Notes under the pieces: model-generated
The model's database searches: none
The model's input: only the letters and a program-made list of their open reading frames with translations
What the model was told of the DNA's origin: nothing
Part shown: positions 1 to 64,000 of the stretch, piece by piece
Layout of the letters: the number at the start of each line of letters is the position of its first letter
Numbering within the stretch: position 1 is the first letter of the stretch
NCBI GenBank assembly: GCA_031271975.1
Contig: JAISUR010000016.1
Coordinates: 1-64,000, forward strand
DNA from: Propionibacteriaceae bacterium
Lineage (GTDB): Bacteria > Actinomycetota > Actinomycetes > Propionibacteriales > Propionibacteriaceae
Length of the DNA stretch: 64,000 bases
Reading direction: 5' to 3'
Program-made: the position numbers and the translations under genes

Positions 1-39
1 CCGGCATGACGGGGAGGGGGTGCCGGAACGAGTCCGGCA
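1..39. repeat. Partial copy of the dispersed hairpin repeat
   Basis: The window opens inside a copy of the GTCAT(C/G)CCGGA-type repeat. One arm ending in GGCATGACGGGG is followed by a second hairpin, GCCGGAACGAGTCCGGC. It lies just past the 3' end of the TetR gene. The left part is outside the window, so its full size is unknown. Confidence 0.7.
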
Positions 40-45
40 AAGCGT

Positions 46-627
46 TCACCTTGGGTATGCCTGGGCAATCGCAGCCATCACGAAATCCACGGCCTCGTCG
101 GCGCTGAGCGCCGCGTCGTTGGGACGCAAAGTGGCTCGGGAAACAGCGGCGGCGAGCAGGATCTTGGCGGCCACCCGGGGCGTGACGCGGAGTTTGGAGG
201 CGTATCCGGCGAGCGCATCGGCCACGCCTTCGTGGAGACGGGTGATGGCGTCCTTGTCGAGGTTGCGGAAGCGCCGCCCGTCCGGCACCACGGGCGAAGC
301 CAGCGCCAGCTCCAAAGTGCGCCTCCGGCTGAACTGCTTGGCGATGATCTTCAACAGCGATCTGACGTGCTCGTCGAGCGGCTGCCCGCGGTCCAGGAAG
401 CGCAGCTTCTCGACGGCGTCGTCCGGGAGCAGCGATTGTTGCACGGCCGCGACCAGCAACTCCTGCTTCGTGGCGAACACCCGGAAAATCGTGCCCTCTG
501 CGATGCCGCAGGCCTCGGCGATCTCCCGCGTAGTGACCGACACCCCATTGTCCAAGACCAGGGGAATAGTGGCGGCGATGATCGCCTCGCGTCGTTCCTC
601 GGGACTCATAGCTTTGGCACGCGTCAT
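46..627 (-). CDS. TetR family transcriptional regulator
   Basis: This 193-residue protein has the TetR layout. An N-terminal helix-turn-helix spans roughly residues 15-55 (TTREIAEACGIAEGTIFR, then the FATKQELL helix), and a divergent helical ligand-binding domain follows. The size is normal for the family. The ATG at 627 is the upstream choice; an internal ATG at 609 would remove six residues but leave the helix-turn-helix intact. A short inverted repeat of the kind TetR proteins bind lies 15-30 bp upstream, so autoregulation is likely. The target genes and ligand cannot be read from the sequence. No efflux pump lies next to it inside the window; its downstream neighbour is beyond the left edge. 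Confidence 0.9.
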   Translation of the reverse strand: MTRAKAMSPEERREAIIAATIPLVLDNGVSVTTREIAEACGIAEGTIFRVFATKQELLVAAVQQSLLPDDAVEKLRFLDRGQPLDEHVRSLLKIIAKQFSRRRTLELALASPVVPDGRRFRNLDKDAITRLHEGVADALAGYASKLRVTPRVAAKILLAAAVSRATLRPNDAALSADEAVDFVMAAIAQAYPR

Positions 628-642
628 AGCACCAGCATACTG

Positions 643-656
643 AGTGAGTGCTCACT
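643..656. promoter_or_regulatory. Candidate TetR operator
   Basis: AGTGAG-TG-CTCACT is a perfect 6-bp inverted repeat with a 2-bp centre. It lies immediately upstream of the TetR start codon. TetR proteins typically bind such short palindromes over their own promoters. That this one is bound is inferred from symmetry and position. Confidence 0.55.
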
Positions 657-680
657 TTTTGCTGAGGCACCCCCCCTCCC

Positions 681-797
681 CGTCATGCCGGACTTGTTCC
701 GGCATCTTGGGACGAAGTCCCATGCACCCCGACAGGGGTGCCCCTAACGGGCCACACGGACTACGTCCGAGATCCCGGAACAAGTCCGGGATGACGC
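681..797. repeat. Full-length dispersed hairpin element with inverted ends (117 bp)
   Basis: This is the best full copy of the repeat family. It starts with CGTCATGCCGGACTTGTTCC and ends with the near inverted complement of that sequence (CCCGGAACAAGTCCGGGATG then ACG), giving about 25-bp terminal inverted repeats. Inside are further hairpins: TGGGACGAAGTCCCA, GCACCCCGACAGGGGTGC and CGGACTACGTCCG. A second full copy at 17936-18048 is the same element in the opposite orientation. It lies between tetR and lysS, upstream of both genes. It has no coding capacity, and no obvious target duplication flanks it. Confidence 0.8.
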
Positions 798-806
798 GAT
801 TGGGGT

Positions 807-850
807 GCCGGAACGAGTCCGGCATGACGGGAAGGGGCGCGGCATGACGG
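807..850. repeat. Solo terminal arm of the dispersed repeat, plus a fragment
   Basis: GCCGGAACGAGTCCGGCATG followed by ACGG is one terminal hairpin of the family, and GGCATGACGGGG repeats about 10 bp later. It looks like an array of end fragments next to the full element at 681-797. The array ends about 65 bp before the lysS start. Confidence 0.65.
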
Positions 851-915
851 GGAAGGAGTGTCGGCCTGACGGGGAGAAGCGCTCTCCGGATTCCCGCCTG
901 CGGTACGCTTCTTCG

Positions 916-2421
916 GTGAGTGAGAGCATTTTGGATCCTGAGTACTCCGAGCAGCAGCGCGTGCGGCTCGGCAAGCGGGCCCGTTTGCTGGAGCGCGGGG
1001 ATCAGGCCTACCCGATCGAGGTGCCGCGCACGCATTCCGCTGCCGAAGTGCATGCCGGTTGGGGGCACCTGGAGGCTGGCGAGGAGACACAGGACGTCGT
1101 TTCGGTTTCCGGGCGGGTGGTGTTCATTCGCAACACGGGCAAGCTGTGTTTCGCGACGCTGCAGGACGGCTTCACGTTGGGCGAGTCCGGAACGCGGCTG
1201 CAAGTGATGCTCTCCTTGGCCGAGGTCGGCGAGGATTCCCTGGCCCTGTGGAAGGCTGACGTCGACCTGGGGGACTTCGTTTCTGTGACCGGGCGGGTCA
1301 TTTCGTCCAAGCGCGGCGAGTTGTCGGTGCTCGCCCAGCGTTGGGTGCTGGCTTCCAAAGCGCTGCGCCCGCTGCCGGTCCTGCACAAGGACTTGAGCGA
1401 GGAGAACCGCGTGCGGCAGCGTCACGCGGACCTGGTGGTCCGGTCCGAAGCACGTGACATGGTGCGTTCGCGCGCGATGGTGACGCGTGCCATCCGGGAG
1501 ACGCTGCACGCCGAGGGCTACATCGAGGTGGAGACGCCCACCCTGCAGCTCATCCACGGCGGCGCGGCGGCACGTCCGTTCAACACCCATCTCAACGCGT
1601 TCGACATCCCGATGACGCTGCGCATCGCTCTGGAGTTGTACCTGAAGCGCGCCATGGTCGGTGGGGCGGACCGCGTCTATGAGATCGGGCGCATCTTCCG
1701 CAACGAGGGCATCGATTCGTCCCATTCGGCGGAGTTCACGATGCTGGAGGCGTACCAATCGTGGGGCGACCAGAGCAGCATCGCCGCCCTCACCCAGCGC
1801 CTCATCGTCAACGCGGCCGAAGCAGTCGGCAAGCTGGTCGTCGAGACGCCCGAAGGTGAGATCGACCTCGGCGGCGAGTGGGAGTGGAAGCCGGTCTATC
1901 CGACGCTGTCGGCCGCAGTCGGCGAGGAGATCACCCCGGACACGGCCGTCGACAGGCTGCGGGCCATCGCCGACGCGCGCGAAATCGCCTACAACCCGGC
2001 CTGGGAAGCCCAGAAGATGGTCATGGAGCTGTTCGGCGAGTTGGTCGAACCGGGTCTGCTGCAGCCCACGTTCGTGTGCGACTATCCGCCCATCGCGCAG
2101 CCGCTGGCCCGCCCACACCGCAGCGATCCCAACCTCATCGAGGCCTGGGACCTCATCATCGGCGGCGTGGAGCGCGCCACCGGCTTCTCCGAGCTGATCG
2201 ATCCGGTCATCCAGCGCGAACGCCTCGTGGCGCAGTCGCTGAAGGCCGCGGCCGGCGATCCGGAAGCGATGCAGTTGGACGAGGACTTCCTCGCCGCCTT
2301 GGAACTGGGCGCCCCGCCGATGGGCGGCATGGGCATGGGCATCGACCGGGTGATGATGCTGCTGACCGGCGCCGGCATCCGCGAGACGATCCTGTTCCCG
2401 CTGCTGAAGCCGCTGGGGTGA
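916..2421 (+). CDS. lysS: Lysine--tRNA ligase, class II
   Basis: This enzyme charges tRNA-Lys with lysine in the cytoplasm. The 501 residues match the usual length of class II LysRS. An N-terminal OB-fold anticodon-binding region (about 60-150) precedes the class II catalytic core. Motif 2 reads FRNEG (about 261-265) followed by HSAEFTMLE, and motif 3 reads GMGIDR (about 473-478). The GTG at 916 was chosen because translation from there begins SESILDPEYSEQQ, as in the family, whereas upstream codons run through the dispersed repeat. There is no LysX-type N-terminal membrane domain. The gene appears monocistronic, with a likely terminator just after the stop. Confidence 0.92.
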   Translation: MSESILDPEYSEQQRVRLGKRARLLERGDQAYPIEVPRTHSAAEVHAGWGHLEAGEETQDVVSVSGRVVFIRNTGKLCFATLQDGFTLGESGTRLQVMLSLAEVGEDSLALWKADVDLGDFVSVTGRVISSKRGELSVLAQRWVLASKALRPLPVLHKDLSEENRVRQRHADLVVRSEARDMVRSRAMVTRAIRETLHAEGYIEVETPTLQLIHGGAAARPFNTHLNAFDIPMTLRIALELYLKRAMVGGADRVYEIGRIFRNEGIDSSHSAEFTMLEAYQSWGDQSSIAALTQRLIVNAAEAVGKLVVETPEGEIDLGGEWEWKPVYPTLSAAVGEEITPDTAVDRLRAIADAREIAYNPAWEAQKMVMELFGELVEPGLLQPTFVCDYPPIAQPLARPHRSDPNLIEAWDLIIGGVERATGFSELIDPVIQRERLVAQSLKAAAGDPEAMQLDEDFLAALELGAPPMGGMGMGIDRVMMLLTGAGIRETILFPLLKPLG

Positions 2422-2422
2422 T

Positions 2423-2467
2423 GTAGCCGCGCAAAGCGGCGCGCGACAAGACGTCGGGGCTACTTTT
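2423..2467 (+). terminator. Possible intrinsic terminator after lysS
   Basis: An outer stem GTAGCC (2423-2428) pairs with GGCTAC (2458-2463) and is followed directly by TTTT. An inner hairpin GCCGC/GCGGC lies inside the loop. It sits immediately after the lysS stop. Confidence 0.45.
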
Positions 2468-2468
2468 C

Positions 2469-2510
2469 CGTCATGCCGGACTCGATCCGGCATCTCCGGA
2501 CGAAGTCCGG
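2469..2510. repeat. Short two-hairpin copy of the dispersed repeat, overlapping vapC
   Basis: CGTCATGCCGGACTCGATCC begins the first hairpin and CCGGACGAAGTCCGG forms the second. This copy lies inside the 3' end of the toxin gene on the opposite strand and supplies its last dozen codons and stop. Confidence 0.75.
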
Positions 2511-2902
2511 GCGATCCAGTTCTCGATCACCAGGCCTGGCACGCGGGAGAACTCGCGTGTGTTCCCAGTGGCGAGCGTCGCGCCCAAGGAGAGCGCGGTG
2601 GCGGCGATCAGCAGGTCGTTCGGGCCGATGATCTCTCCGGCGGACTGCAGCGTGTTTCGAATGATCCCGTAGTGTTCGGCTGCTGCGCCGTCGAAGGGTG
2701 CGACGCCAATCGTCGTGACGAAGGCACGGGTGGCTGTCAGTGCTTTCGCGGAGCCAGACTTGCGGGCTCCGAACAGGAGTTCGGCGGCGGCCACGGACGG
2801 AATCCGCACATCGTCTGGCCCTGTGGCCATGAGCCGTTCACTAGCTGGCGCCGAGGTGCCCTTGAGCAGAGCTATGCAGACGTTCGTATCGAGCAGGATC
2901 AC
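2471..2902 (-). CDS. vapC: VapC-type PIN-domain toxin (ribonuclease)
   Basis: This 143-residue PIN-domain protein is the toxin of a type II toxin-antitoxin pair. Family members are Mg-dependent RNases that cut tRNA or rRNA. The acidic active-site residues are visible: D5 in the opening ILLDTN, E41 in AAAELLFGA and D96 in GPNDLLIAA, with TGNTREF near 112-118. Its start overlaps the antitoxin stop by 4 bp, showing translational coupling. The last ~12 residues (from about ARTSSGDAG onward) are encoded by a copy of the dispersed repeat, so the native C-terminus was probably replaced or extended; the PIN core ends before this. Confidence 0.88.
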   Translation of the reverse strand: MILLDTNVCIALLKGTSAPASERLMATGPDDVRIPSVAAAELLFGARKSGSAKALTATRAFVTTIGVAPFDGAAAEHYGIIRNTLQSAGEIIGPNDLLIAATALSLGATLATGNTREFSRVPGLVIENWIARTSSGDAGSSPA

Positions 2903-3132
2903 AGCTGGATCCTCGGCAAGTCAGCCTCCCAGGGCAACTCTTCGGGCTCCTCGAGCGGCTCGCCACCGAGGGACCCGAGCAGCGCCAGCATTGTCTCGGG
3001 CCAGGGCCGCCGAGAGCTGGCCAGCCGGCGGTTGGCGTATGCAGACGCCGAAATGCCTTCCTGCGCAGCCTGGTCTTTGACGTTCTGTATCACTTGCTCG
3101 TCCAAGTAGTAGGTGACAGCCTTCCCAGCCAT
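2899..3132 (-). CDS. vapB: VapB-type antitoxin, probably ribbon-helix-helix
   Basis: This 77-residue protein has a short N-terminal DNA-binding region (VTYYLDEQVIQNVKDQAAQ, about 6-24, followed by ISASAYANRRL) that resembles ribbon-helix-helix antitoxins. Its acidic, proline-rich tail (EPLEEPEELPWEAD) is expected to wrap the toxin. The gene lies directly upstream of vapC and overlaps it by 4 bp. An AGGAG ribosome site precedes the ATG, and a perfect 9-bp inverted repeat starts within that site. Autorepression of the pair is the standard expectation. Family assignment is by pattern and neighbour, not by a clear signature. Confidence 0.75.
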   Translation of the reverse strand: MAGKAVTYYLDEQVIQNVKDQAAQEGISASAYANRRLASSRRPWPETMLALLGSLGGEPLEEPEELPWEADLPRIQL

Positions 3133-3141
3133 ATCAATCTC

Positions 3142-3166
3142 CTAATATGTAATACTCACATATTAG
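3142..3166. promoter_or_regulatory. Operator of the vapBC operon
   Basis: CTAATATGT (3142-3150) and ACATATTAG (3158-3166) form a perfect 9-bp inverted repeat with a 7-bp spacer. It lies 10 bp upstream of the vapB start and overlaps the AGGAG ribosome site. The AT-rich palindrome stands out in GC-rich DNA. Binding by the VapBC complex is inferred. Confidence 0.65.
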
Positions 3167-3252
3167 CAGGTTCCGCTCGCGTGGCGTGACCGAGAGCCAG
3201 GCAGCTTGCGCATCTCGGCCTGGTTGCCAGTCCGGTTTCGCGGCAGGGTTCA

Positions 3253-3292
3253 TTGACAAAGCCCACCCACTCATGCATAGTTGTATATACAA
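3253..3292 (+). promoter_or_regulatory. Promoter with GntR-type operator for the transaldolase-like gene
   Basis: TTGACA (3253-3258) is followed after 17 bp by CATAGT (3276-3281), a good sigma-70-type promoter. The last base of the -10 begins the perfect 12-bp palindrome TTGTATATACAA (3281-3292), so a bound protein would block the start region. This palindrome matches the general GntR-family operator pattern. A GntR/HutC regulator is encoded at 18084-18800, but a link between them is a guess. Confidence 0.55.
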
Positions 3293-3325
3293 GTTCGTAG
3301 GACCATTTCGAGTCAAGGGAGCCTC

Positions 3326-4666
3326 ATGAGTACTGTGAACTATCCACCAGACGACGCCCGGACTGCGAGCGTCAGTTATCCGATTTCGGCCCTGGGAGCC
3401 TTTCCCGTGGAGGGCTGCCGGGAGCACGTGGCGCGCATTTCAGGCGTGCGCCTCGACGCGGCCGATTTTGCCCAGCTCGCGCCCGTCGTCAAGTATGTGG
3501 GCGTCTCGGAGCGTTTCGCGGACGTGCTGAACACATTTCCCACGCCAGCGGGGCACACCCCTGCCGGATTCCGCATCGAGACGCGGTTGCAGCCGGGCGG
3601 CCTGCTCGAAGCCGACCTCGTCCGCGACATTTCCTACGACGCCGACGGCGTCAAACGGCCCACGACGCTGATCTTTTCCGCGGACTCGGCCAACCCCTAC
3701 GAAGTGGCGCCTATCGCGCCGCTGCTCGGCAACCTGACCTGCAACCCCGGCATCGTCTATGACCTGTTCATCAACAACCCGGCGGCCAACGTCGACCACC
3801 GCTTCAACACCCGCGAGGAAGTCATGGCCGAACTGGGCCGCGTCTTGGGCCCGGGCTGCGACATCTCCGTCGAACTCAACAACCCCTTCGAGGCCGATTT
3901 CTCCAAGCTGTTGGAAGAGGCCGCTGAGTTCAAGGAGCTGCTCAGCGAGTACCGCGTCGTGATCAAAGTGCCGCACACCGGGCCAGTCAACGCCGAAAAT
4001 GTCGGCCAACTGCTGCAAGGCGGCAAGCGGCTGGGCGTGCGCTACGACCAGGCGGCGACGGCTGACGCGCTGCGGGGCCACAACCTCGCCCTGCGGCTGC
4101 GCGAACACGGCTACCGGATCAACTACACGCTGATGTTCGAGCCCTATCAGACCGCGCTGGCGCTGCAAGCCAAGCCGGCGTTCATCAACTCGTTCATCCG
4201 GCACCGCATGAAGCACTCCGCGGCTATTTCCGGATTCATCTCCGCCTACGACGCCACCGACGACCCGCGCTGCCTGGAGGACCTGCGCGCCTACCTGCTG
4301 GCCAACGACTATCTGGCCGCCGGGGAGTCGCAGCGCCCGCTGCTGGACTGCCGCAAGATCGGCCGCGACATCTTGCGCTACCGGCACTGGGGGGACGATT
4401 TTGGGAGCGACGGCCTCGATGGCGTGCGTCGCAATCTGCGCTGGTTGCGGCAGACCAATCTGCCGGACACCAGGTTGATCATCTGCTCGATGGAGGGCGA
4501 GTACAACTACCCCGACATCGACAACCTGTTGAACGACCCGGAGTACGCCGATGTCATCGACCGCGTGGTGTTGACAGCCGAGCCCGCCTACCTGGCGCGC
4601 TTCACGTCGACGCCGCAGGTGGTTTCGTATCAGCGGCGGTTCATGAACGCGGCCGCCGGGGCGTGA
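3326..4666 (+). CDS. Transaldolase-family protein, long divergent form
   Basis: The 446 residues contain a transaldolase-like TIM-barrel pattern. A strand with the likely Schiff-base lysine reads VVIKVPHTGP (K214), and a later strand-helix segment, INYTLMFEPYQTALALQAK (about 264-282), matches the TLxFS/QA region of transaldolases. Classical Tal is about 370 residues and TalC about 220, so this is a larger form. The N-terminal ~80 residues have no recognised domain. An AAGGGAG ribosome site supports the ATG at 3326. The promoter overlaps a GntR-type palindrome. A role in sugar-phosphate aldol chemistry is likely, but the substrate is unknown. It is not next to a transketolase. Confidence 0.7.
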   Translation: MSTVNYPPDDARTASVSYPISALGAFPVEGCREHVARISGVRLDAADFAQLAPVVKYVGVSERFADVLNTFPTPAGHTPAGFRIETRLQPGGLLEADLVRDISYDADGVKRPTTLIFSADSANPYEVAPIAPLLGNLTCNPGIVYDLFINNPAANVDHRFNTREEVMAELGRVLGPGCDISVELNNPFEADFSKLLEEAAEFKELLSEYRVVIKVPHTGPVNAENVGQLLQGGKRLGVRYDQAATADALRGHNLALRLREHGYRINYTLMFEPYQTALALQAKPAFINSFIRHRMKHSAAISGFISAYDATDDPRCLEDLRAYLLANDYLAAGESQRPLLDCRKIGRDILRYRHWGDDFGSDGLDGVRRNLRWLRQTNLPDTRLIICSMEGEYNYPDIDNLLNDPEYADVIDRVVLTAEPAYLARFTSTPQVVSYQRRFMNAAAGA

Positions 4667-4673
4667 TCGGGGC

Positions 4674-5609
4674 TCAGCTTTCCGAGCTGGGCAGGAACCA
4701 GAAGGCGGCGGCCAGCAGCGCGGCGGCCGCCGTGCCCACCAGGCCGAACGGGGCGGAGATCAAGCGGCTGCGGTCGCCGCTGATGTCGCTCAGGGTGAGC
4801 AGGAAGATGCCGACGAAGCTGTTCAAAATGCCGTGCAAGATGGCGGGGACGAGGATCGAACTGGTGAGTTTGCGGGCGCGGAAAAGCAGGAATGACATCG
4901 CGATGCAGAAGGCGATCATGAAGGGGATGCCGGCGGCGTTGTCGGGCGCGTAGTTGTAGCCGAGCAGGATCAGCGGGATGTACCAGATGCCCCACATCAC
5001 GCCGGTCAGGACGTTGATCCACATCGTGCCCAGCGGCCGCAGCTCGTTGGCCAGCCAGCCCCGCCAGCCGAACTCCTCGCCGAAGGCGAACACACCGTTG
5101 ATTGTGAAGCCGGCGAGCAGCGAGCCGAGAGCCGCCAAGAGCACCAACTGCCACAGCCCCGCCACCGGGGCGACGGTCATCGCATCCCAGCCGGTGTACT
5201 TTTCCAAGTGCATCGTGATCATGCCCGGATCGGTGAGGATGTCGCCCACGCCGGGGAAGCCCGGATCGCCCGATAACACCCACGTCAGCCCGTACATCAA
5301 GAAGAGCAAGCCCAGCATGAAGCCCAACGCCACCCAGAGCACCCGCCAGGAGAGGTTGGAGAAGGTCTGCCGCAGCAGCGACCGCTCGTGGTAGACGCGC
5401 TCCACGACCAGCACGCCGACCAACGGCGCCGGCATGTAGAAGACGCCCACCAGCAACTGCGCGAAGAGCGTGCGGCCGGCGAACTGGAAACCCCAACCCG
5501 CCAAGTAGAGCACCACGCCCACGACGATCGCCCAGGCCAGCGCGATGCCATAGAACAGCGCCACACGCCGCCAGCGCACTTCTTGCACTGGTTTGATAGC
5601 CATAGCCAT
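4674..5609 (-). CDS. CPBP (Abi/CAAX-like) family intramembrane metalloprotease
   Basis: This 311-residue protein has about eight hydrophobic segments. The first CPBP motif, EExxxR, appears as E178-E179 to R183 in FGEEFGWRGWL, inside a membrane context. Later segments contain GIWYIPLI and HGILNS, fitting the other two motifs with conserved His and Asn. The ATG at 5609 is set by an AAGGAG site five bases upstream; an upstream in-frame ATG lacks one. Family members include prenyl-protein proteases and bacteriocin-immunity proteins, and the substrate here is unknown. It converges on the transaldolase-like gene with a 7-bp gap. Confidence 0.88.
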   Translation of the reverse strand: MAMAIKPVQEVRWRRVALFYGIALAWAIVVGVVLYLAGWGFQFAGRTLFAQLLVGVFYMPAPLVGVLVVERVYHERSLLRQTFSNLSWRVLWVALGFMLGLLFLMYGLTWVLSGDPGFPGVGDILTDPGMITMHLEKYTGWDAMTVAPVAGLWQLVLLAALGSLLAGFTINGVFAFGEEFGWRGWLANELRPLGTMWINVLTGVMWGIWYIPLILLGYNYAPDNAAGIPFMIAFCIAMSFLLFRARKLTSSILVPAILHGILNSFVGIFLLTLSDISGDRSRLISAPFGLVGTAAAALLAAAFWFLPSSES

Positions 5610-5664
5610 GGGAGCTCCTTGCCGTCCAACACTAGTATCGCGCACTTCGACCGTCGGTCGCCCG

Positions 5665-5702
5665 CCATCCCGGACTCGATCCGATCTCGGAACAAGTCCG
5701 GT
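5665..5702. repeat. Degenerate copy of the dispersed repeat
   Basis: GCCATCCCGGACTCGATCC is followed by GATCTCGGAACAAGTCCGG. Both arms of the family are recognisable, but bases are missing in the first hairpin. It lies in the divergent gap between the CPBP and GDPD genes. Confidence 0.5.
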
Positions 5703-5748
5703 GGGCCCGTCAGGGCCACGCCGCGGTTGTGTGGCTTAGGCTGGAACC

Positions 5749-6477
5749 GTGACAGCAATCTGGGGGCACCGCGGGGCCTGCGGGTACGCCCCGGAGAACA
5801 CACTGCCTTCGTTCGAGTTGGCAGTTCAGCAGGGGGCCGACGGGGTCGAGTTCGACGTGCAACTCTCCAAGGACGGAGCGCTGGTCGTCATCCACGATGA
5901 ACGGCTGGAACGCACCACCGGCGGATCCGGCTGGGTCAAAGACCACACGCTGGCCCAGTTGCAGCGGCTGGACGCCTCTGGCGGCAAACGCGGCTTCCAC
6001 GCGTACATCCCCACGTTGGCCGAAGTGCTCGCCATCCTCACGCCCACCGATTTGCGGATCAACGTCGAACTCAAGACGTCGGTGGTGGACTATCCCGGTA
6101 TTGAGGAGAAAGTGCTGGAACAAATCGAGATCTACGCTCTGGAACCGCGCATCGTGCTCTCCTCGTTCAACCACTATTCGCTGCGGCGGCTGATGAAGCT
6201 GGGCACCACCTGCGAGATCGCGACGCTCTTCACCGACCCCATCTACAAGCCGTGGGCCTACGCCGCGGAATTTGGCGCGGCCGCGTTCCATCCCTGGGTT
6301 GGGCACGTGCGATCCAAGGCGTTCGTGAGCAAGTCCCACGCGGCCGGTGTGGCCGTCCGCCCCTGGATCGTCAACTCCAAGAAGGATCTGCGGCGCATGT
6401 TCAAGTGGGAAGTGGACGCGGTATTCACGGATGTCCCGGACATCGCGCGGAGCATCCTGCCCGTCAGAACATCCTAG
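5749..6477 (+). CDS. ugpQ: Glycerophosphodiester phosphodiesterase
   Basis: This 242-residue cytoplasmic enzyme is expected to split glycerophosphodiesters into glycerol 3-phosphate and an alcohol. The GDPD signature is complete: H7-R8-G9-A10, E16-N17-T18, the metal pair E34/D36 in VEFDVQLS, and H49-D50. Near the end, VDAVFTDVPD is the usual closing motif. Translation starts at GTG 5749. There is no signal peptide. Its last 14 bp overlap the 3' end of the convergent acyltransferase gene. It stands alone, so glycerophospholipid salvage is the general role. Confidence 0.88.
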   Translation: MTAIWGHRGACGYAPENTLPSFELAVQQGADGVEFDVQLSKDGALVVIHDERLERTTGGSGWVKDHTLAQLQRLDASGGKRGFHAYIPTLAEVLAILTPTDLRINVELKTSVVDYPGIEEKVLEQIEIYALEPRIVLSSFNHYSLRRLMKLGTTCEIATLFTDPIYKPWAYAAEFGAAAFHPWVGHVRSKAFVSKSHAAGVAVRPWIVNSKKDLRRMFKWEVDAVFTDVPDIARSILPVRTS

Positions 6478-8593
6478 GCGCCTTGGCCTCCAACTCGGCC
6501 AACAGGGCTGGGGCGAGCGTCTTCATGTACGTCTTGGTGATGTGATCGTCGTCCCAATAGACCAGCACGTTGCCGATGACCGGCGCGCACACGCCGCCAG
6601 GGCAGATCTCCGGTGTCAGGTCGAGCGGCGCTACTAGCTCGGAGCGGCCGGGAAGCTGTTCCAGCGGGTTGACGGCGCGGAAGACGTGGTCGGCATGGAT
6701 CGCGCACGCGTCGCGGCCGGACGTCTCGACGCATTCGGGGCGCGGGGTCTCGTAGCGCGGGATGTCGCGGATTGCCAGCACTTGGATGCCGGCGTTGGCC
6801 AAGTGTTCCCAGCCGAGGACAGCTGGCGCATAAAGCTCCTCCATGGCCCCGAGCGCGGTCCGGGTGCCCAGGGTGAACACGGCGTCAGGCCGCAATTCCA
6901 GGATGCGCGCCTCGGCGTTGGCGTTCCAGTCGATGCAGGTCTGGTCGGCGTAGCCGTCGGGAGCGTCCAGCGTGCCCGCTCCGAAGTACGGGCAGGCGCC
7001 CTTCACGATCGCGATGAACTGCCAGTGGAGCTGCTGGCCGAGCTGTTCCAGGGCGGGCAGCCACATGATCCCATGGGAGCCGCCCGTGACCACGATGGTC
7101 TTCTCCGGGTTGTCGGTGTCGCCAACGGGGTCGCACTCCATCACGGCGGCGAAGGCGGGGTGGTTCACGTGCGACTGCATGCACTCGTTGAACTGGGCAG
7201 GCGTGTCTTGGTGGGCCACCATAGTGTCGGGGATGAAGTCCTGGGTGAAGCCGGACTTCTTGCCCGCGTAAGCCGCGTCGAGCACAAGGGCGCCCGGATG
7301 CTCCGCGGAACGCACGGCCGTCTTCGCCAGGGCGGCTTCGACCCGGGATTGCGTGGCCGCGTTGGCCCCGGCCAGGGACAGCGCCGAGAAGCAGGCCATC
7401 GCCACCGTCGCCGCCAGCGCCCGGATCGGGTTGATGCGGCCCACCCAGCTCATCATCGGACCTGCGATCCGCGCTTGCGTGGCCCAGGCCAAAGCCAGCG
7501 AAACGGCCAAGACGCCGCTGGCCTGCGGCACGCCGAGCCCGGTCCAGCCGAACACCCGCATCGCGAAAACGACCAATGGCCAGTGCCACAGATACAGCGG
7601 GTAGGAGATGTCGGCCAGCTTGTGCAACACGGGCAGGTTCAGCACGCTGGCAACGGACTTTGGCCCGGCTCCGGAACCGTACAGCACGAGCAGCGCGCCG
7701 CCGACGGGCCACAGTGCCCAAGGCCCGGGAAAGAGGTTGGCGCCGTCGAGCAGGAAGCCGGAACTGAGCACCAACGCCAGCCCCAACCAGCCCGCGGCCA
7801 GCTTGGCGCCGCGGTTGTCCGGCAGCCAGGCCAAAACGAGAGCCAGCAGAGCGCCCAAGCCCAACTCCCAAAAGCGCGTGAAAGAGTTGAAATAATTGAC
7901 ATCCTGCTCGCCCGCGCCGATGTAGAGCGCGTAGCGTAAGGACGCCGCCGAAAGCGCGGCCGTCACGGCAATCAACGCGTTGAGCGGCGTGAACCACGAA
8001 CCCAGCAGTTTGGTGGCCGGGTTCTTGGGGAGCAGTGCGCCTGCCCGCCGCAACGCCCGCACAATCCACACGGTCGCCAGCACCAGGAACGGCCACACCA
8101 GGTAGAACTGGCCCTGGATGGCCAGCGACCAAAAGTGCTGCACCGGGCTGGCTCCGGACCCGGCGGCCGCGTAATTAACGCGCAGCGAGACCAGTTCCCA
8201 GTTTTCGGTGAAGGTGACGCAGGCCCACAGTTGCCGCAGCAATCCGATCCACTGGTCGCTGGGCAGGAAGAGCACCATGCCGACGGCCACCGCCGCCAAC
8301 GTCACCAGGGCGGCGGGCAGCAGCCGGGAGCCGACGCGGGAGAAGTGCCGCACCAGGTTGATGCGGTTTGCCGCAATCGCCTGCCGGGCCAGCGAGCCGG
8401 TGAACAGAAATCCCGAGATGACCAAGAAGATGTCGATGCCACCCGAGACGCGTCCAGCCCCGAAGAGGTGAAACAAGACGACCAGCGCCAAGGCAAGCCC
8501 GCGCAACCCGTGCAGTTCGGGTATGAACGCGCGTTTGGGCGCGGCGCTGGCATTGGACAAGTTGGAACTCCTGGTAGGGATTATCGGATGCAA
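6464..8593 (-). CDS. OafA/YrhL-type membrane acyltransferase with C-terminal SGNH domain
   Basis: The 709 residues divide into an N-terminal acyltransferase-3 domain of about ten membrane helices (25-400) and a C-terminal SGNH-hydrolase-like domain facing outside. The first domain opens with the ELHGLRGLALALVVLFH pattern, whose His is catalytic in the family. Such proteins O-acetylate cell-wall or exopolysaccharide sugars. In the SGNH domain the nucleophile block reads GGSHG (S506, H507) where most relatives have GDSH, and the closing DDDH block is present near 680-685. The Asp-to-Gly change is unusual. The gene is divergent from the DUF885 gene. Confidence 0.88.
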   Translation of the reverse strand: MHPIIPTRSSNLSNASAAPKRAFIPELHGLRGLALALVVLFHLFGAGRVSGGIDIFLVISGFLFTGSLARQAIAANRINLVRHFSRVGSRLLPAALVTLAAVAVGMVLFLPSDQWIGLLRQLWACVTFTENWELVSLRVNYAAAGSGASPVQHFWSLAIQGQFYLVWPFLVLATVWIVRALRRAGALLPKNPATKLLGSWFTPLNALIAVTAALSAASLRYALYIGAGEQDVNYFNSFTRFWELGLGALLALVLAWLPDNRGAKLAAGWLGLALVLSSGFLLDGANLFPGPWALWPVGGALLVLYGSGAGPKSVASVLNLPVLHKLADISYPLYLWHWPLVVFAMRVFGWTGLGVPQASGVLAVSLALAWATQARIAGPMMSWVGRINPIRALAATVAMACFSALSLAGANAATQSRVEAALAKTAVRSAEHPGALVLDAAYAGKKSGFTQDFIPDTMVAHQDTPAQFNECMQSHVNHPAFAAVMECDPVGDTDNPEKTIVVTGGSHGIMWLPALEQLGQQLHWQFIAIVKGACPYFGAGTLDAPDGYADQTCIDWNANAEARILELRPDAVFTLGTRTALGAMEELYAPAVLGWEHLANAGIQVLAIRDIPRYETPRPECVETSGRDACAIHADHVFRAVNPLEQLPGRSELVAPLDLTPEICPGGVCAPVIGNVLVYWDDDHITKTYMKTLAPALLAELEAKAPRMF

Positions 8594-8654
8594 CTGCGAA
8601 TCCTACCGCAGGAAAACGCCCCGCTCCCGGTTCGCGGCGGCGTATGCTCCAATC

Positions 8655-10337
8655 GTGACCGAACGTTTACCCTCTCAGCTCGACCAACTCGCCAACCAGT
8701 ATCTGCGCGAGTTCGCCGACCTTGATCCCGTCTCCGCCTCCGCGTTGGGCCTGACCGGCTACGACACGCAATTGACCGACTATTCGCCTGATGGCGCCGC
8801 CGCGCGGGAGGCAAACCGCGTCAAGTGGCTCGCCGCTTTCCGGGCCGCGCCGATCAGCGACGCCACCGACGAGGTGACGATGGCCGCACTCGAATACCAG
8901 CTCGGATTGGAACGGGAACTTTACGCGGCGGGCGAACACACGGCCGAGTTGAACAACATCGCCTGCCCGCTGCAGTACTGCCGCGACGCGTTCGACCTGA
9001 TGCCAACCGCCACGGAAGATGACTGGGCGAACATCGCCGCCCGCATGACCAAGATCCCCGGCGCGATGGAGGGCTATATCGCCACCTTGCGCGAGGGCAT
9101 CCGCCGCGGTCTCACCCCGGCTGCCCTGCAGGTGGACGAGGGCATCAAACAGGCCGGCGAGATCGCCGACCCGAAAGAGTCGTTCTTCGTCAAGCTGGCC
9201 GCCGGGGCCATCGGCGACGCCGCCCCGCCGGAGAATCTGCGCGCCGATCTCGCCCGGGCCGCCCAAGCGGCGGCGGCCGCGTACGGCAAGTTGGAGCAGT
9301 TCTTCTCGGACGAGTTGGCGGCGCACGCCCGCCCGCGCGACGGGGTCGGCCGCGAGCGCTACGAGCGTTTCTCACGCCTGTTCGTCGGCACGAAAGTCGA
9401 TTTGGACGAGACCTACGAGTGGGGCATCGACGAACTCAACCGGATGGCCGACGAGCAGGCTTCGATTGCCCGCATCATCGCCGGCCCGGGCGCCAGCGTC
9501 GAAGAAGCCATCGAAGTGTTGGACACCGATCCGGCCCGAAAACTGCGCGGCGTCGACGCTCTGCATGATTGGATGCAGACGACGGCGGACGAGGCCGTGG
9601 CGGCGCTCAACGGCAAGTACTTCGACATCCCCGAGCCGATGCTGCGCATCGAGGCCATGATCGCGCCCACACAGTCCGGCGGGATCTACTACTCGTCGCC
9701 GTCCGACGACTTCTCACGGCCGGGGCGCATGTGGTGGTCGGTGCCGCCGGGCGTCACCGAGTTCAACACCTGGCGTGAGAAGACGACGGTTTACCACGAG
9801 GGCGTGCCCGGCCATCACCTGCAGATCGGCATGTCCACCTATTGCAAGGCCGAGTTGAACGACTGGCGCCGCATGGGTGCGTTCTACTCGGGACACGGCG
9901 AGGGTTGGGCGCTGTACGCGGAGCGGCTGATGGAGGAATTCGGATTCCTGGAGGATCCGGGCGACCGCCTCGGCATGGTCGACGGCCAGCGTATGCGCGC
10001 CACCCGCGTAGTGCTGGACATCGGCGTGCATCTGGGCAAACCCGCCCCGGCCAGCTACGGCGGCGGCATATGGGACGTCGGCAAGGCCTGGCAGCTCATG
10101 GAAGAGAACGTGCATTCCGCGCCGGAGTTCAACCGTTTCGAGCTGACCCGCTACCTGGGTTGGCCGGGCCAGGCCCCGTCGTACAAACTCGGCCAGCGGC
10201 TTTGGGAGCAGTTGCGCTCGCAGACCGCGGCCCAGCAGGGGTTGGCGTTCGACTTGAAGGAATTCCACAACCGGGCGCTGCGGCTCGGCTCAGTCCCGCT
10301 CGCGGTATTGCCGAAGGCCCTGGGGCTAGCCGGCTGA
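8655..10337 (+). CDS. DUF885 family protein, probable metallopeptidase
   Basis: This 560-residue protein carries the DUF885 hallmark HEGVPGHHLQ (H381-E382, H387-H388), followed by GHGEGWALYAERL. That resembles a zinc-peptidase active site with a downstream Glu. It has no signal peptide or membrane segment. GTG 8655 was chosen because the longer in-frame ATG at 8523 would overlap the divergent acyltransferase start and add a low-complexity leader. Family members are annotated as putative carboxypeptidases, but substrates are largely unknown. Its last 12 bp overlap the convergent galE. Confidence 0.85.
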   Translation: MTERLPSQLDQLANQYLREFADLDPVSASALGLTGYDTQLTDYSPDGAAAREANRVKWLAAFRAAPISDATDEVTMAALEYQLGLERELYAAGEHTAELNNIACPLQYCRDAFDLMPTATEDDWANIAARMTKIPGAMEGYIATLREGIRRGLTPAALQVDEGIKQAGEIADPKESFFVKLAAGAIGDAAPPENLRADLARAAQAAAAAYGKLEQFFSDELAAHARPRDGVGRERYERFSRLFVGTKVDLDETYEWGIDELNRMADEQASIARIIAGPGASVEEAIEVLDTDPARKLRGVDALHDWMQTTADEAVAALNGKYFDIPEPMLRIEAMIAPTQSGGIYYSSPSDDFSRPGRMWWSVPPGVTEFNTWREKTTVYHEGVPGHHLQIGMSTYCKAELNDWRRMGAFYSGHGEGWALYAERLMEEFGFLEDPGDRLGMVDGQRMRATRVVLDIGVHLGKPAPASYGGGIWDVGKAWQLMEENVHSAPEFNRFELTRYLGWPGQAPSYKLGQRLWEQLRSQTAAQQGLAFDLKEFHNRALRLGSVPLAVLPKALGLAG

Positions 10338-11297
10338 ATGCTGCCAGGCCTTCCAGGCTGAGGCGACCATTTCCGTCACCGAGTGGCGCATCTTCCAGTC
10401 GATGTCACGCGCGGCGGCCGTCCCGTCGGCGACAATGCGGGCTGGGTCGCCCGGGCGGCGTTCGGCGACTTCGGGCTCGAAGGGGATGCCGGTCACGCTG
10501 GCGAACATGTCCATGATTTCGCGCACGCTCAGGCCGTCTCCGGAGCCGAGGTTGTAGGCGGGGAGCAGTTTGTCCCCCTTGGCCAGCGCTTTCGCGGCGG
10601 CGACGTGCGAGACCGCCAAGTCGGCGACGTGGATGTAGTCGCGCACGCAGGTGCCGTCCGGGGTGTCGTAGTCGCCGCCGAAGATCGTGGGCGTCTTTCC
10701 GGCGACGAGTGCGGCGCAAACCAGCGAGAAGAGGTTGTGGGCGCTGGCGTCGTAAAGGTCCTTGGAGCCCGAGCCGACCACGTTGAAATAGCGCAAGCAG
10801 ACCCCTGTGATGGCTTCGCGGGCCCGGACGACGTCGCGGATGAGCCATTCCCCGATGAGCTTGGATTCGCCGTAGGGCGACTCGGGGTGGTTTGGCGATT
10901 CCTCGGTGACCAGCTCGGTGTCAGGCGTCCCGTAGACGGAAGCCGACGACGAGAAGACGATGTGCTTGACGCCGGCCAGATCCATCGCCGCCAGGACGGA
11001 TGCCGTCCCCGTCACGTTGTTGGAATAGGTGGCCAGCGGATCGCGCACCGACAACCCGGCGTACTTGTAACCGGCGACGTGCACCACGCCGACGCAGTCG
11101 TGGTCGATGAGCGTGTTCGTGACCAACTCCTGGTCGCGGATGTCTCCGAGCACGAACGGCACCTGCTTGGGCACGAACTTCTCCAGCCCGGAACTCAAGT
11201 TGTCGAGCACAACGGGCTCGATCCCCTCGTCCCGGAACGCCCGCACCACGTGCGACCCGATGTATCCGGCCCCGCCGGTCACCAACCACTTGCTCAT
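10326..11297 (-). CDS. galE: UDP-glucose 4-epimerase
   Basis: This 323-residue short-chain-dehydrogenase-type epimerase interconverts UDP-glucose and UDP-galactose. The NAD-binding motif GGAGYIGSH lies at 8-16. The catalytic Ser is in SSSASVYG (about 117-123), and Y142xxxK146 is in PYGESK. The RRPGDPA segment near the C-terminus is typical of GalE. The length is normal and the ATG is at 11297. No galK or galT is adjacent, so it may serve cell-wall or exopolysaccharide precursor supply as well as galactose use. Confidence 0.9.
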   Translation of the reverse strand: MSKWLVTGGAGYIGSHVVRAFRDEGIEPVVLDNLSSGLEKFVPKQVPFVLGDIRDQELVTNTLIDHDCVGVVHVAGYKYAGLSVRDPLATYSNNVTGTASVLAAMDLAGVKHIVFSSSASVYGTPDTELVTEESPNHPESPYGESKLIGEWLIRDVVRAREAITGVCLRYFNVVGSGSKDLYDASAHNLFSLVCAALVAGKTPTIFGGDYDTPDGTCVRDYIHVADLAVSHVAAAKALAKGDKLLPAYNLGSGDGLSVREIMDMFASVTGIPFEPEVAERRPGDPARIVADGTAAARDIDWKMRHSVTEMVASAWKAWQHSAG

Positions 11298-11438
11298 GCG
11301 CGCCAGTCTAATGGCGGGCCAAGCCGGAGCGCTGGGCGTTCGCACTCTGAGGAGGTCCATCGGCTCCGCTCGGGACGGGCGGGGATCATTCTCGGATGAA
11401 CTGCCCGCGTGGCGCGGCCGTTCCGTTACAGTGAGGCT

Positions 11439-12197
11439 ATGACGAACGCACCTGTGCTTGGCATCGACATCGGCGGGTCCGGAATCAAGGGCGCCCTGGT
11501 CGACTTGGAGGTCGGGGATTTCGCCACCGACCGGCTGCGCATTCCCACCCCTGAGAAGTCCACGCCGGGCAAAGTCGCCCAGGTGGTCGCCCGCATCGTG
11601 AAGAGCTTCGCCGACCAAATCCCCGACGACGCCCCTGTCGGCATCACCGTGCCCGCCGTGGTGACGCACGGGCGGACCAGGTCGGCGGCGAATATCGACA
11701 AGTCCTGGATCGACGCGGAGGCCGAGAAGATCTTCAGCGACAAGCTCGGGCGGCCCGTGCTGCTGGTCAACGACGCGGACGCGGCGGGCATAGCTGAGGA
11801 GCGTTTTGGAGCGGCGAAGGACTGCGACGGGCTGGTGCTCGTCACGACGCTGGGCACCGGGATCGGCTCGGCGATCATTTACCGCGGGGTGCTCATTCCC
11901 AACACTGAGCTGGGCCATCTGGAGATCGACGGGTTTGACGCCGAATCAAAGGCTTCCGCGCACGCCAAGACCAGCGAGGACTTGTCCTACTCCGAGTACG
12001 TGCCGCGGCTACAGCGCTACTACTCGCACTTGGAAAGCCTGTTTTGGCCGGATCTGTTCGTGGTCGGCGGCGGCATCTCGCGCAGCTCGAAGAAGTTCAT
12101 GCCGAAGCTCAAGCTGAAGACGCCCATGGTGCCCGCACTATTGCGAAACCGTGCCGGCATCATCGGTGCCGCCTACTTGGCCGATCAGGCGAAATAG
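11439..12197 (+). CDS. ppgK: Polyphosphate glucokinase (ROK family)
   Basis: This 252-residue kinase phosphorylates glucose using inorganic polyphosphate or ATP, an actinobacterial trait. The phosphate loop DIGGSGIKGAL lies at 10-20. The PPGK-specific segment SAANIDKSWI is at 82-91, the catalytic Asp (D112) is in VNDADAAG, and GTGIGSA follows. The ROK zinc-binding cysteines are absent, as expected for PPGK. It converges on xylB, overlapping it by 13 bp, and together they place hexose and pentose entry side by side. Confidence 0.92.
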   Translation: MTNAPVLGIDIGGSGIKGALVDLEVGDFATDRLRIPTPEKSTPGKVAQVVARIVKSFADQIPDDAPVGITVPAVVTHGRTRSAANIDKSWIDAEAEKIFSDKLGRPVLLVNDADAAGIAEERFGAAKDCDGLVLVTTLGTGIGSAIIYRGVLIPNTELGHLEIDGFDAESKASAHAKTSEDLSYSEYVPRLQRYYSHLESLFWPDLFVVGGGISRSSKKFMPKLKLKTPMVPALLRNRAGIIGAAYLADQAK

Positions 12198-13588
12198 GCC
12201 TGCTGCGCCGCCTGGTACTGCTGCCTGATCACGGGCTGCGGATCTGGATCCAAGGACGTGATCAACTCCACCGGCCAGGTCGGGCGCTTGCCCGTCAGGG
12301 CCCAAGCCGCCTGGCGTGCGGCGCCGTTGGCCACATACTCGCCCGGCTCTGGGATGACGACGGGGACATCGAAGACTTGTGCCGCGATTTGCTGCACGGC
12401 CGGGTTTACGGAAGCGCCCCCGATGACCAGCACCCGCTTGACTTCCACGCCCAGTTCGCGGATGGCGTCCACACCGTCCGCCAGGCCGCAGAGCATCCCC
12501 TCGATGGCCGCGCGGGCGAAGCTCTCCTTGCAGGTGTTCGCCAGCGTCAGACCGGACAGGGTGGCTGTCGCGTCCGGCAGGTTGGGCGTGCGTTCGCCCT
12601 CGAAATACGGCACGAGGACGACGCCGCCCGCACCAGGGCGCGCAGCCAGGGCCAACATCCCCAGTTCGTCATGGTCGACGCCCAGCACGCGGGCCATCGC
12701 GTCGAGGATGCGCGCCGCGTTGTAAGTGCACACCAGCGGCAGGAAGCCCCCGGTCGCGTCGGCGAATCCACAGACTGTGCCGGTCAGTTCGCGGGTGCGG
12801 CTCCCGGTGGCCGCGAAAACCGTGCCCGACGTGCCCAGCGACACGGCCACGTCTCCGGGATGCATATCCAGACCCAGTCCGGAGGCCGCGTTGTCCCCGG
12901 CTCCCGCGCCCACGATGAAGCCGTCGCCCGGGGCCGACTCGGCCGGGCCCAAGACTCTCGGAAGGATGGCGTCGTGGCCGAGCGCCGAGACCAGCATGTC
13001 CCGGTCGTACGAGTCGTCGGCGGGCGACCAATAGGCCGTGCCCGAAGCGTCCGAACGGTCGGTGACAAGCTCTTCGAGCACCGGCCCCTGGGGAGATTCG
13101 CCTGCTGGGCCGTAGCCGCGCAACCGCCACGTCAGCCAGTCATGTGGCAGCGCCACGGCGGCCACTTTGGCGGCATTCTCCGGCTCGTTGTCCCGCAGCC
13201 AACGCAGTTTCGTCGCTGTGAAAGACGCGACTGGCACGACGCCCGTGCGCTCCACGAACGCCTCCGCGCCCACTTCGGCGAGCATGTCAGCGGCGGCCTG
13301 GGCCGAACGGGTGTCGTTCCACAGTAGGGCCTTGCGGATCACCCGCCCGGCGGAGTCGAGAGCCACCATGCCGTGCTGCTGGCCGCCAACGGCTACAGCC
13401 GACACTGAGTTCAGCCCTCCGACCTGGGTCAACACGTCCTGTAACGCCCCCCACCAAGCTGCTGGATCGACTTCGGTGCCGTCCGGGTGGCCGGCGCGCG
13501 CCGAGGCGAGCAATTCGCCCGTCTCGGCGTCGCGCACAACCGCTTTACAGCTCTGCGTCGAGCTGTCGATCCCGATGACCTTGGCCAT
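12185..13588 (-). CDS. xylB: Xylulokinase
   Basis: This enzyme phosphorylates D-xylulose to xylulose 5-phosphate, the second step of xylose use. It is a 467-residue FGGY-family kinase: the N-terminal GIDSSTQSCK (6-15), the substrate segment GGQQHGMV (68-75), the catalytic Asp D232 in GAGDNAASG, and the C-terminal ATP site VLVIGGASVNP. The ATG at 13588 begins MAKVIGID; longer starts in the frame are not needed. The gap to xylA upstream is only 2 bp, so the pair is an operon in the order xylA-xylB. The N-terminal end lacks any signal. Confidence 0.92.
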   Translation of the reverse strand: MAKVIGIDSSTQSCKAVVRDAETGELLASARAGHPDGTEVDPAAWWGALQDVLTQVGGLNSVSAVAVGGQQHGMVALDSAGRVIRKALLWNDTRSAQAAADMLAEVGAEAFVERTGVVPVASFTATKLRWLRDNEPENAAKVAAVALPHDWLTWRLRGYGPAGESPQGPVLEELVTDRSDASGTAYWSPADDSYDRDMLVSALGHDAILPRVLGPAESAPGDGFIVGAGAGDNAASGLGLDMHPGDVAVSLGTSGTVFAATGSRTRELTGTVCGFADATGGFLPLVCTYNAARILDAMARVLGVDHDELGMLALAARPGAGGVVLVPYFEGERTPNLPDATATLSGLTLANTCKESFARAAIEGMLCGLADGVDAIRELGVEVKRVLVIGGASVNPAVQQIAAQVFDVPVVIPEPGEYVANGAARQAAWALTGKRPTWPVELITSLDPDPQPVIRQQYQAAQQAYFA

Positions 13589-13590
13589 GG

Positions 13591-14784
13591 TCAGCGGGCA
13601 CCCAGGAGATGTTCGGTGGCGAGCTGCTGCAGCTTCACGAAGCCGAAGCCCTTGCCGTTGAGGTACGCGGCCGGATCGAAGTCCTCCCAGGCGGAGCGGT
13701 CCAGCAGCAGGTCGGCGTAGCTTTCGCCGGGGTTCAGCGTCGGCACGGACAGTTCGGCGACCTTGGCGTCGGCGAGGGCGGCCTGCACCTCGGGATCGGC
13801 CCGGAACGCCTTGGCGCGCTCCTTGAGCAGCAGGTAGTTCTGCATGTTGGCGAGTGCGGAATCCCACACGCCTTCCTCGGCCTCGGTGCGCGACGGCTTG
13901 TAGTCGAAGTGGCGCGGGCCGTCATAGGCCGGGCCGCCGCTCGGGCCGCCGTTTTCCAGCAGGTCGACCAGCGCGAACGCGTTGTAGAGGTCGCCGTGCG
14001 CGAAGACCAGATCCTGGTCGTACTTGATGCCGCGCTGGCCGTTGAGGTCGATGTGGAAGAGTTTGCCGTGGTAGAGCGCCTGAGCCACGCCGGCGGCAAA
14101 ATTCAGGCCGGCCATCTGCTCGTGGCCCACCTCCGGGTTGAGGCCGACCATTTCGGGGCGTTCCAACGACTGGATGAACGCCAGCGCGTGGCCCACTGTC
14201 GGCAGCAGGATGTCGCCGCGCGGCTCATTCGGCTTGGGCTCGATGGCGAAGCGGATGCCATAGCCCTTGTCGACGACGTACTGGCCGAGCATGTTGACAG
14301 CTTCGCGGTAGCGCTCCAGGGCGGCGCGGATGTCTTTGGCGGAGTCGTATTCTGCGCCTTCGCGGCCGCCCCACATGACGAACGTGGTGGCGCCCAGTTC
14401 GGCGGCCAGATCGAGGTTGCGCAGCACCTTGCGCAGCGCGTAGCGGCGCACGGCGCGGTCGTTGGAGGTGAAGCCGCCGTCTTTGAAGACCGGGGCGGAG
14501 AACAGGTTGGTCGTGATCATCGGCACCTTGATGCCGGTGGCCTCCATGGCGCCCTTGAGGCGGTCGATTTGGGTGCGGCGCTCGGCGTCGGAGGAGCCGA
14601 ACGCGAACAGGTCGTCGTCGTGGAAGGTGAGGCCATACGCGCCCAGTTCGGCGAGCTTATTGACCACCTTCACCACGTCGAACGCGTTGCGGGTGGGTCC
14701 GCCGAACGGGTCAGCGCCCAGGTAGTTGATCGTCCACAAACCAAAAGTGAACTTGTCGGCAGGGGTAGGAGTAGGAACCGTCAT
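13591..14784 (-). CDS. xylA: Xylose isomerase
   Basis: The product interconverts D-xylose and D-xylulose in the cytoplasm. The 397-residue length and motifs fit the actinobacterial (class I) enzyme: H55 in LTFHDDDL, E182 and K184 in IEPKPNEP, E218/H221 in NPEVGHE, D246 in HIDLNGQRG and D256 in KYDQD. The ATG at 14784 has a weak GAGAG ribosome site. Upstream are two inverted repeats and a motif shared with the divergent ROK regulator, so ROK control with xylose as inducer is likely. No xylose transporter lies nearby. Confidence 0.94.
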
Positions 14785-14791
14785 CGTTTCT

Positions 14792-14826
14792 CTCAATCGT
14801 TGAGTGAATGTTGTACCCCCCAACAT
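14792..14826. promoter_or_regulatory. Candidate operators upstream of xylA
   Basis: There are two nested signals in the xylA leader. CTCAA-TCG-TTGAG (14792-14804) is a 5-bp inverted repeat touching the ribosome site. ATGTTG (14808-14813) and CAACAT (14821-14826) form a 6-bp inverted repeat with a 7-bp C-rich spacer. The second contains TTGT...CAACATA, which recurs before the divergent ROK gene. ROK binding is inferred. Confidence 0.45.
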
Positions 14827-14901
14827 ATACCCCTTTCGCACGCCTGTAAAGGGCTCGGATCGTTCGTCACCTCAGAACTTGGCGTTATCGGAAAACCCGC
14901 C

Positions 14902-14940
14902 AGTCATCCGGAACTTGATTCCGGATCTCGGATGTGTCCG
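14902..14940. repeat. Degenerate copy of the dispersed repeat
   Basis: AGTCATCCGGAACTTGATTC is followed by CGGATCTCGGATGTGTCCG, matching one terminal arm plus the second hairpin of the family with several changes. It lies between xylA and the ROK gene. Confidence 0.55.
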
Positions 14941-14958
14941 CAGTGGGTGGATGCTAGA

Positions 14959-14978
14959 TTGTCCCCCAACGCAACATA
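14959..14978. promoter_or_regulatory. Candidate ROK operator upstream of the ROK gene
   Basis: TTGTCCCCCAACGCAACATA resembles the xylA-side sequence, where TTGTACCCCCC is followed by AACATA. Both have TTGT, a C-run and CAACATA. It lies 25-44 bp before the ROK start. Shared motifs on both sides of a divergent regulator and target are typical of autoregulation. Confidence 0.35.
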
Positions 14979-15002
14979 ATGCCGATCCGGGGGAGGTGAG
15001 CC

Positions 15003-16154
15003 ATGGTCCAGGGCACTTCCGAAGACGTCCGCCGCCTCAACCTGTCGACGATCTTGACTTCCCTCTACCTCAACGGCCCGAGTTCGCGCTCTCAGCTCAG
15101 CGCGCGCTCCGGGCGCAACCGCTCCACGGTCGGCTCGTTGGTGGCGGACCTGGTGGCGTTGGGCCTGGTTGACGAGCAGGACCCGGCGCCGTCCGGCATG
15201 GCGGGCCGCCCATCGCCGATCGTCAGCCTGCGCCCCGACGTGGCCGCGATCGCTGTCAACCCCGAGATCGACGTGCTGACAATCTCCGTGGTGGGCTTGG
15301 ATTCGCGCATCATCCAGACCATCAAGCACTCGTACTCCGAGATCCCATCGGCCGACGAGGCCATTTCCATCACCGCCGCCGTGATCCAGGGTTTGGTGTC
15401 CGGCCCGCGGCGCGTTGTCGGGGTGGGTGTGGCCGTGCCCGGGCAGGTCCGCTCGCAGGACGGCGTCGTCACCCACGCCCCGCACCTGCACTGGATCGAC
15501 GTCCCCTTCGCCGCCCCGCTATCCGAGCTGACCGGCTTGCCGGTCGCGGTGGCCAACGACGCCAGCCTGGGCGCCCGGGCCGAGCGGGCTTTCGGCGCGG
15601 GCCGGGGTGTGGACAACCTGCTCTACCTGAACGGCGGCGCGTCCGGCATCGGCGGTGGCATTGTCGCCGGCGGCACGAGCCTGCTCGGCAGCCACGGATA
15701 CGCTGGCGAGTTGGGGCACGTGCGGGTGTCGGATTCGACTGTTCGCGACTCGGCCGGCATGCCGGGCACGCTGGAAGCCCTGGTGACGCGCGCGCAACTG
15801 CTGGAAACCGTGGGTTTGGGCTGCTCCGAAGCAGATCTGTTGGAGGAACGCCTGCTGGCGGATCGGTCGGACGCCACCGCCGCAGTCGTCCACCAGCAGC
15901 TCTATCGGCTCGGCTTGGGCTTGGCCAACGCCGTGAACCTGCTGAATCCGGAGTTGGTCGTCCTGGGTGGCTTCTTGGCCACCCTGCTGCGCTACGACGC
16001 CGATTTCCTGAACGCCACCGTCCACGAGGCCGCCCTGGGCCCGTCCGCCGCCGACGTGAAGCTCGTCGCCAGCGAACTCGGCCCCCGCCTCCTGCCCACT
16101 GGAGCCGCACAGTTGGCCTTCGAGCCGCTGTTGAACGATCCCGCTAGTTACTGA
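15003..16154 (+). CDS. ROK family transcriptional regulator (XylR/NagC type)
   Basis: The 383 residues combine an N-terminal winged helix-turn-helix (about 10-70, with SRSQLSARSGRNRSTVGSL) and a ROK sugar-kinase-like domain. The divergent position next to xylAB makes it the likely xylose repressor. The second domain keeps VANDASLGA and GIGGGIVAGG. In most ROK proteins a His is followed by a CxCG-x2-C zinc site; here GELGHVRVSDST carries the His but no cysteines follow (DSAGMPGTLEAL), so structural zinc appears lost. GGGAGG-type ribosome site bases precede the ATG. Confidence 0.88.
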   Translation: MVQGTSEDVRRLNLSTILTSLYLNGPSSRSQLSARSGRNRSTVGSLVADLVALGLVDEQDPAPSGMAGRPSPIVSLRPDVAAIAVNPEIDVLTISVVGLDSRIIQTIKHSYSEIPSADEAISITAAVIQGLVSGPRRVVGVGVAVPGQVRSQDGVVTHAPHLHWIDVPFAAPLSELTGLPVAVANDASLGARAERAFGAGRGVDNLLYLNGGASGIGGGIVAGGTSLLGSHGYAGELGHVRVSDSTVRDSAGMPGTLEALVTRAQLLETVGLGCSEADLLEERLLADRSDATAAVVHQQLYRLGLGLANAVNLLNPELVVLGGFLATLLRYDADFLNATVHEAALGPSAADVKLVASELGPRLLPTGAAQLAFEPLLNDPASY

Positions 16155-16224
16155 GAGCGCTTGGGCGCCCTCCAATTGGGCCCGCATGGGAGCTAGGCTG
16201 GTGCCGGCGAAAGGAGCCCTGGCA

Positions 16225-17550
16225 ATGAGCGATGTGCGGGCGAATGTGGAGGCGGTCCTCCCACAGGTAATTGAAGATCTCAAGACGCTGATCGCGATCC
16301 CTTCGGTGTCTTCCATCCCCGCACATGATCCGGACGTGTTGCGCGGGGCCGAGTTGATCGCGGGCTGGTTCGGCGAGTTGGGCGCCGACGCGAAAGTGGT
16401 CTCGGAAGGCGGCCAACCGGCCGTCATCGCCAAGTTCCCCGCCCCGGAAGGGCAGCCGACGGTGTTGCTGTACGCGCATTCGGACGTGCAGCCGTTCGGC
16501 GACCTCGCCCAGTGGACTACCGAGCCCACGCGGGCGACTGAGAAGGACGGCCGGCTCTACGGGCGCGGCGCCGCGGACGACAAGAACGGCGTGGCCGCGC
16601 ACCTGGCGGCATTGCGGGCCTTTGGCGGGAAGCCGCCGGTCGGCGTCACGATTTTCATCGAGGGCGAGGAAGAATGTGGCTCGGACTCGTTGCCGAACAT
16701 CATCGCCCGGCACCGCGAGGAGCTGCGCGCGGACGTCTTCGTCATCGCTGATTCTGGCGACTGGGACGCTGGCCGTCCCGCCATCACGAACACCTTGCGC
16801 GGCTTGGGCGAGTGTGTCGTCACGGTGCGCACACTCGACCACGGAGTCCACTCTGGCGAGTTTGGCGGGCTCGTGCCGGACGCGTTGACGACGCTGTGCC
16901 GCCTGCTGGCGACCTTGCACGACGAGCGCGGGAACGTGGCCGTGCCAGGCTTGGTGCGCACGCCAGGCCCCGATCTGGAGTACCCCGAGGACCGGCTCGC
17001 CGACGAGTGCGGCAAGCTGCCCGGCACCCAGTGGATCGGCGAGGGGCCGCTGGTGGAGCGGATGTGGACCGGCCCGGCAATCTCGGTCTTGGCCTTGGAC
17101 GCCACCCGCGTGGCGGACGCGTCCAACACTTTGATCCCGCAAGCCAGCGCCAAGATCGGCATGCGGCTGGCTCCCGGGGACGAGGGCCCGCGCGCCATGC
17201 AGTGCCTGGTCGACCACTTGCGCGCCCACGTCGAATGGGGCGCCGAGTTGGAGATCACGCAGCCCAGCACGGGCGAGGGCACAGTCATTCCGGAGGACTC
17301 GCCCGCGGTGCAAGCGATGCAGGAAGCGATGACCGAAGCCTGGGGCGTCCCGGCGGTTTTCATGGGCACGGGCGGCTCGATCCCGATGATCGCCGAGTTC
17401 CAAGCGACGTATCCGGGCGCGCAGGTGTTGTGCGTGGGGTCGTGCGACCCGGGGTCGCGCATACACGGCGTGGACGAGTCGCTCGATTTGGACGACTTTC
17501 GCAAGTTCGCGCTGTCCGAGGCGCTGCTGCTGGAGAAGCTCGCCCGGTAG
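16225..17550 (+). CDS. M20 family metallopeptidase (dipeptidase type)
   Basis: This is a cytoplasmic 441-residue zinc peptidase. Its metal ligands are visible: H85 and D87 in YAHSDVQPF, the Asp pair 118-119 in GRGAADDKNG, the E148-E150 run in IEGEEECGSD, and a later His in SRIHGVDE. The size and layout fit M20 dipeptidases that cleave short or modified peptides. The ATG at 16225 follows an AAAGGAG site by eight bases; the 39-bp longer reading has no such site. The next gene starts right after its stop, so the two are co-transcribed. Confidence 0.9.
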   Translation: MSDVRANVEAVLPQVIEDLKTLIAIPSVSSIPAHDPDVLRGAELIAGWFGELGADAKVVSEGGQPAVIAKFPAPEGQPTVLLYAHSDVQPFGDLAQWTTEPTRATEKDGRLYGRGAADDKNGVAAHLAALRAFGGKPPVGVTIFIEGEEECGSDSLPNIIARHREELRADVFVIADSGDWDAGRPAITNTLRGLGECVVTVRTLDHGVHSGEFGGLVPDALTTLCRLLATLHDERGNVAVPGLVRTPGPDLEYPEDRLADECGKLPGTQWIGEGPLVERMWTGPAISVLALDATRVADASNTLIPQASAKIGMRLAPGDEGPRAMQCLVDHLRAHVEWGAELEITQPSTGEGTVIPEDSPAVQAMQEAMTEAWGVPAVFMGTGGSIPMIAEFQATYPGAQVLCVGSCDPGSRIHGVDESLDLDDFRKFALSEALLLEKLAR

Positions 17551-17925
17551 ATGTTCGAAGACTGGGTGGAGCGGCAGATCCGCGAGGCCGCCGAGCGTGG
17601 GGCGTTCGACAACCTGCCCGGTGCCGGCAAGCCGCTGCGGCTGCGATACCCGGATGATCCCGATTGGTGGGTCCGCTCCAAAATCGAGGACGAACACCTC
17701 GACGCCGTGCTGCCCGCCCCGCTGACCCTGCGCCGCGCGAAGCAGGACATCCTCGCGACGCTCGCAGACGTGCGCGACGAGGCGACCGCCCGCGCGATCA
17801 TCGCGGATTTGAACGACCGCATCCGAGCGGCGATGGCGGCACCCCAGTCGGGCCCGCCCATCGTGGTCGGCCTGCTGGACGCCGAGGAGACTATTGCCGC
17901 CTGGCGAGCCTCCAAGTCATCCTGA
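17551..17925 (+). CDS. DUF1992 domain protein
   Basis: This 124-residue protein has the DUF1992 pattern. It opens with WVERQIREAAERGAFDNLPG, followed by GAGKPL and then a helical part. The same domain is found in bacterial YhdN-like proteins and in eukaryotic DNAJC28; its biochemical role is unknown. The ATG directly abuts the stop of the M20 peptidase gene, so it is translated from the same message. It has no signal peptide or membrane segment. The 158 bp after it hold a full copy of the dispersed repeat. Confidence 0.85.
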   Translation: MFEDWVERQIREAAERGAFDNLPGAGKPLRLRYPDDPDWWVRSKIEDEHLDAVLPAPLTLRRAKQDILATLADVRDEATARAIIADLNDRIRAAMAAPQSGPPIVVGLLDAEETIAAWRASKSS

Positions 17926-17935
17926 CCCGTCTAAC

Positions 17936-18048
17936 CGTCATCCCGGGCTTGGCCCGGGATCTCGGACGCAGTCCGTGTGCCCGCCAGGGCACCCCTGCGG
18001 GGTGCATGGGACTTCGTCCCAAGATGCCGGAACAAGTCCGGCATGACG
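17936..18048. repeat. Full-length dispersed hairpin element (113 bp), inverted orientation
   Basis: This is the same element as at 681-797 read on the other strand. It begins CGTCATCCCGGGCTTGGCCC and ends with GCCGGAACAAGTCCGGCATG then ACG. It carries the CGGACGCAGTCCG, CACCCC...GGGGTG and TGGGACTTCGTCCCA hairpins in mirrored order. It lies between the convergent DUF1992 and gntR genes, where it could also act as a two-way terminator. Confidence 0.82.
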
Positions 18049-18083
18049 GGGGGAGTGGACGCCGGGATGCCGGCTGGACGCGC

Positions 18084-18800
18084 TCAGAGCTGTCGCAGGA
18101 TCGAGAACGCCGCGTGGGAGCCGCGGTGGTAGTCGAGAGAGTAGAGCAGGCGGTCGCCGTTGGCGCCAAGGCCGGTTTCCGTGATCAGCAGCCACGGGCC
18201 CAGTCCACCCAGATTGAAGCGGGCGGCGCTGGGCTCGGGCAGTTCGACGGCGCGGATCACGGCGACGGACGAGACCACTTGGTGGCCGTGGGCGGCCAGC
18301 AAATCGTTCAGCGACCCGCTCCAGTCGCGGTGGCGGATCGCGCCGGGCAGCAAACCCTTGGGGACGGCGACTTGGCTGAACACGAGCGGTTCGTCGGCGG
18401 CTGAGAACAGCCTTGTCAGCCGGATCACTTCCGCTCCCGTGGGCAGGCTCAAAGCCTCGGCTTCAGCCGCGTCGGCCGCCGCCAGACCGACGTCGAGGAC
18501 GGCTCGCGACACTTCCAACCCCTGCGCCCGCAGCAGTTGGCCCAGGCCCTCGTAGCGGGTTATGGGCCGTTCCACGCGCACGCCGCCCACTGCGGAGACA
18601 AAGCGCCCCCGGCCTCGGGCGGAAATCACCAGGCCGGCTTCTTCGAGGTGTTTGAGGGCTTCGCGGACGGTGGACCTGCCGGCGGAAAACTCGCTGGCCA
18701 AATCAGCTTCGGTGGGCAGCTTGTCGCCGGGTTTGAGGCCGCGGGCGGCGATCAGCTCCGTCAACTGCTGGCGGAGGCTCTCCACGCGGCTGGTACCCAT
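18084..18800 (-). CDS. GntR/HutC family transcriptional regulator
   Basis: The 238 residues comprise an N-terminal winged helix-turn-helix (about 5-70; PGDKLPTEADLA, then GRSTVREALKHLEEAGLV) and a C-terminal UTRA-type effector domain (about 85-235) that binds a small molecule. The ATG at 18800 is the clear start. HutC regulators control sugar, amino-sugar or histidine-type pathways, but no obvious target operon is next to it. A perfect GntR-type palindrome lies 15 kb away before the transaldolase-like gene. The gene is divergent from the rpsF operon. Confidence 0.9.
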   Translation of the reverse strand: MGTSRVESLRQQLTELIAARGLKPGDKLPTEADLASEFSAGRSTVREALKHLEEAGLVISARGRGRFVSAVGGVRVERPITRYEGLGQLLRAQGLEVSRAVLDVGLAAADAAEAEALSLPTGAEVIRLTRLFSAADEPLVFSQVAVPKGLLPGAIRHRDWSGSLNDLLAAHGHQVVSSVAVIRAVELPEPSAARFNLGGLGPWLLITETGLGANGDRLLYSLDYHRGSHAAFSILRQL

Positions 18801-18818
18801 GCGCTGAAGTCTATGCGA

Positions 18819-18849
18819 TTGGCGCGTCAGGCCGCCCGGGCGCTAGAGT
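18819..18849 (+). promoter_or_regulatory. Possible promoter of the rpsF operon
   Basis: TTGGCG (18819-18824) and TAGAGT (18844-18849) are separated by 19 bp, a weak but plausible sigma-70-type pair. It lies about 90 bp before rpsF and just upstream of the structured leader. No other candidate stands out between gntR and rpsF. Confidence 0.3.
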
Positions 18850-18857
18850 TGGCGCTT

Positions 18858-18908
18858 GGCTGATTTCAGCCGCTACGCCCTCCTGCTATGGGAAGTGCCC
18901 ATAGCCGC
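18858..18908 (+). promoter_or_regulatory. Structured leader of rpsF, candidate S6:S18-binding RNA
   Basis: Two hairpins lie in the rpsF leader. The first is GGCTGA-TT-TCAGCC (18858-18871). The second is CTATGGG-AAGTG-CCCATAG (18886-18904), followed by CCGC. A hairpin with an adjacent CCG just before rpsF is the general form of the known autoregulatory RNA that binds the S6:S18 complex. The match was made by eye. Confidence 0.45.
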
Positions 18909-18936
18909 TCGAGTCCAGAGGAGGTGGAGTTAGCGT

Positions 18937-19227
18937 ATGCGCAAATACGAAGTCATGGTGATCATCGATCCTGAAGTTGACGATCGCCAGGTCAACGGCC
19001 TGTTGGAGAAGCCCTTGGCGGGGTTCACGAAGGCCGGAGGCACTGTTGACAACACAGATATCTGGGGCCGGCGCCGTCTGGCCTATGACATCAACAAGAA
19101 GTCTGAAGGCATCTACGTGGTGTTGAATCTCACCGCGGAGCCGGCCGTCGTCAAAGAACTGGATCGCCAGTTCACTCTTAACGAACAAATCATGCGGACG
19201 AAGGTCCTGCGCCCGGATTTGCACTGA
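18937..19227 (+). CDS. rpsF: Ribosomal protein bS6
   Basis: This 96-residue small-subunit protein pairs with S18 on the platform of the 30S subunit. The sequence opens [19 protein letters not shown] and contains [16 protein letters not shown], both typical of S6. A strong GAGGAGGTGGAG ribosome site precedes the ATG. It heads the conserved rpsF-ssb-rpsR-rplI operon, and the leader may bind the S6:S18 complex for feedback. Confidence 0.96.
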
Positions 19228-19282
19228 AAAGTGTCCTAGCCGGGTGTCAGACTGACTGAATCCGTTAGAGAAAGATAGGCAT

Positions 19283-19765
19283 ATGGCTGGCGAAACAATC
19301 ATCACCGTTATCGGCAATCTCACCGCAGATCCCGAATTGCGCTTCCTTCCCAGTGGCGCGCCCGTTGCGAACTTCACGGTCGCTTCGACTCCGCGCACCA
19401 TGGATCGCCAAACGGGCGAGTGGAAGGATTCCGGAGACACCATGTATCTCAACTGCGCCGCTTGGCGGCAGATGGCTGAGAACGTGGCCGAGTCGCTCAC
19501 GAGGGGCTCGCGTGTCATAGTGCAGGGCCGCTTGAAGGCCCGCCGCTACGAGACGAAGGACGGCGAGACTCGCACGGCTTTCGAGATCGACGTTGACGAG
19601 ATCGGCCCGTCGCTGCGCACGGCCACCGCGAAGGTGACGCGCACCGGCGGCGGCAACAGGCAGCAGCAAGGCGGCGGCTGGCAGAACAACGCTCCCGCGG
19701 CCGACACCGCTCCGGGCCCGGATCCCTGGGCCCAGTCCTCGGCGACGGACGATCCGCCGTTCTGA
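19283..19765 (+). CDS. ssb: Single-stranded DNA-binding protein
   Basis: This 160-residue SSB coats single-stranded DNA in replication and repair. The N-terminal OB-fold covers about 1-110 ([19 protein letters not shown] at the start, then [11 protein letters not shown]). A Gly/Gln/Asn-rich linker follows, and the tail ends in acidic DDPPF, the usual docking tip for repair and replication proteins. It lies between rpsF and rpsR as in many bacteria. A small hairpin CCGGCC-GCT-GGCCGG follows the stop, at 19781-19795. Confidence 0.96.
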
Positions 19766-19818
19766 TTTGAAAGACCCATTCCGGCCGCTGGCCGGGCTCC
19801 ACGAAAGGAAGCACCAAA

Positions 19819-20058
19819 ATGGCACCACAACGTAAACCAATCAACAAGAACAAGAAGCTCGCGCCGGCGAAGGCCATCCGCGTGGGCCACATCGATTACA
19901 AGGACGTCGCCACGCTGCGGCGCTTCATCTCCGAGCGCGGCAAGATCCGCGCCCGCCGGGTCACCGGCTTGTCCGTCCAAGAGCAGCGCAAGGTCGCCAT
20001 CGCGGTGAAGAACGCCCGCGAGGTCGCCCTCCTGCCGTACGCTTCTACGGCTCGCTAG
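19819..20058 (+). CDS. rpsR: Ribosomal protein bS18
   Basis: This 79-residue protein of the 30S platform partners S6. The core [19 protein letters not shown] (about 25-43) and [20 protein letters not shown] is typical. It contains no cysteine, so it is the zinc-independent form; many actinobacteria also keep a Cys-containing copy elsewhere for zinc storage. It has an AAAGGAAG ribosome site. The gap to rplI is 10 bp. Confidence 0.96.
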
Positions 20059-20068
20059 GAGGTTTGAG

Positions 20069-20515
20069 ATGAAGTTGATCCTGACTCAGACTGTCGACCA
20101 CGTCGGCATTCCCGGCGACATCGTCGAAGTGAAAGACGGCTACGGCCGCAACTACTTGCTGCCGCGCGGCTTTGCGATCGCGTGGAGCAAGGGCGCCGAG
20201 AAGCAGATCGCAGGCATCAAGCGCGCGCGGGACGCCCGGGAGATCCGTTCCGAGCAGCACGCCGCCGAGATCCGCGCCCAGTTGGAGGAGCTCAAGGTGA
20301 GCCTTCCGGCGCGCGCGGGCGAGTCCGGCCGCCTGTTCGGCGCGGTCACTCCGGCCGATGTGGCCCTGGCTGTGAAGAAGGCCGGTGGCCCCGCCATCGA
20401 CAAGCGCTCCGTCGAGATCGCCAAGCCGATCAAGACGCTCGGCAAGCACACCGTGGGCATCAAGCTCACCGCCGGTGTGGTCGCCCACATCGAGTTGGAT
20501 GTGGCCGCCGCGTAA
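20069..20515 (+). CDS. rplI: Ribosomal protein bL9
   Basis: This 148-residue large-subunit protein has the two-lobed L9 layout: an N-terminal domain (MKLILTQTVDHVGIPGDIVE, then GYGRNYLLPRG) , a long central helix and a C-terminal lobe. A GGAGG site precedes the ATG. It ends the S6 operon; dnaB, which often follows in related genomes, is not here. A very strong hairpin terminator follows at 20527-20567. Confidence 0.96.
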   Translation: MKLILTQTVDHVGIPGDIVEVKDGYGRNYLLPRGFAIAWSKGAEKQIAGIKRARDAREIRSEQHAAEIRAQLEELKVSLPARAGESGRLFGAVTPADVALAVKKAGGPAIDKRSVEIAKPIKTLGKHTVGIKLTAGVVAHIELDVAAA

Positions 20516-20526
20516 GCGCCAAGAGC

Positions 20527-20567
20527 AAACCAGAAGGCCCCCGCCAACGGCGGGGGCCTTCTGGTTT
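20527..20567 (+). terminator. Intrinsic terminator of the rpsF operon (first copy of the 31-bp repeat)
   Basis: A perfect 19-bp stem (20527-20545 with 20549-20567) has the 3-base loop AAC. Its core, CAGAAGGCCCCCGCCAACGG running on to CCTTC (31 bp at 20531-20561), is repeated exactly at 21910-21940. Only a short TTT follows. Confidence 0.85.
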
Positions 20568-20573
20568 CCCTGG

Positions 20574-20633
20574 CCCGACAGCCACCACTTTTGCGAATGA
20601 ATCAGCAAAAGTGGTGGCTGTCGGGAAGTTTTT
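20574..20633 (+). terminator. Perfect 21-bp inverted repeat followed by a T-run
   Basis: The left arm (20574-20594) starts CCCGACAGCCACC, the right arm (20605-20625) ends GGTGGCTGTCGGG, and all 21 bp pair across a 10-base loop. TTTTT follows at 20629-20633. As RNA this is a textbook terminator; as DNA it could be an element end. It lies 7 bp after the rplI terminator and 18-25 bp before the ATPase start. Confidence 0.6.
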
Positions 20634-20650
20634 CTGATAGATTCGCAACT

Positions 20651-21856
20651 ATGGCTCTCACCGACCGCCCGCGCTACTTGGCTTGGTTGCGCCGATGGCA
20701 AGGCCATCAGCTCGTGAAAGTTGTCACTGGGGTGCGCAGGTGTGGCAAGTCGACATTGTTGGCGATGTTCCAAGCGGAACTGGCCGCCCAAGGCGTAGCG
20801 GCCAGGCAGATCATGTCGTTCAATCTGGAGGATCCCGACACTGAGTCCACGTTGAGCCAGGGGCTCGCGTTGTATCACGAGGTCAAGGCCAGCCTTGTGC
20901 CGGGCCAGACGACCTATGTGTTCATCGACGAGGCTCAACACTTGACGGAACTGGAGCGCACCGTCGCGGGTCTGGCGCTGCTACCTGATGTGGACCTCTA
21001 CATCACTGGGTCAAACTCGGGGTTTCTCAGCCAAGAGTTGGCTACCCGGCTCACCGGTCGTTATCAGGAACTCCACGTTCTGCCGCTGTCGTTTGCCGAA
21101 TCTGCCGGGGAGGTGTCGGTCGGGCAGCACGGCGAAGAACTCGATCATTACCTCAAGTTCGGAGGCTTTCCATACGTGGCCCGTCTCGCCCCAGACGAGA
21201 CCATGGTCCGAGAGTACTTGGGGGCCGTTGTGGACGCTGTCCTCCTCAAAGACGTTGCCCGGCGCCAAGCCTCAGTGAATGTGGCGGTGCTCAACACAGT
21301 CACGGACTTCATGTTCGACAACGTCGGCAATCAAGCTTCCATCAAACGAATCTCGGACTCACTGACGTCGGCGGGCCGGAAGATCGGACGTGGTGCGGTG
21401 CAGAACTATGTCGACGGGCTGGTGGAGGCGTATCTGCTCTACCCTGCGCAGCGATATGACATCCGTGGCAAGGCTCGACTCTCCAGCAACCCGAAGTACT
21501 ATCTCGTTGATCCTGGCTTGCGGCGTGCCCGCCTCGGATCTCGACATGCCGACCTCGGTCACGTGTTGGAAAATGTGGTATTTCTCGAGTTGTTGCGCCG
21601 CTATCGCCGGGTCGCCGTCGGCAAGCTTGATGTCGGTGAAGTGGATTTCGTGGTCGAAACCGATGATGGTCCTGCCTACTATCAGGTGGCACTCAACGTC
21701 GACGAGCCCAGCACCTTGGCTCGCGAACTGCGCAGCCTCGCCGCCATTCCGGGCCATGCCCCGCGTACCCTCTTGGTTGGCGACCACGCTTCGCGCGTCA
21801 CCTACGACGGCATTCCGCGGGTGAATGTTGTTGATTGGCTCTTGGAAGTCGCATGA
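20651..21856 (+). CDS. AAA-type ATPase with DUF4143 domain
   Basis: This 401-residue protein has an N-terminal P-loop ATPase and a C-terminal DUF4143 region. Walker A is GVRRCGKST (27-35) and Walker B is VFIDEAQH (about 92-100), followed by TGSNSGFLS, a sensor-like segment. The C-terminal part (about 195-401) ends in a nuclease-like fold region with the GKLDVGEVDFVVE pattern. The function of these scattered, often transferred ATPases is not established. The ATG at 20651 lies after the 21-bp hairpin; the longer reading would be encoded by that hairpin. The gene is bracketed by two identical 31-bp terminator copies and by eye is less GC-rich than its neighbours. Confidence 0.85.
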   Translation: MALTDRPRYLAWLRRWQGHQLVKVVTGVRRCGKSTLLAMFQAELAAQGVAARQIMSFNLEDPDTESTLSQGLALYHEVKASLVPGQTTYVFIDEAQHLTELERTVAGLALLPDVDLYITGSNSGFLSQELATRLTGRYQELHVLPLSFAESAGEVSVGQHGEELDHYLKFGGFPYVARLAPDETMVREYLGAVVDAVLLKDVARRQASVNVAVLNTVTDFMFDNVGNQASIKRISDSLTSAGRKIGRGAVQNYVDGLVEAYLLYPAQRYDIRGKARLSSNPKYYLVDPGLRRARLGSRHADLGHVLENVVFLELLRRYRRVAVGKLDVGEVDFVVETDDGPAYYQVALNVDEPSTLARELRSLAAIPGHAPRTLLVGDHASRVTYDGIPRVNVVDWLLEVA

Positions 21857-21909
21857 GCCCGTCTTGCGTGTGTAGGACTCTGGAGAAGTTGAACGGGTTC
21901 TTGACACGC

Positions 21910-21940
21910 CAGAAGGCCCCCGCCAACGGCGGGGGCCTTC
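21910..21940. terminator. Second exact copy of the 31-bp terminator core
   Basis: The sequence from CAGAAGGCCCCCGCCAACGG to CCTTC is identical to 20531-20561 in the same orientation. Its 13-bp stem would terminate the leftward protease gene and the ATPase gene. The outer stem bases of the first copy (AAAC, GTTT side) are not kept. Confidence 0.8.
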
Positions 21941-21949
21941 CTTATTGGC

Positions 21950-24900
21950 TTATGCCCAGTGGGCGTAGAGGGTGGTCGTGCCGGTGATCAACACGGTGTC
22001 GGTGGGGTTCCGCTTCGTGCCGCCGGAGGCCGCCGTGTACCAGCCTTGGAAGGTCTTGCCCTTCAGCTTCGGCGTGGGGAAGCTGCCGTACTGGCTGCCG
22101 TAGGTGTACTTCTTCGACTTCGTTGAGACGGATCCGCCGTTCGCGTCGAACTTGACCGTGTACTTCACGCCCTCCCAGCGGGCGATCAGCTGCTGCGAGC
22201 CGGCCACCTTGATCTTTGTGCCCTTGGCGATCTTCGAGCCGCCCGTCGCCGCCGTGTACCAACCCTTGAAGGTGTAGTTGGCGCGGGTGGTCGTCGGCAT
22301 CTCCGGAGCTTTCTGGCCGTAGGAGTAGACGATCTGTGTGCCCGCCGGCACGGCCGAGCCGCCATTCGCGGCGAACGTCAGCGTCTGCGTGTCGGAGACG
22401 GTGACCGTCCAGTTCCACGTCGCCGTGCCATAGGTGACGGTCAGCGTCTGGGCGCCCAGCTTCTTCGGATCGAACTTCGACACCTTGATGCTGGAATCCT
22501 TCAGCGGGATGTTGGCTGTGCTGGTGTCGGCGTACCGGACGGTGATGGTCGGGCTGGCCGACGGGTTCGGGCCGTAGGTCCGATCCAGGGCGGCGCCCTT
22601 CACCTGCGTGGGGCGCGCGTTGTTGATAGCCGTGATCTGCGAGACAGCCGACCAGTGCGCGTACAGCGTGGTGTTGACGGTGATCTTGACGGTGGCGCCG
22701 TCGTTGATCTTCGTGCCGCCGGTGGCCGCGGTGTACCAGCCGAGGAACTTGTCAGTGCCCTTGGTCGCGCCGGGCAGCGTGCCGTACGTGCCGTCGTAGG
22801 TGTACTTCTTCGACTTCGACTTGGCCTTGCCGCCGTTGGCGTCGAACTTCACCGTGTAGGTGTTGGCCTTCCAGTGCGCGTACACCGTGAAGGGCGCGGT
22901 CTGCGTGAGCTTCTTGCCCTCGGAGATCTTCGAGCCCTTCACCGGGTCGGTGTACCAACCCTGGAACGTGTAGCCCGCCATCGTCGCCGTCGCCAGCGAA
23001 CCCTTGGCCAGCTTCTCCTGGTAGCTGAAGCTCAACGTGGACTTGCTGATTGTGGCCGCCGGCGACTTCCCGGAGTCGTTCTTGTTGAACGTGATCACGC
23101 CCTGGGTGATGGTGTAGGCCTGGGTCACGCACTTGCCCCAAGGCTTGAAGCAAACCTGCATGTTGCCGGAAGCCTGGTTGTTGAAGTTCTTGACCTCAAC
23201 CTCTTTGCTGCTCAGCGACAGCGACTGCAGCGTCTTGCCATTGAAGTTGATGTTCAAGGTGCCCTGCTTCTTGTTCAGCGGCGCGCCCTTGAGGTAGTTG
23301 GTCTGCAGGCCGGACGCGGCCAGCGTGACCGCCGTGGTCGACGAAGCGAAGGCCTTGATGTTGAAGTTGCCGTAATACGCCGTCGCTCCATACCTGGCGT
23401 ACGTGGCCCGCAGATCCGTCCACGACTTGCCGTTGTAGGAGTAGAGGCTCTCTCCGGGGTTGGCCTTCACCCTGCCGACGTCCACGCTGGTTGTGGCGGC
23501 CTCGACCGGCATCCAACGAGTGCCGGAAGTGTAGACCACGACGGCGAACTTCTGGTTGGGGGTGAGCACCACTGGGGTGGTCAGGTCGACAGTCTTCAGG
23601 CCGGCGTAGGTGAACTTGCCGGAGATTGACGTGGACGAGCCGTTGATCTTCTGCAAGGTGCCGCTGTTCGGCTTCGCCGGGTTCGACAGGTTGGTGTAGA
23701 CCATCACCTTGTAGGAGACGCCCGGTTCGATTGCCGTGAAGGAGACGGCGTTGAGGTAGCCGCCGATGGAGCTGGCGGTGAAAACGTTCGACATGTACAG
23801 CTTCTTGGAAGTGCTCACCGAAATGCCGTCCTGCGTGCCGAACGGATCGTAAGAGTAGAACATGTCCGTCGCGTTGCTCAGCCCGTCAGAGGCCGTGGCG
23901 ACGTCGTAGTACACCGCCTCGTCGATGGACTTGTCGTAGTAGGACAGCCAGAAGTAGCCGCTATCGCCCCAACCGGTGCCCCAAGAGTTCTTCACCAAGA
24001 AAGCGCCGTTGCCGTCCGGCGTGTGGGTGAACTTGCTCTTGGAGAAGTTGTCGTCCCATCCCACGATGGTCACGGCGTGGTCGGCGCGGTAGGCCGGATT
24101 CGTCAGCGGATTCACATACGTGTAGTGGGCCTTGTTCGTCGGGTTGTAGAGCCCGTAACGGCCGTCCGGATCAGACGAGTAGCCGATGAACACGGCACCG
24201 TAGGTCTGCACCGCGGCTTTGATCGTCGTGACGTTCTTGGCCACGTACGAGTTCTTCGAGTTGCGCGGGGTGGGGAGGAAGTAGACGTTCTTGAGGTGGT
24301 AATCCGACGTGGTCAACGTCGAAGGCTTGGTCGCATACGCGCTGAACGGCCAGTCGGTTTCCTTCTCGACGCCGTTGAACTGCGACCACGCCGACGGCGC
24401 CGTCCAGCCGTTGCCGCCTTGGCTGGTGACCTGGCTGGTGGCCACGTTCATGCCGGTGCCGTTCCAGGACGCCCAGGCGGTGTGCCGCGGCGACAGGACT
24501 GTCGCCGAACTGGCGGCGCCGTTGCGCACAATGGCGGATTCGGCCGAGGCGGTCGAGGCGAAGGCCCAGCACCAACCAGTGCTGCCTTGGTCGCGCACCG
24601 GCGTCACCCATGTCGAGTGCGCCGTGCGCAAGTTGTAGCTTGCCGGCAGCGAAGCGGTCTTGAGATTGCCGGGCAGCGCATAGGAAGCGTCGTTGATTGC
24701 ATCCATGTTGATCCGGCTGGGGATATATCCATACTCGGACACTTCCGGCTGCGCGATGGCCTCGTTGACGGCCGTCATCGGGTTCGGATCCTCCGGCGCC
24801 GCAACTTCCGCCTCTGCTTCCTCGGCTGGAGCGACCGGGGTGCCGCCCTTGCCTATCACTTCGACGGTGGCTTCCGGATCGGGGGTTTCGGGGTCTGCCA

Positions 24901-24973
24901 TGGCTACGGCCGGGGTGCCGAATGCCAAGGCGATTGAAATCAGTGCGACCGCTAGACGATGGGTGGACTTCAT
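21950..24973 (-). CDS. Secreted papain-family (C1) cysteine protease with InlB-type repeats
   Basis: This 1007-residue exported protein has a signal peptide ending near AVAMADP (about residue 26). An acidic linker leads to a C1 peptidase domain with Q129, C135 (VRDQGSTGWCWAF), H299 (ADHAVTIVGWDD) and N329 (KNSWGTGWGDSGYF), so it should be active. A beta-rich, lectin-like region follows (about 370-560). Near the end are four InlB/Flg_new-type repeats of about 70 residues with GWYT...(L/V)YAHW patterns (about 632-702, 704-774, 865-936, 937-1007) and an Ig-like stretch between the second and third. It ends right after the last repeat, with no LPxTG motif or membrane anchor. A role in host or substrate attachment plus proteolysis is inferred. 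Confidence 0.88.
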   Translation of the reverse strand: MKSTHRLAVALISIALAFGTPAVAMADPETPDPEATVEVIGKGGTPVAPAEEAEAEVAAPEDPNPMTAVNEAIAQPEVSEYGYIPSRINMDAINDASYALPGNLKTASLPASYNLRTAHSTWVTPVRDQGSTGWCWAFASTASAESAIVRNGAASSATVLSPRHTAWASWNGTGMNVATSQVTSQGGNGWTAPSAWSQFNGVEKETDWPFSAYATKPSTLTTSDYHLKNVYFLPTPRNSKNSYVAKNVTTIKAAVQTYGAVFIGYSSDPDGRYGLYNPTNKAHYTYVNPLTNPAYRADHAVTIVGWDDNFSKSKFTHTPDGNGAFLVKNSWGTGWGDSGYFWLSYYDKSIDEAVYYDVATASDGLSNATDMFYSYDPFGTQDGISVSTSKKLYMSNVFTASSIGGYLNAVSFTAIEPGVSYKVMVYTNLSNPAKPNSGTLQKINGSSTSISGKFTYAGLKTVDLTTPVVLTPNQKFAVVVYTSGTRWMPVEAATTSVDVGRVKANPGESLYSYNGKSWTDLRATYARYGATAYYGNFNIKAFASSTTAVTLAASGLQTNYLKGAPLNKKQGTLNINFNGKTLQSLSLSSKEVEVKNFNNQASGNMQVCFKPWGKCVTQAYTITQGVITFNKNDSGKSPAATISKSTLSFSYQEKLAKGSLATATMAGYTFQGWYTDPVKGSKISEGKKLTQTAPFTVYAHWKANTYTVKFDANGGKAKSKSKKYTYDGTYGTLPGATKGTDKFLGWYTAATGGTKINDGATVKITVNTTLYAHWSAVSQITAINNARPTQVKGAALDRTYGPNPSASPTITVRYADTSTANIPLKDSSIKVSKFDPKKLGAQTLTVTYGTATWNWTVTVSDTQTLTFAANGGSAVPAGTQIVYSYGQKAPEMPTTTRANYTFKGWYTAATGGSKIAKGTKIKVAGSQQLIARWEGVKYTVKFDANGGSVSTKSKKYTYGSQYGSFPTPKLKGKTFQGWYTAASGGTKRNPTDTVLITGTTTLYAHWA

Positions 24974-25102
24974 GGGCGTCGTCTCTCTTCTCAGGGGCGT
25001 TGGCCTGTTGGGACTATGGAGTTGTGCAGCTCGCTCAAGCAGAAGCGAACAGGCCAGAGTAATGGGCGATTCCTAGTATTTCAAGGAAATTCTGGAATCG
25101 CT

Positions 25103-25120
25103 ATGGGAACCAAGTCCCAT
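25103..25120. promoter_or_regulatory. Palindrome upstream of the C1 protease gene, shared with 56358-56375
   Basis: ATGGGA-ACCAAG-TCCCAT lies about 130 bp upstream of the leftward protease start. An 18-base match with two changes occurs at 56358-56375 (ATGGGAACCATTTCCCAT). It could be a shared operator or a worn piece of the dispersed repeat, which contains the similar TGGGACTTCGTCCCA hairpin. The rest of the 24974-25146 gap shows nothing else clear. Confidence 0.35.
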
Positions 25121-25146
25121 GGACGATTTCGTTGCCGGGGCGGTGT

Positions 25147-26520
25147 TCAGGCCAGGAAACCGTCGTCGACGAGGTCGCGGATTCCGGGCAAGAGCTGGGC
25201 TGTGAGGGCGGCCGAGTCGCTGCCCAGCACGGCCGCCGCGCCGCCGATCAGGTCGCCCAGCGGCAACTCCCCGTCGCAGGCGCCCGCTACCGCCGCCAAC
25301 GCTCCAGTCACTTCGCGGAAACGGCACAGCCCGCTGCGGCGCCGCAACACCACATGTTCGGGGTCTGCCTCTCCGGGGCGGCCGTACTGTTCCTGCGCTG
25401 CGTCGGCGGCCAACGTCCAACGCCGGGCCAGCAGCGCCGCGTCGTCCAAGACGGGCGCGTCGAAGAATGCGGCGATGTCGGCTCCGACCGGCTGGGCCAC
25501 CGGATGCGGCCAATCCTCGATCCGGATCTTGGGGTTGGCGGCGTCGGCCCGCCGCAGGTTGATCCAGCCCATGCCGACGCCTCGGATGCCCAGCGAGTCG
25601 AAATAGGCCTTCCACTGGCTGTAGTCCGGGCCGAACGGGGTGCCCGCGTCGGCCAGCCACAGTTCGATGTAGGCGTAGGGATCCAGGGTTTCGCGCCGCA
25701 AGATCAGCGCGTCGCAGCCACTGGGGATCCACTGCGCCAACTCGTCACGCCAGTCGCCCCCATGGATCGCCCAATTGCCGAGCACCTGCAGCATGCCGCC
25801 TTCGCGCAGCCGGGCCGCTCCGCGTTCCACGACTGCCCGCATCAGCCCGTCGCCGGCGAACCCGCCCTCGCGGTAAACCAGGTGGCTGGACTGCGGGGGC
25901 GCCATCACGAACGGGGGATTGGCGGCGATCAGGTCGAAATCGCCGGCGGCCGGTTCATAGAGGTCGCCCAGCAACAGCGACGCCCGCGCGGGCTCCGCCG
26001 ACAGCCCAATCGTCAGCTCGGCCAGCGCCAAGGCGCGTGGGTTGATGTCGGTGGCCACCACTTCGGCGCAATGGTCCAGCAGGTGCAGCACTTGGATGCC
26101 GCAGCCGGTGCCCAGGTCGAGCGCGCGGGCGGCGGGTTTGCGGACGGTCATTTGTGCCAACGTGGTCGAAGCCGGAGAAGCGCCCAATACGAAATCGTCG
26201 CGCGGCGCAGCGACCAGTCCATCCAGGGGCGTGGGGTCGGAGACTATCCAGCCGGAGCGCTCCCCCCACCCGTAAGGCTTGACTTCCAGGCCCAACAGCG
26301 GGCGCGCGGCCTCGGCCACGTCGGCCTGCTCGCCCAGAATGAAGGCCCGGATCAGGCGGGCCTGGCTGTCGGCGGCGTCTCCCAACGCGTCCCTTGCCGG
26401 GAACGACGAGTTGCGGGCCAACCCGGCCAGCGCCGCCTCGCCCAGGCGATCCGTCACGCCGGCCAGCGTGAAGTCCGCCGCCAAGAACGCTTCGCGCACG
26501 CGCTCGATGTCCACATCCAC
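25147..26520 (-). CDS. Class I SAM-dependent methyltransferase (HemK/RlmG-like, NPPF motif)
   Basis: This 457-residue protein has a central methyltransferase fold. The SAM-binding motif ALDLGTGCGIQVLHLL lies near 135-150, and the catalytic motif NPPF is near 201-204. That motif marks methylation of an amide or amino nitrogen in protein, RNA or DNA. The N-terminal ~110 residues are an actinobacteria-type helical extension and the C-terminal ~150 residues a separate region; the target is unknown. GTG 26520 is taken as the start; GTG 26514 is also possible. It is divergent from the PFK gene with about 70 bp between them. Confidence 0.82.
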   Translation of the reverse strand: MDVDIERVREAFLAADFTLAGVTDRLGEAALAGLARNSSFPARDALGDAADSQARLIRAFILGEQADVAEAARPLLGLEVKPYGWGERSGWIVSDPTPLDGLVAAPRDDFVLGASPASTTLAQMTVRKPAARALDLGTGCGIQVLHLLDHCAEVVATDINPRALALAELTIGLSAEPARASLLLGDLYEPAAGDFDLIAANPPFVMAPPQSSHLVYREGGFAGDGLMRAVVERGAARLREGGMLQVLGNWAIHGGDWRDELAQWIPSGCDALILRRETLDPYAYIELWLADAGTPFGPDYSQWKAYFDSLGIRGVGMGWINLRRADAANPKIRIEDWPHPVAQPVGADIAAFFDAPVLDDAALLARRWTLAADAAQEQYGRPGEADPEHVVLRRRSGLCRFREVTGALAAVAGACDGELPLGDLIGGAAAVLGSDSAALTAQLLPGIRDLVDDGFLA

Positions 26521-26589
26521 AGCCCCATTGTGGAGGGTTTGTCGTGAAATGGGCCAACCAGGCGAGAGGTTTCGGGCAAGAATAGGCGT

Positions 26590-28815
26590 GTGACTGAAAT
26601 CGATCTGGCCTCCATCGGTCAGGGCAAACGCGTCGGCATACTCACCAGCGGCGGCGACGCGCAAGGCATGAACGCCGCAGTCCGGGCAGTCGTACGCACG
26701 GCGATCAGCGCGGGGGCTGAGGTCTTCGCCATCTATGAAGGCTTCCAGGGCATGGTCGACGGCGGCGACGGCATCCGCCAGTTCGGCTGGGAGGACGTTT
26801 CCAGCGTGCTCAATCTCGGTGGCACCCTCATCGGCACGTTCCGCTCTCAGGATTTCCGCGAATACTCCGGCCGCGTCAAGGCCGCGCAGAATCTGCTCAA
26901 GAAGGGCATCGACCGCGTCGTCGTCATCGGCGGCGACGGCTCGCTCTCCGGCCTGAACGAATTCGCCCAAGAATGGCCGCAGATCCTCGCCGAGCTGGCC
27001 AAAGCCGGCAAGATCACCCAGAAGACGGCCAAGGCGCACCCGCAGCTCTATTTCGCCGGACTGGTCGGCTCCATCGACAACGACCTGGTGGGCACGGACA
27101 TGACCATCGGCGCCGACTCCGCGCTGCACCGCATCGTCCACGCCATCGACGCGCTGGCGTCCACTGCCGCCTCCCATCAGCGGGCGTTCGTGATCGAAGT
27201 CATGGGCCGCCACTGCGGCTACCTCGGGCTGATGTCGGCCATCGCGGGCGGCTGCGACTATGTGCTGATTCCCGAAGAGCCCCCGGAGCCGGGCTGGGAA
27301 GACCGCATGTGCGATGCGCTGCGGAAAGGCCGCGAAGGCGGGCGCCGCGACTCCATGGTCGTTGTCGCCGAGGGCGCCATCGACCGCGAGGGCAACCCCA
27401 TAACCAGCGACTATGTGCGCCGTGCCATCGAAGAACGCACCAAAGAGGACGCCCGCGTGACGATCCTCGGCCACGTGCAGCGCGGCGGCACCCCCTCCGC
27501 CTACGACCGTTGGGCCTCCACCTGGCTGGGCTACGAGGCGGCCATCGACGTGCTGCGCGCCGAGCCGGGCGCCGAAGGGATGGTGTTGGGCTTCCGGGGC
27601 AACCGCATCACCCGCGTTCCGCTGGTGCAGGCTGTCGAGGACACGCGTTCGGTGCCGAAGCTCATCGCGGCCGGCGACTATGGTGAAGCTCTGCGGCTGC
27701 GCGGCGGCTCGTTCGCCGAGATGGTGGACATCCTGGCCGAGTTGGTGGACCCTTCCGAGCCGCCCACCGGGCCTCAAGCCAAACGCGTCGCCGTCATGCA
27801 CGCCGGGGCGTTGGCTCCCGGTATGAACGTCGCGGCGCGCGCCGCCGTCCGCCTGGGCGTGGCGCGCGGCTTCAACATGCTGGGCATCCACGGCGGTTTC
27901 CCCGGCCTGGCCGAGGGCCGCATCTCCGAGCTGCGTTGGGCCGACGTGGAAGGCTGGATCGCCGCGGGGGCCGAGCTTGGCCTGCGCCGGGCCGTGCCTG
28001 GCGTCGAGGAACTGTATGCCGTGAGCCGGGCTCTCGAAGAGTCCAAAGTCGACGCGCTGCTGATCATCGGCGGCTGGGACGCCTACCAGGCGGCGTATCT
28101 CATGTCGTCGGAGGCTTCTCGCTACCCCGCGTTCCAGATACCGATAGTCTGCGTGCCCGCGTCCATAGACAACAACCTGCCCGGTTCCGAACTGGCCATC
28201 GGCGCGGACACCGCACTGAACGTCATCGCCGAGGCCATCGACCGGATCAAGATGTCCGGGCACGCCGCCACCAGGGCTTTCGTGGTGGAGACGATGGGGC
28301 GCTACTGCGGCTATTTGGCGGCCATGGGTGGCCTGTCCGGCGGCGCTGAGCGCATCTATCTGCACGAGGACGGCCTGACGCTGGCCAAGCTGGAAGCGGA
28401 CGTGCGCTGGCTCAACGAATCGTTCCGCAACGGCCGCAAGCTGTTCCTGGCCATCCGCAACGAATGCGCCAACCAGCTCTACACCACCGATTTCATCGCC
28501 CGTTTGCTCGAAGAGGAGGGCGGCGACCTCTACGACGTGCGCACCGCGATCTTGGGCCACGTGCAGCAAGGCGGCGACCCCACCCCGTTCGACCGGCTGC
28601 TGGCCACCCGGCTCGCATCCCGGGCGCTGACTGAGATCCAGGGCCAGTTCGACGCGGGCGAGGCGGAGTGTTCATATCTTGGGATGTCCCAGACGGGTAT
28701 TTCGCGCACGCCGATGTCGCGGCTCCCGGAGGAATTCGACTTGAAGTGGCAGCGCCCGAAGAAGCAATGGTGGATGCAGTTGAAGCCGGTGATCGAAGCG
28801 GTCAGCGACCACTGA
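26590..28815 (+). CDS. Two-domain 6-phosphofructokinase, eukaryotic type
   Basis: This 741-residue protein is two PFK domains in tandem, where bacterial PfkA is about 320-340. The N half is catalytic: GGDAQGMN near 20-27, ATP loop IGGDGSLSG (113-121), VGSIDNDLVGTDMTIGADSA with catalytic D163, then VMGRHCGYL and GHVQRGGTPSA. The C half (about 395-741) keeps the fold, but its ATP loop is IGGWDAY (493-499) and the catalytic block is SIDNN (525-529), so it is probably regulatory. From memory these motifs, and the end PKKQWWMQLKP, follow animal PFK-1 across the whole length. It would form fructose 1,6-bisphosphate from ATP; PPi dependence is unlikely given GGDG. The start is GTG 26590. Confidence 0.9.
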   Translation: MTEIDLASIGQGKRVGILTSGGDAQGMNAAVRAVVRTAISAGAEVFAIYEGFQGMVDGGDGIRQFGWEDVSSVLNLGGTLIGTFRSQDFREYSGRVKAAQNLLKKGIDRVVVIGGDGSLSGLNEFAQEWPQILAELAKAGKITQKTAKAHPQLYFAGLVGSIDNDLVGTDMTIGADSALHRIVHAIDALASTAASHQRAFVIEVMGRHCGYLGLMSAIAGGCDYVLIPEEPPEPGWEDRMCDALRKGREGGRRDSMVVVAEGAIDREGNPITSDYVRRAIEERTKEDARVTILGHVQRGGTPSAYDRWASTWLGYEAAIDVLRAEPGAEGMVLGFRGNRITRVPLVQAVEDTRSVPKLIAAGDYGEALRLRGGSFAEMVDILAELVDPSEPPTGPQAKRVAVMHAGALAPGMNVAARAAVRLGVARGFNMLGIHGGFPGLAEGRISELRWADVEGWIAAGAELGLRRAVPGVEELYAVSRALEESKVDALLIIGGWDAYQAAYLMSSEASRYPAFQIPIVCVPASIDNNLPGSELAIGADTALNVIAEAIDRIKMSGHAATRAFVVETMGRYCGYLAAMGGLSGGAERIYLHEDGLTLAKLEADVRWLNESFRNGRKLFLAIRNECANQLYTTDFIARLLEEEGGDLYDVRTAILGHVQQGGDPTPFDRLLATRLASRALTEIQGQFDAGEAECSYLGMSQTGISRTPMSRLPEEFDLKWQRPKKQWWMQLKPVIEAVSDH

Positions 28816-28816
28816 T

Positions 28817-28942
28817 TCAGCGGCGTTTACGCCCAGACCTGAGCAGAGCGCCAACGCCCATGAAAAGCAGCATGGCGGCCAACAGGCATGCGACTACGAC
28901 CAGGGCGGTATCCAACCAAGCGTCGCCAGTGATGTTGATCAT
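28817..28942 (-). CDS. Small single-pass membrane protein (41 aa)
   Basis: An AAGGAGA site seven bases before the ATG at 28942 supports translation of a 41-residue protein. It begins MINITGDAWLDTAL, crosses the membrane once (about 11-33) and ends in the basic stretch RSGRKRR. The inside-positive tail predicts N-out, C-in topology. It converges on the PFK gene with a 1-bp gap. No family is recognised; a small membrane regulator is possible. Confidence 0.55.
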   Translation of the reverse strand: MINITGDAWLDTALVVVACLLAAMLLFMGVGALLRSGRKRR

Positions 28943-29046
28943 GAGAGCTCTCCTTGTGGGGCATACCCTAACAGCAATTGCTTCCTGATGATTTCTCAGG
29001 GTACTCTTAGAAAGCCTTAACAAGCGTCCCAGGGAATAGCAGGTTT

Positions 29047-29985
29047 ATGAGTCAGCCCCGCAGAGCATTGGAATCCGACTTCGTTGATTCCGTTGAGCGT
29101 CCGCGCCGCGTCGCGCTGACCCCTGCGTCGGCCGTCTACCTCACCCAAGACGCCGTCATTAACCTCTTCCGGCCCGGTGCCGGCGCGCGCCGCGTGACCC
29201 GCCGTTGGCACCAAGGCCTGCTCGCGCGCCTCGGCGTCATCGCGGGTGTAGGCGTGACCGCTGTCGCGCTGGCGGCCTTCACCGTGCCGAGCACCGCACC
29301 CATCGTCGGTATCCCGCTGAACGCCGCCGCGACGACCCCGCGCACGGTCGTGGCGGGCACGCTGTCCCAGCCGGTAGCCGAAGAAGTCGCCGCGCAGCTC
29401 GTCTCGCAGACCCGCATGTACACCAACGCCAAGGTCACCGTCCGCTCCAAGGCGAGTGACAAGGGCAAAGAACTCGTCACGCTGAACTGGGGCACCCGCC
29501 TGCTGGCCACCGCCGAGGTTTCCGGAAAGTACCGCAAGATTGAAGTCGACGACATCGAAGGCTGGGTGTTGGACGCCGACCTCATCAAGGAGACTGATCC
29601 GCTGGCCGCCGGCGTCACGATGCAGCCCTGCGACCGCGGCTCGAAGATCGAGGCCAAGCTGCGCACCGACACCATCAAGATCTACCGCTCGGTCTGCGCG
29701 CTCTTCCCCGGCGTGAACAGCTACGGCGGCTGGCGGGCCGGCGGCCGCGCCTTCCATAAGAACGGCCGCGCGGTCGACATCATGCTCACACCCGGCAAAG
29801 AATCCGCGATGGGTTGGCAGATCGCCGAGTTCATCACCGCGCACTACAAAGAGTTCAACATCGACCACGTGATCTTCGAGCAGAAGATCTGGACCCCGAG
29901 CAACCAGCGCTGGCGCAAGATGGCCGACCGCGGCAGCACCACCGCCAACCACTACGACCACGTGCACGCCGCTGTCAAGGCGTAG
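29047..29985 (+). CDS. Membrane-anchored protein with SH3-like and M15-like C-terminal domain
   Basis: The 312 residues form a cytoplasmic N-terminus (1-60), one membrane helix (about 62-82), a bacterial SH3-like domain (about 125-180; VTVRSKASDKGKELVTL) and a C-terminal domain (about 195-312). The last has FHKNGRAVDIM and ends in WRKMADRGS...NHYDHVHAAV, an HxxxGRAxD plus DHVH pattern like M15-type peptidoglycan peptidases and the ARB-07466-type actinobacterial domain. A second protein with the same C-terminal pattern is encoded at 38728-40473. The role is probably cell-wall binding or hydrolysis outside the membrane. The ATG at 29047 follows an AGCAGG stretch. Confidence 0.78.
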   Translation: MSQPRRALESDFVDSVERPRRVALTPASAVYLTQDAVINLFRPGAGARRVTRRWHQGLLARLGVIAGVGVTAVALAAFTVPSTAPIVGIPLNAAATTPRTVVAGTLSQPVAEEVAAQLVSQTRMYTNAKVTVRSKASDKGKELVTLNWGTRLLATAEVSGKYRKIEVDDIEGWVLDADLIKETDPLAAGVTMQPCDRGSKIEAKLRTDTIKIYRSVCALFPGVNSYGGWRAGGRAFHKNGRAVDIMLTPGKESAMGWQIAEFITAHYKEFNIDHVIFEQKIWTPSNQRWRKMADRGSTTANHYDHVHAAVKA

Positions 29986-29995
29986 CGTCCTTCCA

Positions 29996-30309
29996 GCCCG
30001 TCATCCCAGCCCGTCATCCCAGCCCGTCATCCCGGACAAGTTCTGGGGTCCCCGCAAAGTATCGAAGAACTTTGTGGGGTGGTGTTTCGGGGTCCGAGCA
30101 AAGTATCGAAGAACTTTGTGGGGTGGTGTTCCGGGGTCCCCGGACGTAGTCCGTGTGCCCCGGTAGGGGCACGCCTGCGGCGCGCATGGGACTGGCGTCC
30201 CAGGATGCCGGAACAAGTCCGGCATGACGGGGTTGGGCCGTCCGGCATGACGGGGTGGGCCGTTCAGCAACACGGGGTTGGGTTGTTCAGGCTGACGGGG
30301 TTGGGTTGT
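29996..30309. repeat. Repeat-rich intergenic region: long dispersed-element copy with internal tandem duplication
   Basis: The sequence first has three tandem CCCGTCATCCCAG-type units (about 29997-30033). A copy of the dispersed element then runs from CGTCATCCCGGACAAGTTC (30025) to GGCATGACG (30229). Inside it a roughly 45-bp unit occurs twice: GGGGTCC, CAAAGTATCGAAGAACTTTG, GGGGTGGTGTT. Each unit can fold as a CAAAGT/ACTTTG hairpin. After 30230 come short tandem GGGGTTGG-GTTGTTCAGGCTGA units, which run on into the end of the next gene. There is no gene here. Confidence 0.75.
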
Positions 30310-31332
30310 TCAGGCTGAGGGGGTTGGCCCCAGCAACAGCCGTCCCAGCGGCGGCGGCGAAATCACTTTGCGCAGCACGTTGGCTACCGGCCGGTTGCCC
30401 AGCAGGGCCGTCAGGGTGACGCCGAGCACTGCCGCCAGGAGCAGCGGCGTGTACGAGCCGGGCAGCGCGGTGACCGCTTCCGGGATGGGCGCCCAGCGCT
30501 GGGCGACGTAGGCGATGGGCAGGTGCACCAGGTAGACCACCAGCGAGTTCTCCCCGATCACCGTCAGCCAGCAGCGTGTGGCGGGCGCCAAAGCCAGGAA
30601 CGCCAGGCCGCCGACGGCCCCCAGCGCCAACACCACCGGGCGCATCGCGAAGTCGAGCCAGAGTTGGTCCGTGGCGAAAGGCGGCGACATTTCGAACCAA
30701 GGCCGTTCGATCCGGTTGCGCCACACGAAGCAGGCGGCGGCGATCAGCAGCAGCGCGCAGACGGCCGCGATGCGCCAACCGCGCCGGCGCAGAACTTCTT
30801 TCAGCCGGGCCAACCTCGCGTCGTCCAGCATCACCCCGGCCACGAAGAAGGGCAGAAACGCCAGGATGCGGCCCATGCTCAGCACCCGCCCGCCCCACAC
30901 GTCAAAACCGGACGTCAATGAGATCACGATGGCGATCGGCAACGGCCAGCGCAGCAGGCGCAGGATAGGCGTGGCCAGCCGCCAAGAGAACAGCGCGACC
31001 AGGAACCACAAACCGAAGCGCGGCTCCAGGATCGTGGTGACCAGTTCCCCGCTGATCGCCCAGCGCAGCAACGTGATGGCGATTTCCACGATGACGTAGG
31101 GGATCAACAGGTCGGCCACCAGAGCCCGCACGCGCCTGGGCGAAGTGTCGAAGGAACGCGAGAACAGCCCGGCCAAGAACGTGAACGCGGCCATGTGAAA
31201 GGTGTAGATGAAGTGGCCTCCGGCCAGCGACAGGCCTTCCAAGCCCCAATAGTCGTTGAGGTGTCCGATCACGACCAAGCAGACCAACAACGCCTTGGCG
31301 TTGTCGAAATACGGATCGCGCGGCTCAGTCAA
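30310..31332 (-). CDS. Acyltransferase-3 family membrane protein
   Basis: This 340-residue protein has about ten membrane segments. It opens with PYFDNAKALLVCLVVIGHLN, the acyltransferase-3 pattern with the conserved His near residue 23, followed by FHMAAFTFLAGLFS. It resembles membrane acyltransferases that modify extracellular sugars. It has no SGNH domain, unlike the 709-residue paralogue at 6464-8593. The start is TTG 31332, overlapping the end of the upstream VanY gene by 8 bp, so the pair is translated together. The last residues (PTPSA) are encoded by short tandem repeats of the neighbouring repeat region. Confidence 0.85.
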   Translation of the reverse strand: MTEPRDPYFDNAKALLVCLVVIGHLNDYWGLEGLSLAGGHFIYTFHMAAFTFLAGLFSRSFDTSPRRVRALVADLLIPYVIVEIAITLLRWAISGELVTTILEPRFGLWFLVALFSWRLATPILRLLRWPLPIAIVISLTSGFDVWGGRVLSMGRILAFLPFFVAGVMLDDARLARLKEVLRRRGWRIAAVCALLLIAAACFVWRNRIERPWFEMSPPFATDQLWLDFAMRPVVLALGAVGGLAFLALAPATRCWLTVIGENSLVVYLVHLPIAYVAQRWAPIPEAVTALPGSYTPLLLAAVLGVTLTALLGNRPVANVLRKVISPPPLGRLLLGPTPSA

Positions 31333-32086
31333 TGCCCAGGTACTCCTCCAACGTCAGGTCGGTGTTGGGCTCGAAGTTGAGCGAGTCGTCCGTGCCGATG
31401 TAGCGGTAGTGCCATGGCTCGTAGGTGTAGCCGGTGATCTTCTCCTTGCCCGGCGGGTACCTCAAAATGAAGCCGTATTCGCGGGCGTGTTTCCAAAGCC
31501 ATTTGCCGATCTTGGTGTCCTTGACGGCGTCCCCCCACACTTTGCCGTCCCACAGGTCGACGGCCAGGCCGGTTTGGTGTTCCGACTTGCCTGCCTCGGC
31601 GTTGTAGCGGCGGGCCTTCGCCTCGTCGCCGTATTCGATGATCTTGCGCTTCAAGATGGCGGCCTGTTCGGAGTAGGAACGGTAGCCGGAGCGCACCTTG
31701 ATGGTGACGCCGTCCTTCTTGGCGGCCTTGACCATCTTCTCAATCGCGGCTTGCGTCGCGGCGGTGAGCCCGTTCGGTTTCACCGTCTTGGGCACGTACT
31801 TCTTGGTGATCGCGTGTTTCGGCGACACGACGATGATTCCGTTCACCTCGAAGGGTTTGTCCAACTCGGCGCCCTTTCGGGTGTCGGTCGGCGGCCCAGT
31901 TGGTGTGGGCGTGGGCGTAGGTGTCGGAGTTGGCGTGGCGGTGGGCGTTGGAGTAGGCGTAGGCGTCACGCTCGGGGTGCTCGCGGTCGGCGTCGGGGTG
32001 GCCTGCGGTACGGACGGCGCCGGGTTGGCCACGGCGCAACCCCCGAACAGGGCAAACGCCAGCGCAAGCACCAGCAGACGTCTCAT
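31325..32086 (-). CDS. Lipoprotein D-alanyl-D-alanine carboxypeptidase, VanY/M15 family
   Basis: This 253-residue peptidase should trim the terminal D-Ala from peptidoglycan stems. A signal peptide with a lipobox-like FALFGGC places the lipidated cysteine at residue 17. A low-complexity Thr-Pro linker (about 24-66) spaces the catalytic domain from the membrane. M15 motifs are SGYRSYSEQ, SEHQTGLAVDLW (His and Asp zinc ligands) and EPWHYRYIG (Glu base and His). The ATG at 32086 was chosen for the lipoprotein signal; longer readings run into the convergent-side gene. It overlaps the acyltransferase gene downstream. Confidence 0.88.
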   Translation of the reverse strand: MRRLLVLALAFALFGGCAVANPAPSVPQATPTPTASTPSVTPTPTPTPTATPTPTPTPTPTPTGPPTDTRKGAELDKPFEVNGIIVVSPKHAITKKYVPKTVKPNGLTAATQAAIEKMVKAAKKDGVTIKVRSGYRSYSEQAAILKRKIIEYGDEAKARRYNAEAGKSEHQTGLAVDLWDGKVWGDAVKDTKIGKWLWKHAREYGFILRYPPGKEKITGYTYEPWHYRYIGTDDSLNFEPNTDLTLEEYLGID

Positions 32087-32114
32087 GGGGACGAGCCTAC
32101 CGGGCGCACTCGCC

Positions 32115-33806
32115 TTACACGGCCCCGACCACCATGGCAAACGACTTCGCCCCCGGATCCGGCGTACCCACGGAGCGGTCGCCGTGGAGTTTCGCGCGGC
32201 CGCGCGTCGCGCCGTATTCGGCTGTCTGCTCCGCGGCGGCGTTGGCGGCTGCGGCGGCTGCCTTCCAGGCGCCAGAGACGTCCCCTGCGGCGAGTTCGGC
32301 CAGCAACGTGTCCACGAACGGGACCAAGGCATCGACCATCGTCTTCTCGCCGACGCTCGCGCCGCCGCGTTCCAGCACGGTATCGCGATAGGCGGTGGCG
32401 GCCGCGGCGAGCGCGGCGGCGGACAGGTCTTGCTCGTCGCCCAGTGACTGCCCGGCGGCCACCAAGCCTGCGCCCCACAGTGCCCCTGACGTGCCCCCGG
32501 CGATGTCGGACCAGGCGTGCCCGGCGGCGGATAGGGTCGTGCCCAAACCCGCGCCTTTTTCAGCGGCCGTCTGGGCCGCGACGGCGGCTGCCCCGGCGCC
32601 CTTGTTCATGCCGACGCCGTGATCGCCATCTCCGGCGACCGCGTCGATGTCGCCCAGCAGCTTCTCGGCCGCCGCCATCGCCGCGGCGACTTTGCCCGCG
32701 ATCCCGGCCAGCGCCTGCGCCAGGGCTTGCGAAGCCTCGGATGCGGGCGGGATCTCGCCCACGGATTCGCCCAGCCCGGCGACCGGCGCAGTGCGCAATT
32801 CGCCCGGGGCCACCTGGCCGCGCGAGAACGACACGATGTCGGCGGGAGCCAGCCACAGGCGTTCCAACTCGTCGTCGAGATAGGTCAGCGTGACGGAGAA
32901 TCCCTCCATGTCCAGCGAGGTGACCAACTCGCCGACGACCGGGGTCACTGGCGTCATGCCCACCGCCACGAGGCGCTGCGCGACGCGGCGGTAGACAACC
33001 GCCAACTCGTCGTACTTCGTGCCGCCCAATCCGTTGACGAGCACGGCGACGCGCTGCCCGGCTGCCGGAGCGCGCTCGGCGAAAAGCCCGTCCATGAGGA
33101 TGTCGGTGGCCGAATCAGCCGTGGTCACGTCCACTTCGTCGATGCCGGGCTCGCCGTGAATGCCCAGGCCGACAGCCATCCGGCCCTCCGGCACGACGAA
33201 GAGGGGATCGTCCGCGCCTGGCAGCGTGCAGGCCCCGAAGGCCACGCCGAACGAACGCGTTGCGGCGTTAGCCTTGACGAAAACGCGCTCCACCTCGTCA
33301 AGGCTGAGCCCTTCCTCGGCCGCCGCACCCGCGATCTTGTGCACGATGAACGCTCCGGCGATGCCACGGCGTTGCAGATGCTGCTCGGACGTGCCGGAGA
33401 CGATGTCGTCTGTGACGGCCCGCATCCGCACGTCGATGCCCTCGCTGCGCAACACCTCGGCCGCAGCCCCGAAATGCAGGATGTCGCCCTGGTAGTTGAT
33501 GGGCGCGAACAGAATGCCGCCGCCGTTGTCCGCCGCCCGTGAGACGGCCAGGATTTGCGCCTCGGACGGCGAAGAGAAGATGTTGCCGCAGACCGCGCCG
33601 TGCAGGAATCCCGGTCCGACCCAACCAGCGAAAGCGGGGAAGTGGCCCGACCCGCCACCCGAAATGACGGCTACCTGCCCAGCCGGGCATCGCGTCGCCC
33701 GCGCCATGCCGGCCCCGGTGACGGCCACCGCCCTAGTCTGTGCGGACGCGAAGCCTTCCAGGGCCTCTTTTACGAAGTCAGCGGGAGAATTGACCATTCT
33801 CGTCAT
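32115..33806 (-). CDS. Fused dihydroxyacetone kinase (DhaK-DhaL)
   Basis: The 563 residues join a DhaK substrate domain (1-330) and a DhaL nucleotide domain (about 365-563) in one chain, as in ATP-dependent kinases. DhaK shows ISGGGSGHFPAFAGW, GNIFSSPS and the His that binds the substrate covalently, near 217 in GIHGEPG. DhaL has GDGDHGVGMNKG (about 392-403), whose aspartates hold Mg-ATP, then GGTSGALWG. It phosphorylates dihydroxyacetone or a related short ketose such as erythrulose. No PTS protein DhaM or glycerol dehydrogenase is adjacent. The next gene downstream (VanY) is 28 bp away and unrelated. Confidence 0.92.
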   Translation of the reverse strand: MTRMVNSPADFVKEALEGFASAQTRAVAVTGAGMARATRCPAGQVAVISGGGSGHFPAFAGWVGPGFLHGAVCGNIFSSPSEAQILAVSRAADNGGGILFAPINYQGDILHFGAAAEVLRSEGIDVRMRAVTDDIVSGTSEQHLQRRGIAGAFIVHKIAGAAAEEGLSLDEVERVFVKANAATRSFGVAFGACTLPGADDPLFVVPEGRMAVGLGIHGEPGIDEVDVTTADSATDILMDGLFAERAPAAGQRVAVLVNGLGGTKYDELAVVYRRVAQRLVAVGMTPVTPVVGELVTSLDMEGFSVTLTYLDDELERLWLAPADIVSFSRGQVAPGELRTAPVAGLGESVGEIPPASEASQALAQALAGIAGKVAAAMAAAEKLLGDIDAVAGDGDHGVGMNKGAGAAAVAAQTAAEKGAGLGTTLSAAGHAWSDIAGGTSGALWGAGLVAAGQSLGDEQDLSAAALAAAATAYRDTVLERGGASVGEKTMVDALVPFVDTLLAELAAGDVSGAWKAAAAAANAAAEQTAEYGATRGRAKLHGDRSVGTPDPGAKSFAMVVGAV

Positions 33807-34030
33807 GATGTGCTCCTTAGTTTCCTGCCCCGGCTACTCTGCCGGGAGACGGACAGCGAACCATGTCGCTGCTAATATTACCAAGCTCTGCGTCGCCAGG
33901 CTCATGGATCATTTGTCGGTGGACGTAATTGGTGGGGCCGGGCCTCTTGCCATCTGCACACTTCGGGGCCGAAACTGGGAGGGACAACCGTCCGGCAGCT
34001 CAGCCGACGGCCCGCTGACTAGGGGGAATA

Positions 34031-34495
34031 GTGGAACTAAGCAGCAAAGCCATCATTGATGGCGCCAAGATCGACGCCAAGTATTCCAAGGGAGGGGACA
34101 ACCTCTCGCCTGACCTCGCATGGACGTCGGGCCCACCCGGCACGAAGAGCTACGCGGTGACATGCTTCGACCCGGACGCGCCCACCGGCTCGGGCTGGTG
34201 GCATTGGATCGCCGCCGACATTCCCGCCGACGCCACGTCGCTGCCGGAGGGCGGCCCGCTGCCTGCCGGCGCGCGCCAATGGCCCAACGACGCCGAAAAC
34301 CGCGCCTACGACGGCCCCGCCCCGCCGCCGGGCCCAGTTCACCACTACGTTTTCACGGTGTTTGCCTTGGACGTGGACAAGCTGCCCGTTGGCGACGACG
34401 CTGGCTCCGCGTCGGCCCGCTTCACCCTCTACCAGCACATCTTGGAGCAAGATTCCATCACCGGCCTGTTCAGCTTCACTGACCGAGTGGGGTGA
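34031..34495 (+). CDS. PEBP family protein (YbhB/YbcL type)
   Basis: This 154-residue protein has the phosphatidylethanolamine-binding-protein fold pattern: CFDPDAPTGSGWWHWI (the DPDxP motif and following W/H), and GPAPPPGPVHHYVF near 96-109 for the second anion-site motif. Bacterial members have no settled function. The start is GTG 34031, closely following an AGGGGG site. No signal peptide is present. It is divergent from the dihydroxyacetone kinase gene, with a 224-bp gap in which only a modest AT-rich patch is visible. Confidence 0.9.
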   Translation: MELSSKAIIDGAKIDAKYSKGGDNLSPDLAWTSGPPGTKSYAVTCFDPDAPTGSGWWHWIAADIPADATSLPEGGPLPAGARQWPNDAENRAYDGPAPPPGPVHHYVFTVFALDVDKLPVGDDAGSASARFTLYQHILEQDSITGLFSFTDRVG

Positions 34496-34498
34496 GTC

Positions 34499-34585
34499 GT
34501 GGCTCGCATTTTCCACGTCAGCCTTGAGGAAGTCCTGGCGGTTCAAGCCACCTCAGGTCTGCGATCCGATGCAGAGCCTGGCTAG
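34499..34585 (+). other. Short reading frame (28 aa), possible gene remnant
   Basis: A GTG start 3 bp after the PEBP stop opens a 28-codon frame beginning ARIFHVSLEEVLAVQATSG. A different frame after its stop continues with coding-like composition to about 34640. Together they could be a frameshifted remnant. No homologous family is recognised, and the remainder of the 34496-34666 gap shows no other signal. Confidence 0.25.
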
Positions 34586-34666
34586 CAGGACGGTGCGCAC
34601 CTCGCCGATCTGTTGGTGAACGGTTGGTCGAATCCGCCCCGCCGGTTAGATTGGGTCTCCTGCGGT

Positions 34667-35584
34667 TTACTCCAGCCGGACTGCCTGCTGTTTCGCCGTG
34701 TTGACGTGCAGGGTGAAGATGTCGGGGCGGGCGTAGTGGCCCACGACGTCCAGGTCGTACTTGCCGCGGGTGATGTCGTTCAGGTCGATGTCGGCGACCA
34801 GCAGTTGCTCGCCGTTGCGCGCCGGGCCTGCCAGGATTTCGCCCAATGGCGAGGCGATAACCGAGCCGCCGCCGATCAGCACAGTTTCCGGGTCGTCGCC
34901 CTGCCAGCACTTGTAATCTCCGGTGCAATCGGAGCGCAATAGGTATTGACAGGCTGAAATCACGAAGCAGCGGCCCTCGTACGCGATGTGCCGCATCGAA
35001 CCCGCCCAGATTTCCCGGTCGTCCACGGTGGGCGCGCAGTACAACTCCACACCCTGCTGATATAGGGCCATTCTGGCCTGTGGGAGGTAGTTCTCCCAGC
35101 AGATGTTCGCCCCGGCCCGCACGCCCGCGAGCTCATGGACGCCCAACGTCGAACCGTCCCCAAAGCCCCAGATGAGCCGCTCGGCGGCCGTCGGCATAGT
35201 CTTTCGGTGGATGCCTGCTTGCGTGCCGTCCACGTCGAAAAACACGGCCGAACAATAGAGCGTGCCGCCTGCTCGCTCGATGATCCCCAACACGATCGCC
35301 ATCTTGTGCTGGGCGGCCAACTCGCCCACCTCGGCCAGTTCGGGCCCATCCAGATCGACTGCCGCGCCGTAGTAGCGCAGGAAGTCCTCCCGGCCGTACG
35401 GCTGGCGCGTGCCGACCGGCGCGCCAAAATCCAGCCCTTTGGGATACCCGCCCAGGAAAGCCTCCGGAAAGACGAGCAACTCCACGCGCTGCGCGGCGGC
35501 CTGGGCCACCATCGCGCGCAGGCGCTCCATCGTGGCGGGCGTATCGAAAAGAACAGAACCAACCTGGGCCGCGGCGACAATCAT
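34667..35584 (-). CDS. Nitrilase (carbon-nitrogen hydrolase family)
   Basis: This 305-residue cytoplasmic enzyme is expected to hydrolyse a nitrile to an acid and ammonia. The Glu-Lys-Cys triad is visible: E41 in VFPEAFLGGYPKG, K128 in HRKTMPT and C162 in ICWENYLP. The CWENY context points to the true nitrilase branch rather than amidases. The C-terminal DVVGHYARPD is typical too. It is divergent from a Ser-Ser-Lys amidase gene across 138 bp, a possible pair for nitrile or amide breakdown. Its natural substrate is unknown; cyanogenic or indole nitriles are among those known. Confidence 0.88.
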   Translation of the reverse strand: MIVAAAQVGSVLFDTPATMERLRAMVAQAAAQRVELLVFPEAFLGGYPKGLDFGAPVGTRQPYGREDFLRYYGAAVDLDGPELAEVGELAAQHKMAIVLGIIERAGGTLYCSAVFFDVDGTQAGIHRKTMPTAAERLIWGFGDGSTLGVHELAGVRAGANICWENYLPQARMALYQQGVELYCAPTVDDREIWAGSMRHIAYEGRCFVISACQYLLRSDCTGDYKCWQGDDPETVLIGGGSVIASPLGEILAGPARNGEQLLVADIDLNDITRGKYDLDVVGHYARPDIFTLHVNTAKQQAVRLE

Positions 35585-35722
35585 GGTGAAACGCTACCGT
35601 GAGAAGCTCCCGCTACCGGTCGGTCTCAGCCTCCCGCATTGTCGCTGGCGGTGAGTCCGGTGCGCCGACCACCGTATGGCGCGAGCCTGGGACAAGGCCT
35701 GGCCGGGGGCATACGATGAGGT

Positions 35723-37111
35723 ATGGGTATCGATCTGGCTTTCACATCCGTCATCGAACAGGCTCGGCTCGTCGCTGACAAGCAGTGTTCGGCCCGGGAC
35801 CTAGTGCAACACAGCCTCGGTGTCATCTCGCGGCTGAATCCGGATCTGCGGGCGTTCACGCAGGTCTTTGCCGACGCGGCCCTAGCCGTTGCCGACTCGC
35901 TCGACGCCGGGCCTGTCACAGGGCCGCTGCATGGCGTGCCGATCGCCGTCAAAGATGAGATCGACGTCGCCGGATACCGCACCTGCTTCGGGACGAACGC
36001 GGTCACCCACATCGCCAAGTCGGACGCCGAGGTGGTGCGGCGGCTGCGCGAAGCGGGCGCCATCATCATCGGCAAGACGGCGATGCCGGAGTTCGGACAG
36101 TGGCCGTTCACCGAATCCACTGCGAACGGATACACCCGCAATCCCTGGAACCGCATGTGCTCGACGGCTGGGTCGAGCGGCGGCACGGCGGCTGCGGTTG
36201 CATCCGGGATGGTCGCGGCCGGCCTCGGCGGCGACGGCGGCGGGTCCATCAGGCTGCCATCGTCGTGGTGCGGGCTGTTTGGCGTCAAGTCGCAGCGCGG
36301 CCGGATCTCCGCCGCCCCCAATCCATCGTTGTGGCGGGCGCTCGGCGTGAGCGGGCCGTTGACCAGGACGGTGGCTGATTCCGCGCTTTTGTTCGACGTG
36401 CTCGCCAGCCATCTGCCCACCGACCGTTTCGCGGCCGAGCCTTGGGATCGGACCCTCAGCGAAGCGGTCACGCAAGATCCTGGACCGCTGCGCGTCCGCG
36501 TAATCGAGGATCCTCCCGACGGCGGCCCAAAGGCCGAGCCGCAGACCAAGGAAGCGTTGCGGGCGGTCGGCGTCGCGTTGGCAGGTCTCGGCCATGACGT
36601 CGCCACCGGCGGCTGGCCGCCCTACAAAGCTGGCTTCATGATGACGGCCCAGATGGCCGGCGGCGTCATCGACGAACTGGCCGCCATCGATTCCGTCAAA
36701 GGGCTCGAAAAGCGCACCCGCCGCGCGCTGCTGCTCTACCGCATCCTCAACGCGCTGTCCGCCAAGGCCGAGACCGACGCCGCGGCCGCTGGGGAAGTGT
36801 TCTTCAAAGTCTTCGACGAGGTCGATGTCATCCTCACACCCACCACCTACCGGCACGCGTTGCCCGTGGGCCAGTTGGACGGCCTCGGGGTCCTCGCCAC
36901 CAGCCGCGTCTCGCTGCCGATCTCCGCGTACACGTCAATATGGAACGTGCTCGGCAATCCCGCCGCCGCTGTGCCTGCTGGATTCAGCCGGGATGGGTTG
37001 CCGTTGAGCGTCCAAATTGCCACAGCGCCCAACCGGGAGCCGCTGCTGTTCCAAGTGGCCGCGCAGATCGAAAAGGCGCTGCCCTGGGCGGATCGCAAGC
37101 CCGCGCTGTAG
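35723..37111 (+). CDS. Amidase (amidase signature family)
   Basis: This 462-residue amidase has the complete Ser-cisSer-Lys triad: K77 in IAVKDEID, S151 in CSTAGSSGGTAAA and nucleophile S175 in GGDGGGSIRLPS. Members include GatA, AtzE and 6-aminohexanoate hydrolases. No gatB or gatC is adjacent, and the sequence begins MGIDLAFTSVIEQARLV, so it is a free-standing amide hydrolase. A nitrilase gene is divergent to it. The ATG at 35723 follows ATGAGGT. It has no signal peptide. The substrate cannot be read from the sequence. Confidence 0.88.
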   Translation: MGIDLAFTSVIEQARLVADKQCSARDLVQHSLGVISRLNPDLRAFTQVFADAALAVADSLDAGPVTGPLHGVPIAVKDEIDVAGYRTCFGTNAVTHIAKSDAEVVRRLREAGAIIIGKTAMPEFGQWPFTESTANGYTRNPWNRMCSTAGSSGGTAAAVASGMVAAGLGGDGGGSIRLPSSWCGLFGVKSQRGRISAAPNPSLWRALGVSGPLTRTVADSALLFDVLASHLPTDRFAAEPWDRTLSEAVTQDPGPLRVRVIEDPPDGGPKAEPQTKEALRAVGVALAGLGHDVATGGWPPYKAGFMMTAQMAGGVIDELAAIDSVKGLEKRTRRALLLYRILNALSAKAETDAAAAGEVFFKVFDEVDVILTPTTYRHALPVGQLDGLGVLATSRVSLPISAYTSIWNVLGNPAAAVPAGFSRDGLPLSVQIATAPNREPLLFQVAAQIEKALPWADRKPAL

Positions 37112-37251
37112 CGTCCGGCGAACAGGCAACGTCACTCTGGCTGCGCAGGGTGGGTACGACTTTCATCGGCGCCGCACAGAGTGACTTGTATCTATTCTGC
37201 CGCCAAGCCGGCGAAAAAGACACTGGTCTTGGACTCGAAGGGTCTCTCGCC

Positions 37252-37292
37252 CGTCATGCCGGACTTGTTCCGGCATCTCGGACGGAGTCCGG
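37252..37292. repeat. Two-hairpin copy of the dispersed repeat
   Basis: CGTCATGCCGGACTTGTTCC starts the first hairpin and CGGACGGAGTCCG is the second. It lies between the convergent amidase and phosphohexomutase genes and could serve as a two-way terminator. The rest of the gap from 37112 shows nothing else. Confidence 0.75.
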
Positions 37293-37312
37293 CCCGGTGG
37301 TGCGGTGGACGG

Positions 37313-38662
37313 CTACGCCCGGATGATCGCCAGAGCGCGGTCGCGCAACGCCTCCATGGTGGGCACATCCGCCGCCTCTACGTTCAGGCGCAACAGCGGT
37401 TCCGTATTGGATTCCCGGACGCTCAGCCACCAATCGCCGCCCGAGATGAAGATGCCGTCGGCCGTGTCCAAATCCCCGGCGAAACTGGCGGCGACCTTGG
37501 CTTTGATCGCCTCCGGGTCGGACACCCGCGTGTTGATCTCTCCCGAATGCGGGTAGCTGGGCAGGGTGGCGGCCAACTGGGACAGCGTGCCCGCGAAGCC
37601 GCTCAACGCCGCGATGACGTGCAACGCCGCCAGCATCCCGGTGTCGGCATTCCAGAACTCGCGGAAGTAATAGTGTCCGGAATGCTCGCCGCCGAAAATG
37701 GCGTTCTCCTTCGCCATCGCGGCCTTCATGTGCGTGTGGCCCACCGGGGACACGACGACGCGTCCGCCCGCTCGCGCCACAACCTCGCGCACCGCCCGAG
37801 ACGTGATCGTGTTGACGACGATTGCCGCGCCCGGATCCCGGGCCAGGGCGCTGGCGGCTATCAGCGCCGTTATCTGTGCCGGATCCACCGCGTCGCCGCG
37901 TTCGTCGATGATGAAGCAGCGGTCTGCGTCGCCGTCGAAGGCCAGCCCGATGTCCGCCTGATGTTCGACAACGGCCGCCCGCAGGGTGACCAGATTGGCC
38001 GGGTCGAGTGGGTTCGCCGGATGGTTGGGGAACGTGCCGTCCAACTGCGGGAAGAGCGACACGACGTCCAGGTTGAGGGTTCCCAACACGGCGGGCGTCG
38101 TCAACGCAGCCATCCCGTTGCCAGAGTCCACGATCACTTTCAAACGCCGTGTGGGCAGTTGCACCAGCGAGTGCAGCTTGGCGGCGTAGGCGGACAGGGT
38201 GTCCCGGGTTTCTACCTTGTCAGCCCAGTCTGGCGGCGGATTGCGAGGCTCGGCCGTGGTTGCCACCTCCTGGATGCGCTCCAGCAATTGGGCCGTGACC
38301 GGAGCGGCGCCGGGCAGGCAGAATTTCACCCCGTTGTACTCGGCGGGATTGTGTGAAGCAGTGAATTGGATCCCCGGCAGCCCGGTGTCGCCTGAAACAA
38401 ACCAGAGTTGGTCGGTGCTCACCAGCCCGACATCAAGAACCTCCGCTCCGGCTGCCACCGCGGCCTGGGCGAATGCCCGGCTCAGCGATTCACCGCGCAG
38501 ACGCATGTCGCGCCCCAGCGCGAAACGGCCGCCCTCCAACCCCAAGGCGGCCACATATGCGGCGCCGAGAGCCGCAGCGCCGGCTTCGTCCCATTCCCGG
38601 CCGACGATCCCGCGGATGTCGTTGGCTTTGAAGACCTGTTTCTCAAGCAAGGTAACCCTCAA
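37313..38662 (-). CDS. Phosphomannomutase/phosphoglucomutase
   Basis: This 449-residue phosphohexomutase moves phosphate between C1 and C6 of mannose or glucose. The active-site Ser S103 is in FTASHNPAEYNGVK, the Mg loop is DGDADR (243-248), the sugar loop is GGEHSGH (about 325), and the phosphate site is RESNTEPLLR. With manA in the window it can supply GDP-mannose precursors for envelope mannosylation. The TTG start at 38662 (or TTG 38650) is uncertain; an upstream ATG is out of frame. It is divergent from the following gene. Confidence 0.88.
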   Translation of the reverse strand: MRVTLLEKQVFKANDIRGIVGREWDEAGAAALGAAYVAALGLEGGRFALGRDMRLRGESLSRAFAQAAVAAGAEVLDVGLVSTDQLWFVSGDTGLPGIQFTASHNPAEYNGVKFCLPGAAPVTAQLLERIQEVATTAEPRNPPPDWADKVETRDTLSAYAAKLHSLVQLPTRRLKVIVDSGNGMAALTTPAVLGTLNLDVVSLFPQLDGTFPNHPANPLDPANLVTLRAAVVEHQADIGLAFDGDADRCFIIDERGDAVDPAQITALIAASALARDPGAAIVVNTITSRAVREVVARAGGRVVVSPVGHTHMKAAMAKENAIFGGEHSGHYYFREFWNADTGMLAALHVIAALSGFAGTLSQLAATLPSYPHSGEINTRVSDPEAIKAKVAASFAGDLDTADGIFISGGDWWLSVRESNTEPLLRLNVEAADVPTMEALRDRALAIIRA

Positions 38663-38727
38663 TCATTCGTCCACCCCCAACCGTAGCCCCATGGCGAGGC
38701 CTGTGAAGCGGGCGGTACGATCTTAGG

Positions 38728-40473
38728 GTGAGGAAAGTAATTGCGGCGCTAGTCGCTGTGGCAATAACGCTCCTAGTAGTGCCAGGAATACCCAACGCGG
38801 CGACGGCCGACGAGCCCGCGGACATTGCGCTGGACGTCCACCTCGGATACAAACCGCAGAAAGAATGCACCTCCAGCCGCAAGCCCGGCACGGAGGCGCT
38901 GCTGCGCGTGCTGAAGAAGAACTTCGGCGGAACAGACATGGGCATTTCGCGCAGTTGCGGCGCGGGCGGCACGTCCGAACACAAGGAAGGCCGCGCCCTC
39001 GACTGGGGCCGCAACGTCAAGTACGCCTCGCATCGCACGGCGGTGAACAAGGCCATCAAGTGGCTCACCGCAAACAACGGCGAAGTCGCCTATCGGCTCG
39101 GTGTCATGTACATCATTTGGAACCAGCAGATTTGGTCCATCTACTATCCCGAAATGGGCTGGCGGAAGATGGCCGACCGCGGCTCGTACACCCAGAATCA
39201 CAAGGACCACGTCCATATCTCGCTCAGCTACGACGGCGCGATGATGCGCACCTCGTGGTGGACCGGCGTCCCCGTCACCGATCCGTGCACGAGCATGAAA
39301 GGCTGTTCCAAGCCGTCAAGCGTGCCCTACGCCAGTTCGAACTCGCTCACCCGGCCATTCCTGGAGAAAGTCGCCGCGGTTCCGTTCGTGCCGTTCCCCG
39401 GCAAAGATCCCGAAATGTCCGGCTCGCCGATCGTCGGCCACACTTTGGGCACTGTCATCGGCGACTGGTCTCCCGCGAATGAGCCCGGCGCCGAGATCCA
39501 CTATCAGTGGTATCGCGGCTCGACGAAGGTCGGCACGGATTCGCCCACGTACACTGTGCAACCCGCAGACGTCGGGAAGTGCATCGACGTGGCCATCATC
39601 GTCATGATCGACTCAGAGGTGAAGAAGACCCTCAAAGCCGGCGAGACGACGTATGTGATGAAGAACTGGGTGACCAGCGCGCCCGGTGTGGCGGCGTTCC
39701 CGGCGCAGACACTCGTCGGAGATGTCCTCTCGGCTGCGCACGACGATTGGGAACCCGCCGAGATCACCGTGAAAACGCAGTGGCTCCGCGATGGGAAAGC
39801 CATTTCGGGCGCCACATCGGACACGTACACCACGACGGCTGCCGACTACGGCAAGAAAATCTCCGTCAAACTGACCGGCTCGGCTTCCGGCTACACCACG
39901 AAGACGGTCACGTCCGGCTCCACACAGGTGGTCAAAGAGTTCGCCACAGTCGGCGCTGTCACCGTGACCGGTGTGAACATGGTGGCCGGGAAGCTGACCG
40001 CCAAGAACTCGGGCTGGTCGCCCAAGCCGAGCTCCTACAGCTACCAGTGGCTGCGCGACGGCGAGCCTATCGCCAAAGCGACTAAATCCACGTACACGCT
40101 CACCGACGCCGATGAGGGCGCCTTGGTGACAGTCCAGGTGACGGCTAAGAAATCCAAGTACCTGTCTACAGCGGTGACCTCCGCGGACGGCGAGCCGGTT
40201 GCCCAGGGCATCACGATCACCCAGCCGGTCATCTCCGGCACGCTCAAAGTGGGCCAGACGCTCACGGCCGAACCCGGCGAGTGGGGTCCGGAAGGCGTCG
40301 TGTTGACCTACCGCTGGTATCGCAACGGCAAGTCGATTTCGAAAGCCACCAAGCTGACCTACAAGCTGACCAAGTCCGACAAAGGCAAGAAGATCACCTT
40401 CAAGGTGACGGCCAAGCTGAGCGGATATCCCAGCCGGACGAGCACTTCGGCGGCCTCCGCGAAAGTGAAGTGA
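38728..40473 (+). CDS. Secreted protein: M15-like domain followed by Ig-like repeats
   Basis: The 581-residue protein begins at GTG 38728 with a signal peptide (about 1-27, ending AATADEP). An N-terminal domain (about 30-185) carries SEHKEGRALDW and ends with WRKMADRGS...NHKDHVHISLS, sharing this pattern with the C-terminal domain of the 29047-29985 protein. Four repeats of about 85 residues follow, each with (Y/T)QWLRDG-type or YRWYRNG, GAT...TYT and GKKI..K(L/V)T patterns, typical of surface Ig-like domains. It has no LPxTG or membrane anchor, so it is released or held by the repeats. Cell-wall peptidase or binding activity is inferred from the His/Asp layout. Confidence 0.8.
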   Translation: MRKVIAALVAVAITLLVVPGIPNAATADEPADIALDVHLGYKPQKECTSSRKPGTEALLRVLKKNFGGTDMGISRSCGAGGTSEHKEGRALDWGRNVKYASHRTAVNKAIKWLTANNGEVAYRLGVMYIIWNQQIWSIYYPEMGWRKMADRGSYTQNHKDHVHISLSYDGAMMRTSWWTGVPVTDPCTSMKGCSKPSSVPYASSNSLTRPFLEKVAAVPFVPFPGKDPEMSGSPIVGHTLGTVIGDWSPANEPGAEIHYQWYRGSTKVGTDSPTYTVQPADVGKCIDVAIIVMIDSEVKKTLKAGETTYVMKNWVTSAPGVAAFPAQTLVGDVLSAAHDDWEPAEITVKTQWLRDGKAISGATSDTYTTTAADYGKKISVKLTGSASGYTTKTVTSGSTQVVKEFATVGAVTVTGVNMVAGKLTAKNSGWSPKPSSYSYQWLRDGEPIAKATKSTYTLTDADEGALVTVQVTAKKSKYLSTAVTSADGEPVAQGITITQPVISGTLKVGQTLTAEPGEWGPEGVVLTYRWYRNGKSISKATKLTYKLTKSDKGKKITFKVTAKLSGYPSRTSTSAASAKVK

Positions 40474-40504
40474 CCCGGCATCGCGTGACCACTAGGATCG
40501 CGGC

Positions 40505-41287
40505 ATGATATTCGGAGCGCACGCGGACCTGGCCACGGCGATAGCCGACACGCAGGCGATCGGCGGGACGATCTGCCAGGTGTTCCTCGGCGATCCGCAA
40601 TCCTGGAAAGGGCCAACTGCCGACACGGCCGCACTGCGGACCGCCGCCGAGGCCGCCGGGATCGGGATCTATGTGCACGCGCCGTACTTGATAAACGTCG
40701 CCACCACTAACAACCGGGTGCGCATCCCCAGCCGCCAACTGCTCGGCAAGACGCTCAAGGCGGCCGCCGAAGTCGGCGCGTTGGGTGTGATTGCGCACGG
40801 CGGGCACGTGCTGGCCGACGATGATCCGGAAGCCGGTTTCGCCAACTGGCGCAAATGCGTAGACCAGTTGGATATCGCTGTGCCCCTGCTGATCGAGAAC
40901 ACCGCCGGCGGCGCCAACGCCATGGCCCGGCACTTGGAGCGCATCACCCGGCTGTGGGCGGCGGTTTCCGAATCGCCCAACGCGGGCCAGATCGGCTGGT
41001 GCCTCGACACTTGCCACGCCCACGCGGCCGGCCTGGACTTGCGGACGCTGGTCGCCGACATCACCGCGATCACCGGCCGTATCGACCTCGTCCACCTCAA
41101 CGACTCGCGTGACGCGTTCGGCTCGGGAGCTGACCGCCACGCAAACCTGGGCCAAGGCAACTGTGACCCGGCCGGCCTGGCCGCCGTCGCCACGCAGGCG
41201 AACGCGCCGGTCATCTTGGAGACGCCGGGTGGAGTGGCCGAGCACCGTAGTGACTTGGAATGGCTGTTGCGGACGGACTTCATCTGA
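40505..41287 (+). CDS. nfo: Endonuclease IV (AP endonuclease)
   Basis: This 260-residue zinc enzyme cuts DNA at abasic sites in base-excision repair. It has the AP-endonuclease-2 motifs in order: FGAHADL, YVHAPYLIN, HGGHV, LIENTAGG, CLDTCHAHAAG, HLNDS and DRHANLGQG, with the final ETPGG. These supply the His/Glu/Asp ligands of the three-zinc site. The length is slightly short but complete. ATG 40505 is the start. It stands alone between the secreted Ig-repeat protein and pta. Confidence 0.93.
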   Translation: MIFGAHADLATAIADTQAIGGTICQVFLGDPQSWKGPTADTAALRTAAEAAGIGIYVHAPYLINVATTNNRVRIPSRQLLGKTLKAAAEVGALGVIAHGGHVLADDDPEAGFANWRKCVDQLDIAVPLLIENTAGGANAMARHLERITRLWAAVSESPNAGQIGWCLDTCHAHAAGLDLRTLVADITAITGRIDLVHLNDSRDAFGSGADRHANLGQGNCDPAGLAAVATQANAPVILETPGGVAEHRSDLEWLLRTDFI

Positions 41288-41314
41288 GATCCTGGTTCAC
41301 CCAGCCTCCCAGCC

Positions 41315-41356
41315 CGTCATCCCGGACTCGTTCCGGGATCTCCGGACGAAGTCCGG
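41315..41356. repeat. Two-hairpin copy of the dispersed repeat
   Basis: CGTCATCCCGGACTCGTTCC is followed by CCGGACGAAGTCCGG. It lies between nfo and pta in the same orientation as transcription and ends 37 bp before the pta start. Confidence 0.75.
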
Positions 41357-41392
41357 CTAGGCGGCAGCTCGGGTAGGAGTAATCTTCTGCCC

Positions 41393-42391
41393 GTGAGTGA
41401 AAGCACCGGCGCTACCCCGTTTGAAAGCAAGCTACAAGACTTGGCCGCGGCCAACCCGCGCGTCATCGTCCTGCCCGAATCCCAAGAAGACCGCATTTTG
41501 AAGGCCGCCGCCGAGGTGTTGGCCCACGGCATCGCCAAGATCGCCCTGGTTGGCAAGGCGGAAGCCGTAAACGCCCGCGCGGCGGAATTGGGCCTCGACC
41601 TGTCCCAGGCGCAAATCGTCGACAAAGAAGATCCGGCCCTGTTGGAGCGTTTCGCCGCCGAATACGCGAAGCTGCGGGCGCACAAGGGCGTCACCGTGGA
41701 CGATGCCAAAGCCCGCATGGCGGACGGCTCCTATTTCGGCACGATGATGGTCCACCTCGGCCTGGCCGACGGCATGGTGTCCGGCTCGGTCAACACAACT
41801 GCCAACACCATCCGCCCCTCGTTGGAGTTCATCAAGACCAAGCCCGGCGTCTCCGTGGTCTCCGGATCGTTCTTGATGGTGTTGGGTGACCGCGTGGACG
41901 TGTACGCCGACTGTGCCGTAAATCCGAATCCGACGCCCGAACAGGTCGCCGACATCGCCGTCTCGACGGCCCAAACTGCCGTCAAGTTCGGCGTGGAGCC
42001 GCGCGTGGCGATCCTGTCCTATTCGACAGGAAATTCCGGGGCCGGGCCGGACGTTGATGTGGCCCGCGAGGTCACCGCGTTGGCCCGCGCGAAAGCTCCC
42101 GAGGTGCCCATCGAAGGGCCAATCCAGTTCGACGCCGCATTCGATCCGGTCGTCGCCCAGGCGAAGCTGCCGGATTCCGCGGTGGCGGGCAAAGCCACCG
42201 TCTTCATCTTCCCCAACCTGAACGCCGGGAACATCGCCTACAAAGCCGTGCAGCGCACTTCGGGCGCCGTCGCGATCGGTCCCGTTCTGCAGGGCCTGAA
42301 CAAGCCCGTCAATGATCTTTCGCGCGGCGCGCTCGTCCGCGATATCGTCAACACCATCGCATTTACCTGTATACAAGCCCAGGAGTCATAA
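41393..42391 (+). CDS. pta: Phosphate acetyltransferase, short form
   Basis: This 332-residue enzyme exchanges acetyl groups between CoA and phosphate, the first step from acetyl-CoA to acetate. It shows the PTA domain only, without the N-terminal DRTGG region of the long form. The motifs GTMMVHLGLADGMVSGSV and AILSYSTGNSGAGPDV are characteristic. The start is GTG 41393. ackA follows directly, with the GTG immediately after the stop, so the two form an operon that yields ATP and acetate. Confidence 0.94.
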   Translation: MSESTGATPFESKLQDLAAANPRVIVLPESQEDRILKAAAEVLAHGIAKIALVGKAEAVNARAAELGLDLSQAQIVDKEDPALLERFAAEYAKLRAHKGVTVDDAKARMADGSYFGTMMVHLGLADGMVSGSVNTTANTIRPSLEFIKTKPGVSVVSGSFLMVLGDRVDVYADCAVNPNPTPEQVADIAVSTAQTAVKFGVEPRVAILSYSTGNSGAGPDVDVAREVTALARAKAPEVPIEGPIQFDAAFDPVVAQAKLPDSAVAGKATVFIFPNLNAGNIAYKAVQRTSGAVAIGPVLQGLNKPVNDLSRGALVRDIVNTIAFTCIQAQES

Positions 42392-43576
42392 GTGAGCAAG
42401 CCCATCCTGCTGCTGAATTGCGGCTCGTCGTCCATCAAATACCAAGTCATCGACGCGGAAACTGAGGAGGTGGCCGCTACCGGCCTGATCCAGCGCATCG
42501 GAGAAGAAGTCGGCACCATCGACCACACCCACGGCGAGAAACACTCCGCCGAACGTGAGTTCCCAGATCACCGCGTGGCGCTACAGGTGCTGGTGCGCAC
42601 CTTCGACGAGTACGGGCCGTCACTGAGCGACGTCGTCGCCGTGGGGCACCGCTGCGTGCACGGCGGGGAGCGGTTCCGGGAGACGACGGTCATCGACGAC
42701 GAGGTGATCGCCGCGCTGCGTGAACTCATACCGCTCGCCCCGCTGCACAATCCCCCGGGGATCGCCGGCATCGAAGCGGCTCGCGCCGCGCTCCCGGACG
42801 TCCCACACGTGGCTGTCTTCGACACCGCTTTCTTCTCCACACTGCCGCCCGCCGCGTACACCTACGCCATCGACGCCGCAGTGGCCAAGCAATACGGCAT
42901 CCGCAAGTACGGCTTCCACGGCACGTCGCACGCGTATGTCTCGGCGAAGGTGGCGGAGATCGTCGGCAAGCCGGCTTCCGAGTTGAACATCATCGTGGCG
43001 CACCTGGGCAACGGCGCGTCCATTTCGGCCATCAAGGGCGGTGTGGCAGTCGACACCTCGATGGGCTTGACCCCGCTCGCCGGCCTGGTCATGGGCACGC
43101 GCTCGGGCGACGTTGATCCGGGCTTGCACGCCTATTTGGCGAAGCAGTCCGGCATGAGCCTTGACGAGGTGGATTCGTTCCTCAACAAGAAGTCCGGCCT
43201 GATCGGGCTGTGCGGCGTCAACGATTTCCGCGATCTGCTGCCGCAGGTGGACGCCGGAGAACCCGCCGCCGTGCTTACCCTCGACGTGTATGTGCACCGC
43301 CTCGTCAGCTACATCGGCTCCTACCTGGCAATCCTCGGGCGGGTGGATGTGCTGGCGTTCACCGCCGGCGTGGGCGAAAACTCCGACCCGGTGCGCGCCC
43401 GTACCCTCAAGGCGTTGGAACCGCTCGGCTTCATCCTCGATGAACAGGCCAATTTGGTGCGTTCCCGCGAGCCGCGCGCAATTTCCACGCCGGATTCGCC
43501 GGTCACCGTACTTGTCGTGCCCACCAACGAAGAGCTGGCGATGGCCCGGGAGACGGCCGCCGCGATCGGCGCCTGA
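42392..43576 (+). CDS. ackA: Acetate kinase
   Basis: This 394-residue enzyme converts acetyl phosphate and ADP to acetate and ATP. The acetokinase signatures are present: LLLNCGSSSIKYQ at the start, YGFHGTSHAYVS near 170-182 and HLGNGASISAI near 204. FTAGVGENS follows near the end. GTG 42392 abuts the pta stop, and its own TGA overlaps the ATG of the following SDR gene by one base, so three genes share one transcript. This points to substrate-level ATP formation under fermentation. Confidence 0.95.
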   Translation: MSKPILLLNCGSSSIKYQVIDAETEEVAATGLIQRIGEEVGTIDHTHGEKHSAEREFPDHRVALQVLVRTFDEYGPSLSDVVAVGHRCVHGGERFRETTVIDDEVIAALRELIPLAPLHNPPGIAGIEAARAALPDVPHVAVFDTAFFSTLPPAAYTYAIDAAVAKQYGIRKYGFHGTSHAYVSAKVAEIVGKPASELNIIVAHLGNGASISAIKGGVAVDTSMGLTPLAGLVMGTRSGDVDPGLHAYLAKQSGMSLDEVDSFLNKKSGLIGLCGVNDFRDLLPQVDAGEPAAVLTLDVYVHRLVSYIGSYLAILGRVDVLAFTAGVGENSDPVRARTLKALEPLGFILDEQANLVRSREPRAISTPDSPVTVLVVPTNEELAMARETAAAIGA

Positions 43577-44334
43577 TGCTCGCCCTCATCACCGGCGGCA
43601 CGTCCGGGATAGGCGCCGCCTTCGCTGATGTGCTGGCCGCGCGCGGAGACTCGCTGGTGCTGGTGGCCCGCGACGCGGAGCGGTTGCGCGCCAAGGCCGA
43701 CGAGTTGCAGGCCGCCCATGGCGTCCCGGTAGAGGTGCTGCAAGCGGATCTGGCTGTCCGCGCTGATCTGCTACGCGTCGCCGAACGCTGCGCCGCGGGG
43801 GATCTGGACATGCTCATCAACAACGCTGGTTTTGGCCTGCACGCCGGATTGCTCGCCGAAGACTGGTCCATCCACGAAAAGGCCCTGGACGTGATGTGTT
43901 TGGCCGTCTTGGTGCTGGGCGGCGCCGCCGGACGCGCCATGAAGGCTCGCGGATCCGGTCGGATCGTCAACATTTCGTCACTGGCTTCGTGGATCGCCCA
44001 GGGGCACTATTCGCCCGTAAAAGCTTGGGTGCGCTCCTACTCGGAAGGCCTCGGCGACGAGTTGCACGGCAGCGGCGTCACGGTGACGGCCGTGTGCCCC
44101 GGCTGGGTGAAGACCGAGTTCCACGAGCGCGCCGGCATCCGCACTTCGTCCATCCCGGAGTGGATCTGGGTGGACGCCCACAAGATGGCGGCGATTGCGC
44201 TTTCCGACGTCGAGAAGGGGGCGTCAATCTCCATCCCCGCGAAACGTTGGCGGGTGGCCGCATTCCTGGCGCGGCACGCCCCGCGCGCGGCCGTGCGAAT
44301 GGTCTCGCGCATGCTGACAAAGTCGCGGGCCTGA
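43576..44334 (+). CDS. Short-chain dehydrogenase/reductase
   Basis: This 252-residue classical SDR has the NAD(P)-binding loop TGGTSGIGAAF (6-16), the NNAG motif (82-85), a catalytic Ser near 134, and Y145xxxK149 in HYSPVK. VCPGWVKTEF follows, as in the family. It acts on an unknown alcohol or ketone. It is the third gene of pta-ackA, sharing a TGATG overlap with ackA; this is probably transcription convenience rather than shared chemistry. No signal peptide. Confidence 0.88.
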   Translation: MLALITGGTSGIGAAFADVLAARGDSLVLVARDAERLRAKADELQAAHGVPVEVLQADLAVRADLLRVAERCAAGDLDMLINNAGFGLHAGLLAEDWSIHEKALDVMCLAVLVLGGAAGRAMKARGSGRIVNISSLASWIAQGHYSPVKAWVRSYSEGLGDELHGSGVTVTAVCPGWVKTEFHERAGIRTSSIPEWIWVDAHKMAAIALSDVEKGASISIPAKRWRVAAFLARHAPRAAVRMVSRMLTKSRA

Positions 44335-44366
44335 GGGTCTGGGCCCCGATGGGCCAGGGCTGAGAG

Positions 44367-45143
44367 TCAGTCCTCTTCGTCTTCGACGGAATCGGCCACG
44401 GCGTGCTCGGCGTCCGTGGCGGCCTTGCGCAGCGCGACGGCCCGGGCGAAATCGGCTTGGGTGGGCATCCCGTAGGCGCGGGCGGTGGTGTCGTGCATTT
44501 CCACGATGTAGCGGCGCAGCCGTTCCGAGAACTGGGTGGCGGTCTCGCCCGGGGCGGCCTTGAGCGGACGTCCGAAGACGATGTGGACGTGGGGACGGCC
44601 CGGGACTGGGACGCTCGCGCCGAACGGCATGGCCGCATACGCGCCGACCAGGGCGATTGGCAGGATGGGGACGTTCCGCGAGATGCTCAACGCCGCCGCT
44701 CCCGGCTTGAACGAGCCCATGGCGCCGCTGCGCGTACGGGTGCCTTCGGGAAACAGCAGCAGCGGCACGCCGTCTTCCAGCAGTTGCCCGGCCAAGCCGC
44801 GGTGGTTGCGCAGGCCCGCCCTGTCCACGGGGAAAGCGTTGAAGAACAATGACGTCGAAAGTGACTTGTACCAGGAGTCGAAGAAGTAGTCCGCCGCCGC
44901 TCCCGCAGACAGGTTGCGCGACAATCGCCGGGGCAGCGCGCCGAAAATGAGGCACGAGTCGAGGTGCGAGGAGTGGTTGCCGATCACCAAGAACGGGGCT
45001 TCCAGATCTTCGAGATTGCGCTTGCCGTGCGTGTGCACATTGACTGCCGACCAGATGTACGGCTTCATCACCATCATCTGGGCCACGAAACGCGCGGCTG
45101 CCGGGCCAGCGGAATGATACCGGCTGGTCTTTTGCTCTGACAC
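44367..45143 (-). CDS. 1-acylglycerol-3-phosphate acyltransferase (PlsC-like)
   Basis: This 258-residue membrane-associated enzyme has the HX4D motif at H57-D62 (GNHSSHLDS), the FPEGTRTRSG motif near 133-142 and VPILPIAL, all typical of glycerolipid acyltransferases. It would add an acyl chain to lysophosphatidate or a similar lysolipid in phospholipid synthesis. The start is GTG 45143, next to a GGAG stretch; the longer frame adds unrelated residues. The acidic C-terminal tail is unremarkable. The PlsC-like set in actinobacteria is broad, so substrate preference is uncertain. It follows the MMPL/YhgE genes by 43 bp. Confidence 0.85.
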   Translation of the reverse strand: MSEQKTSRYHSAGPAAARFVAQMMVMKPYIWSAVNVHTHGKRNLEDLEAPFLVIGNHSSHLDSCLIFGALPRRLSRNLSAGAAADYFFDSWYKSLSTSLFFNAFPVDRAGLRNHRGLAGQLLEDGVPLLLFPEGTRTRSGAMGSFKPGAAALSISRNVPILPIALVGAYAAMPFGASVPVPGRPHVHIVFGRPLKAAPGETATQFSERLRRYIVEMHDTTARAYGMPTQADFARAVALRKAATDAEHAVADSVEDEED

Positions 45144-45186
45144 GGAGGACTCCTCGTCTTTCTCCCGGAGAGACTCTACACCGTGC

Positions 45187-47286
45187 TTATGCAGTCGCGA
45201 GCAGGCGGTCCAGCGTAGTGGCCCGGGCCTTGGCCACACAGACTCCGCAAGCCACGGCCGCGATCACCAGCCAGCCGATGGAGCCGGCGGTGTTCCCGGC
45301 CAATCCCGCTGCCCCAGTAACCACGCCCCGGATGCCGTTCAACACCGGAGTCAGCGGCAGGAAGCCCTTTACCGCGCCGAAGAAGCCGGGCAACGCGCCA
45401 GTCAGCGCGGACGTGGCGAACAAGACGGCGCAGGCCAACGAGACCAGGCGGCCCCAATTGCCGAACCACGCCAACGCGTAGTTGGCAAGCGCGAATGCGA
45501 CTCCCGCGAGCAGCAGCAGACCCGCCAGCGCGGCAAACTTGTCGGCGGGCAATTGCAGCGCCGCCTGCGCGATGCCGATCAGCAGCGCCGATTGCACTCC
45601 AGCCGTCAGCAGGCCGGGGCGCAACTGCTCCCAAATGACCTGCGCGGTGGTGGCATTCGAAGCGAGGATGGTGCGGCGGGTGGGGCGGATGACGGTGTTG
45701 CACGCCAGCGCGCCCAGCCACAGGCACAACACCAACAGCACCGTGCCCCAACCCAAATTGGCGTCGGCCAACGCGTCCATTCCGTCGGTGGATACCGGTG
45801 TGGCCACGGCGGAAGTCAGCTTGGCGCGGTCGTCGTCGGAGTAGGTCGGGATCTCGTCCTTGCCCTCGGCGATGCCGTCGGCCATCTGCCGGGCACCGTC
45901 AGCCAACTCTCCAGAACCGGAAGCGGCTTCGCCCAGGCCGGATGACAACTCGCCAATGCCGTCCACATAAAGCTGCACGCCGTCGGCCAACTGGTCCGCG
46001 CCGGTTGCCGTCTGCTGGATGCCGTTGGTGAGTTTGGGCATTTCGTCGGCCAACTGCTGGGTGCCTTCGGCCAACTGCGTGCCCGCGCCGCGCATCAGTT
46101 TGAGCGATTCGATGCCTTCGGAGACTATCTTGGCCTCTTCGGGGAGCTTCTTGGCCTCGGCGGCGATCTGCTCAGCGATCGTCAATATCGAATTGCCCTT
46201 GTCATCGGTCCGGTTGAGAGCTTTGGAAAGCTCCTTGCCGGCTTCGATCACACCTTGCCGGGCGGCGTCTGCGGCGGCGTCCGCCAACGCCTCGCGGAAC
46301 TCGTCGCACAGCCCGGCTTCTTCGATTGCGCTTGGACAGTCCGCTTTCTTGGCGGCAGCGCGGGCGGTGGCCACGGCATCCTCAAGATAGGGGCTGTTTT
46401 CGATGGATTCGACATCGCTGGCGAACGCCTGGACGGCGTCGTTCATTTTCGCGGCTGCGGCGGCGACATCTTCGGCGGCCGGCTCGATGTCCTTGAGGTA
46501 CTCCGTGTATGGCAGCACTTGGTCCAGAATCTGGTTGACGCCGTCGGTGTACTGCTTCGTGCCGTCGGCAAGTTCCTGCAATTGGGCGGGCATCGACTTG
46601 GTCTCTTTCGCCATCGTGCCCAGGCCGTCCGCCAGTTTGCGGGCGCCGTCGGCCAACTCTTGGCCGCCTTCCACGGCCAACTGCGAACCGTCGGCGGCCT
46701 CTTCCAAGCCGTCGGCCAATTCCTCGGCGCCGTCGGCCAGTTCCTTGCTGCCGTCTGCCAACTCGCCGTAGGCGTCCTTCATGTCGTTGAAGCCCTGGTA
46801 GACGTTGTCCAGATATCCGGAAGTCAGTGTCTCGTTCAGCGACGCGGCCGCGGCCAGCGAAACCAGACGGCCCACTTCCGCGTCCGCGATGCCCGCTACC
46901 GGAGAGGTCTCGACGATGACGCTGGCCTTGGTGACGTCGGCGACATCACCGGCGAAGCTTGTGGCGTAGGCGGAGAATTCTTTGGGGATGACGACCATTG
47001 CGGCATAGCTGCCGTCAGCCAGGCCCGCTTCGGCGGATTCCAGTGACGTCAACTGCCAATCCAGGTTTTCAGCCCGGTCGGAATCGACCAACGCCGCTGT
47101 TAGTTGGCGGCCGAGCGGCATGTACTGGTCGTTGATCGTGACCGGTTCGTCCAGATTGACGATGGCCGCCTGCACCAAGTCCTTGAGGCGGGAATGCGAA
47201 TCCCATCCGGCGCTGAAGAATCCCCCGGTGATGAGCACCGGGATCATGACAAGCAGCGCCACTGCGGCTGCCGTCCTACGCATCAT
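45187..47286 (-). CDS. YhgE/Pip family membrane protein
   Basis: The 699 residues start with a membrane helix (about 7-27) followed by a large extracytoplasmic region. This carries a coiled, repeated LADG-type pattern (ELADGSKELADGAEELADGL, and again near 430-480), which is the Pip/YhgE hallmark. Five or six membrane helices lie in the last ~180 residues. Homologues include phage-infection protein Pip and ABC-2-like permease subunits. The MMPL gene upstream overlaps it by 11 bp, so they are co-expressed. The length is typical. It could be the membrane partner of the MMPL-ABC protein. Confidence 0.85.
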   Translation of the reverse strand: MMRRTAAAVALLVMIPVLITGGFFSAGWDSHSRLKDLVQAAIVNLDEPVTINDQYMPLGRQLTAALVDSDRAENLDWQLTSLESAEAGLADGSYAAMVVIPKEFSAYATSFAGDVADVTKASVIVETSPVAGIADAEVGRLVSLAAAASLNETLTSGYLDNVYQGFNDMKDAYGELADGSKELADGAEELADGLEEAADGSQLAVEGGQELADGARKLADGLGTMAKETKSMPAQLQELADGTKQYTDGVNQILDQVLPYTEYLKDIEPAAEDVAAAAAKMNDAVQAFASDVESIENSPYLEDAVATARAAAKKADCPSAIEEAGLCDEFREALADAAADAARQGVIEAGKELSKALNRTDDKGNSILTIAEQIAAEAKKLPEEAKIVSEGIESLKLMRGAGTQLAEGTQQLADEMPKLTNGIQQTATGADQLADGVQLYVDGIGELSSGLGEAASGSGELADGARQMADGIAEGKDEIPTYSDDDRAKLTSAVATPVSTDGMDALADANLGWGTVLLVLCLWLGALACNTVIRPTRRTILASNATTAQVIWEQLRPGLLTAGVQSALLIGIAQAALQLPADKFAALAGLLLLAGVAFALANYALAWFGNWGRLVSLACAVLFATSALTGALPGFFGAVKGFLPLTPVLNGIRGVVTGAAGLAGNTAGSIGWLVIAAVACGVCVAKARATTLDRLLATA

Positions 47287-49882
47287 CGCCTCCCAATAAC
47301 AGCGGATCCTTCACCAATCCACTTGCATCCCATCCGGGCTCCCCCCCCAGAATCCACGCCGCCCGCGAATCGCGCATCGCATCGCGAACGACTTGGCGTT
47401 GATCGGAATTGAGGGTGTCTGCGCCATCGATCAACACAACTTTAGCGCTTGTTTCCAAAGGGCGCGCGGTGTCAGGGTTAAGCAAAGTGTGGGTGCGCAC
47501 CTGGGGTGATTGCGGCCCCAGCACATATCCGGCCACGCACGCGTCTCCCTGCAAGGCCACACGCCCGCTCAACCCGTAGAACAGCGCTTTGCGGAACGCT
47601 GGCTCGCCGGTGACGACCAGCGCGCGGCCGGCGGGCACTTCCAAGTCCAGGCCGTCGAACAGCGTTTCGCCGCCGATTTCGGCTCGGAGCCCACGCGTGA
47701 CAACCGGTGCCGGAGCTGCGCCGAAAAGGTCGCGGACCCGCATCTGCCCGGCGAGCGATTCGCCTTCTACGTCGAGCGTGGGCAGCAGGCGGTCCAGCCA
47801 CTTGGGAAGCCACCAGGCCCGGTCGCCCAGCAACCGCATCACCGCTGGCCCGAGCGTCATGCGGATCAGGAACGCGTCCAAGGCCACGCCCACGGCCAGG
47901 CAGAACGCGATGGGTTTGACCATGCCGGGCTGGGCGGGCACGAAGAACGCGAACACGGCCAACATGATCACGCCGGCGGCCACCACGACTTTCGACGAGT
48001 GCGCAAAGCCGTCCACGACGTATTCCGGGTTGCCGTGCACGAATTCTTCCCGCATCCGCGAGGTCAGGAAGACCTCGTAGTCCATGGCCAGGCCAAATAG
48101 GATGCCCATGCCGAAGATCGGCAAGAAGCTGATTACCGGGCCAGTTTCGGGCAGGTTGATGATCCAGGCGTTCCAGCCATCATTGAACAGCAGGGCTGTC
48201 GCCCCGAACGCGCCGCCGACGCTCAACAGGTATCCGAGCGCGGCCTTGAGCGGCACCCAGATTGAGCGGAACACCATCATCAGCAGCAGGAACGACAGGC
48301 CGACGACGAAAAGGCCGAACGGCAGCATCGCGTCGCGGAGCCGGTTGGTGACGTCGATCGTCATCGCCATATAGCCGGTGACGGCGGTGTCGACGCCCAA
48401 AGACTGCTTCCAGCCCGGCGCCGCGTCCTGCAGCAGGCCCACCAACGCGGACGTGCGCGGATCGTCGGGGCCGCCTTCGGGGATGATCTGCAGCAAGGCC
48501 GTGTCCGCGTTCCCGTTCGGTGTGGCCATGGAGATGAAATCGACGCCGGGCATGGCCAAGATGTCTGCCTTCATCGCGTCGATGATGCCCATCGGGTCGT
48601 CCGATTCCACGATGTCGGCGATGACGATCAGCGGGCCGTTGTAGCCAATGCCGAAGTGTTCGGTGATCAGGTCGAATGTGGTGCGGTCCAGCGAGCCGGG
48701 CGGGGACTGCCCGGAGTTGGGCAGTGCCAGTTGCAGATGGGCCGCCGGCAACGCCAATCCACCGAGCCCCGCGACGATCACCACGCACACCACAATCGGG
48801 AACCGCGTGACCACCCGGCCCCACCAAGCTCCCAAGTCGCGTTTCTTCTCGCGGCGGGCGGCGCGCGGGCGCAACCTGCCACCCAGGAACCCCAGCAGTG
48901 CGGGTAGCAGCGTCATGGCCAGGCACACGGAGAATGCCACCGTCGCCGCGGACAGCACACCCATGATCGTCAGGAACGGCAGATTGGCGATGGCCAGGCC
49001 TACCAGCGCGATGATCACCGTCAGGCCGGCGAAGACGACCGCGGATCCAGCCGTGCCCACCGCCCGGGCGGCAGATTCGTCGGGTTCGAGCCCGGCTGCG
49101 AGTTGATCGCGATGCCGGGAAATGATGAAGAGCGAATAGTCGATGCCGACGGCCAACCCCAACATGAGGGCCAGGATCAGCGTCGTTGCGGATACCGACA
49201 TCAGTGTGGCATCGATGGTGACGATGGACACACCCAGGCCGACGCCGGTGAGCGCGGTCGCCACGGGGATCGTCGCCCCGAGCAGGGAACCGAGGGTGAG
49301 CACCAGCACGATGATCGCCACCACAAGGCCCAAAGCCTCCGTGATGGAAACCTCTGGCATGTGGATCGAGTAGACGTTGCCGCCGATGTTGGCCGTCGCT
49401 CCGGGCACGAAGTTGGAGATGCGCTGGGCCTGCTCGGCCAAGTCTTCGCGCTGCTCGTCGGTGAAGGCGGAGACGGTGCCGTAGACGCGCACCGACGCCA
49501 GCGCGTACCGCCCGTCATCGCTGATCTGCCCCGAGACCTGCTCCAGGTATGGGGAGGTGATGCCTTTGACGTATTCGACCTTCTCCAGCGCGGCGAAATA
49601 CTCTTCGACCTGGGCCTGTGTCGCGGCATCGTCCAGCCGCACCCCTTCGGGAGCCGTCAAGAAGAGCTGCGCAGCCGCGTCGGCGGCCTGCGGGAAGGTG
49701 ACCGAGAGCCGGTCGAGCGCCGTCTGCGATGCCGCTCCGGGAATCTTGAACCCGTCGTCGAATTGCCGCGGCGACAGCAGCGCCGCCATCCCGAGCACAC
49801 CAAGAATGACCAGCCACACCAGCACCACCCGAACGCGGTGCGAGTAGCAGGCCTTTCCGACCCGGTACAGGAAACTAGACAA
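47276..49882 (-). CDS. MMPL/RND-type transporter with C-terminal degenerate ABC-ATPase-like module
   Basis: The 868 residues begin with an MMPL transporter: two sets of about six membrane helices around large outer loops (GLAVGIDYSLFIISRHRDQL near 245, and FGLAMDYEVFLTSRMREEFV near 600), which export lipids or other hydrophobic compounds using proton flow. The last ~140 residues (about 727-868) look like an ABC nucleotide-binding domain start: RGLRAEIGGETLFDGLDLEV, then VVTGEPAFRKALFYGLSGRV where a Walker A GxxGxGK(S/T) should be, and KVVLIDGAD (about 813-821) in place of Walker B. No LSGGQ signature is seen, so ATP hydrolysis is unlikely. It overlaps the YhgE gene by 11 bp. Confidence 0.85.
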   Translation of the reverse strand: MSSFLYRVGKACYSHRVRVVLVWLVILGVLGMAALLSPRQFDDGFKIPGAASQTALDRLSVTFPQAADAAAQLFLTAPEGVRLDDAATQAQVEEYFAALEKVEYVKGITSPYLEQVSGQISDDGRYALASVRVYGTVSAFTDEQREDLAEQAQRISNFVPGATANIGGNVYSIHMPEVSITEALGLVVAIIVLVLTLGSLLGATIPVATALTGVGLGVSIVTIDATLMSVSATTLILALMLGLAVGIDYSLFIISRHRDQLAAGLEPDESAARAVGTAGSAVVFAGLTVIIALVGLAIANLPFLTIMGVLSAATVAFSVCLAMTLLPALLGFLGGRLRPRAARREKKRDLGAWWGRVVTRFPIVVCVVIVAGLGGLALPAAHLQLALPNSGQSPPGSLDRTTFDLITEHFGIGYNGPLIVIADIVESDDPMGIIDAMKADILAMPGVDFISMATPNGNADTALLQIIPEGGPDDPRTSALVGLLQDAAPGWKQSLGVDTAVTGYMAMTIDVTNRLRDAMLPFGLFVVGLSFLLLMMVFRSIWVPLKAALGYLLSVGGAFGATALLFNDGWNAWIINLPETGPVISFLPIFGMGILFGLAMDYEVFLTSRMREEFVHGNPEYVVDGFAHSSKVVVAAGVIMLAVFAFFVPAQPGMVKPIAFCLAVGVALDAFLIRMTLGPAVMRLLGDRAWWLPKWLDRLLPTLDVEGESLAGQMRVRDLFGAAPAPVVTRGLRAEIGGETLFDGLDLEVPAGRALVVTGEPAFRKALFYGLSGRVALQGDACVAGYVLGPQSPQVRTHTLLNPDTARPLETSAKVVLIDGADTLNSDQRQVVRDAMRDSRAAWILGGEPGWDASGLVKDPLLLGGDDA

Positions 49883-49967
49883 ATTGGGCTCCTTGGCAAC
49901 CTGCCCAAGTCTATTGGGTCTCCCTGAGCGCTGCGTGCCACTGGACTACCAGAGCGCTCCCAGCTTG

Positions 49968-51029
49968 CTACGAGGCCCAGTGGCCGGTGAAGAAGAGCCA
50001 GGCCCAGGTGCATTGCAGGCAGAGCAGGGCGGCTCCAGCGACGGCGAGCAGGGGACGCAGGATGGGAGAGCGGGTGTTGGCTATGCCGCCCAACTCGGTC
50101 CACAGGGGGAACCAGAGCAGCAAGGCCCGGTTCACGCTCATCAGCCAAGCGGACGTGCAGAAGGCCAGCACTTGGACGAAAACCCAAGCCGCTTCGGCCA
50201 GCTTCTTGCGGAAGAGGCACACGATCGTGGTCAGGATGCCCAGGACCCACGAGATCGTCTCCGCACGGAAGATGTGGTGCCATTCGGGGGAGTCGGGGTA
50301 GGCGTCGTCGGCAGAAGCTTCAATCGTGTTTGACAGGCAATCCCAGGGCCAGGTGAAGCCGCGGTACCAGCCGTCCACCTGGGCGTCGTACCAAACGGTC
50401 CAACTGCCGCGCAGGAAGTAGAGGTAGATGACATATGTCGCGAGCACGCCGGCTGGGATGAGCAGCCAAAGCCAGCGCCGGAAGCGGATCAGCCACGGCC
50501 CGGACTGAGTCAGCGCGTAGAGTGCCAGCGCCCCAATGAGGAACAGGCCGGATACGCGGACCGTTGCGGCCAACGCGGCCAACCCAGCGGCCTGGCCCCA
50601 GTGTTTCGAGCCTGCGCGTTCCCACGCCCAGAAAGCCGCCGCGCAGAACAGCGACTCGGTATAGGGGACGGCCGTGAACACCGCAGTTGGGGCGAGTAGC
50701 CACACTACGGCCGCCATGGGGCCACCGATCCGGTAGAGGGCTGCGGCGGCCACCGCCGATAAGCCGGTCGCCAACAGCGCGCCAGTGGCGATCATCGGCA
50801 GGCCGCAAAAGTCGATGAAGCGCAGGACCATCGGCCAGCCAGGGAAGAACGCCACATCGTTGGCTTCCGCGTAGCCGTTGCGGGCAATGGCGAGAAAGTG
50901 CTGCACGTCCCAGTTGCCCAGCACGTCGGCCATGGATTTGTTGTTGCTCAGCATCACGTAGGCCGCAACGATCAGCATCATTCCGCGGCTGATGGCGAAT
51001 GTCCCGATGACTAGGCGTTTGGGAGTCAC
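49968..51029 (-). CDS. PIG-V-like mannosyltransferase family membrane protein
   Basis: This 353-residue polytopic membrane protein has the PIG-V/GT-C pattern: NWDVQHFLAIARNGY with the catalytic Asp near residue 35, followed by FFPGWPMVLRF. Such enzymes use polyprenyl-linked mannose to extend envelope glycans or proteins outside the membrane. GTG 51029 overlaps the upstream GT87 stop in a GTGA junction, so translation is coupled. Together with GT87 and PonA this makes an envelope operon. The acceptor is unknown. Confidence 0.82.
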   Translation of the reverse strand: MTPKRLVIGTFAISRGMMLIVAAYVMLSNNKSMADVLGNWDVQHFLAIARNGYAEANDVAFFPGWPMVLRFIDFCGLPMIATGALLATGLSAVAAAALYRIGGPMAAVVWLLAPTAVFTAVPYTESLFCAAAFWAWERAGSKHWGQAAGLAALAATVRVSGLFLIGALALYALTQSGPWLIRFRRWLWLLIPAGVLATYVIYLYFLRGSWTVWYDAQVDGWYRGFTWPWDCLSNTIEASADDAYPDSPEWHHIFRAETISWVLGILTTIVCLFRKKLAEAAWVFVQVLAFCTSAWLMSVNRALLLWFPLWTELGGIANTRSPILRPLLAVAGAALLCLQCTWAWLFFTGHWAS

Positions 51030-52327
51030 TGGGACCACCTTGCCGAGGTCCCTGGTTCCACTGTCAGCACCTTCTTGGGGTGTTCTCGATAGCGAGTCAG
51101 CGGGTAGGCGACCACGTCTGCGGAGCCGCGCAGGATGCCTTCGTTGGTTTCTGGGTCCCACGCGGGGGGATGGAAAATGTCGTAGACAACTCTTCCGCTC
51201 AGCCACAGTTGCACCCCGACCCGGAACGCTATCGCAAACCAGTAGAAGCGGTACTCGGTGCCGTCGAGCGCGGCCACGAAATACAGCCACACCGAGGCGA
51301 AATACAGCGTTTCCGCGAAAGTGAAAAGTAGCCAGTCGCCGCGCCGCGGGTTGGCCAGGATCAGCAGCGGCAGCAGCCACAGCACGTACTGCGGGGAATA
51401 GACCTTGTTGACCACTGCGAACAGCGTGACGATCAGGAAAACCCCTTGCGCCAAGCGGGGGCGCTTCGGAGCGGCGAGCAGTACGCCGACGATCCCCGCG
51501 GTGCCCAGCGCCAGCAGCACAAACTCGGCGCGCGACAGGTTGGGCGCCGCTTGGCCCATTTGCTCCAACACGAGCCAGATCGAACCCAAGTCGGCTCCGT
51601 GCGCCTCGTTGAACGACCAGAAGAGCGCCCAGTTGGCCGGGTTCGCGATTGCAAAGGGCAAGTTCACCAATGCCCACGCGCCACACGCCGCCGCGACCGT
51701 CCGTCCGAACTCCCGCATTCTTCCGGCCCGCAGGCACAGGGCCGCCAAGGGCACCAACAGCAGCGCCGGATACAGTTTGGCGGCGACGCCCAGGCCGATG
51801 AATACCCCACTGGCCACGGGCTTGCCGCGTGACCAAGCCAGCAGCGCCAGTGCGGTCAACGCCACGACGAGCGCATCCCAGTTGATCAGCCCGCAGGTAA
51901 TGACAGCCGGAGAGGCGGCCAACATCCAGGCGTCCCGCGGTTGCAACTGCAGATGCGCCCAAACAGCCACCAGCATGCAGCCGAACAGCATCACAGCGGT
52001 GATCCCGAAGAAGAGTTGGGTGGACTGTTCGATCTGGGCTTCGGACAGTCCGGGCTCGCTCAACCCGCCGAACAGCGGCACGAGCCGGCGGGCAATCTCC
52101 ATGAACAAAGCGGTCAACACCGGATACTCCACCGGCGCCTCGAACAACGGCACCTGGCCCTCCACCAGCTGGCGCCAGTTGTAGATCAGCGGAATGTCGG
52201 TATAGCACATCAGCCGGTAGGTGTCATACGACTCGGCGCCCAAGCACGGCACCTGCCGCAGCATCAGGATGATCCACGCACCGGTGAGCGCGGCGAACGC
52301 CCCGGACGCCACCCACCGGCCGTTCAC
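51026..52327 (-). CDS. GT87/DUF2029 family membrane mannosyltransferase
   Basis: This 433-residue protein has about ten membrane segments and the DUF2029 layout, with PVEYPVLTALFMEIARR near 65-81 and GLGVAAKLYPALLLV near 175. Relatives are polyprenyl-phosphomannose-dependent alpha-mannosyltransferases. In M. tuberculosis the gene next to ponA1 encodes a related membrane protein, so the neighbourhood is conserved. It starts 1 bp after the ponA stop and overlaps the PIG-V gene by 4 bp. Acceptor and linkage are not shown by the sequence. Confidence 0.82.
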   Translation of the reverse strand: MNGRWVASGAFAALTGAWIILMLRQVPCLGAESYDTYRLMCYTDIPLIYNWRQLVEGQVPLFEAPVEYPVLTALFMEIARRLVPLFGGLSEPGLSEAQIEQSTQLFFGITAVMLFGCMLVAVWAHLQLQPRDAWMLAASPAVITCGLINWDALVVALTALALLAWSRGKPVASGVFIGLGVAAKLYPALLLVPLAALCLRAGRMREFGRTVAAACGAWALVNLPFAIANPANWALFWSFNEAHGADLGSIWLVLEQMGQAAPNLSRAEFVLLALGTAGIVGVLLAAPKRPRLAQGVFLIVTLFAVVNKVYSPQYVLWLLPLLILANPRRGDWLLFTFAETLYFASVWLYFVAALDGTEYRFYWFAIAFRVGVQLWLSGRVVYDIFHPPAWDPETNEGILRGSADVVAYPLTRYREHPKKVLTVEPGTSARWSQ

Positions 52328-52328
52328 A

Positions 52329-54584
52329 TCATGGCCCTGCGGACGGGGACGGTTCGGGCTCGGTCGTGGGCTCCGTGGTGGGGCTGGGCCCAGGGCCGGG
52401 ACCCGGATCAGTGGGCTCTGGATCCGGCGAATCCGTCGGCTCCGGCGTGGTCGTAGGGTCGTCGGTGGGCTTGGGCTTTGCGCTTGGCTTCGGGCCCGCG
52501 GTGGTCTTTGCGGTGGCCTTGCGACCTGAAGCCGAGACGAGCGAGATCGCTTCGCATTCCGCCCCGCGCTGGAGCCCTTCGATCACGCAGCCATATTCCA
52601 TGGCGACGTTCATGTACGCCAGCCAGGTGCGGGCCGGGTAGCCGGAGCCGTATAGGTTGCCCAAGTCCCCAATGCCCTTGTCACCCTTCACATACATCAC
52701 GGCTGTCGTGATCTGCTTGGTGAACCCGACGAACCAAATGGCGGTCGTCGCGTCGAGCGCTGAGTTGTAATACGTGCCCGTCTTGCCGGCAATCGGGCAA
52801 CGCTTGCCATTGGCGCAAACTACTTGCGCGGCCGAGCGACCCGTGCCGTCCTGCGTCACCTTCGTCAACGCGTACTGCACATCCCACGCAGCAGCCTCGG
52901 AAAGACCAACATCCTTGGTCAGTTGTCCCTGATAGAGGATGTTGCCGTTCGCGTCACGTACTTCGCGCACCACATGCGGTGTGACGCGTTGGCCCAAGTT
53001 GGCGAACGTCGAGTAGCCGGTCGCCTGTCTGAGCGGGCTGATCTCGCCAGAACCAAGCGCAATCGAGACCGAGCCGTCCCAGCCGTTGGCCGCCTCGGTG
53101 GGCACTCCCGCGGCGTTGGCGGCACTCATCATGCGCTCCGGGCCGTCATTCATTTGCAGGAGCAAGTCGACGAAGGCCGCGTTGATCGAGTTCGTCGTCG
53201 CGGTCTGCAAACTGATCTGACCATAGTTGCGCCCGGAAGCGTTGGTGATTTTCTTGGTCGCCCCCGGCGGGATGAACTGGTCTCCGTTCACCCTCTGGTC
53301 GAGCGTGTAGCCATACTCCATGGCCGCCGCCAACGCGTACGGTTTGGCCGTGGAACCCGTCGGGCGGGGCGTGGTGGCCCAGTTCCGGGAGTTTTCCACG
53401 AAGTCTTTGCCGCCGTAGATCGCCAGCACCTCGCCGGTGTAGTTGTCGATGGACGCGAGCGCCCCGTGGATCTCGGCGGCCTTCTTTTCCGAACCGCCGG
53501 CCATGGAGTTCGTCTGCTCCTGTACGGCTTTCTCCGCGGCTGCCTGCAATTTCTTGTCGAAGGTGGTGACGATCGTCAGCCCGCCCCCGCGAATCTGCTC
53601 TTGCGTGTAGCCGGCTTCTTCGAGCTCGTTCTCGACCATGTTCATCAGGAAGCCGTTCGTGCCGCCCATCTTGGATGACTTCTTCGGCGGCACCAGGATG
53701 CCCTGCGGCAACTCGTAGTAGATCTCGGCTTTGTCGGCTTCGGTGAAGGTCATGCCCTTGAGTTGGCCGTCTTTGCCCTGCTTTACCAGTGCGTTGAGGA
53801 CGTACTGATAGCGCTCCAGCAGATCAGCTTCCTGCTTCTCGCCGTTGGCCGGATCCAGCAGCGAAGGGTTGTTGATGATGCAGATCAGGGCGACGGCCTC
53901 GGCCAGGGTTAGATCCTTTTGCTCCTTCGCGGTGCCTTTCTTGTGCTTCACCCCATCGACCTCGGTGGTTTCCTCCCACGTCACGAACGCCTTCGACGCA
54001 GCCGCGAGGCCGTATGCGCCGCGGCCGTAGTAGACAGTGTTCAGATAGCCTTCCAGGATGCTCTCCTTGGGGAGTTCTTGGCCCATCTTGGCGGCCAGGA
54101 AAATCTCCTTGATCTTCCGGGAGAGCGTCTTCTCCTGCGTCAGGTACAAGACCTTGATGTACTGCTGCGTGATCGTCGACGCACCCGTGACTTCTTCGCC
54201 GGTGAGCGCCATCCAGCCCGCGCGGATCATGCCCGGGATGGAGATGCCCGGATCTGTCCAGAACGTCGTGTTCTCGGCGGCGATGACGGCGTTGACCGCG
54301 TAGGTGTTCATTTCCTCGTACGGGATGGATTCGCGGTTTTGGATTTCGAACGAGCTGATCACCGTCTTGCCGTCGTTCCAGGTCACGAAGGTGGTGTCGG
54401 TTTGGAAATCCTTGTTCGGGTCGGGCATCTGCACGTACGAATACATGACGGCGACGCCCGCGACGCCGATCAAGCAGATCGCCAGGAGGCCGATCAGGAA
54501 GACCCGCAATATCCGGAACCAGAGCGGCTTCTTTTTCTTCTTGCGCACGCGCTTCCGGGGGGTCTTCTTCCTAGCGTCAACCAT
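52329..54584 (-). CDS. ponA: Bifunctional class A penicillin-binding protein (PonA type)
   Basis: The 751 residues comprise a basic cytoplasmic N-terminus, a membrane helix (about 27-48), a glycosyltransferase domain (about 85-270) and a transpeptidase domain (about 370-680). The glycosyltransferase Glu is E104 in AAENTTFW; the usual His of the ExxxFxxHxG motif is Asp (D111, TDPGIS). The transpeptidase motifs are GSTAKP (Ser about 409), SIN (about 470) and GKTGT (about 598). A Pro/Thr/Glu-rich tail follows. It polymerises and cross-links peptidoglycan. It heads the ponA-GT87-PIG-V operon, and the DUF5318 gene overlaps its start by 8 bp, as in Mycobacterium. Confidence 0.92.
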   Translation of the reverse strand: MVDARKKTPRKRVRKKKKKPLWFRILRVFLIGLLAICLIGVAGVAVMYSYVQMPDPNKDFQTDTTFVTWNDGKTVISSFEIQNRESIPYEEMNTYAVNAVIAAENTTFWTDPGISIPGMIRAGWMALTGEEVTGASTITQQYIKVLYLTQEKTLSRKIKEIFLAAKMGQELPKESILEGYLNTVYYGRGAYGLAAASKAFVTWEETTEVDGVKHKKGTAKEQKDLTLAEAVALICIINNPSLLDPANGEKQEADLLERYQYVLNALVKQGKDGQLKGMTFTEADKAEIYYELPQGILVPPKKSSKMGGTNGFLMNMVENELEEAGYTQEQIRGGGLTIVTTFDKKLQAAAEKAVQEQTNSMAGGSEKKAAEIHGALASIDNYTGEVLAIYGGKDFVENSRNWATTPRPTGSTAKPYALAAAMEYGYTLDQRVNGDQFIPPGATKKITNASGRNYGQISLQTATTNSINAAFVDLLLQMNDGPERMMSAANAAGVPTEAANGWDGSVSIALGSGEISPLRQATGYSTFANLGQRVTPHVVREVRDANGNILYQGQLTKDVGLSEAAAWDVQYALTKVTQDGTGRSAAQVVCANGKRCPIAGKTGTYYNSALDATTAIWFVGFTKQITTAVMYVKGDKGIGDLGNLYGSGYPARTWLAYMNVAMEYGCVIEGLQRGAECEAISLVSASGRKATAKTTAGPKPSAKPKPTDDPTTTPEPTDSPDPEPTDPGPGPGPSPTTEPTTEPEPSPSAGP

Positions 54585-54996
54585 AAATGTCCTCCACGGT
54601 CTGCTGCCGCCGCGGCGGGCGCCGCCGGACGCCGTCGCCGAGCAGGTAGGACTGGATCATGTGATTCCAGCCGCACTCGACGCAGACTTCCACGACGCAG
54701 ACCTTGAACTCGCCGAATTCACTCTGCATGTCTATCAACTCCGGCGTGGACTTGATCCTGCCGGAATACTGGCCCAACTGATCACCGAAAACGTAGTTCA
54801 GATTCACCAGCCGTTCTTGGTCGCAGATGGGGCAGCTTACGCCGCTCTCCTCGCCGTGGTGCATGGCGGCGCGCAACAGCAGTGGGTCGGCATCACAGAC
54901 ATCCGATCCGGTAAGCACGATCCGTGGGCCGCGCAACGCTTGCAGCGTGTTCCTTCGCTGCAGCGCATAGTCCACCTCTTCTCGCCTTGACCACAT
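54577..54996 (-). CDS. DUF5318 family protein with zinc-ribbon-like cysteines
   Basis: This 139-residue protein has two CxxC pairs, CPIC (55-58) and CVEC (105-108), which look like one zinc site. It begins WSRREEVDYALQRRNTLQAL. A protein of this family precedes ponA1 in M. tuberculosis and elsewhere in actinobacteria, and its function is unknown. It overlaps the ponA start by 8 bp, so expression is coupled. The ATG at 54996 is divergent from manA. No signal peptide or membrane segment, so any effect on PonA would be from the cytoplasm. Confidence 0.85.
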   Translation of the reverse strand: MWSRREEVDYALQRRNTLQALRGPRIVLTGSDVCDADPLLLRAAMHHGEESGVSCPICDQERLVNLNYVFGDQLGQYSGRIKSTPELIDMQSEFGEFKVCVVEVCVECGWNHMIQSYLLGDGVRRRPPRRQQTVEDIYG

Positions 54997-55035
54997 ATGG
55001 TCCAGACTACCGTGAAGGCCAAGTATTCTGCCTTC

Positions 55036-56181
55036 ATGTACCTGCTTGAGAATGTTGTCCAGCCGTATTCTTGGGGTTCAACCGACGCGATACCGGATCT
55101 CTTGGGACGTCCGGACACCGGCGAGCCGCAGGCGGAGTTGTGGATCGGGGCCCATCCGCTGGCGCCCTCAAGAGTGGACGGTGTTGGATTGGACGCCTTC
55201 TTGGCGGCGCATCCTGAAGCCGCTGACGGCAAAGGCTTGCCGCTGCTGCTGAAAGTGCTGTCGGCAGCCGCGCCATTGTCGCTGCAGGTGCATCCGACCC
55301 TTGAGCAGGCGCAAGCGGGCTTCGCGGCGGAGAATGCCGCCGGCATACCGCTTGACGATCCTGCCCGCAGTTACAAGGATGCCAACCACAAGCCGGAATT
55401 GATCGTGGCATTGACGCCGTTCTCGGCGTTGGCGGGCTTCCGGGAGTTGGATGAGTCCGCAGCCGAGATCGCCGCGCTTGCGGGCCAGCCGTTGCCCGCG
55501 GACGATGTCAAAGCTGCCGTCTTGTGGTTGTTGACTGAGCCAGCGGCGCGAGAGTTTGCCGCAGCCGTCGTCGCGGGAGCGGCTGCACATCCGGAGCTGC
55601 CCGGCGCCGACACGGTCAACTACATCGCCGGTTTCTATCCTGACGATCCGGGTGTGGTCGTCGCCCTACTGCTGAACCGCGTCGACATGCCACCCGGTGG
55701 CGCGATCTTCCTGGACGCGGGCACGGTCCACGCCTACCTGCAAGGCACTGGCATCGAGGTCATGGCCACTTCCGACAACGTGCTGCGTGCGGGACTGACC
55801 GGAAAGCACATCGACGTCGCCGAGTTGGCCCGCATAGCGAACTTCGAGCCAGACTGGCCCCAAGTGGTCGACGCGTTGGCGACCACGCCGATGTTCTCCC
55901 ACAGTGAACGGCGGGACTACAACGTCGAATCGGCCGGGATCGAACTAGTGGACACCCGCCTGAACGGGCAGGAGAAGCCCCTCCATCTGGCGAAGGGACC
56001 GGCGCTGCTGCTCGCCCTGGAAGGCGAAATAGCGCTCACCGCTGATGCCGGCGAACTGCCCGGAAGCCAGGCGACACTGACGCTCGCCAAGGGGCAAAGC
56101 GCGTTTGTCCCCCACGGGGAGTATGCCTTGGCCAGCGGCACCGGCCGGGTATTCGCGCTGCACGAGTCGGTGTTGTCTTGA
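55036..56181 (+). CDS. manA: Mannose-6-phosphate isomerase, class I
   Basis: This 381-residue zinc isomerase interconverts fructose 6-phosphate and mannose 6-phosphate. The N-terminal VVQPYSWGSTDAIPDLLG, LQVHPTLEQA (zinc His), NHKPELIVAL (zinc Glu) and GTVHAYLQGTGIEVMATSDN are the type I PMI motifs. The ATG at 55036 begins MYLLENVVQPYSWGS; the 39-bp longer reading overlaps the promoter side of the divergent DUF5318 gene. It feeds the mannose branch used by the phosphohexomutase and the two mannosyltransferases in the window. Confidence 0.93.
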   Translation: MYLLENVVQPYSWGSTDAIPDLLGRPDTGEPQAELWIGAHPLAPSRVDGVGLDAFLAAHPEAADGKGLPLLLKVLSAAAPLSLQVHPTLEQAQAGFAAENAAGIPLDDPARSYKDANHKPELIVALTPFSALAGFRELDESAAEIAALAGQPLPADDVKAAVLWLLTEPAAREFAAAVVAGAAAHPELPGADTVNYIAGFYPDDPGVVVALLLNRVDMPPGGAIFLDAGTVHAYLQGTGIEVMATSDNVLRAGLTGKHIDVAELARIANFEPDWPQVVDALATTPMFSHSERRDYNVESAGIELVDTRLNGQEKPLHLAKGPALLLALEGEIALTADAGELPGSQATLTLAKGQSAFVPHGEYALASGTGRVFALHESVLS

Positions 56182-56183
56182 CC

Positions 56184-56209
56184 CGTCATTCCGGGACAAC
56201 CAGGTCCCC
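56184..56209. repeat. Degenerate remnant of the dispersed repeat
   Basis: CGTCATTCCGGGACAACCAG followed by GTCCCC has the opening of the family but no clean hairpin. GGTCCCCGCAAA here also matches the unit at 30046-30058 in the long repeat region. It directly follows the manA stop. Confidence 0.4.
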
Positions 56210-56245
56210 GCAAACCGCCGTGGCGCGGCGATGACACTTGCGGGG

Positions 56246-56283
56246 GGCTGGCGGGGGAAACCCCCGAGGCAACCCCGCCAGCC
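56246..56283. terminator. Long GC-rich hairpin after manA
   Basis: GGCTGGCGGGG (56246-56256) pairs perfectly with CCCCGCCAGCC (56273-56283) across a 16-base loop that itself holds a GGGG/CCCC pairing. There is no T-run on the + strand, so it may be a terminator of an unusual type or part of a structured RNA in the 56182-56558 gap. Confidence 0.4.
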
Positions 56284-56356
56284 ACTGAAGCTCGCGCCTG
56301 TCGGGCAAATCGGCGCAAACCCTGGTATGAATCTAGCCGTTAGTATCAAAATGCGC

Positions 56357-56376
56357 CATGGGAACCATTTCCCATG
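56357..56376. promoter_or_regulatory. Perfect palindrome in the manA-crgA gap
   Basis: CATGGGAA-CCAT-TTCCCATG is a perfect 8-bp inverted repeat. Its core differs from the palindrome at 25103-25120 at only two of 18 positions. It is about 180 bp upstream of crgA. Whether it is a regulatory site or a worn repeat remnant is unclear. Confidence 0.35.
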
Positions 56377-56437
56377 TTAGGCACTTGATATTGGCTGTCG
56401 TTCCCTATACCCCGGAGGAGACACCGGCCAAACCGCC

Positions 56438-56480
56438 CGTCATCCCGGACTCGTTCCGGGACCTTCGCACGCAGTGCGAC
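56438..56480. repeat. Two-hairpin copy of the dispersed repeat
   Basis: CGTCATCCCGGACTCGTTCC is followed by a second hairpin TTCGCACGCAGTGCGA that differs from the usual CGGACGAAGTCCG but has the same stem-loop form. It lies about 80 bp before crgA. Confidence 0.65.
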
Positions 56481-56558
56481 TGCGGCAGACAACCCCGGAG
56501 TCACGTGAACCGCGGTGGCTGCTGGTAAGCTATCCGGCGTTGATTCAAGGAGTACCAA

Positions 56559-56906
56559 GTGCCAGAGTCGAAGATTCGGAAAACTGCCGCTGAGAAGAAG
56601 AAGGTAGCCGCGAAGGCGGCGGCCGTCGAGGCGAAGAAAAAGGCCAAGACGGTTGCGCCCGGATCCGGTGCCTGGGTTGTCCCGACGTTCATCACCGTCG
56701 GCCTGCTCGGTGTGGCCTGGCTGGTGGTCTACTATGTCGCGTCCACGACGCAGCCGCCCATCTACATTCCGCTGATCACGGCTGCTCCCCCCGAGCCGGG
56801 AATCATCGGCGACGCCGCCGGCCTGGGTGGTTGGAACATCATCGTCGGCATGGGCCTGATGGCGCTGTGCTTCGTCATCGCGACACAGTGGGGCAAGAAA
56901 GGCTGA
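56559..56906 (+). CDS. crgA: Cell-division protein CrgA
   Basis: This 115-residue membrane protein has a basic, Lys/Ala-rich cytoplasmic N-terminus (1-36) and two membrane helices (about 39-60 and 91-110), the CrgA layout. GAWVVPTFITVGLLGVAWLV, WNIIVGMGLM and an NxxxG-like middle match the family. In mycobacteria CrgA coordinates FtsZ, FtsQ and PBPA at the division site. GTG 56559 follows a CAAGGAG site. It lies next to trpG and the pknB cluster, as in other actinobacteria; the gap to trpG is 4 bp. Confidence 0.93.
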   Translation: MPESKIRKTAAEKKKVAAKAAAVEAKKKAKTVAPGSGAWVVPTFITVGLLGVAWLVVYYVASTTQPPIYIPLITAAPPEPGIIGDAAGLGGWNIIVGMGLMALCFVIATQWGKKG

Positions 56907-56910
56907 GGCC

Positions 56911-57543
56911 TTGGCCCGTATTCTCGTCGTCGACAACTACGACTCATTCGTCTACAACATCGTCCAGTATCTGTCCCAGTTGGGGGCAGAAGTCGAGGTG
57001 CGCCGCAACGACGATCCGACCTTGACCCCGCTGGATCCTGCTGGATTTGACGGGCTGCTGCTGTCGCCTGGCCCCGGCACTCCTGAAGAAGCCGGCGCCT
57101 GCATCTCGCTGGTGCGGCAATGCGCTGGGAAACTGCCCATCTTCGGAGTCTGCCTGGGTTTGCAATCCATGTGCGTCGCGTATGGCGGCACGGTGTCGCG
57201 GGCTCCCGAGTTGCTGCACGGCAAGACTTCGCTGGTGCACCACGACGGCAAGGGCGTCTTCCAAGGCTTGGCGAATCCGTTCACGGCCACGCGTTACCAT
57301 TCGCTGGCGCTCGACCCGGCGACGACTCCGGCCGAGTTGGAAGTCTCCGCGCAGACTGAGTCGGGCGTCGTGATGGCCGTGCGGCACCGCAGCCTGCCGG
57401 TGGAATCCGTCCAGTTCCACCCCGAATCAGTGCTCACCGAGGGCGGTTACCAACTGCTCGCCAACTGGCTGCGGATCTGCGGAGACGAACAAGCGCCCGC
57501 GCGCGCCGCCGGCCTGACCCCCTTGATGGGAGTCGTCGCCTGA
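56911..57543 (+). CDS. Glutamine amidotransferase, class I (TrpG/PabA type)
   Basis: This 210-residue glutaminase subunit hydrolyses glutamine to supply ammonia for anthranilate or aminodeoxychorismate synthesis. The catalytic triad is C81 in FGVCLGLQ, H170 and E172 in QFHPES. It has the opening RILVVDNYDSFVYNIVQYL and SPGPGTPEEAG, typical of TrpG/PabA. The partner synthase is not adjacent. The start is TTG 56911. In actinobacteria this gene regularly faces pknB; here the two stops are 3 bp apart. Confidence 0.9.
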   Translation: MARILVVDNYDSFVYNIVQYLSQLGAEVEVRRNDDPTLTPLDPAGFDGLLLSPGPGTPEEAGACISLVRQCAGKLPIFGVCLGLQSMCVAYGGTVSRAPELLHGKTSLVHHDGKGVFQGLANPFTATRYHSLALDPATTPAELEVSAQTESGVVMAVRHRSLPVESVQFHPESVLTEGGYQLLANWLRICGDEQAPARAAGLTPLMGVVA

Positions 57544-57546
57544 CGG

Positions 57547-59298
57547 CTACCCTTCGCCTTCCCCTCCGTCGTCGGGCGGTTCCGTCTCCGTCGGATCCGG
57601 CTCGGGCGGCACGATCGCCTCGGCGACGATGCAGGTGATCTTCTTCGTGCGCTCCCACATCTCGCCGTACTCGGGCGTTTGCTTGATGATCTGGCCCGGC
57701 GCGGCGGACTCTGACGGCTCCTTGGTGCAGGTGTCGAGCGTGAAACCGGCCTCTTTGGCCCTGGCCGCCGCTTGCACCTCAGTCAAGGTGAGCAACTGGG
57801 GGACTGGGCTTTCACCTGTGGCGCAATAGATCGTGATGGCCTGATCCAGCGGAACGTCTTGGCCGGCCTCCGGATCCAGGCGCGTGATCTCGCCCTTCTT
57901 GGCTGTCAGCGGTTCCTCCGGATCGTTGACGATCTCCACGTTGGAGAAACCCATGCCCGTCAGCAACTGCTTGAAGCTGTCGCACTGCTGTTGGTTGGCC
58001 GTCGGGATGGTGTTCTTGAGCGGGCCCACGTTGATGTAGAAGTCCACCTCGACGCCCTGCTCGACGTTGATGCCGCCCTTGGGATTTTGGTCGATGACTT
58101 TGCCGACGCTGTCGTTGTCCGGGCCCGTCGTGGTGTGCGGCTTCGGGACGAGGCCTTCCTTCTCGATCGCGGCGATGGCTTCTTCCTGCGTCTTTCCCAT
58201 CACGTCGGGCACGGTCGCGTACGTCTGGCGGAACGGGTTGAACAGGGCGAACGCGCCCACGCCCAGCACGACGACCAGCAGTGAGATGAGGAAAATCAGC
58301 AGGCCGGTACGGCGCCGGTTCGACGGCTCCTCTTCGATTGTCTCAGTGTTGGCCAGGCGGGCCGGCATCGCGACAGTCTGGGTGTTGCCCATCGCGGCCG
58401 CGGCGACGGCCGTCGGAGGCACTGCGACCGGCACGCGGGTGGCGATATCCCGCCCGGCCAGCAGCAGCGAAATGTCGTCGCGCATGGCGGCCGCCGACTG
58501 GTAGCGGTCGTTAGGGTCCTTGGCGAGTGCCTTCAACACCACGGTGTCCATGCCCGGCGTGATCATCGGATCGAGTTGGCTGGGTGGAACCGGAGCCTCG
58601 CGCACGTGCTGGTAGGCGACGCTGACCGGGGATTCGCCGGTGAACGGCGGGCGCCCGACGAGCAGTTCATAGAGCAGGCAGCCGGCGGAGTAGATGTCGG
58701 AACGGGAATCGACGGACTCGCCGCGGGCCTGTTCCGGGGACAAGTATTGGGCGGTGCCGATGACGGCCGCGGTTTGCGTCATCGTGGCGGACGTGTCGGC
58801 GACGGCGCGGGCGATGCCGAAATCCATCACCTTCACCGTGCCATTCGGCGTCAGCATCACGTTGGCCGGCTTGATGTCGCGGTGCACGATACCGGCGCGG
58901 TGCGAGTAGTTCAGCGCTTCGAGCACGCCCTGGGTGAATTCCAACGCCTTCGACGGCTGGATCTTGCGCCCCGTGCGCAAAATCTCGCGCAGCGTGTGTC
59001 CTTCGACGAGCTCCATGACGATGTACGGCACCCGCACGCCGGTGGCGGGATCGATGTCGTCGCCGGTGTCGTAGACGGCGACGATGTTCGGGTGGTTCAG
59101 CCCGGCGGCGGCCTGCGCCTCACGCCGGAACCGTTCTTGGAATGTGGGATCGGTGGCGAGATCGATGCGCAATTGCTTGACGGCGACATCGCGGTTCAGC
59201 CTGGTGTCGCGGGCGTGGCGTACTTCTGCCATGCCGCCTCGGCCCAGCAGGGCGCCGAGTTGATAACGGCCTCCGAGCAGCCTCGGCTCATCAGTCAT
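57547..59298 (-). CDS. pknB: Serine/threonine protein kinase with PASTA domains
   Basis: This 583-residue kinase has a cytoplasmic kinase domain: G-loop LGRGGMAEV (18-26), K41, catalytic HRDIKPANV (D141), DFG (159-161) and activation-loop threonines before GTAQYLSPEQ. A membrane helix follows (about 332-353), then three PASTA-type outer domains (about 364-570) and an acidic tail. The PASTA part binds muropeptides or lipid II and the kinase controls growth and division. The middle PASTA repeat is degenerate. pknA, next to pknB in many actinobacteria, is missing; pbpA follows at 49 bp. Confidence 0.94.
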   Translation of the reverse strand: MTDEPRLLGGRYQLGALLGRGGMAEVRHARDTRLNRDVAVKQLRIDLATDPTFQERFRREAQAAAGLNHPNIVAVYDTGDDIDPATGVRVPYIVMELVEGHTLREILRTGRKIQPSKALEFTQGVLEALNYSHRAGIVHRDIKPANVMLTPNGTVKVMDFGIARAVADTSATMTQTAAVIGTAQYLSPEQARGESVDSRSDIYSAGCLLYELLVGRPPFTGESPVSVAYQHVREAPVPPSQLDPMITPGMDTVVLKALAKDPNDRYQSAAAMRDDISLLLAGRDIATRVPVAVPPTAVAAAAMGNTQTVAMPARLANTETIEEEPSNRRRTGLLIFLISLLVVVLGVGAFALFNPFRQTYATVPDVMGKTQEEAIAAIEKEGLVPKPHTTTGPDNDSVGKVIDQNPKGGINVEQGVEVDFYINVGPLKNTIPTANQQQCDSFKQLLTGMGFSNVEIVNDPEEPLTAKKGEITRLDPEAGQDVPLDQAITIYCATGESPVPQLLTLTEVQAAARAKEAGFTLDTCTKEPSESAAPGQIIKQTPEYGEMWERTKKITCIVAEAIVPPEPDPTETEPPDDGGEGEG

Positions 59299-59347
59299 CG
59301 GCTCGTCCTTACCTTCGCCGCGAATATCTTCATAGAAGTGTATTGTC

Positions 59348-60772
59348 TCACTTCAGCGCCTCCAACACTGCCTTCGCCACAGGTGACGCGAGTTTGCCGC
59401 CGGCAACCTCGTCATCGTCTTTGAGACCTGCGTCTTCAATAAACACCGCCACAGCGATGTGGCGTTCTTTGGCGAATGCGACGAACCAAGCGTACGGGCT
59501 GCGTACCCGATCCGTCACCGCCGTGCCCGTCTTTCCGCCGACTGTCTCGCCCGGGATTGCCGCCCGGTAGCCGGTCCCCGACTCGACGACCGTCTCCATC
59601 ATCGACTGCAATCCGCGTGCCGTCGTGACGGAGATCGGCACCAGCGCTTGCTGCGGCTCGCGCTGGTAGATCGTAGCCAAGTTTTCCGAAACGACCGACT
59701 CGACGACGTAGGGCTGCATCATTATGCCATCGTTGGCGATCGCCGCGACCACCAAGGCCATCTGCAGCGGCGATGCCTGCACTTCGTATTCACCGATGGC
59801 GCTCATCCCGGTCTGGGCGCCGTCGATGTCGGTCGGGAACTTGCTAGCCGCAGATCCGATGTCGTCCAGGAAACGCTGCCCGAAGCCGAACTTCTCCGCC
59901 TGCGCCTGGAGCTTCTCGGCGCCCACTTCGACGCCGAGTCGCGCGAATGCCGGGTTGCAGGACTTCATGAGGGCTTGCCGCAGCGTGATCTCGTCGCCTC
60001 CGCAGTTGTTCTTGTACGTCTTCGTGGAGCCCGGCAACTTGAACGCGGAAGCGTCCACTGTCGAATCAGGGGTCAGGTCCAACTCCTCCATGACCGCTGC
60101 GGCCGTGACCAGTTTGAATGTCGATCCGGGGGAATAGATCTCGCGCGTGGCGCGGTTGGCCATGGGACGGTCGGTGTCCGCGTTGAGCTTCTCCCAAGCG
60201 GCTTTGGACGCGTCAAGGTCGTGCGTGGCCAACTGCGCTGGGTCGTAGCTGGGATATGAGACCAGGGCTTTGACCGCTCCGGTCTTGAAGTCGAGGGCCA
60301 CGATCGCCCCCTTGCGGCCGTCCAAAGCGTCCCAGGCGGCCTTTTGGGCTTTCGCGGAAATCGTGGTGTGCACTTCCGCGCCCTTGGGCACTTGCCCGGC
60401 CGCGGACTTGATCAGGTCGTCGAGCACCTGCAAGTCGGTGGATCCGGAAAGGTAGCGGGACTGCGTGTTTTCCAGGGCCGCCGTGCCATAGAAATAGGAG
60501 TAATAGCCGGTGATGGGAGCGTACAGCTTGCCGTTGGAGTATTCGCGCTGGTACTTGAAGCGGTCCTTGACGGGAGTTGAGCTTGCGATGGCCGTCTTGC
60601 CGACCAGGATGGCTCCGCGGTTCTGCGCGAACCGGGCGTCCGAAACGCGGCGGTTCTGCGGGTTTTCATTCAACTCGGTCTGACGCAAGACGGAGGACGC
60701 GGACGCATTGGCCATCAAGGCCAAGAACATGACCATGACGGCTACCGAGACTGCGCGGATCGGTTGGTTCAT
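59348..60772 (-). CDS. pbpA: Class B penicillin-binding protein (PbpA type)
   Basis: This 474-residue transpeptidase cross-links peptidoglycan with its partner RodA. It has a membrane helix (about 8-26), a dimerisation region and the penicillin-binding domain with SPGSTFK (Ser about 216), an SCN motif (about 270) and GGKTGT (about 408). The length fits the short PbpA of actinobacteria. Its ATG overlaps the rodA stop by 4 bp, so the RodA/PbpA pair is made together. Confidence 0.94.
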   Translation of the reverse strand: MNQPIRAVSVAVMVMFLALMANASASSVLRQTELNENPQNRRVSDARFAQNRGAILVGKTAIASSTPVKDRFKYQREYSNGKLYAPITGYYSYFYGTAALENTQSRYLSGSTDLQVLDDLIKSAAGQVPKGAEVHTTISAKAQKAAWDALDGRKGAIVALDFKTGAVKALVSYPSYDPAQLATHDLDASKAAWEKLNADTDRPMANRATREIYSPGSTFKLVTAAAVMEELDLTPDSTVDASAFKLPGSTKTYKNNCGGDEITLRQALMKSCNPAFARLGVEVGAEKLQAQAEKFGFGQRFLDDIGSAASKFPTDIDGAQTGMSAIGEYEVQASPLQMALVVAAIANDGIMMQPYVVESVVSENLATIYQREPQQALVPISVTTARGLQSMMETVVESGTGYRAAIPGETVGGKTGTAVTDRVRSPYAWFVAFAKERHIAVAVFIEDAGLKDDDEVAGGKLASPVAKAVLEALK

Positions 60773-62130
60773 GCTTTCACCTCGATGATCTGCGTTGTCT
60801 CACTCGACAGCGAGGTGACGGGGTTGGCGGTCTCAATCTGCGGTCGCCGGGCGTGGTGGGTGATCACCAACAGCAGGGCGGTCATCGCCCAGTTGGCCAC
60901 CAGCGAAGAGCCGCCTTGGGACATGAAAGGCGTTGTCAGGCCGGTGAGCGGGAGGAGCCGGGTGACGCCGCCGAGGATCGTGAATACCTGGATGACGAAA
61001 ACGAACGACAGGCCGGCCGCCAACAGTTTCCCGAACGGTTCGCGCGACCCCAGCGCGGCGCGCATGCCCCGCGTGGCCAAGATTCCGTAGAGCAACATGA
61101 CTGCGAGGAGCCCCGTGATGCCGAGTTCTTCGCCAATGGCGGCCGAGATGAAGTCGGCTTTGGCAAGCGGCGTCAGATTCGGGCGGCCCAAACCCCAGCC
61201 GGTTCCGAACAGGCCACCCCACGCCATGCCGAACTGAGCTTGGATGACTTGGTAGTTGCGGTCAAAATCACTGAATGGGTCGAGCCACGCCGAGACGCGG
61301 GTCTGGACGTGGCTGAAGAACGGATAGCTGGCCACGGCGCCGACGACGAACAGCAGGATGCCGAGGATGGGCCAAGACGGGCGTTCGGTGGCGATGTAGA
61401 GCATGACCACGAACAACGAGAAGAACAGCAGCGACGTGCCGAGGTCCTTCTGGAAAACCAACACTGCCAGGCTGGCCAGCCACATGATCGCGATGGGGCC
61501 CAAGTCCCGCAGCCGGGGCAAGTCGATGCCCAGCACGCGCTTGCCCGCCAAAGCCAGCACCTCGCGTTTGTCGACGAGGTAGGACGCGAATGCGATGGCC
61601 AACACGATCTTGGCGATCTCGGCGGGTTGGAAGGAGTAGGGGCCGAGTTGGATCCAGATGCGCGACCCGTGCTTTTCCGAGCCGATCACAGGCAGCAGCG
61701 GCAACATCAGCAGGGTGATGCCCGCCAGGAACAGCAGGTACGTGTAGCGGTGCAGGATTTCGTGGTCGGGTAGCACGATGAGGACGATGCAGAACACCGC
61801 GACCGCCACGGATGTCCACATAAGCTGCAATTCGGCGGAGTGTGTCAGCGGGTCGGAGCCCAGGTCGAGACGGTGGATCATCGCCAGGCCCATGCCGTTC
61901 AGCAGCATGACGATCGGCAGAATGAGCGGGTCGGCGTAGGGGATGCGAATGCGCACCACGATGTGCGCCAGCAGCGCCAGCGAGCCCAAGATGCCCAACG
62001 CCCACGGCCATTGTTCGGGCAGTTCGGCGTCGATGTTGAGGTGCGTGAGGATGTAGCCGCCCATCGCCAGGGTGATGGCCAGCAGAAGCATGAACGCCTC
62101 AACTAGTCTGCGCTTGCGGTAGACGATCAT
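60769..62130 (-). CDS. rodA: RodA/FtsW-type peptidoglycan polymerase (SEDS family)
   Basis: This 453-residue membrane protein has about ten to twelve helices and polymerises lipid II into glycan strands. SEDS features include GSRIWIQLGPYSFQPAEIAK (about 155-174), VFQKDLGTSLLFF and TGLTTPFMSQGGSS (about 400). The DLG aspartate is the likely catalytic residue. Stops and starts overlap pstP upstream and pbpA downstream by 4 bp each, making a tight operon. Within the cluster it is most likely the elongation-type RodA, not FtsW. Confidence 0.94.
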   Translation of the reverse strand: MIVYRKRRLVEAFMLLLAITLAMGGYILTHLNIDAELPEQWPWALGILGSLALLAHIVVRIRIPYADPLILPIVMLLNGMGLAMIHRLDLGSDPLTHSAELQLMWTSVAVAVFCIVLIVLPDHEILHRYTYLLFLAGITLLMLPLLPVIGSEKHGSRIWIQLGPYSFQPAEIAKIVLAIAFASYLVDKREVLALAGKRVLGIDLPRLRDLGPIAIMWLASLAVLVFQKDLGTSLLFFSLFVVMLYIATERPSWPILGILLFVVGAVASYPFFSHVQTRVSAWLDPFSDFDRNYQVIQAQFGMAWGGLFGTGWGLGRPNLTPLAKADFISAAIGEELGITGLLAVMLLYGILATRGMRAALGSREPFGKLLAAGLSFVFVIQVFTILGGVTRLLPLTGLTTPFMSQGGSSLVANWAMTALLLVITHHARRPQIETANPVTSLSSETTQIIEVKA

Positions 62131-63515
62131 TCACACGGGTCCAATGCTGGTGGCTCCGGTTCGGGCGTGGTGGGCGAAGCGGAGGGTGGGGTGGGCGTGG
62201 TTTCGGGAGATTCCAGCGGGTCGGGAGACTCAGTCGGGTCGGGCGTTGCCACTGGCTGCGCCGGCACGACCTGTTCCCGCAGCGCTTTGCACGTGGTGGC
62301 TTCGTTGCGGAGCATGGTCACGGCGTTGTCGACGCTGGTCTTCGACCCCGTGTACTGCATTCGCGTCACCTGTTCGCGGTAGTAGCTGGGCAAGTCAGAG
62401 ATGTCGATCCCAGTGTCCGTGTCGATGGACGAGAGCGGGATGGACAACACAGTCTCCGGGACGCCGCGGAAGACCGTCACGCGGCCGTCCTTGGCCGTGA
62501 GGTAATACTGCTGCTGCGTGTAGGCGTACCAGCCCAGGCCTCCGGCTGCGAGCAGCCCGACTGGGATGATGATCGCAAGGAAGAGTTTCAGCCAAGTGGA
62601 AATGCGGTGTTTGGATGTGGGCGAGTAGCGGATTCGTTCGGCCGCGGCCGGGTCTGGGCGGGGCTCAGCGAGCGGTTCCTCTTCCAAGAGCGGGATCTCG
62701 TTGGTGGTTTCCGGGGCGTCGACGCGCAGGTTGGCGGCTGCTCCGAACAGTTCTTCGGAGCCTTCCGCTTCGCCGTCGACGACGTCGGCGAGCAGGATGG
62801 TGATGTTGTCCTGGGCGCCCTCGTCGTAGACGGCCTTCAGCAGGCGTTCCACCACAGCTTCCTTTTCGCCGGGTAGTTGCTGCTCGATTATGGGGTCGGT
62901 GATCATGCCGCACAACCCGTCCGAGCAGATCAACAGCCGGTCGCCGGCGCGCGCCGAGACCAGCTTCAGATCCGGGGTGTGCTGCGGTTGGCCGTTAATG
63001 ACTTTGAGGATCAGCGAGCGGTGCGGATGGCTGAGGGATTCCTCTTCGGAGATCCGGCCGTCGTCCACCAGCGTCTGCACGAACGAGTGGTCGTGCGTGA
63101 GCCGGGTGAGTTGCTGGTCGCGGTAGAGGTAGACGCGGGAGTCGCCGACGTTCACGATGCCGAACTGTTCCCCATCGAACATCAGGCCGGATGCGGTGGA
63201 GCCCATGCCGTCGAGGCTGGGATCGGATTCGACCAACTCGGAAATGGTGTCCGATGCCCGGTCGACCGCTGTGGACAGCGCTTGCAGCATTTCCTCGCCG
63301 GTGTGCTTGCCGTCGATGCGGGCCATTTCCCGCACGACTACCGCAGAGGCCAAGTCGCCCGCCGCCGCGCCGCCCATGCCGTCTGCCACGAGCAGCATCG
63401 TGGGTGACGCGTAGGCCGAATCCTGGTTGTTCTTGCGCACCAGGCCGATTTCGGAGTGCCCGATGTACCGCAGCGCCAACTGCGGTGTCTTCGCGGATGT
63501 CTCGTTCTCAGCCAC
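62127..63515 (-). CDS. pstP: PP2C-family Ser/Thr protein phosphatase
   Basis: The 462-residue protein has an N-terminal PPM phosphatase domain (about 13-245) with NNQDS (metal Asp), VADGMGGAAAGD, NVGDSRVYL, SDGLCGMI and DNITILLA. Then come a linker, a membrane helix (about 309-331), an outer region and a Pro/Thr/Glu-rich tail. It reverses phosphorylation by PknB. The start is GTG 63515, whose first base is the last base of the fhaB stop. It overlaps rodA by 4 bp. Confidence 0.94.
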   Translation of the reverse strand: MAENETSAKTPQLALRYIGHSEIGLVRKNNQDSAYASPTMLLVADGMGGAAAGDLASAVVVREMARIDGKHTGEEMLQALSTAVDRASDTISELVESDPSLDGMGSTASGLMFDGEQFGIVNVGDSRVYLYRDQQLTRLTHDHSFVQTLVDDGRISEEESLSHPHRSLILKVINGQPQHTPDLKLVSARAGDRLLICSDGLCGMITDPIIEQQLPGEKEAVVERLLKAVYDEGAQDNITILLADVVDGEAEGSEELFGAAANLRVDAPETTNEIPLLEEEPLAEPRPDPAAAERIRYSPTSKHRISTWLKLFLAIIIPVGLLAAGGLGWYAYTQQQYYLTAKDGRVTVFRGVPETVLSIPLSSIDTDTGIDISDLPSYYREQVTRMQYTGSKTSVDNAVTMLRNEATTCKALREQVVPAQPVATPDPTESPDPLESPETTPTPPSASPTTPEPEPPALDPCE

Positions 63516-63976
63516 TATTTCTCCACCGATAGCAGGGTGCGGCCGATACGGAGTGTGTCTCCCAGCGCGAAGGGTGTGGGCGCCGAGATGCGCGCGTTGT
63601 TGACGAAAGTGCCGTTTGTAGAGCCGAGGTCTTCGAGGATGTAACCGTCTTGGCCGCGCATGATGCGGGCGTGTTTGGTGGAGACGTAGTCGTCGTCAAG
63701 ATTGAGCTGGCAATCCGCTGAGCGGCCGATCAGGATGCCCTCGCCCAGTTCCACCACCGTGCCGGCCTGTGCCCCGTGCGTCACCTTCACGGCTTTCGGC
63801 CAGCCTTTGCGGGCTTTGCGCTCTTTGCGCGTGGGCTTCTTGCCGCTCAGTTCCGCGGGGTTCACCTTGCGGCCGAACAGGTCGGTGCGCACGACATTGC
63901 CCGTGAAGAGTATGAACAGCCACAGCAGGGCCAGGAAACCCAGCTTCAGCCCGACGATGACAAGCTCAGACATCAA
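63515..63976 (-). CDS. fhaB: FHA-domain protein (FhaB/FipA type)
   Basis: This 153-residue protein has an N-terminal membrane helix (about 7-27), a basic linker and a C-terminal FHA domain (about 78-150): LIGRSADCQL, STKHARI and LGSTNGTFVN, with the phosphothreonine-binding Arg, Ser and Asn residues. In mycobacteria FhaB is a PknB target that links cell-wall growth and division under stress. The ATG at 63976 (or 63973) starts the cluster part seen here. fhaA would lie beyond the right edge. Confidence 0.93.
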   Translation of the reverse strand: MMSELVIVGLKLGFLALLWLFILFTGNVVRTDLFGRKVNPAELSGKKPTRKERKARKGWPKAVKVTHGAQAGTVVELGEGILIGRSADCQLNLDDDYVSTKHARIMRGQDGYILEDLGSTNGTFVNNARISAPTPFALGDTLRIGRTLLSVEK

Positions 63977-64000
63977 TCGCTTCCCGAGACGATCAGAGCT

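What the first reader, a model, noticed from the sequence alone, without database searches (positions are those of the whole stretch)
20527..21940. AAA/DUF4143 ATPase gene bracketed by two identical copies of a terminator
The 31-bp core of the rplI terminator (20531-20561) recurs exactly at 21910-21940, on either side of a lone AAA/DUF4143 gene. Without the block from one repeat to the other, rplI would end at a single two-way terminator facing the protease gene. So the ATPase gene looks like an insertion that duplicated the terminator, or that used it as a target. DUF4143 ATPases have a patchy distribution, which fits transfer.
Basis: partly seen in the sequence, partly recalled or inferred. 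Interest (0 to 1): 0.6.

Follow-up and report, generated by a model that had tools for sequence, protein, structure and literature searches.

The report
Single-gene insertion that duplicated a terminator
A lone, foreign-looking ATPase gene (a predicted phage-defence gene) sits between two identical copies of a transcription terminator, and the same kind of scar around its relatives elsewhere indicates that such genes enter genomes by an insertion that copies the host DNA at the entry point.

Summary
In detail: a 32-bp exact direct repeat (20530-20561, 21909-21940) brackets one AAA_14/DUF4143 gene (20651-21856). Its 29-bp core occurs nowhere else in the 2.7-Mb genome. Insertion is the best reading. 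In 29 other rplI loci (25 congeners) no such gene follows rplI, apart from one congener with a distant DUF4143 subfamily member. The gene's GC3 is 0.71; ten neighbours have 0.74-0.90. One congener shows rplI, a single terminator, then a convergent InlB-repeat gene. Direct repeats flank 20 of 136 relatives of this ATPase but 3 of 297 pooled controls; another relative in the genus is bracketed by a 108-bp copy of a ygfZ-like 3' end seen at most once in every other relative. Genes of the Fic family carry the scar as often (9 of 63), so the ATPase need not make it. This is the published pattern 'insertion with long target duplication', known for restriction-modification genes, here extended to PDC-S01-type candidate defence genes. 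No near-identical empty genome was available, and a 6-bp complementarity across one junction argues against the simplest version. The mechanism is unproven.

The parts
20069..20515 (+). rplI (ribosomal protein L9), left neighbour
   Evidence: Pfam PF03948/PF01281
20527..20567 (.). terminator-like hairpin, upstream copy, 19-bp perfect stem; 32-bp repeat core 20530-20561
20562..21908 (+). presumed inserted unit (1,347 bp between the two repeat copies), one gene only
   Evidence: inferred from the repeat positions and ORFs
20574..20625 (.). perfect palindrome, 21-bp arms and 10-nt loop, inner core TTTTGC...GCAAAA, unique in the genome; candidate operator of the ATPase gene
20651..21856 (+). AAA_14 + DUF4143 ATPase, 401 aa; PADLOC phage-defence candidate PDC-S01
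   Evidence: Pfam, PADLOC PDLC04787 E 2.7e-129, AlphaFold2 model mean pLDDT 89.7
21909..21940 (.). downstream copy of the 32-bp repeat, 13-bp stem hairpin (21912-21940)
21950..24973 (-). C1 peptidase with lectin-like and List_Bact repeat domains, right (convergent) neighbour
   Evidence: Pfam, ORF

Best explanation
The ATPase gene with about 90 bp upstream and 50 bp downstream was acquired from outside and inserted in the gap between the convergent genes rplI and the protease. The insertion copied the resident two-way terminator, so rplI, the new gene and the protease each still end at one. It belongs to the pattern called insertion with long target duplication: host DNA of variable length (in the cases here 28 to about 570 bp, often the 3' end of a neighbouring gene or its terminator) appears on both sides of a single accessory gene that carries no transposase or integrase. 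Shown: the unique exact repeat, absence of the gene after rplI in relatives, the compositional contrast, and enrichment of the same scar around relatives of this gene and around Fic genes but not around four other gene families or random intervals. Inferred: that the event was an insertion with duplication, that host recombination made it (staggered-end repair, or RecA-mediated entry of a circle bearing a host 3' end), and that the gene is kept as a phage-defence gene.
For: Unique 32-bp repeat. No such gene after rplI in 28 of 29 other loci. GC3 contrast. Direct repeats at E<1e-6 within 700 bp flank 20 of 136 distinct ATPase loci (21 of 137, one locus, L042/L068, being counted twice) against 3 of 297 pooled controls, Fisher p 2e-8: rplI 0 of 29, random intervals 2 of 120, PF00300 0 of 30, window intervals 1 of 118. 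Two further families, not in that pool: PF00144 0 of 29, PF01555 0 of 30. Target-duplication layout: ygfZ-like 3' end, 108 bp at 93.5%, in G013, two copies in G013 and at most one in 25 other loci; katG-like 3' end, 101 bp at 97%, L199; L069, L089, L131. Serial case: L391, where one segment recurs between each of four accessory genes beside tRNA-Pro. Plasmid presence/absence at one site, Acinetobacter.
Against: The upstream copy has six paired bases (AAACCA/TGGTTT) of which the right half runs past the repeat edge. In a simple target duplication TGGTTT would belong to the insert, a chance of about 1 in 4096. No strain-level empty site could be reached; the closest rplI relative is 88% identical in protein. 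About 85% of relatives show no scar, and 22 further plasmid and virus-contig loci show none. At least five of the 20 scars are arguable: L136, L184 and the window itself are palindromic or multi-copy by the script's flag, L071 is only 75% identical and abuts the gene, and L217 lies in an hsdS locus with other hsdS repeats.
Confidence: 0.74

Rival explanations
1. RecA-type entry, a variant of the best explanation: the gene came in on a circle or fragment that already carried the same terminator (or host 3' end) from a related donor, and one homologous crossover at that sequence left it on both sides. No new duplication arose here; the scar is a portable homology.
For: Explains exact identity, variable lengths, and serial copies of one segment between neighbouring accessory genes in L391; Fic and ATPase genes share the scar.
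Against: The terminator after rplI differs in sequence among the 29 relatives, so the donor would have to be a very close strain; 32 bp is short for homologous crossover (general knowledge).
Confidence: 0.3
2. The ATPase carries its own mobility: its PD-(D/E)XK-like domain nicks the target twice at variable spacing and the gap is filled, giving target duplication.
For: AAA+ plus predicted helix-turn-helix and nuclease-like C-terminal part (the literature describes PDC-S01 as ATPase fused to PD-(D/E)-X-K, passage in PMC12988326); single-gene unit; scar enrichment.
Against: Fic genes, with no such nuclease, carry the scar at the same rate, 9 of 63 (Fisher p 1.0); no shared ends were noticed among the units (not tested systematically).
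Confidence: 0.12
3. The hairpin next to the protease was copied from the one next to rplI (or the reverse) by gene conversion or template switching after the ATPase gene had entered by some other route.
For: The extra pairing only in the upstream copy suggests that the upstream copy is the intact original.
Against: Needs two events; does not explain scars around relatives.
Confidence: 0.13
4. Chance or convergence: each neighbour happens to have a similar GC-rich terminator.
For: GC-rich hairpins are common terminators in such genomes (general knowledge).
Against: 32 identical bases including the loop, and no third copy of the 29-bp core with up to 3 mismatches in 2.7 Mb; shuffles give none in the window.
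Confidence: 0.02

Closest known systems
Insertion with long target duplication (Nobusato et al. 2000, Helicobacter pylori; known here through passages in PMC1643837 and PMC3031569, the original not read)
   Same: Accessory gene between long, variable direct repeats of the host target, described as long and variable target duplications
   Different: Described for restriction-modification genes by comparing strains; here a lone ATPase, a 32-bp copy that is itself a terminator, and no strain pair to compare
PDC-S01, PADLOC single-gene phage-defence candidate (passages in PMC12988326 and PMC13356809)
   Same: HMM match over the whole protein, E 2.7e-129
   Different: Defence activity is not shown for this protein; I saw no work on how PDC-S01 genes insert
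Genes flanked by repeats after transposition in Arabidopsis (passages in PMC2869330)
   Same: Transposed genes flanked by host-derived direct repeats at a similar rate (14.3% over 30 bp against 2.0% in controls, as printed there)
   Different: Eukaryote; parental sites partly known
Insertion sequences and integrase-borne islands
   Same: Direct repeats at the edges
   Different: No transposase or integrase ORF in the unit; repeat length varies from gene to gene

Membership tests
Insertion with long target duplication | direct repeats longer than usual transposon target duplications on both sides of an accessory gene | tested here: met
   32 bp exact
Insertion with long target duplication | the repeated DNA is the host target, single in an uninterrupted relative | tested here: inconclusive
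   Window: relatives have a hairpin of different sequence. Met for the G013 ygfZ-like case, where no other relative shows a second copy
Insertion with long target duplication | no transposase or integrase in the inserted unit | tested here: met
   Only the ATPase ORF is credible in 20562-21908
Insertion with long target duplication | polymorphic in closely related strains | not testable with these tools
   Only one genome per species is held
PDC-S01 / COG1373-type AAA_14-DUF4143 ATPase | AAA_14 then DUF4143 in one chain | tested here: met
   Both over their Pfam cut-offs; PADLOC PDC-S01
PDC-S01 / COG1373-type AAA_14-DUF4143 ATPase | anti-phage activity | not testable with these tools
   Needs plaque assays; a literature passage says validation is pending for most such candidates
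Insertion sequence or transposon | terminal inverted repeats and transposase with fixed-length target duplication | tested here: not met
   No inverted repeats at the unit ends apart from the terminator itself; no transposase; variable repeat length in relatives
Site-specific integrative element | integrase gene in the element | tested here: not met

The most novel reading that the evidence does not exclude
Single-gene defence cassettes (PDC-S01 ATPases, Fic genes and others) spread by one shared route that needs no mobility gene: each carries a captured piece of a host gene's 3' end or terminator as portable homology, so it can leave as a circle and enter the same spot in the next genome by ordinary recombination. 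This builds arrays in which the same host segment separates one defence gene from the next, as in L391.
Probability: 0.2. Interest if true: 0.78.

Novelty: new member of a known kind. Interest (0 to 1): 0.55.

Why it matters
PDC-S01 is described as the fourth most common defence system across prokaryotes (passage in PMC12988326), yet its function and spread are unexplained. A scar that marks entry gives a handle on how lone defence genes move without transposases, and insertion that copies a terminator explains how they land beside essential genes such as rplI without breaking them. That Fic genes carry the scar at the same rate points to a host-side route rather than one coded by the passenger.

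Tried and rejected
Rejected: chance repeat; common genomic terminator or REP family; multi-copy spread of the upstream palindrome (single in the genome); transposon or integrase element. The idea that the scar is specific to the ATPase was dropped when Fic genes gave 9 of 63. Some Fic scars are themselves arguable: L268 is an hsdS conserved block, L290 has five copies, L237 is weak and GC-rich, L251 carries IS-end-like sequence (name recalled).

Led nowhere or weak: no flanking repeats in 22 further plasmid and virus-contig loci, several near-duplicates of each other; Acinetobacter plasmid copies downstream of the ATPase are badly decayed (74-82%), and sites without it hold a Fic module instead of being empty; L217, a 522-bp perfect repeat, lies in an hsdS locus with other hsdS repeats next to a recombinase-like ORF, so it is weak evidence; Enterococcus and Lactobacillus plasmid searches gave no clean empty site; Foldseek against PDB gave only generic AAA+/STAND matches and a sequence profile none; NCBIfam none. 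Upstream palindromes are frequent in ATPase loci (57 of 141) but also in Fic loci (16 of 59), so they do not explain mobility; only the AGTTTTTG motif is family-specific (18 of 141 against 0 of 59).

Rows dropped before counts: loci with under 200 bp on either side and exact gene duplicates were left out; one duplicate (L042 = L068) escaped and is removed in the text. L007 was not found by the family profile, so it is not in the 137. The palindrome count uses 141 upstream and 140 downstream stretches of full length, still with that duplicate; its shuffles keep only base composition. In one search four of the 63 Fic loci lack a full upstream stretch or were left off the list, leaving 59.

Full report
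Observation. The window holds rplI (20069-20515, +), a hairpin with a 19-bp stem, an AAA_14/DUF4143 gene (20651-21856, +), a second hairpin and a convergent C1 peptidase gene (21950-24973, -). The two hairpins share 32 identical bases, 20530-20561 and 21909-21940. The 29-bp core with up to three mismatches has no third place in the 2,703,676-base genome. Both fold well below shuffled sequence, although a scan that requires a T run calls neither a terminator. The claim of two terminator copies is confirmed, with 32 rather than 31 bases.

Is it an insertion? Of 60 genomes searched for rplI (own included), 57 have it; 30 loci were returned, 29 of them from other genomes (25 same genus, 4 same family). 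After rplI all differ from the window. A profile of the ATPase family finds a match only in the window locus and in L027 of G014, where a distant AAA_14/DUF4143 gene follows the rplI hairpin, its contig ending inside the gene. The spot was thus used at least twice. L018 of G020 shows rplI, one hairpin and a convergent InlB-repeat ORF, which looks like the arrangement without the gene, although orthology of that ORF with the window protease is not shown. The ATPase gene has GC3 0.711, ten neighbours 0.740-0.899. In its genus 6 of 30 genomes (own included) carry a relative at E<=1e-30, the others at other places; in the phylum 32 of 296; relatives appear in many phyla and on plasmids, mostly of Acinetobacter. 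Its own genome has six DUF4143 genes.

The same scar elsewhere. While reading relatives I saw direct repeats around some. I then tested all distinct loci in hand: BLAST of 700 bp upstream against 700 bp downstream, same strand, E<1e-6. ATPase loci: 21 of 137, or 20 of 136 after removing a locus counted twice. Controls: 2 of 120 random 1.2-kb intervals in the flanks of those loci and rplI 0 of 29, 1 of 118 window intervals, PF00300 genes 0 of 30. The comparison against these (3 of 297) gives Fisher p 2e-8. Two later control families add PF00144 0 of 29 and PF01555 0 of 30. Fic-domain genes, taken as a second mobile class, gave 9 of 63, no different from the ATPase (p 1.0). So the scar marks certain lone accessory genes and is not made by the ATPase as such. 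Some scars are arguable: three are palindromic or multi-copy, the window's own included; L071 is 75% identical and abuts the gene; L217 lies in an hsdS locus. Without these five, 15 of 136 remain.

What the scars look like. In G013 (L048) an ATPase gene stands between satP-like and ygfZ-like genes (names recalled) and 108 bp of the ygfZ-like 3' end, 93.5% identical, lie on its far side. Searching that segment in 26 ygfZ loci of the genus found two copies in G013 only (one of them cut by the locus end) and at most one elsewhere: one copy in 18, none detectable in 7. In L199, 101 bp of a katG-like 3' end (name recalled) are repeated. L069 (28 bp), L089 (43 bp) and L131 (186 bp) repeat the 3' end of the upstream gene, L135 about 570 bp with a whole small gene. 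In L391 (G063) a tRNA-Pro gene is followed by a Fic gene, a 423-aa ATPase of the DUF4143 kind (by motif), the 414-aa PDC-S01-like ATPase and a further gene, with pieces of one segment between each. On Acinetobacter plasmids the ATPase lies between an HNH gene and a DUF4236 gene, with decayed copies of the HNH 3' end and terminator on its far side, while other plasmids hold a Fic module in the same gap.

The gene. The protein matches PADLOC PDC-S01 at E 2.7e-129. A 30-sequence AlphaFold2 model has mean pLDDT 89.7: an AAA+ part, a helical and winged part and a mixed C-terminal part. I infer the winged-helix and nuclease-like roles from the order of elements and from a passage that describes PDC-S01 as an ATPase fused to PD-(D/E)-X-K (PMC12988326); Foldseek gave only generic AAA+/STAND matches. 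A 21-bp-arm palindrome lies 25 bp before the start codon. Perfect inverted repeats of 10 bp or more occur upstream in 57 of 141 ATPase loci, downstream in 15 of 140, and in 3 of 141 shuffles. The motif AGTTTTTG is found upstream in 18 of 141, in about 1.2 after dinucleotide shuffling, downstream in 2, and in 0 of 59 Fic loci. I read it as an operator bound by the protein itself; this is inference.

What is known. 'Insertion with long target duplication' was described for restriction-modification genes of H. pylori by Nobusato et al. 2000, which I know only from passages in PMC1643837 and PMC3031569; a later paper by the same group was not held. In Arabidopsis, transposed genes carry flanking repeats at a similar rate (passages, PMC2869330). 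I saw no paper linking DUF4143 or PDC-S01 genes to such scars in the searches made; that is not proof of absence.

Against. The upstream hairpin has more paired bases than the downstream one, and TGGTTT on its right side, past the repeat edge, would belong to the insert in the simplest model; its complementarity to AAACCA is a coincidence of about 1 in 4096. The event may therefore have involved hairpin-templated copying or a partial copy of an intact upstream terminator. Most relatives carry no scar, and 22 plasmid and virus-contig loci carry none. No near-identical empty genome was at hand.

Verdict. It is a new member of a known but poorly understood kind; the wider pattern across PDC-S01 and Fic genes is what makes it interesting.

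Noticed in passing
L391 131-256, 1481-1696, 3246-3340, 4804-5010, 6474-6530 (G063:C21): Pieces of one segment separate a Fic gene, two DUF4143-type ATPases and a further gene beside tRNA-Pro: serial single-gene insertions.
   Followed up: partly
window 20574-20625: Perfect 21-bp-arm palindrome before the ATPase gene; inner core TTTTGC/GCAAAA recurs before relatives while outer arms differ yet stay complementary.
   Followed up: partly
L027 2198-3031 (G014): A distant DUF4143 ATPase gene also follows rplI in another congener.
   Followed up: partly
L150, L152-L154 (Acinetobacter plasmids): The same gap next to a BREX locus holds either the ATPase or a Fic module.
   Followed up: partly
L392 5114-5635 and 7009-7530 (G233): 522-bp perfect direct repeat of hsdS-like DNA around an ATPase gene, with a recombinase-like ORF next to it.
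   Followed up: partly
L394 5972-6197 and 8468-8693 (G150:C21): Repeated segments around a cluster of two ATPase-like ORFs and a Fic gene.
   Followed up: no
L244, L256, L266: Three Fic genes share an upstream palindrome TTTACCGCCAATGGCGGTAAA.
   Followed up: no
window about 680-720 and 2468-2508: A 41-bp direct repeat, 90% identical, turned up in the control scan.
   Followed up: no

Follow-up and report, generated by a model that had tools for sequence, protein, structure and literature searches.

The window analysed here, a stretch of 64,000 nucleotides from a Propionibacteriaceae genome, carries on its plus strand an intact, uninterrupted open reading frame (positions 26590..28815, stop codon included) that starts with GTG and codes for a double-domain 6-phosphofructokinase (PFK) of 741 residues. 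The initial annotation had described the product as two fused PFK domains of the animal/fungal type, and comparison with curated families bears this out. Pfam PF00365 is matched twice (2.1e-180), and the NCBIfam model of the eukaryotic-type PFK-1, TIGR02478 (6PF1K_euk), is matched over its full two-domain length with 971.6 bits, above the curated cut-off of 708.4 (residues 13-741 on model positions 1-742 of 744). With its two domains and 741 residues the protein falls outside the single-domain PfkA family (TIGR02482), defined by one PFK domain of ca. 320 residues. Among solved structures the best matches by sequence are human PFKP, PFKM and PFKL (711-742 bits, PFKP being the highest with 742), far more than single-domain bacterial PfkA, which reaches about 220 bits; the identity to human PFKP is 47%, while human PFKP and yeast Pfk1 share only 44%. 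Every one of the animal-type motif blocks that had been quoted along the chain was located, namely VGSIDNDLVGTDMTIG, VMGRHCGYL and GHVQRGGTPSA in the N half, IGGWDAY, SIDNN and GHVQQGGDPTPFDR in the C half, and the closing QWWMQLKP. Judged from its sequence, the gene very probably (we would say about 0.87) encodes an ATP-dependent PFK-1 of the eukaryotic fusion type, in which the N half would be the catalytic one and the C half is predicted to sense sugar phosphates.

Three parts can be delimited within the gene: the N half, a catalytic PFK domain (residues 13-335, 26626..27594, plus strand), the inter-domain linker (residues 336-397, 27595..27780, plus strand) and the C half, a regulatory PFK domain (residues 398-741, 27781..28812, plus strand). 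The eukaryotic PFK-1 (human PFKP, PFKL and PFKM, yeast Pfk1 and Pfk2; TIGR02478, by name also IPR009161) likewise joins two PFK domains in a single chain and shares with the window protein the catalytic N half, a C half devoid of the ATP/Mg aspartate and with Arg252 changed to Gln, a homologous linker, the fold and the duplication itself. The AlphaFold model (mean pLDDT 90.6, pTM 0.92) can be overlaid on human PFKL and PFKP along 719-733 residues with an rmsd of 1.5-1.8 Å for most entries and Z scores of 46.4-48.3 (ca. 47% identity to PFKP), and Foldseek gives TM values of 0.92-0.96 against human PFK. Single-domain PfkA of the E. coli and Bacillus type (TIGR02482) resembles the N half in fold and catalytic residues (ca. 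40% identity, Z ca. 30), but consists of one domain of about 320 residues, works as a homotetramer with a single type of effector site, and lies outside the clade formed by the double PFKs. There are also differences with the eukaryotic enzymes at both ends of the chain. The length of 741 residues leaves no space for the N-terminal glyoxalase-like extension of the yeast PFK-1. At the other end, bacterial double PFKs typically have some 12 residues after the QWWxxL motif, compared to some 29 in the 812-residue human PFKP construct (as deduced from chain lengths), and the window protein does not carry a vertebrate-type regulatory tail of about 20 residues past the conserved end. The human tail, which is said to stabilise the T state of the human enzyme, is thus missing or short in the bacterial doubles.

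The gene is flanked by a methyltransferase gene on the minus strand and by a gene on the plus strand that matches no Pfam family. A vanY carboxypeptidase gene is located 2.5 kb downstream in the window, and since vanY directly adjoins the double PFK gene in many Propionibacteriaceae, the arrangement supports vertical descent with local rearrangement. Close by (32115-33806, minus strand) there is a gene for a dihydroxyacetone kinase in which DhaK and DhaL (Dak1 and Dak2) are fused. On the other side, positions 21950-24973 of the minus strand code for a secreted-looking protein of 1007 residues with a papain-type C1 peptidase domain, Lectin_like and Big_3 domains and four Listeria-Bacteroides (Flg_new) repeats, a surface protease layout that is unusual for an actinobacterium. 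A slightly lower GC stretch contains a gene for an AAA_14/DUF4143 ATPase (20591-21856, plus strand) directly downstream of a ribosomal protein L9-like gene (20069-20515). The genome as a whole (2.70 Mb, 99.9% complete) has two further, single-domain PFK genes, so that glycolysis need not depend mainly on the double PFK. One of them is a clear pyrophosphate (PPi)-dependent PFK (PRK06555, 697 bits). The second (C40:29631-30587; L002:1483-2610) has LLGGGG where Asp103 normally stands and sits on a branch of length 1.4; at C40:29631-30587 it scores below the cut-off of the PFK_mixed model and above that of the broader PRK03202 subfamily.

Double PFKs are a standing bacterial family with a patchy spread, made up of two clades plus transfers. 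The TIGR02478 cut-off was exceeded in 27 of 30 genomes of the same genus (including that of the window), two more having interrupted copies, and in three of six other genera of the family, while none of 24 genomes of the same order outside the family reached the cut-off. Samples at the level of the phylum gave 25 carriers among 396 Actinomycetota and one among 398 Pseudomonadota, the latter being the query centre itself; within the families of Competibacter (Competibacteraceae) and Accumulibacter (Rhodocyclaceae) the figures were 29 of 39 and 3 of 101 genomes. In the scan of public genomes, the nearest 80 of 419 matches included the actinobacterial genera Micropruina, Propionicimonas, Propioniciclava, Arsenicicoccus, Cutibacterium, Tessaracoccus and Aestuariimicrobium and an Actinomyces, and outside the Actinomycetota Candidatus Competibacter, Contendobacter, Candidatus Accumulibacter and Propionivibrio. 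Clade A comprises Propionibacteriaceae and relatives, Arsenicicoccus, Actinomyces and the Competibacter/Accumulibacter sequences, and clade B other families of Actinomycetota; the two are ca. 50% identical. The presence of orthologues throughout the genus, together with purifying selection (see below), rules out chance, contamination or an assembly fusion as the source of the double gene. In two genomes (G009 and G879) the double PFK appears split into two ORFs, and gene fission was discarded as an explanation, because a frameshift within continuous homology accounts for one of the splits and the other spans a scaffold gap (a run of N); both are probably assembly problems. The plasmid matches listed were to single-domain PfkA only, and the pattern matches on viral contigs included no relative of the double PFK. 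The NCBI model labels these bacterial proteins simply as '6-phosphofructokinase', and our search of the openly accessible literature found no paper on bacterial double PFKs, so that there may be an earlier mention.

To compare the active sites of both halves we have used the residue numbering of E. coli PfkA. The N half was claimed to retain all the catalytic residues, and the residue alignment agrees: D116 (Asp103), G117 (Gly104), D163 (Asp127), D165 (Asp129), R198, M205, E261, R289, H295 and R298 are all in place. The catalytic motif IDND, with the general base and the Mg-binding aspartate (Asp163-Asn-Asp165, 27076..27084, plus strand), is the D-x-D found in the N halves of 120 of 120 bacterial and six of six eukaryotic enzymes. 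Gly104, Asp127, Asp129, Arg162, Met169, Glu222, Arg243, His249 and Arg252 are invariant in all the bacterial N halves compared, and Asp103 is present in 119 of the 120, the single exception being a D103N change in clade A. PPi-dependent PFKs carry a residue larger than glycine at position 104 or 124, and the N half has Gly at both. Gly at this donor-selecting position (104/124) corresponds to the ATP-using state (PMC12203962), and on these grounds we infer that the phosphoryl donor is ATP rather than pyrophosphate. The PPi-dependent enzyme encoded in the same genome (PRK06555) belongs to the same superfamily and has Asp at position 104 (GGDD) instead.

The active site of the C half, on the contrary, has decayed. 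The ATP/Mg loop is gone and most of the sugar-phosphate pocket is kept. Trp496 (28075..28077, plus strand) replaces Asp103, giving IGGWDAY in place of IGGDGS, and Asp527-Asn-Asn529 (28168..28176, plus strand) retains the catalytic-base Asp127 and has lost the Mg-binding Asp129. Both the loss of the GGDG loop and the survival of the first aspartate in SIDNN had been pointed out in the initial annotation, the latter as a departure from the animal enzymes, rightly so, given that the six eukaryotic sequences compared (animals and yeasts, taken from PDB alignments) all have Ser at position 127. Asp103 has disappeared from every C half, being replaced by W, F, Y or L in 119 of 120 bacterial sequences, by R in the remaining one and by F in the six eukaryotic ones. 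The Asp127/Asp129 pair is D-x-N in clade A (98/98), [NST]-x-D in clade B (22/22) and S-x-N in eukaryotes (6/6), counts that come from related sequences and stand for three clade states rather than 126 independent events. Arg252, which binds fructose 6-phosphate (F6P) in E. coli, is replaced by Gln660 (28567..28569, plus strand), a mark of bacterial and eukaryotic C halves alike (Gln in 112/120 and 6/6, respectively), with Arg in every N half and single-domain enzyme compared. Since all the outgroups have D-x-D and both losses cannot be put down to shared descent however the three groups are joined, by parsimony the C half of the common ancestor should have kept both Asp127 and Asp129, and at least one Asp would have been lost twice. 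The suggestion that this C half represents an early or a separate stage of the catalytic/regulatory split can be narrowed down accordingly: a separate stage fits better than an early one, because in clade B it is Asp127 that was lost and Asp129 that stayed, the reverse of clade A.

The linker and the two halves tell how the bacterial and eukaryotic fusions are related. Part of the linker (PLVQAV..T..V...I..GDY..A..LRGGSF) has its homologue in the linker of eukaryotic enzymes, with 16-19 identities over 50 residues to each of the six eukaryotic enzymes and 23-24 to distant bacterial doubles, and ends in the LRGGSF-like block. A phylogeny of each half had been proposed as a check, and for this purpose the proteins were cut at residue 398 and their halves aligned together with 19 single-domain PFKs. 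In the resulting tree one clade (bootstrap/SH-aLRT 100/99) held the N halves of bacteria and eukaryotes and another (100/100) their C halves, each half thus grouping with its eukaryotic PFK-1 counterpart. The two clades were sisters (97/90), with the single-domain PFKs outside. As the C halves are on a long branch (1.62), attraction could account in part for the pairing of the two clades; the N with N and C with C groupings are independent of that. Besides R252Q in the C halves, Trp54 is a shared derived residue that agrees with these groupings. It is found in the C halves of clades A, B and eukaryotes and in the N halves of clade A and eukaryotes, not in those of clade B; none of 37 single-domain enzymes, nor E. 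coli, has it. As a separate bacterial duplication is rejected (see below) and the linker is homologous, the sequences show that bacterial and eukaryotic double PFKs descend from one shared duplication and fusion.

As to the direction of transfer, eukaryotes may have received the enzyme from bacteria or the reverse; both are compatible with the trees and we claim neither. With single-domain PFKs as outgroups, the N-half tree places the eukaryotes beside A plus B, the bacterial N halves forming one clade (87/77; 96/78 in the halves tree), and joining the eukaryotes inside to clade A or B is not rejected (AU p 0.198 and 0.218). The C-half portion of the halves tree leaves clade A, clade B and eukaryotes unresolved among themselves. 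The initial annotation had left room for both a eukaryotic transfer and a bacterial origin, and with AU p values of ca. 0.2 both alternatives still stand. A bacterial origin is weakly favoured because the nearest single-domain relatives in our sample are bacterial (Actinomycetota and Meiothermus) and because eukaryotic double PFKs are not known outside animals, fungi and amoebozoans. A scenario to which we give even odds is that duplication, fusion and division of labour occurred in bacteria, from which the complete two-domain enzyme was passed to the ancestor of animals and fungi. The ancestral C half would by then have lost Asp103 and Arg252 and kept Asp127 and Asp129, the last catalytic residues being lost afterwards in a different way in each of the three lineages, and its pocket would be an older sugar-phosphate sensor, later adapted to fructose 2,6-bisphosphate. 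The fusion might also have arisen in a eukaryote, passed long ago to bacteria and then spread through Actinomycetota, Competibacteraceae and Rhodocyclaceae. The patchiness seen in the two phylum samples would agree with such a history, and a single transfer would give the one clade of bacterial N halves beside the eukaryotic ones. Nevertheless, we regard it as rather unlikely, because the parent type of gene is bacterial in our sample, clades A and B are nearly as distant from each other as human from yeast, and one of the two catalytic Asp residues survives in bacterial C halves but neither of them in eukaryotic ones.

The proposed working of the enzyme can be outlined as follows. The N half would be the active kinase, converting F6P and ATP into fructose 1,6-bisphosphate (FBP) and ADP, and the C half a PFK domain without catalysis of its own, which would bind a sugar phosphate in its former sugar site and adjust the activity of the N half; the last steps in the decay of the active site of this half would have been taken separately by the bacterial and the eukaryotic enzymes. 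Selection argues that the C half is functional, since comparison with near relatives shows it to be under purifying selection to a similar degree as the N half (dN 0.15-0.31, dS 0.74-1.07 where unsaturated). Its former F6P pocket keeps R162, M169, E222 and R243, invariant throughout, and H249 (119/120 bacteria), the same set that makes up the sugar effector pocket of the eukaryotic C half (PMC12203962). The change of Arg252 to Gln indicates an altered pocket, as in the eukaryotes, which still bind sugar bisphosphates there. Might the C half rather be a second active site, working or half-active? The retention of Asp527 in all clade A C halves along with most F6P-binding residues could be taken that way. 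This is very improbable, given that the Mg/ATP-binding Asp103 and the Mg-binding Asp129 are both gone, Gly11 is Ala in the window protein and clade B has lost Asp127 instead; the loss of Asp127 in the sister bacterial clade also means that this residue is not needed for the general role of the C half. We favour, then, a C half that has lost kinase activity, as its residues suggest, and an allosteric use of its pocket. The ligand is most likely F6P or FBP, because no PFK-2 was found and because in the human PFKP structure 4XZ2 FBP occupies the regulatory sugar sites, in the same pocket (PMC12203962). Fructose 2,6-bisphosphate is probably not used, since the genome (99.9% complete) has no PFK-2 domain (PF01591), a difference with organisms having the eukaryotic PFK-1.

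Two other histories can be set aside. An independent tandem duplication within Actinomycetota, convergent on the eukaryotic layout, could draw on the fact that the closest outgroups of the double PFKs include single-domain enzymes from several Actinomycetota families. The halves of the bacterial proteins would then be each other's closest relatives among actinobacterial PFKs, the outcome named beforehand as decisive against a shared origin, and they are not: forcing the bacterial N and C halves together lowers the lnL by 158 (AU p = 2.1e-5), each half joins its eukaryotic counterpart at 100, and the linker and R252Q are common to bacteria and eukaryotes, so that this origin is rejected on present data and we give it hardly any credit. 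The idea that the lineage of the window took up the gene recently from an animal or fungus has nothing in its favour save a general similarity to human PFKP and is refuted by the nesting of the gene deep among Propionibacteriaceae sequences, its presence throughout the genus and beyond, the vanY neighbour conserved in relatives and the identity of 47% to human compared to 60-80% to clade A kin, which leaves it a practically negligible chance.

PFK-1 is a textbook case of a regulatory domain derived from gene duplication, and the two-part form is ascribed to animals and yeast. A 2025 review still presents the regulatory domain as made by gene duplication in eukaryotes (PMC12203962). That the same fusion has a large branch in bacteria implies that the event was not specific to eukaryotes and is of greater age or wider distribution than in the usual account. 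What is new is therefore the origin shared with eukaryotes and the three-way pattern of decay, and not a new class of enzyme. The bacterial doubles provide natural comparisons in which the loss of catalytic residues has been different and partly complementary, and make two old questions testable: where the fusion was born, and what the regulatory half senses where fructose 2,6-bisphosphate probably cannot be made.

A last observation concerns the movement of the gene among bacteria. The doubles of Competibacteraceae and of some Accumulibacter and Propionivibrio sit inside the otherwise actinobacterial clade A. Together with Micropruina, these are unrelated sludge bacteria that store glycogen or polyphosphate, which suggests that this glycolytic enzyme has been transferred among organisms with a common habitat and metabolism.
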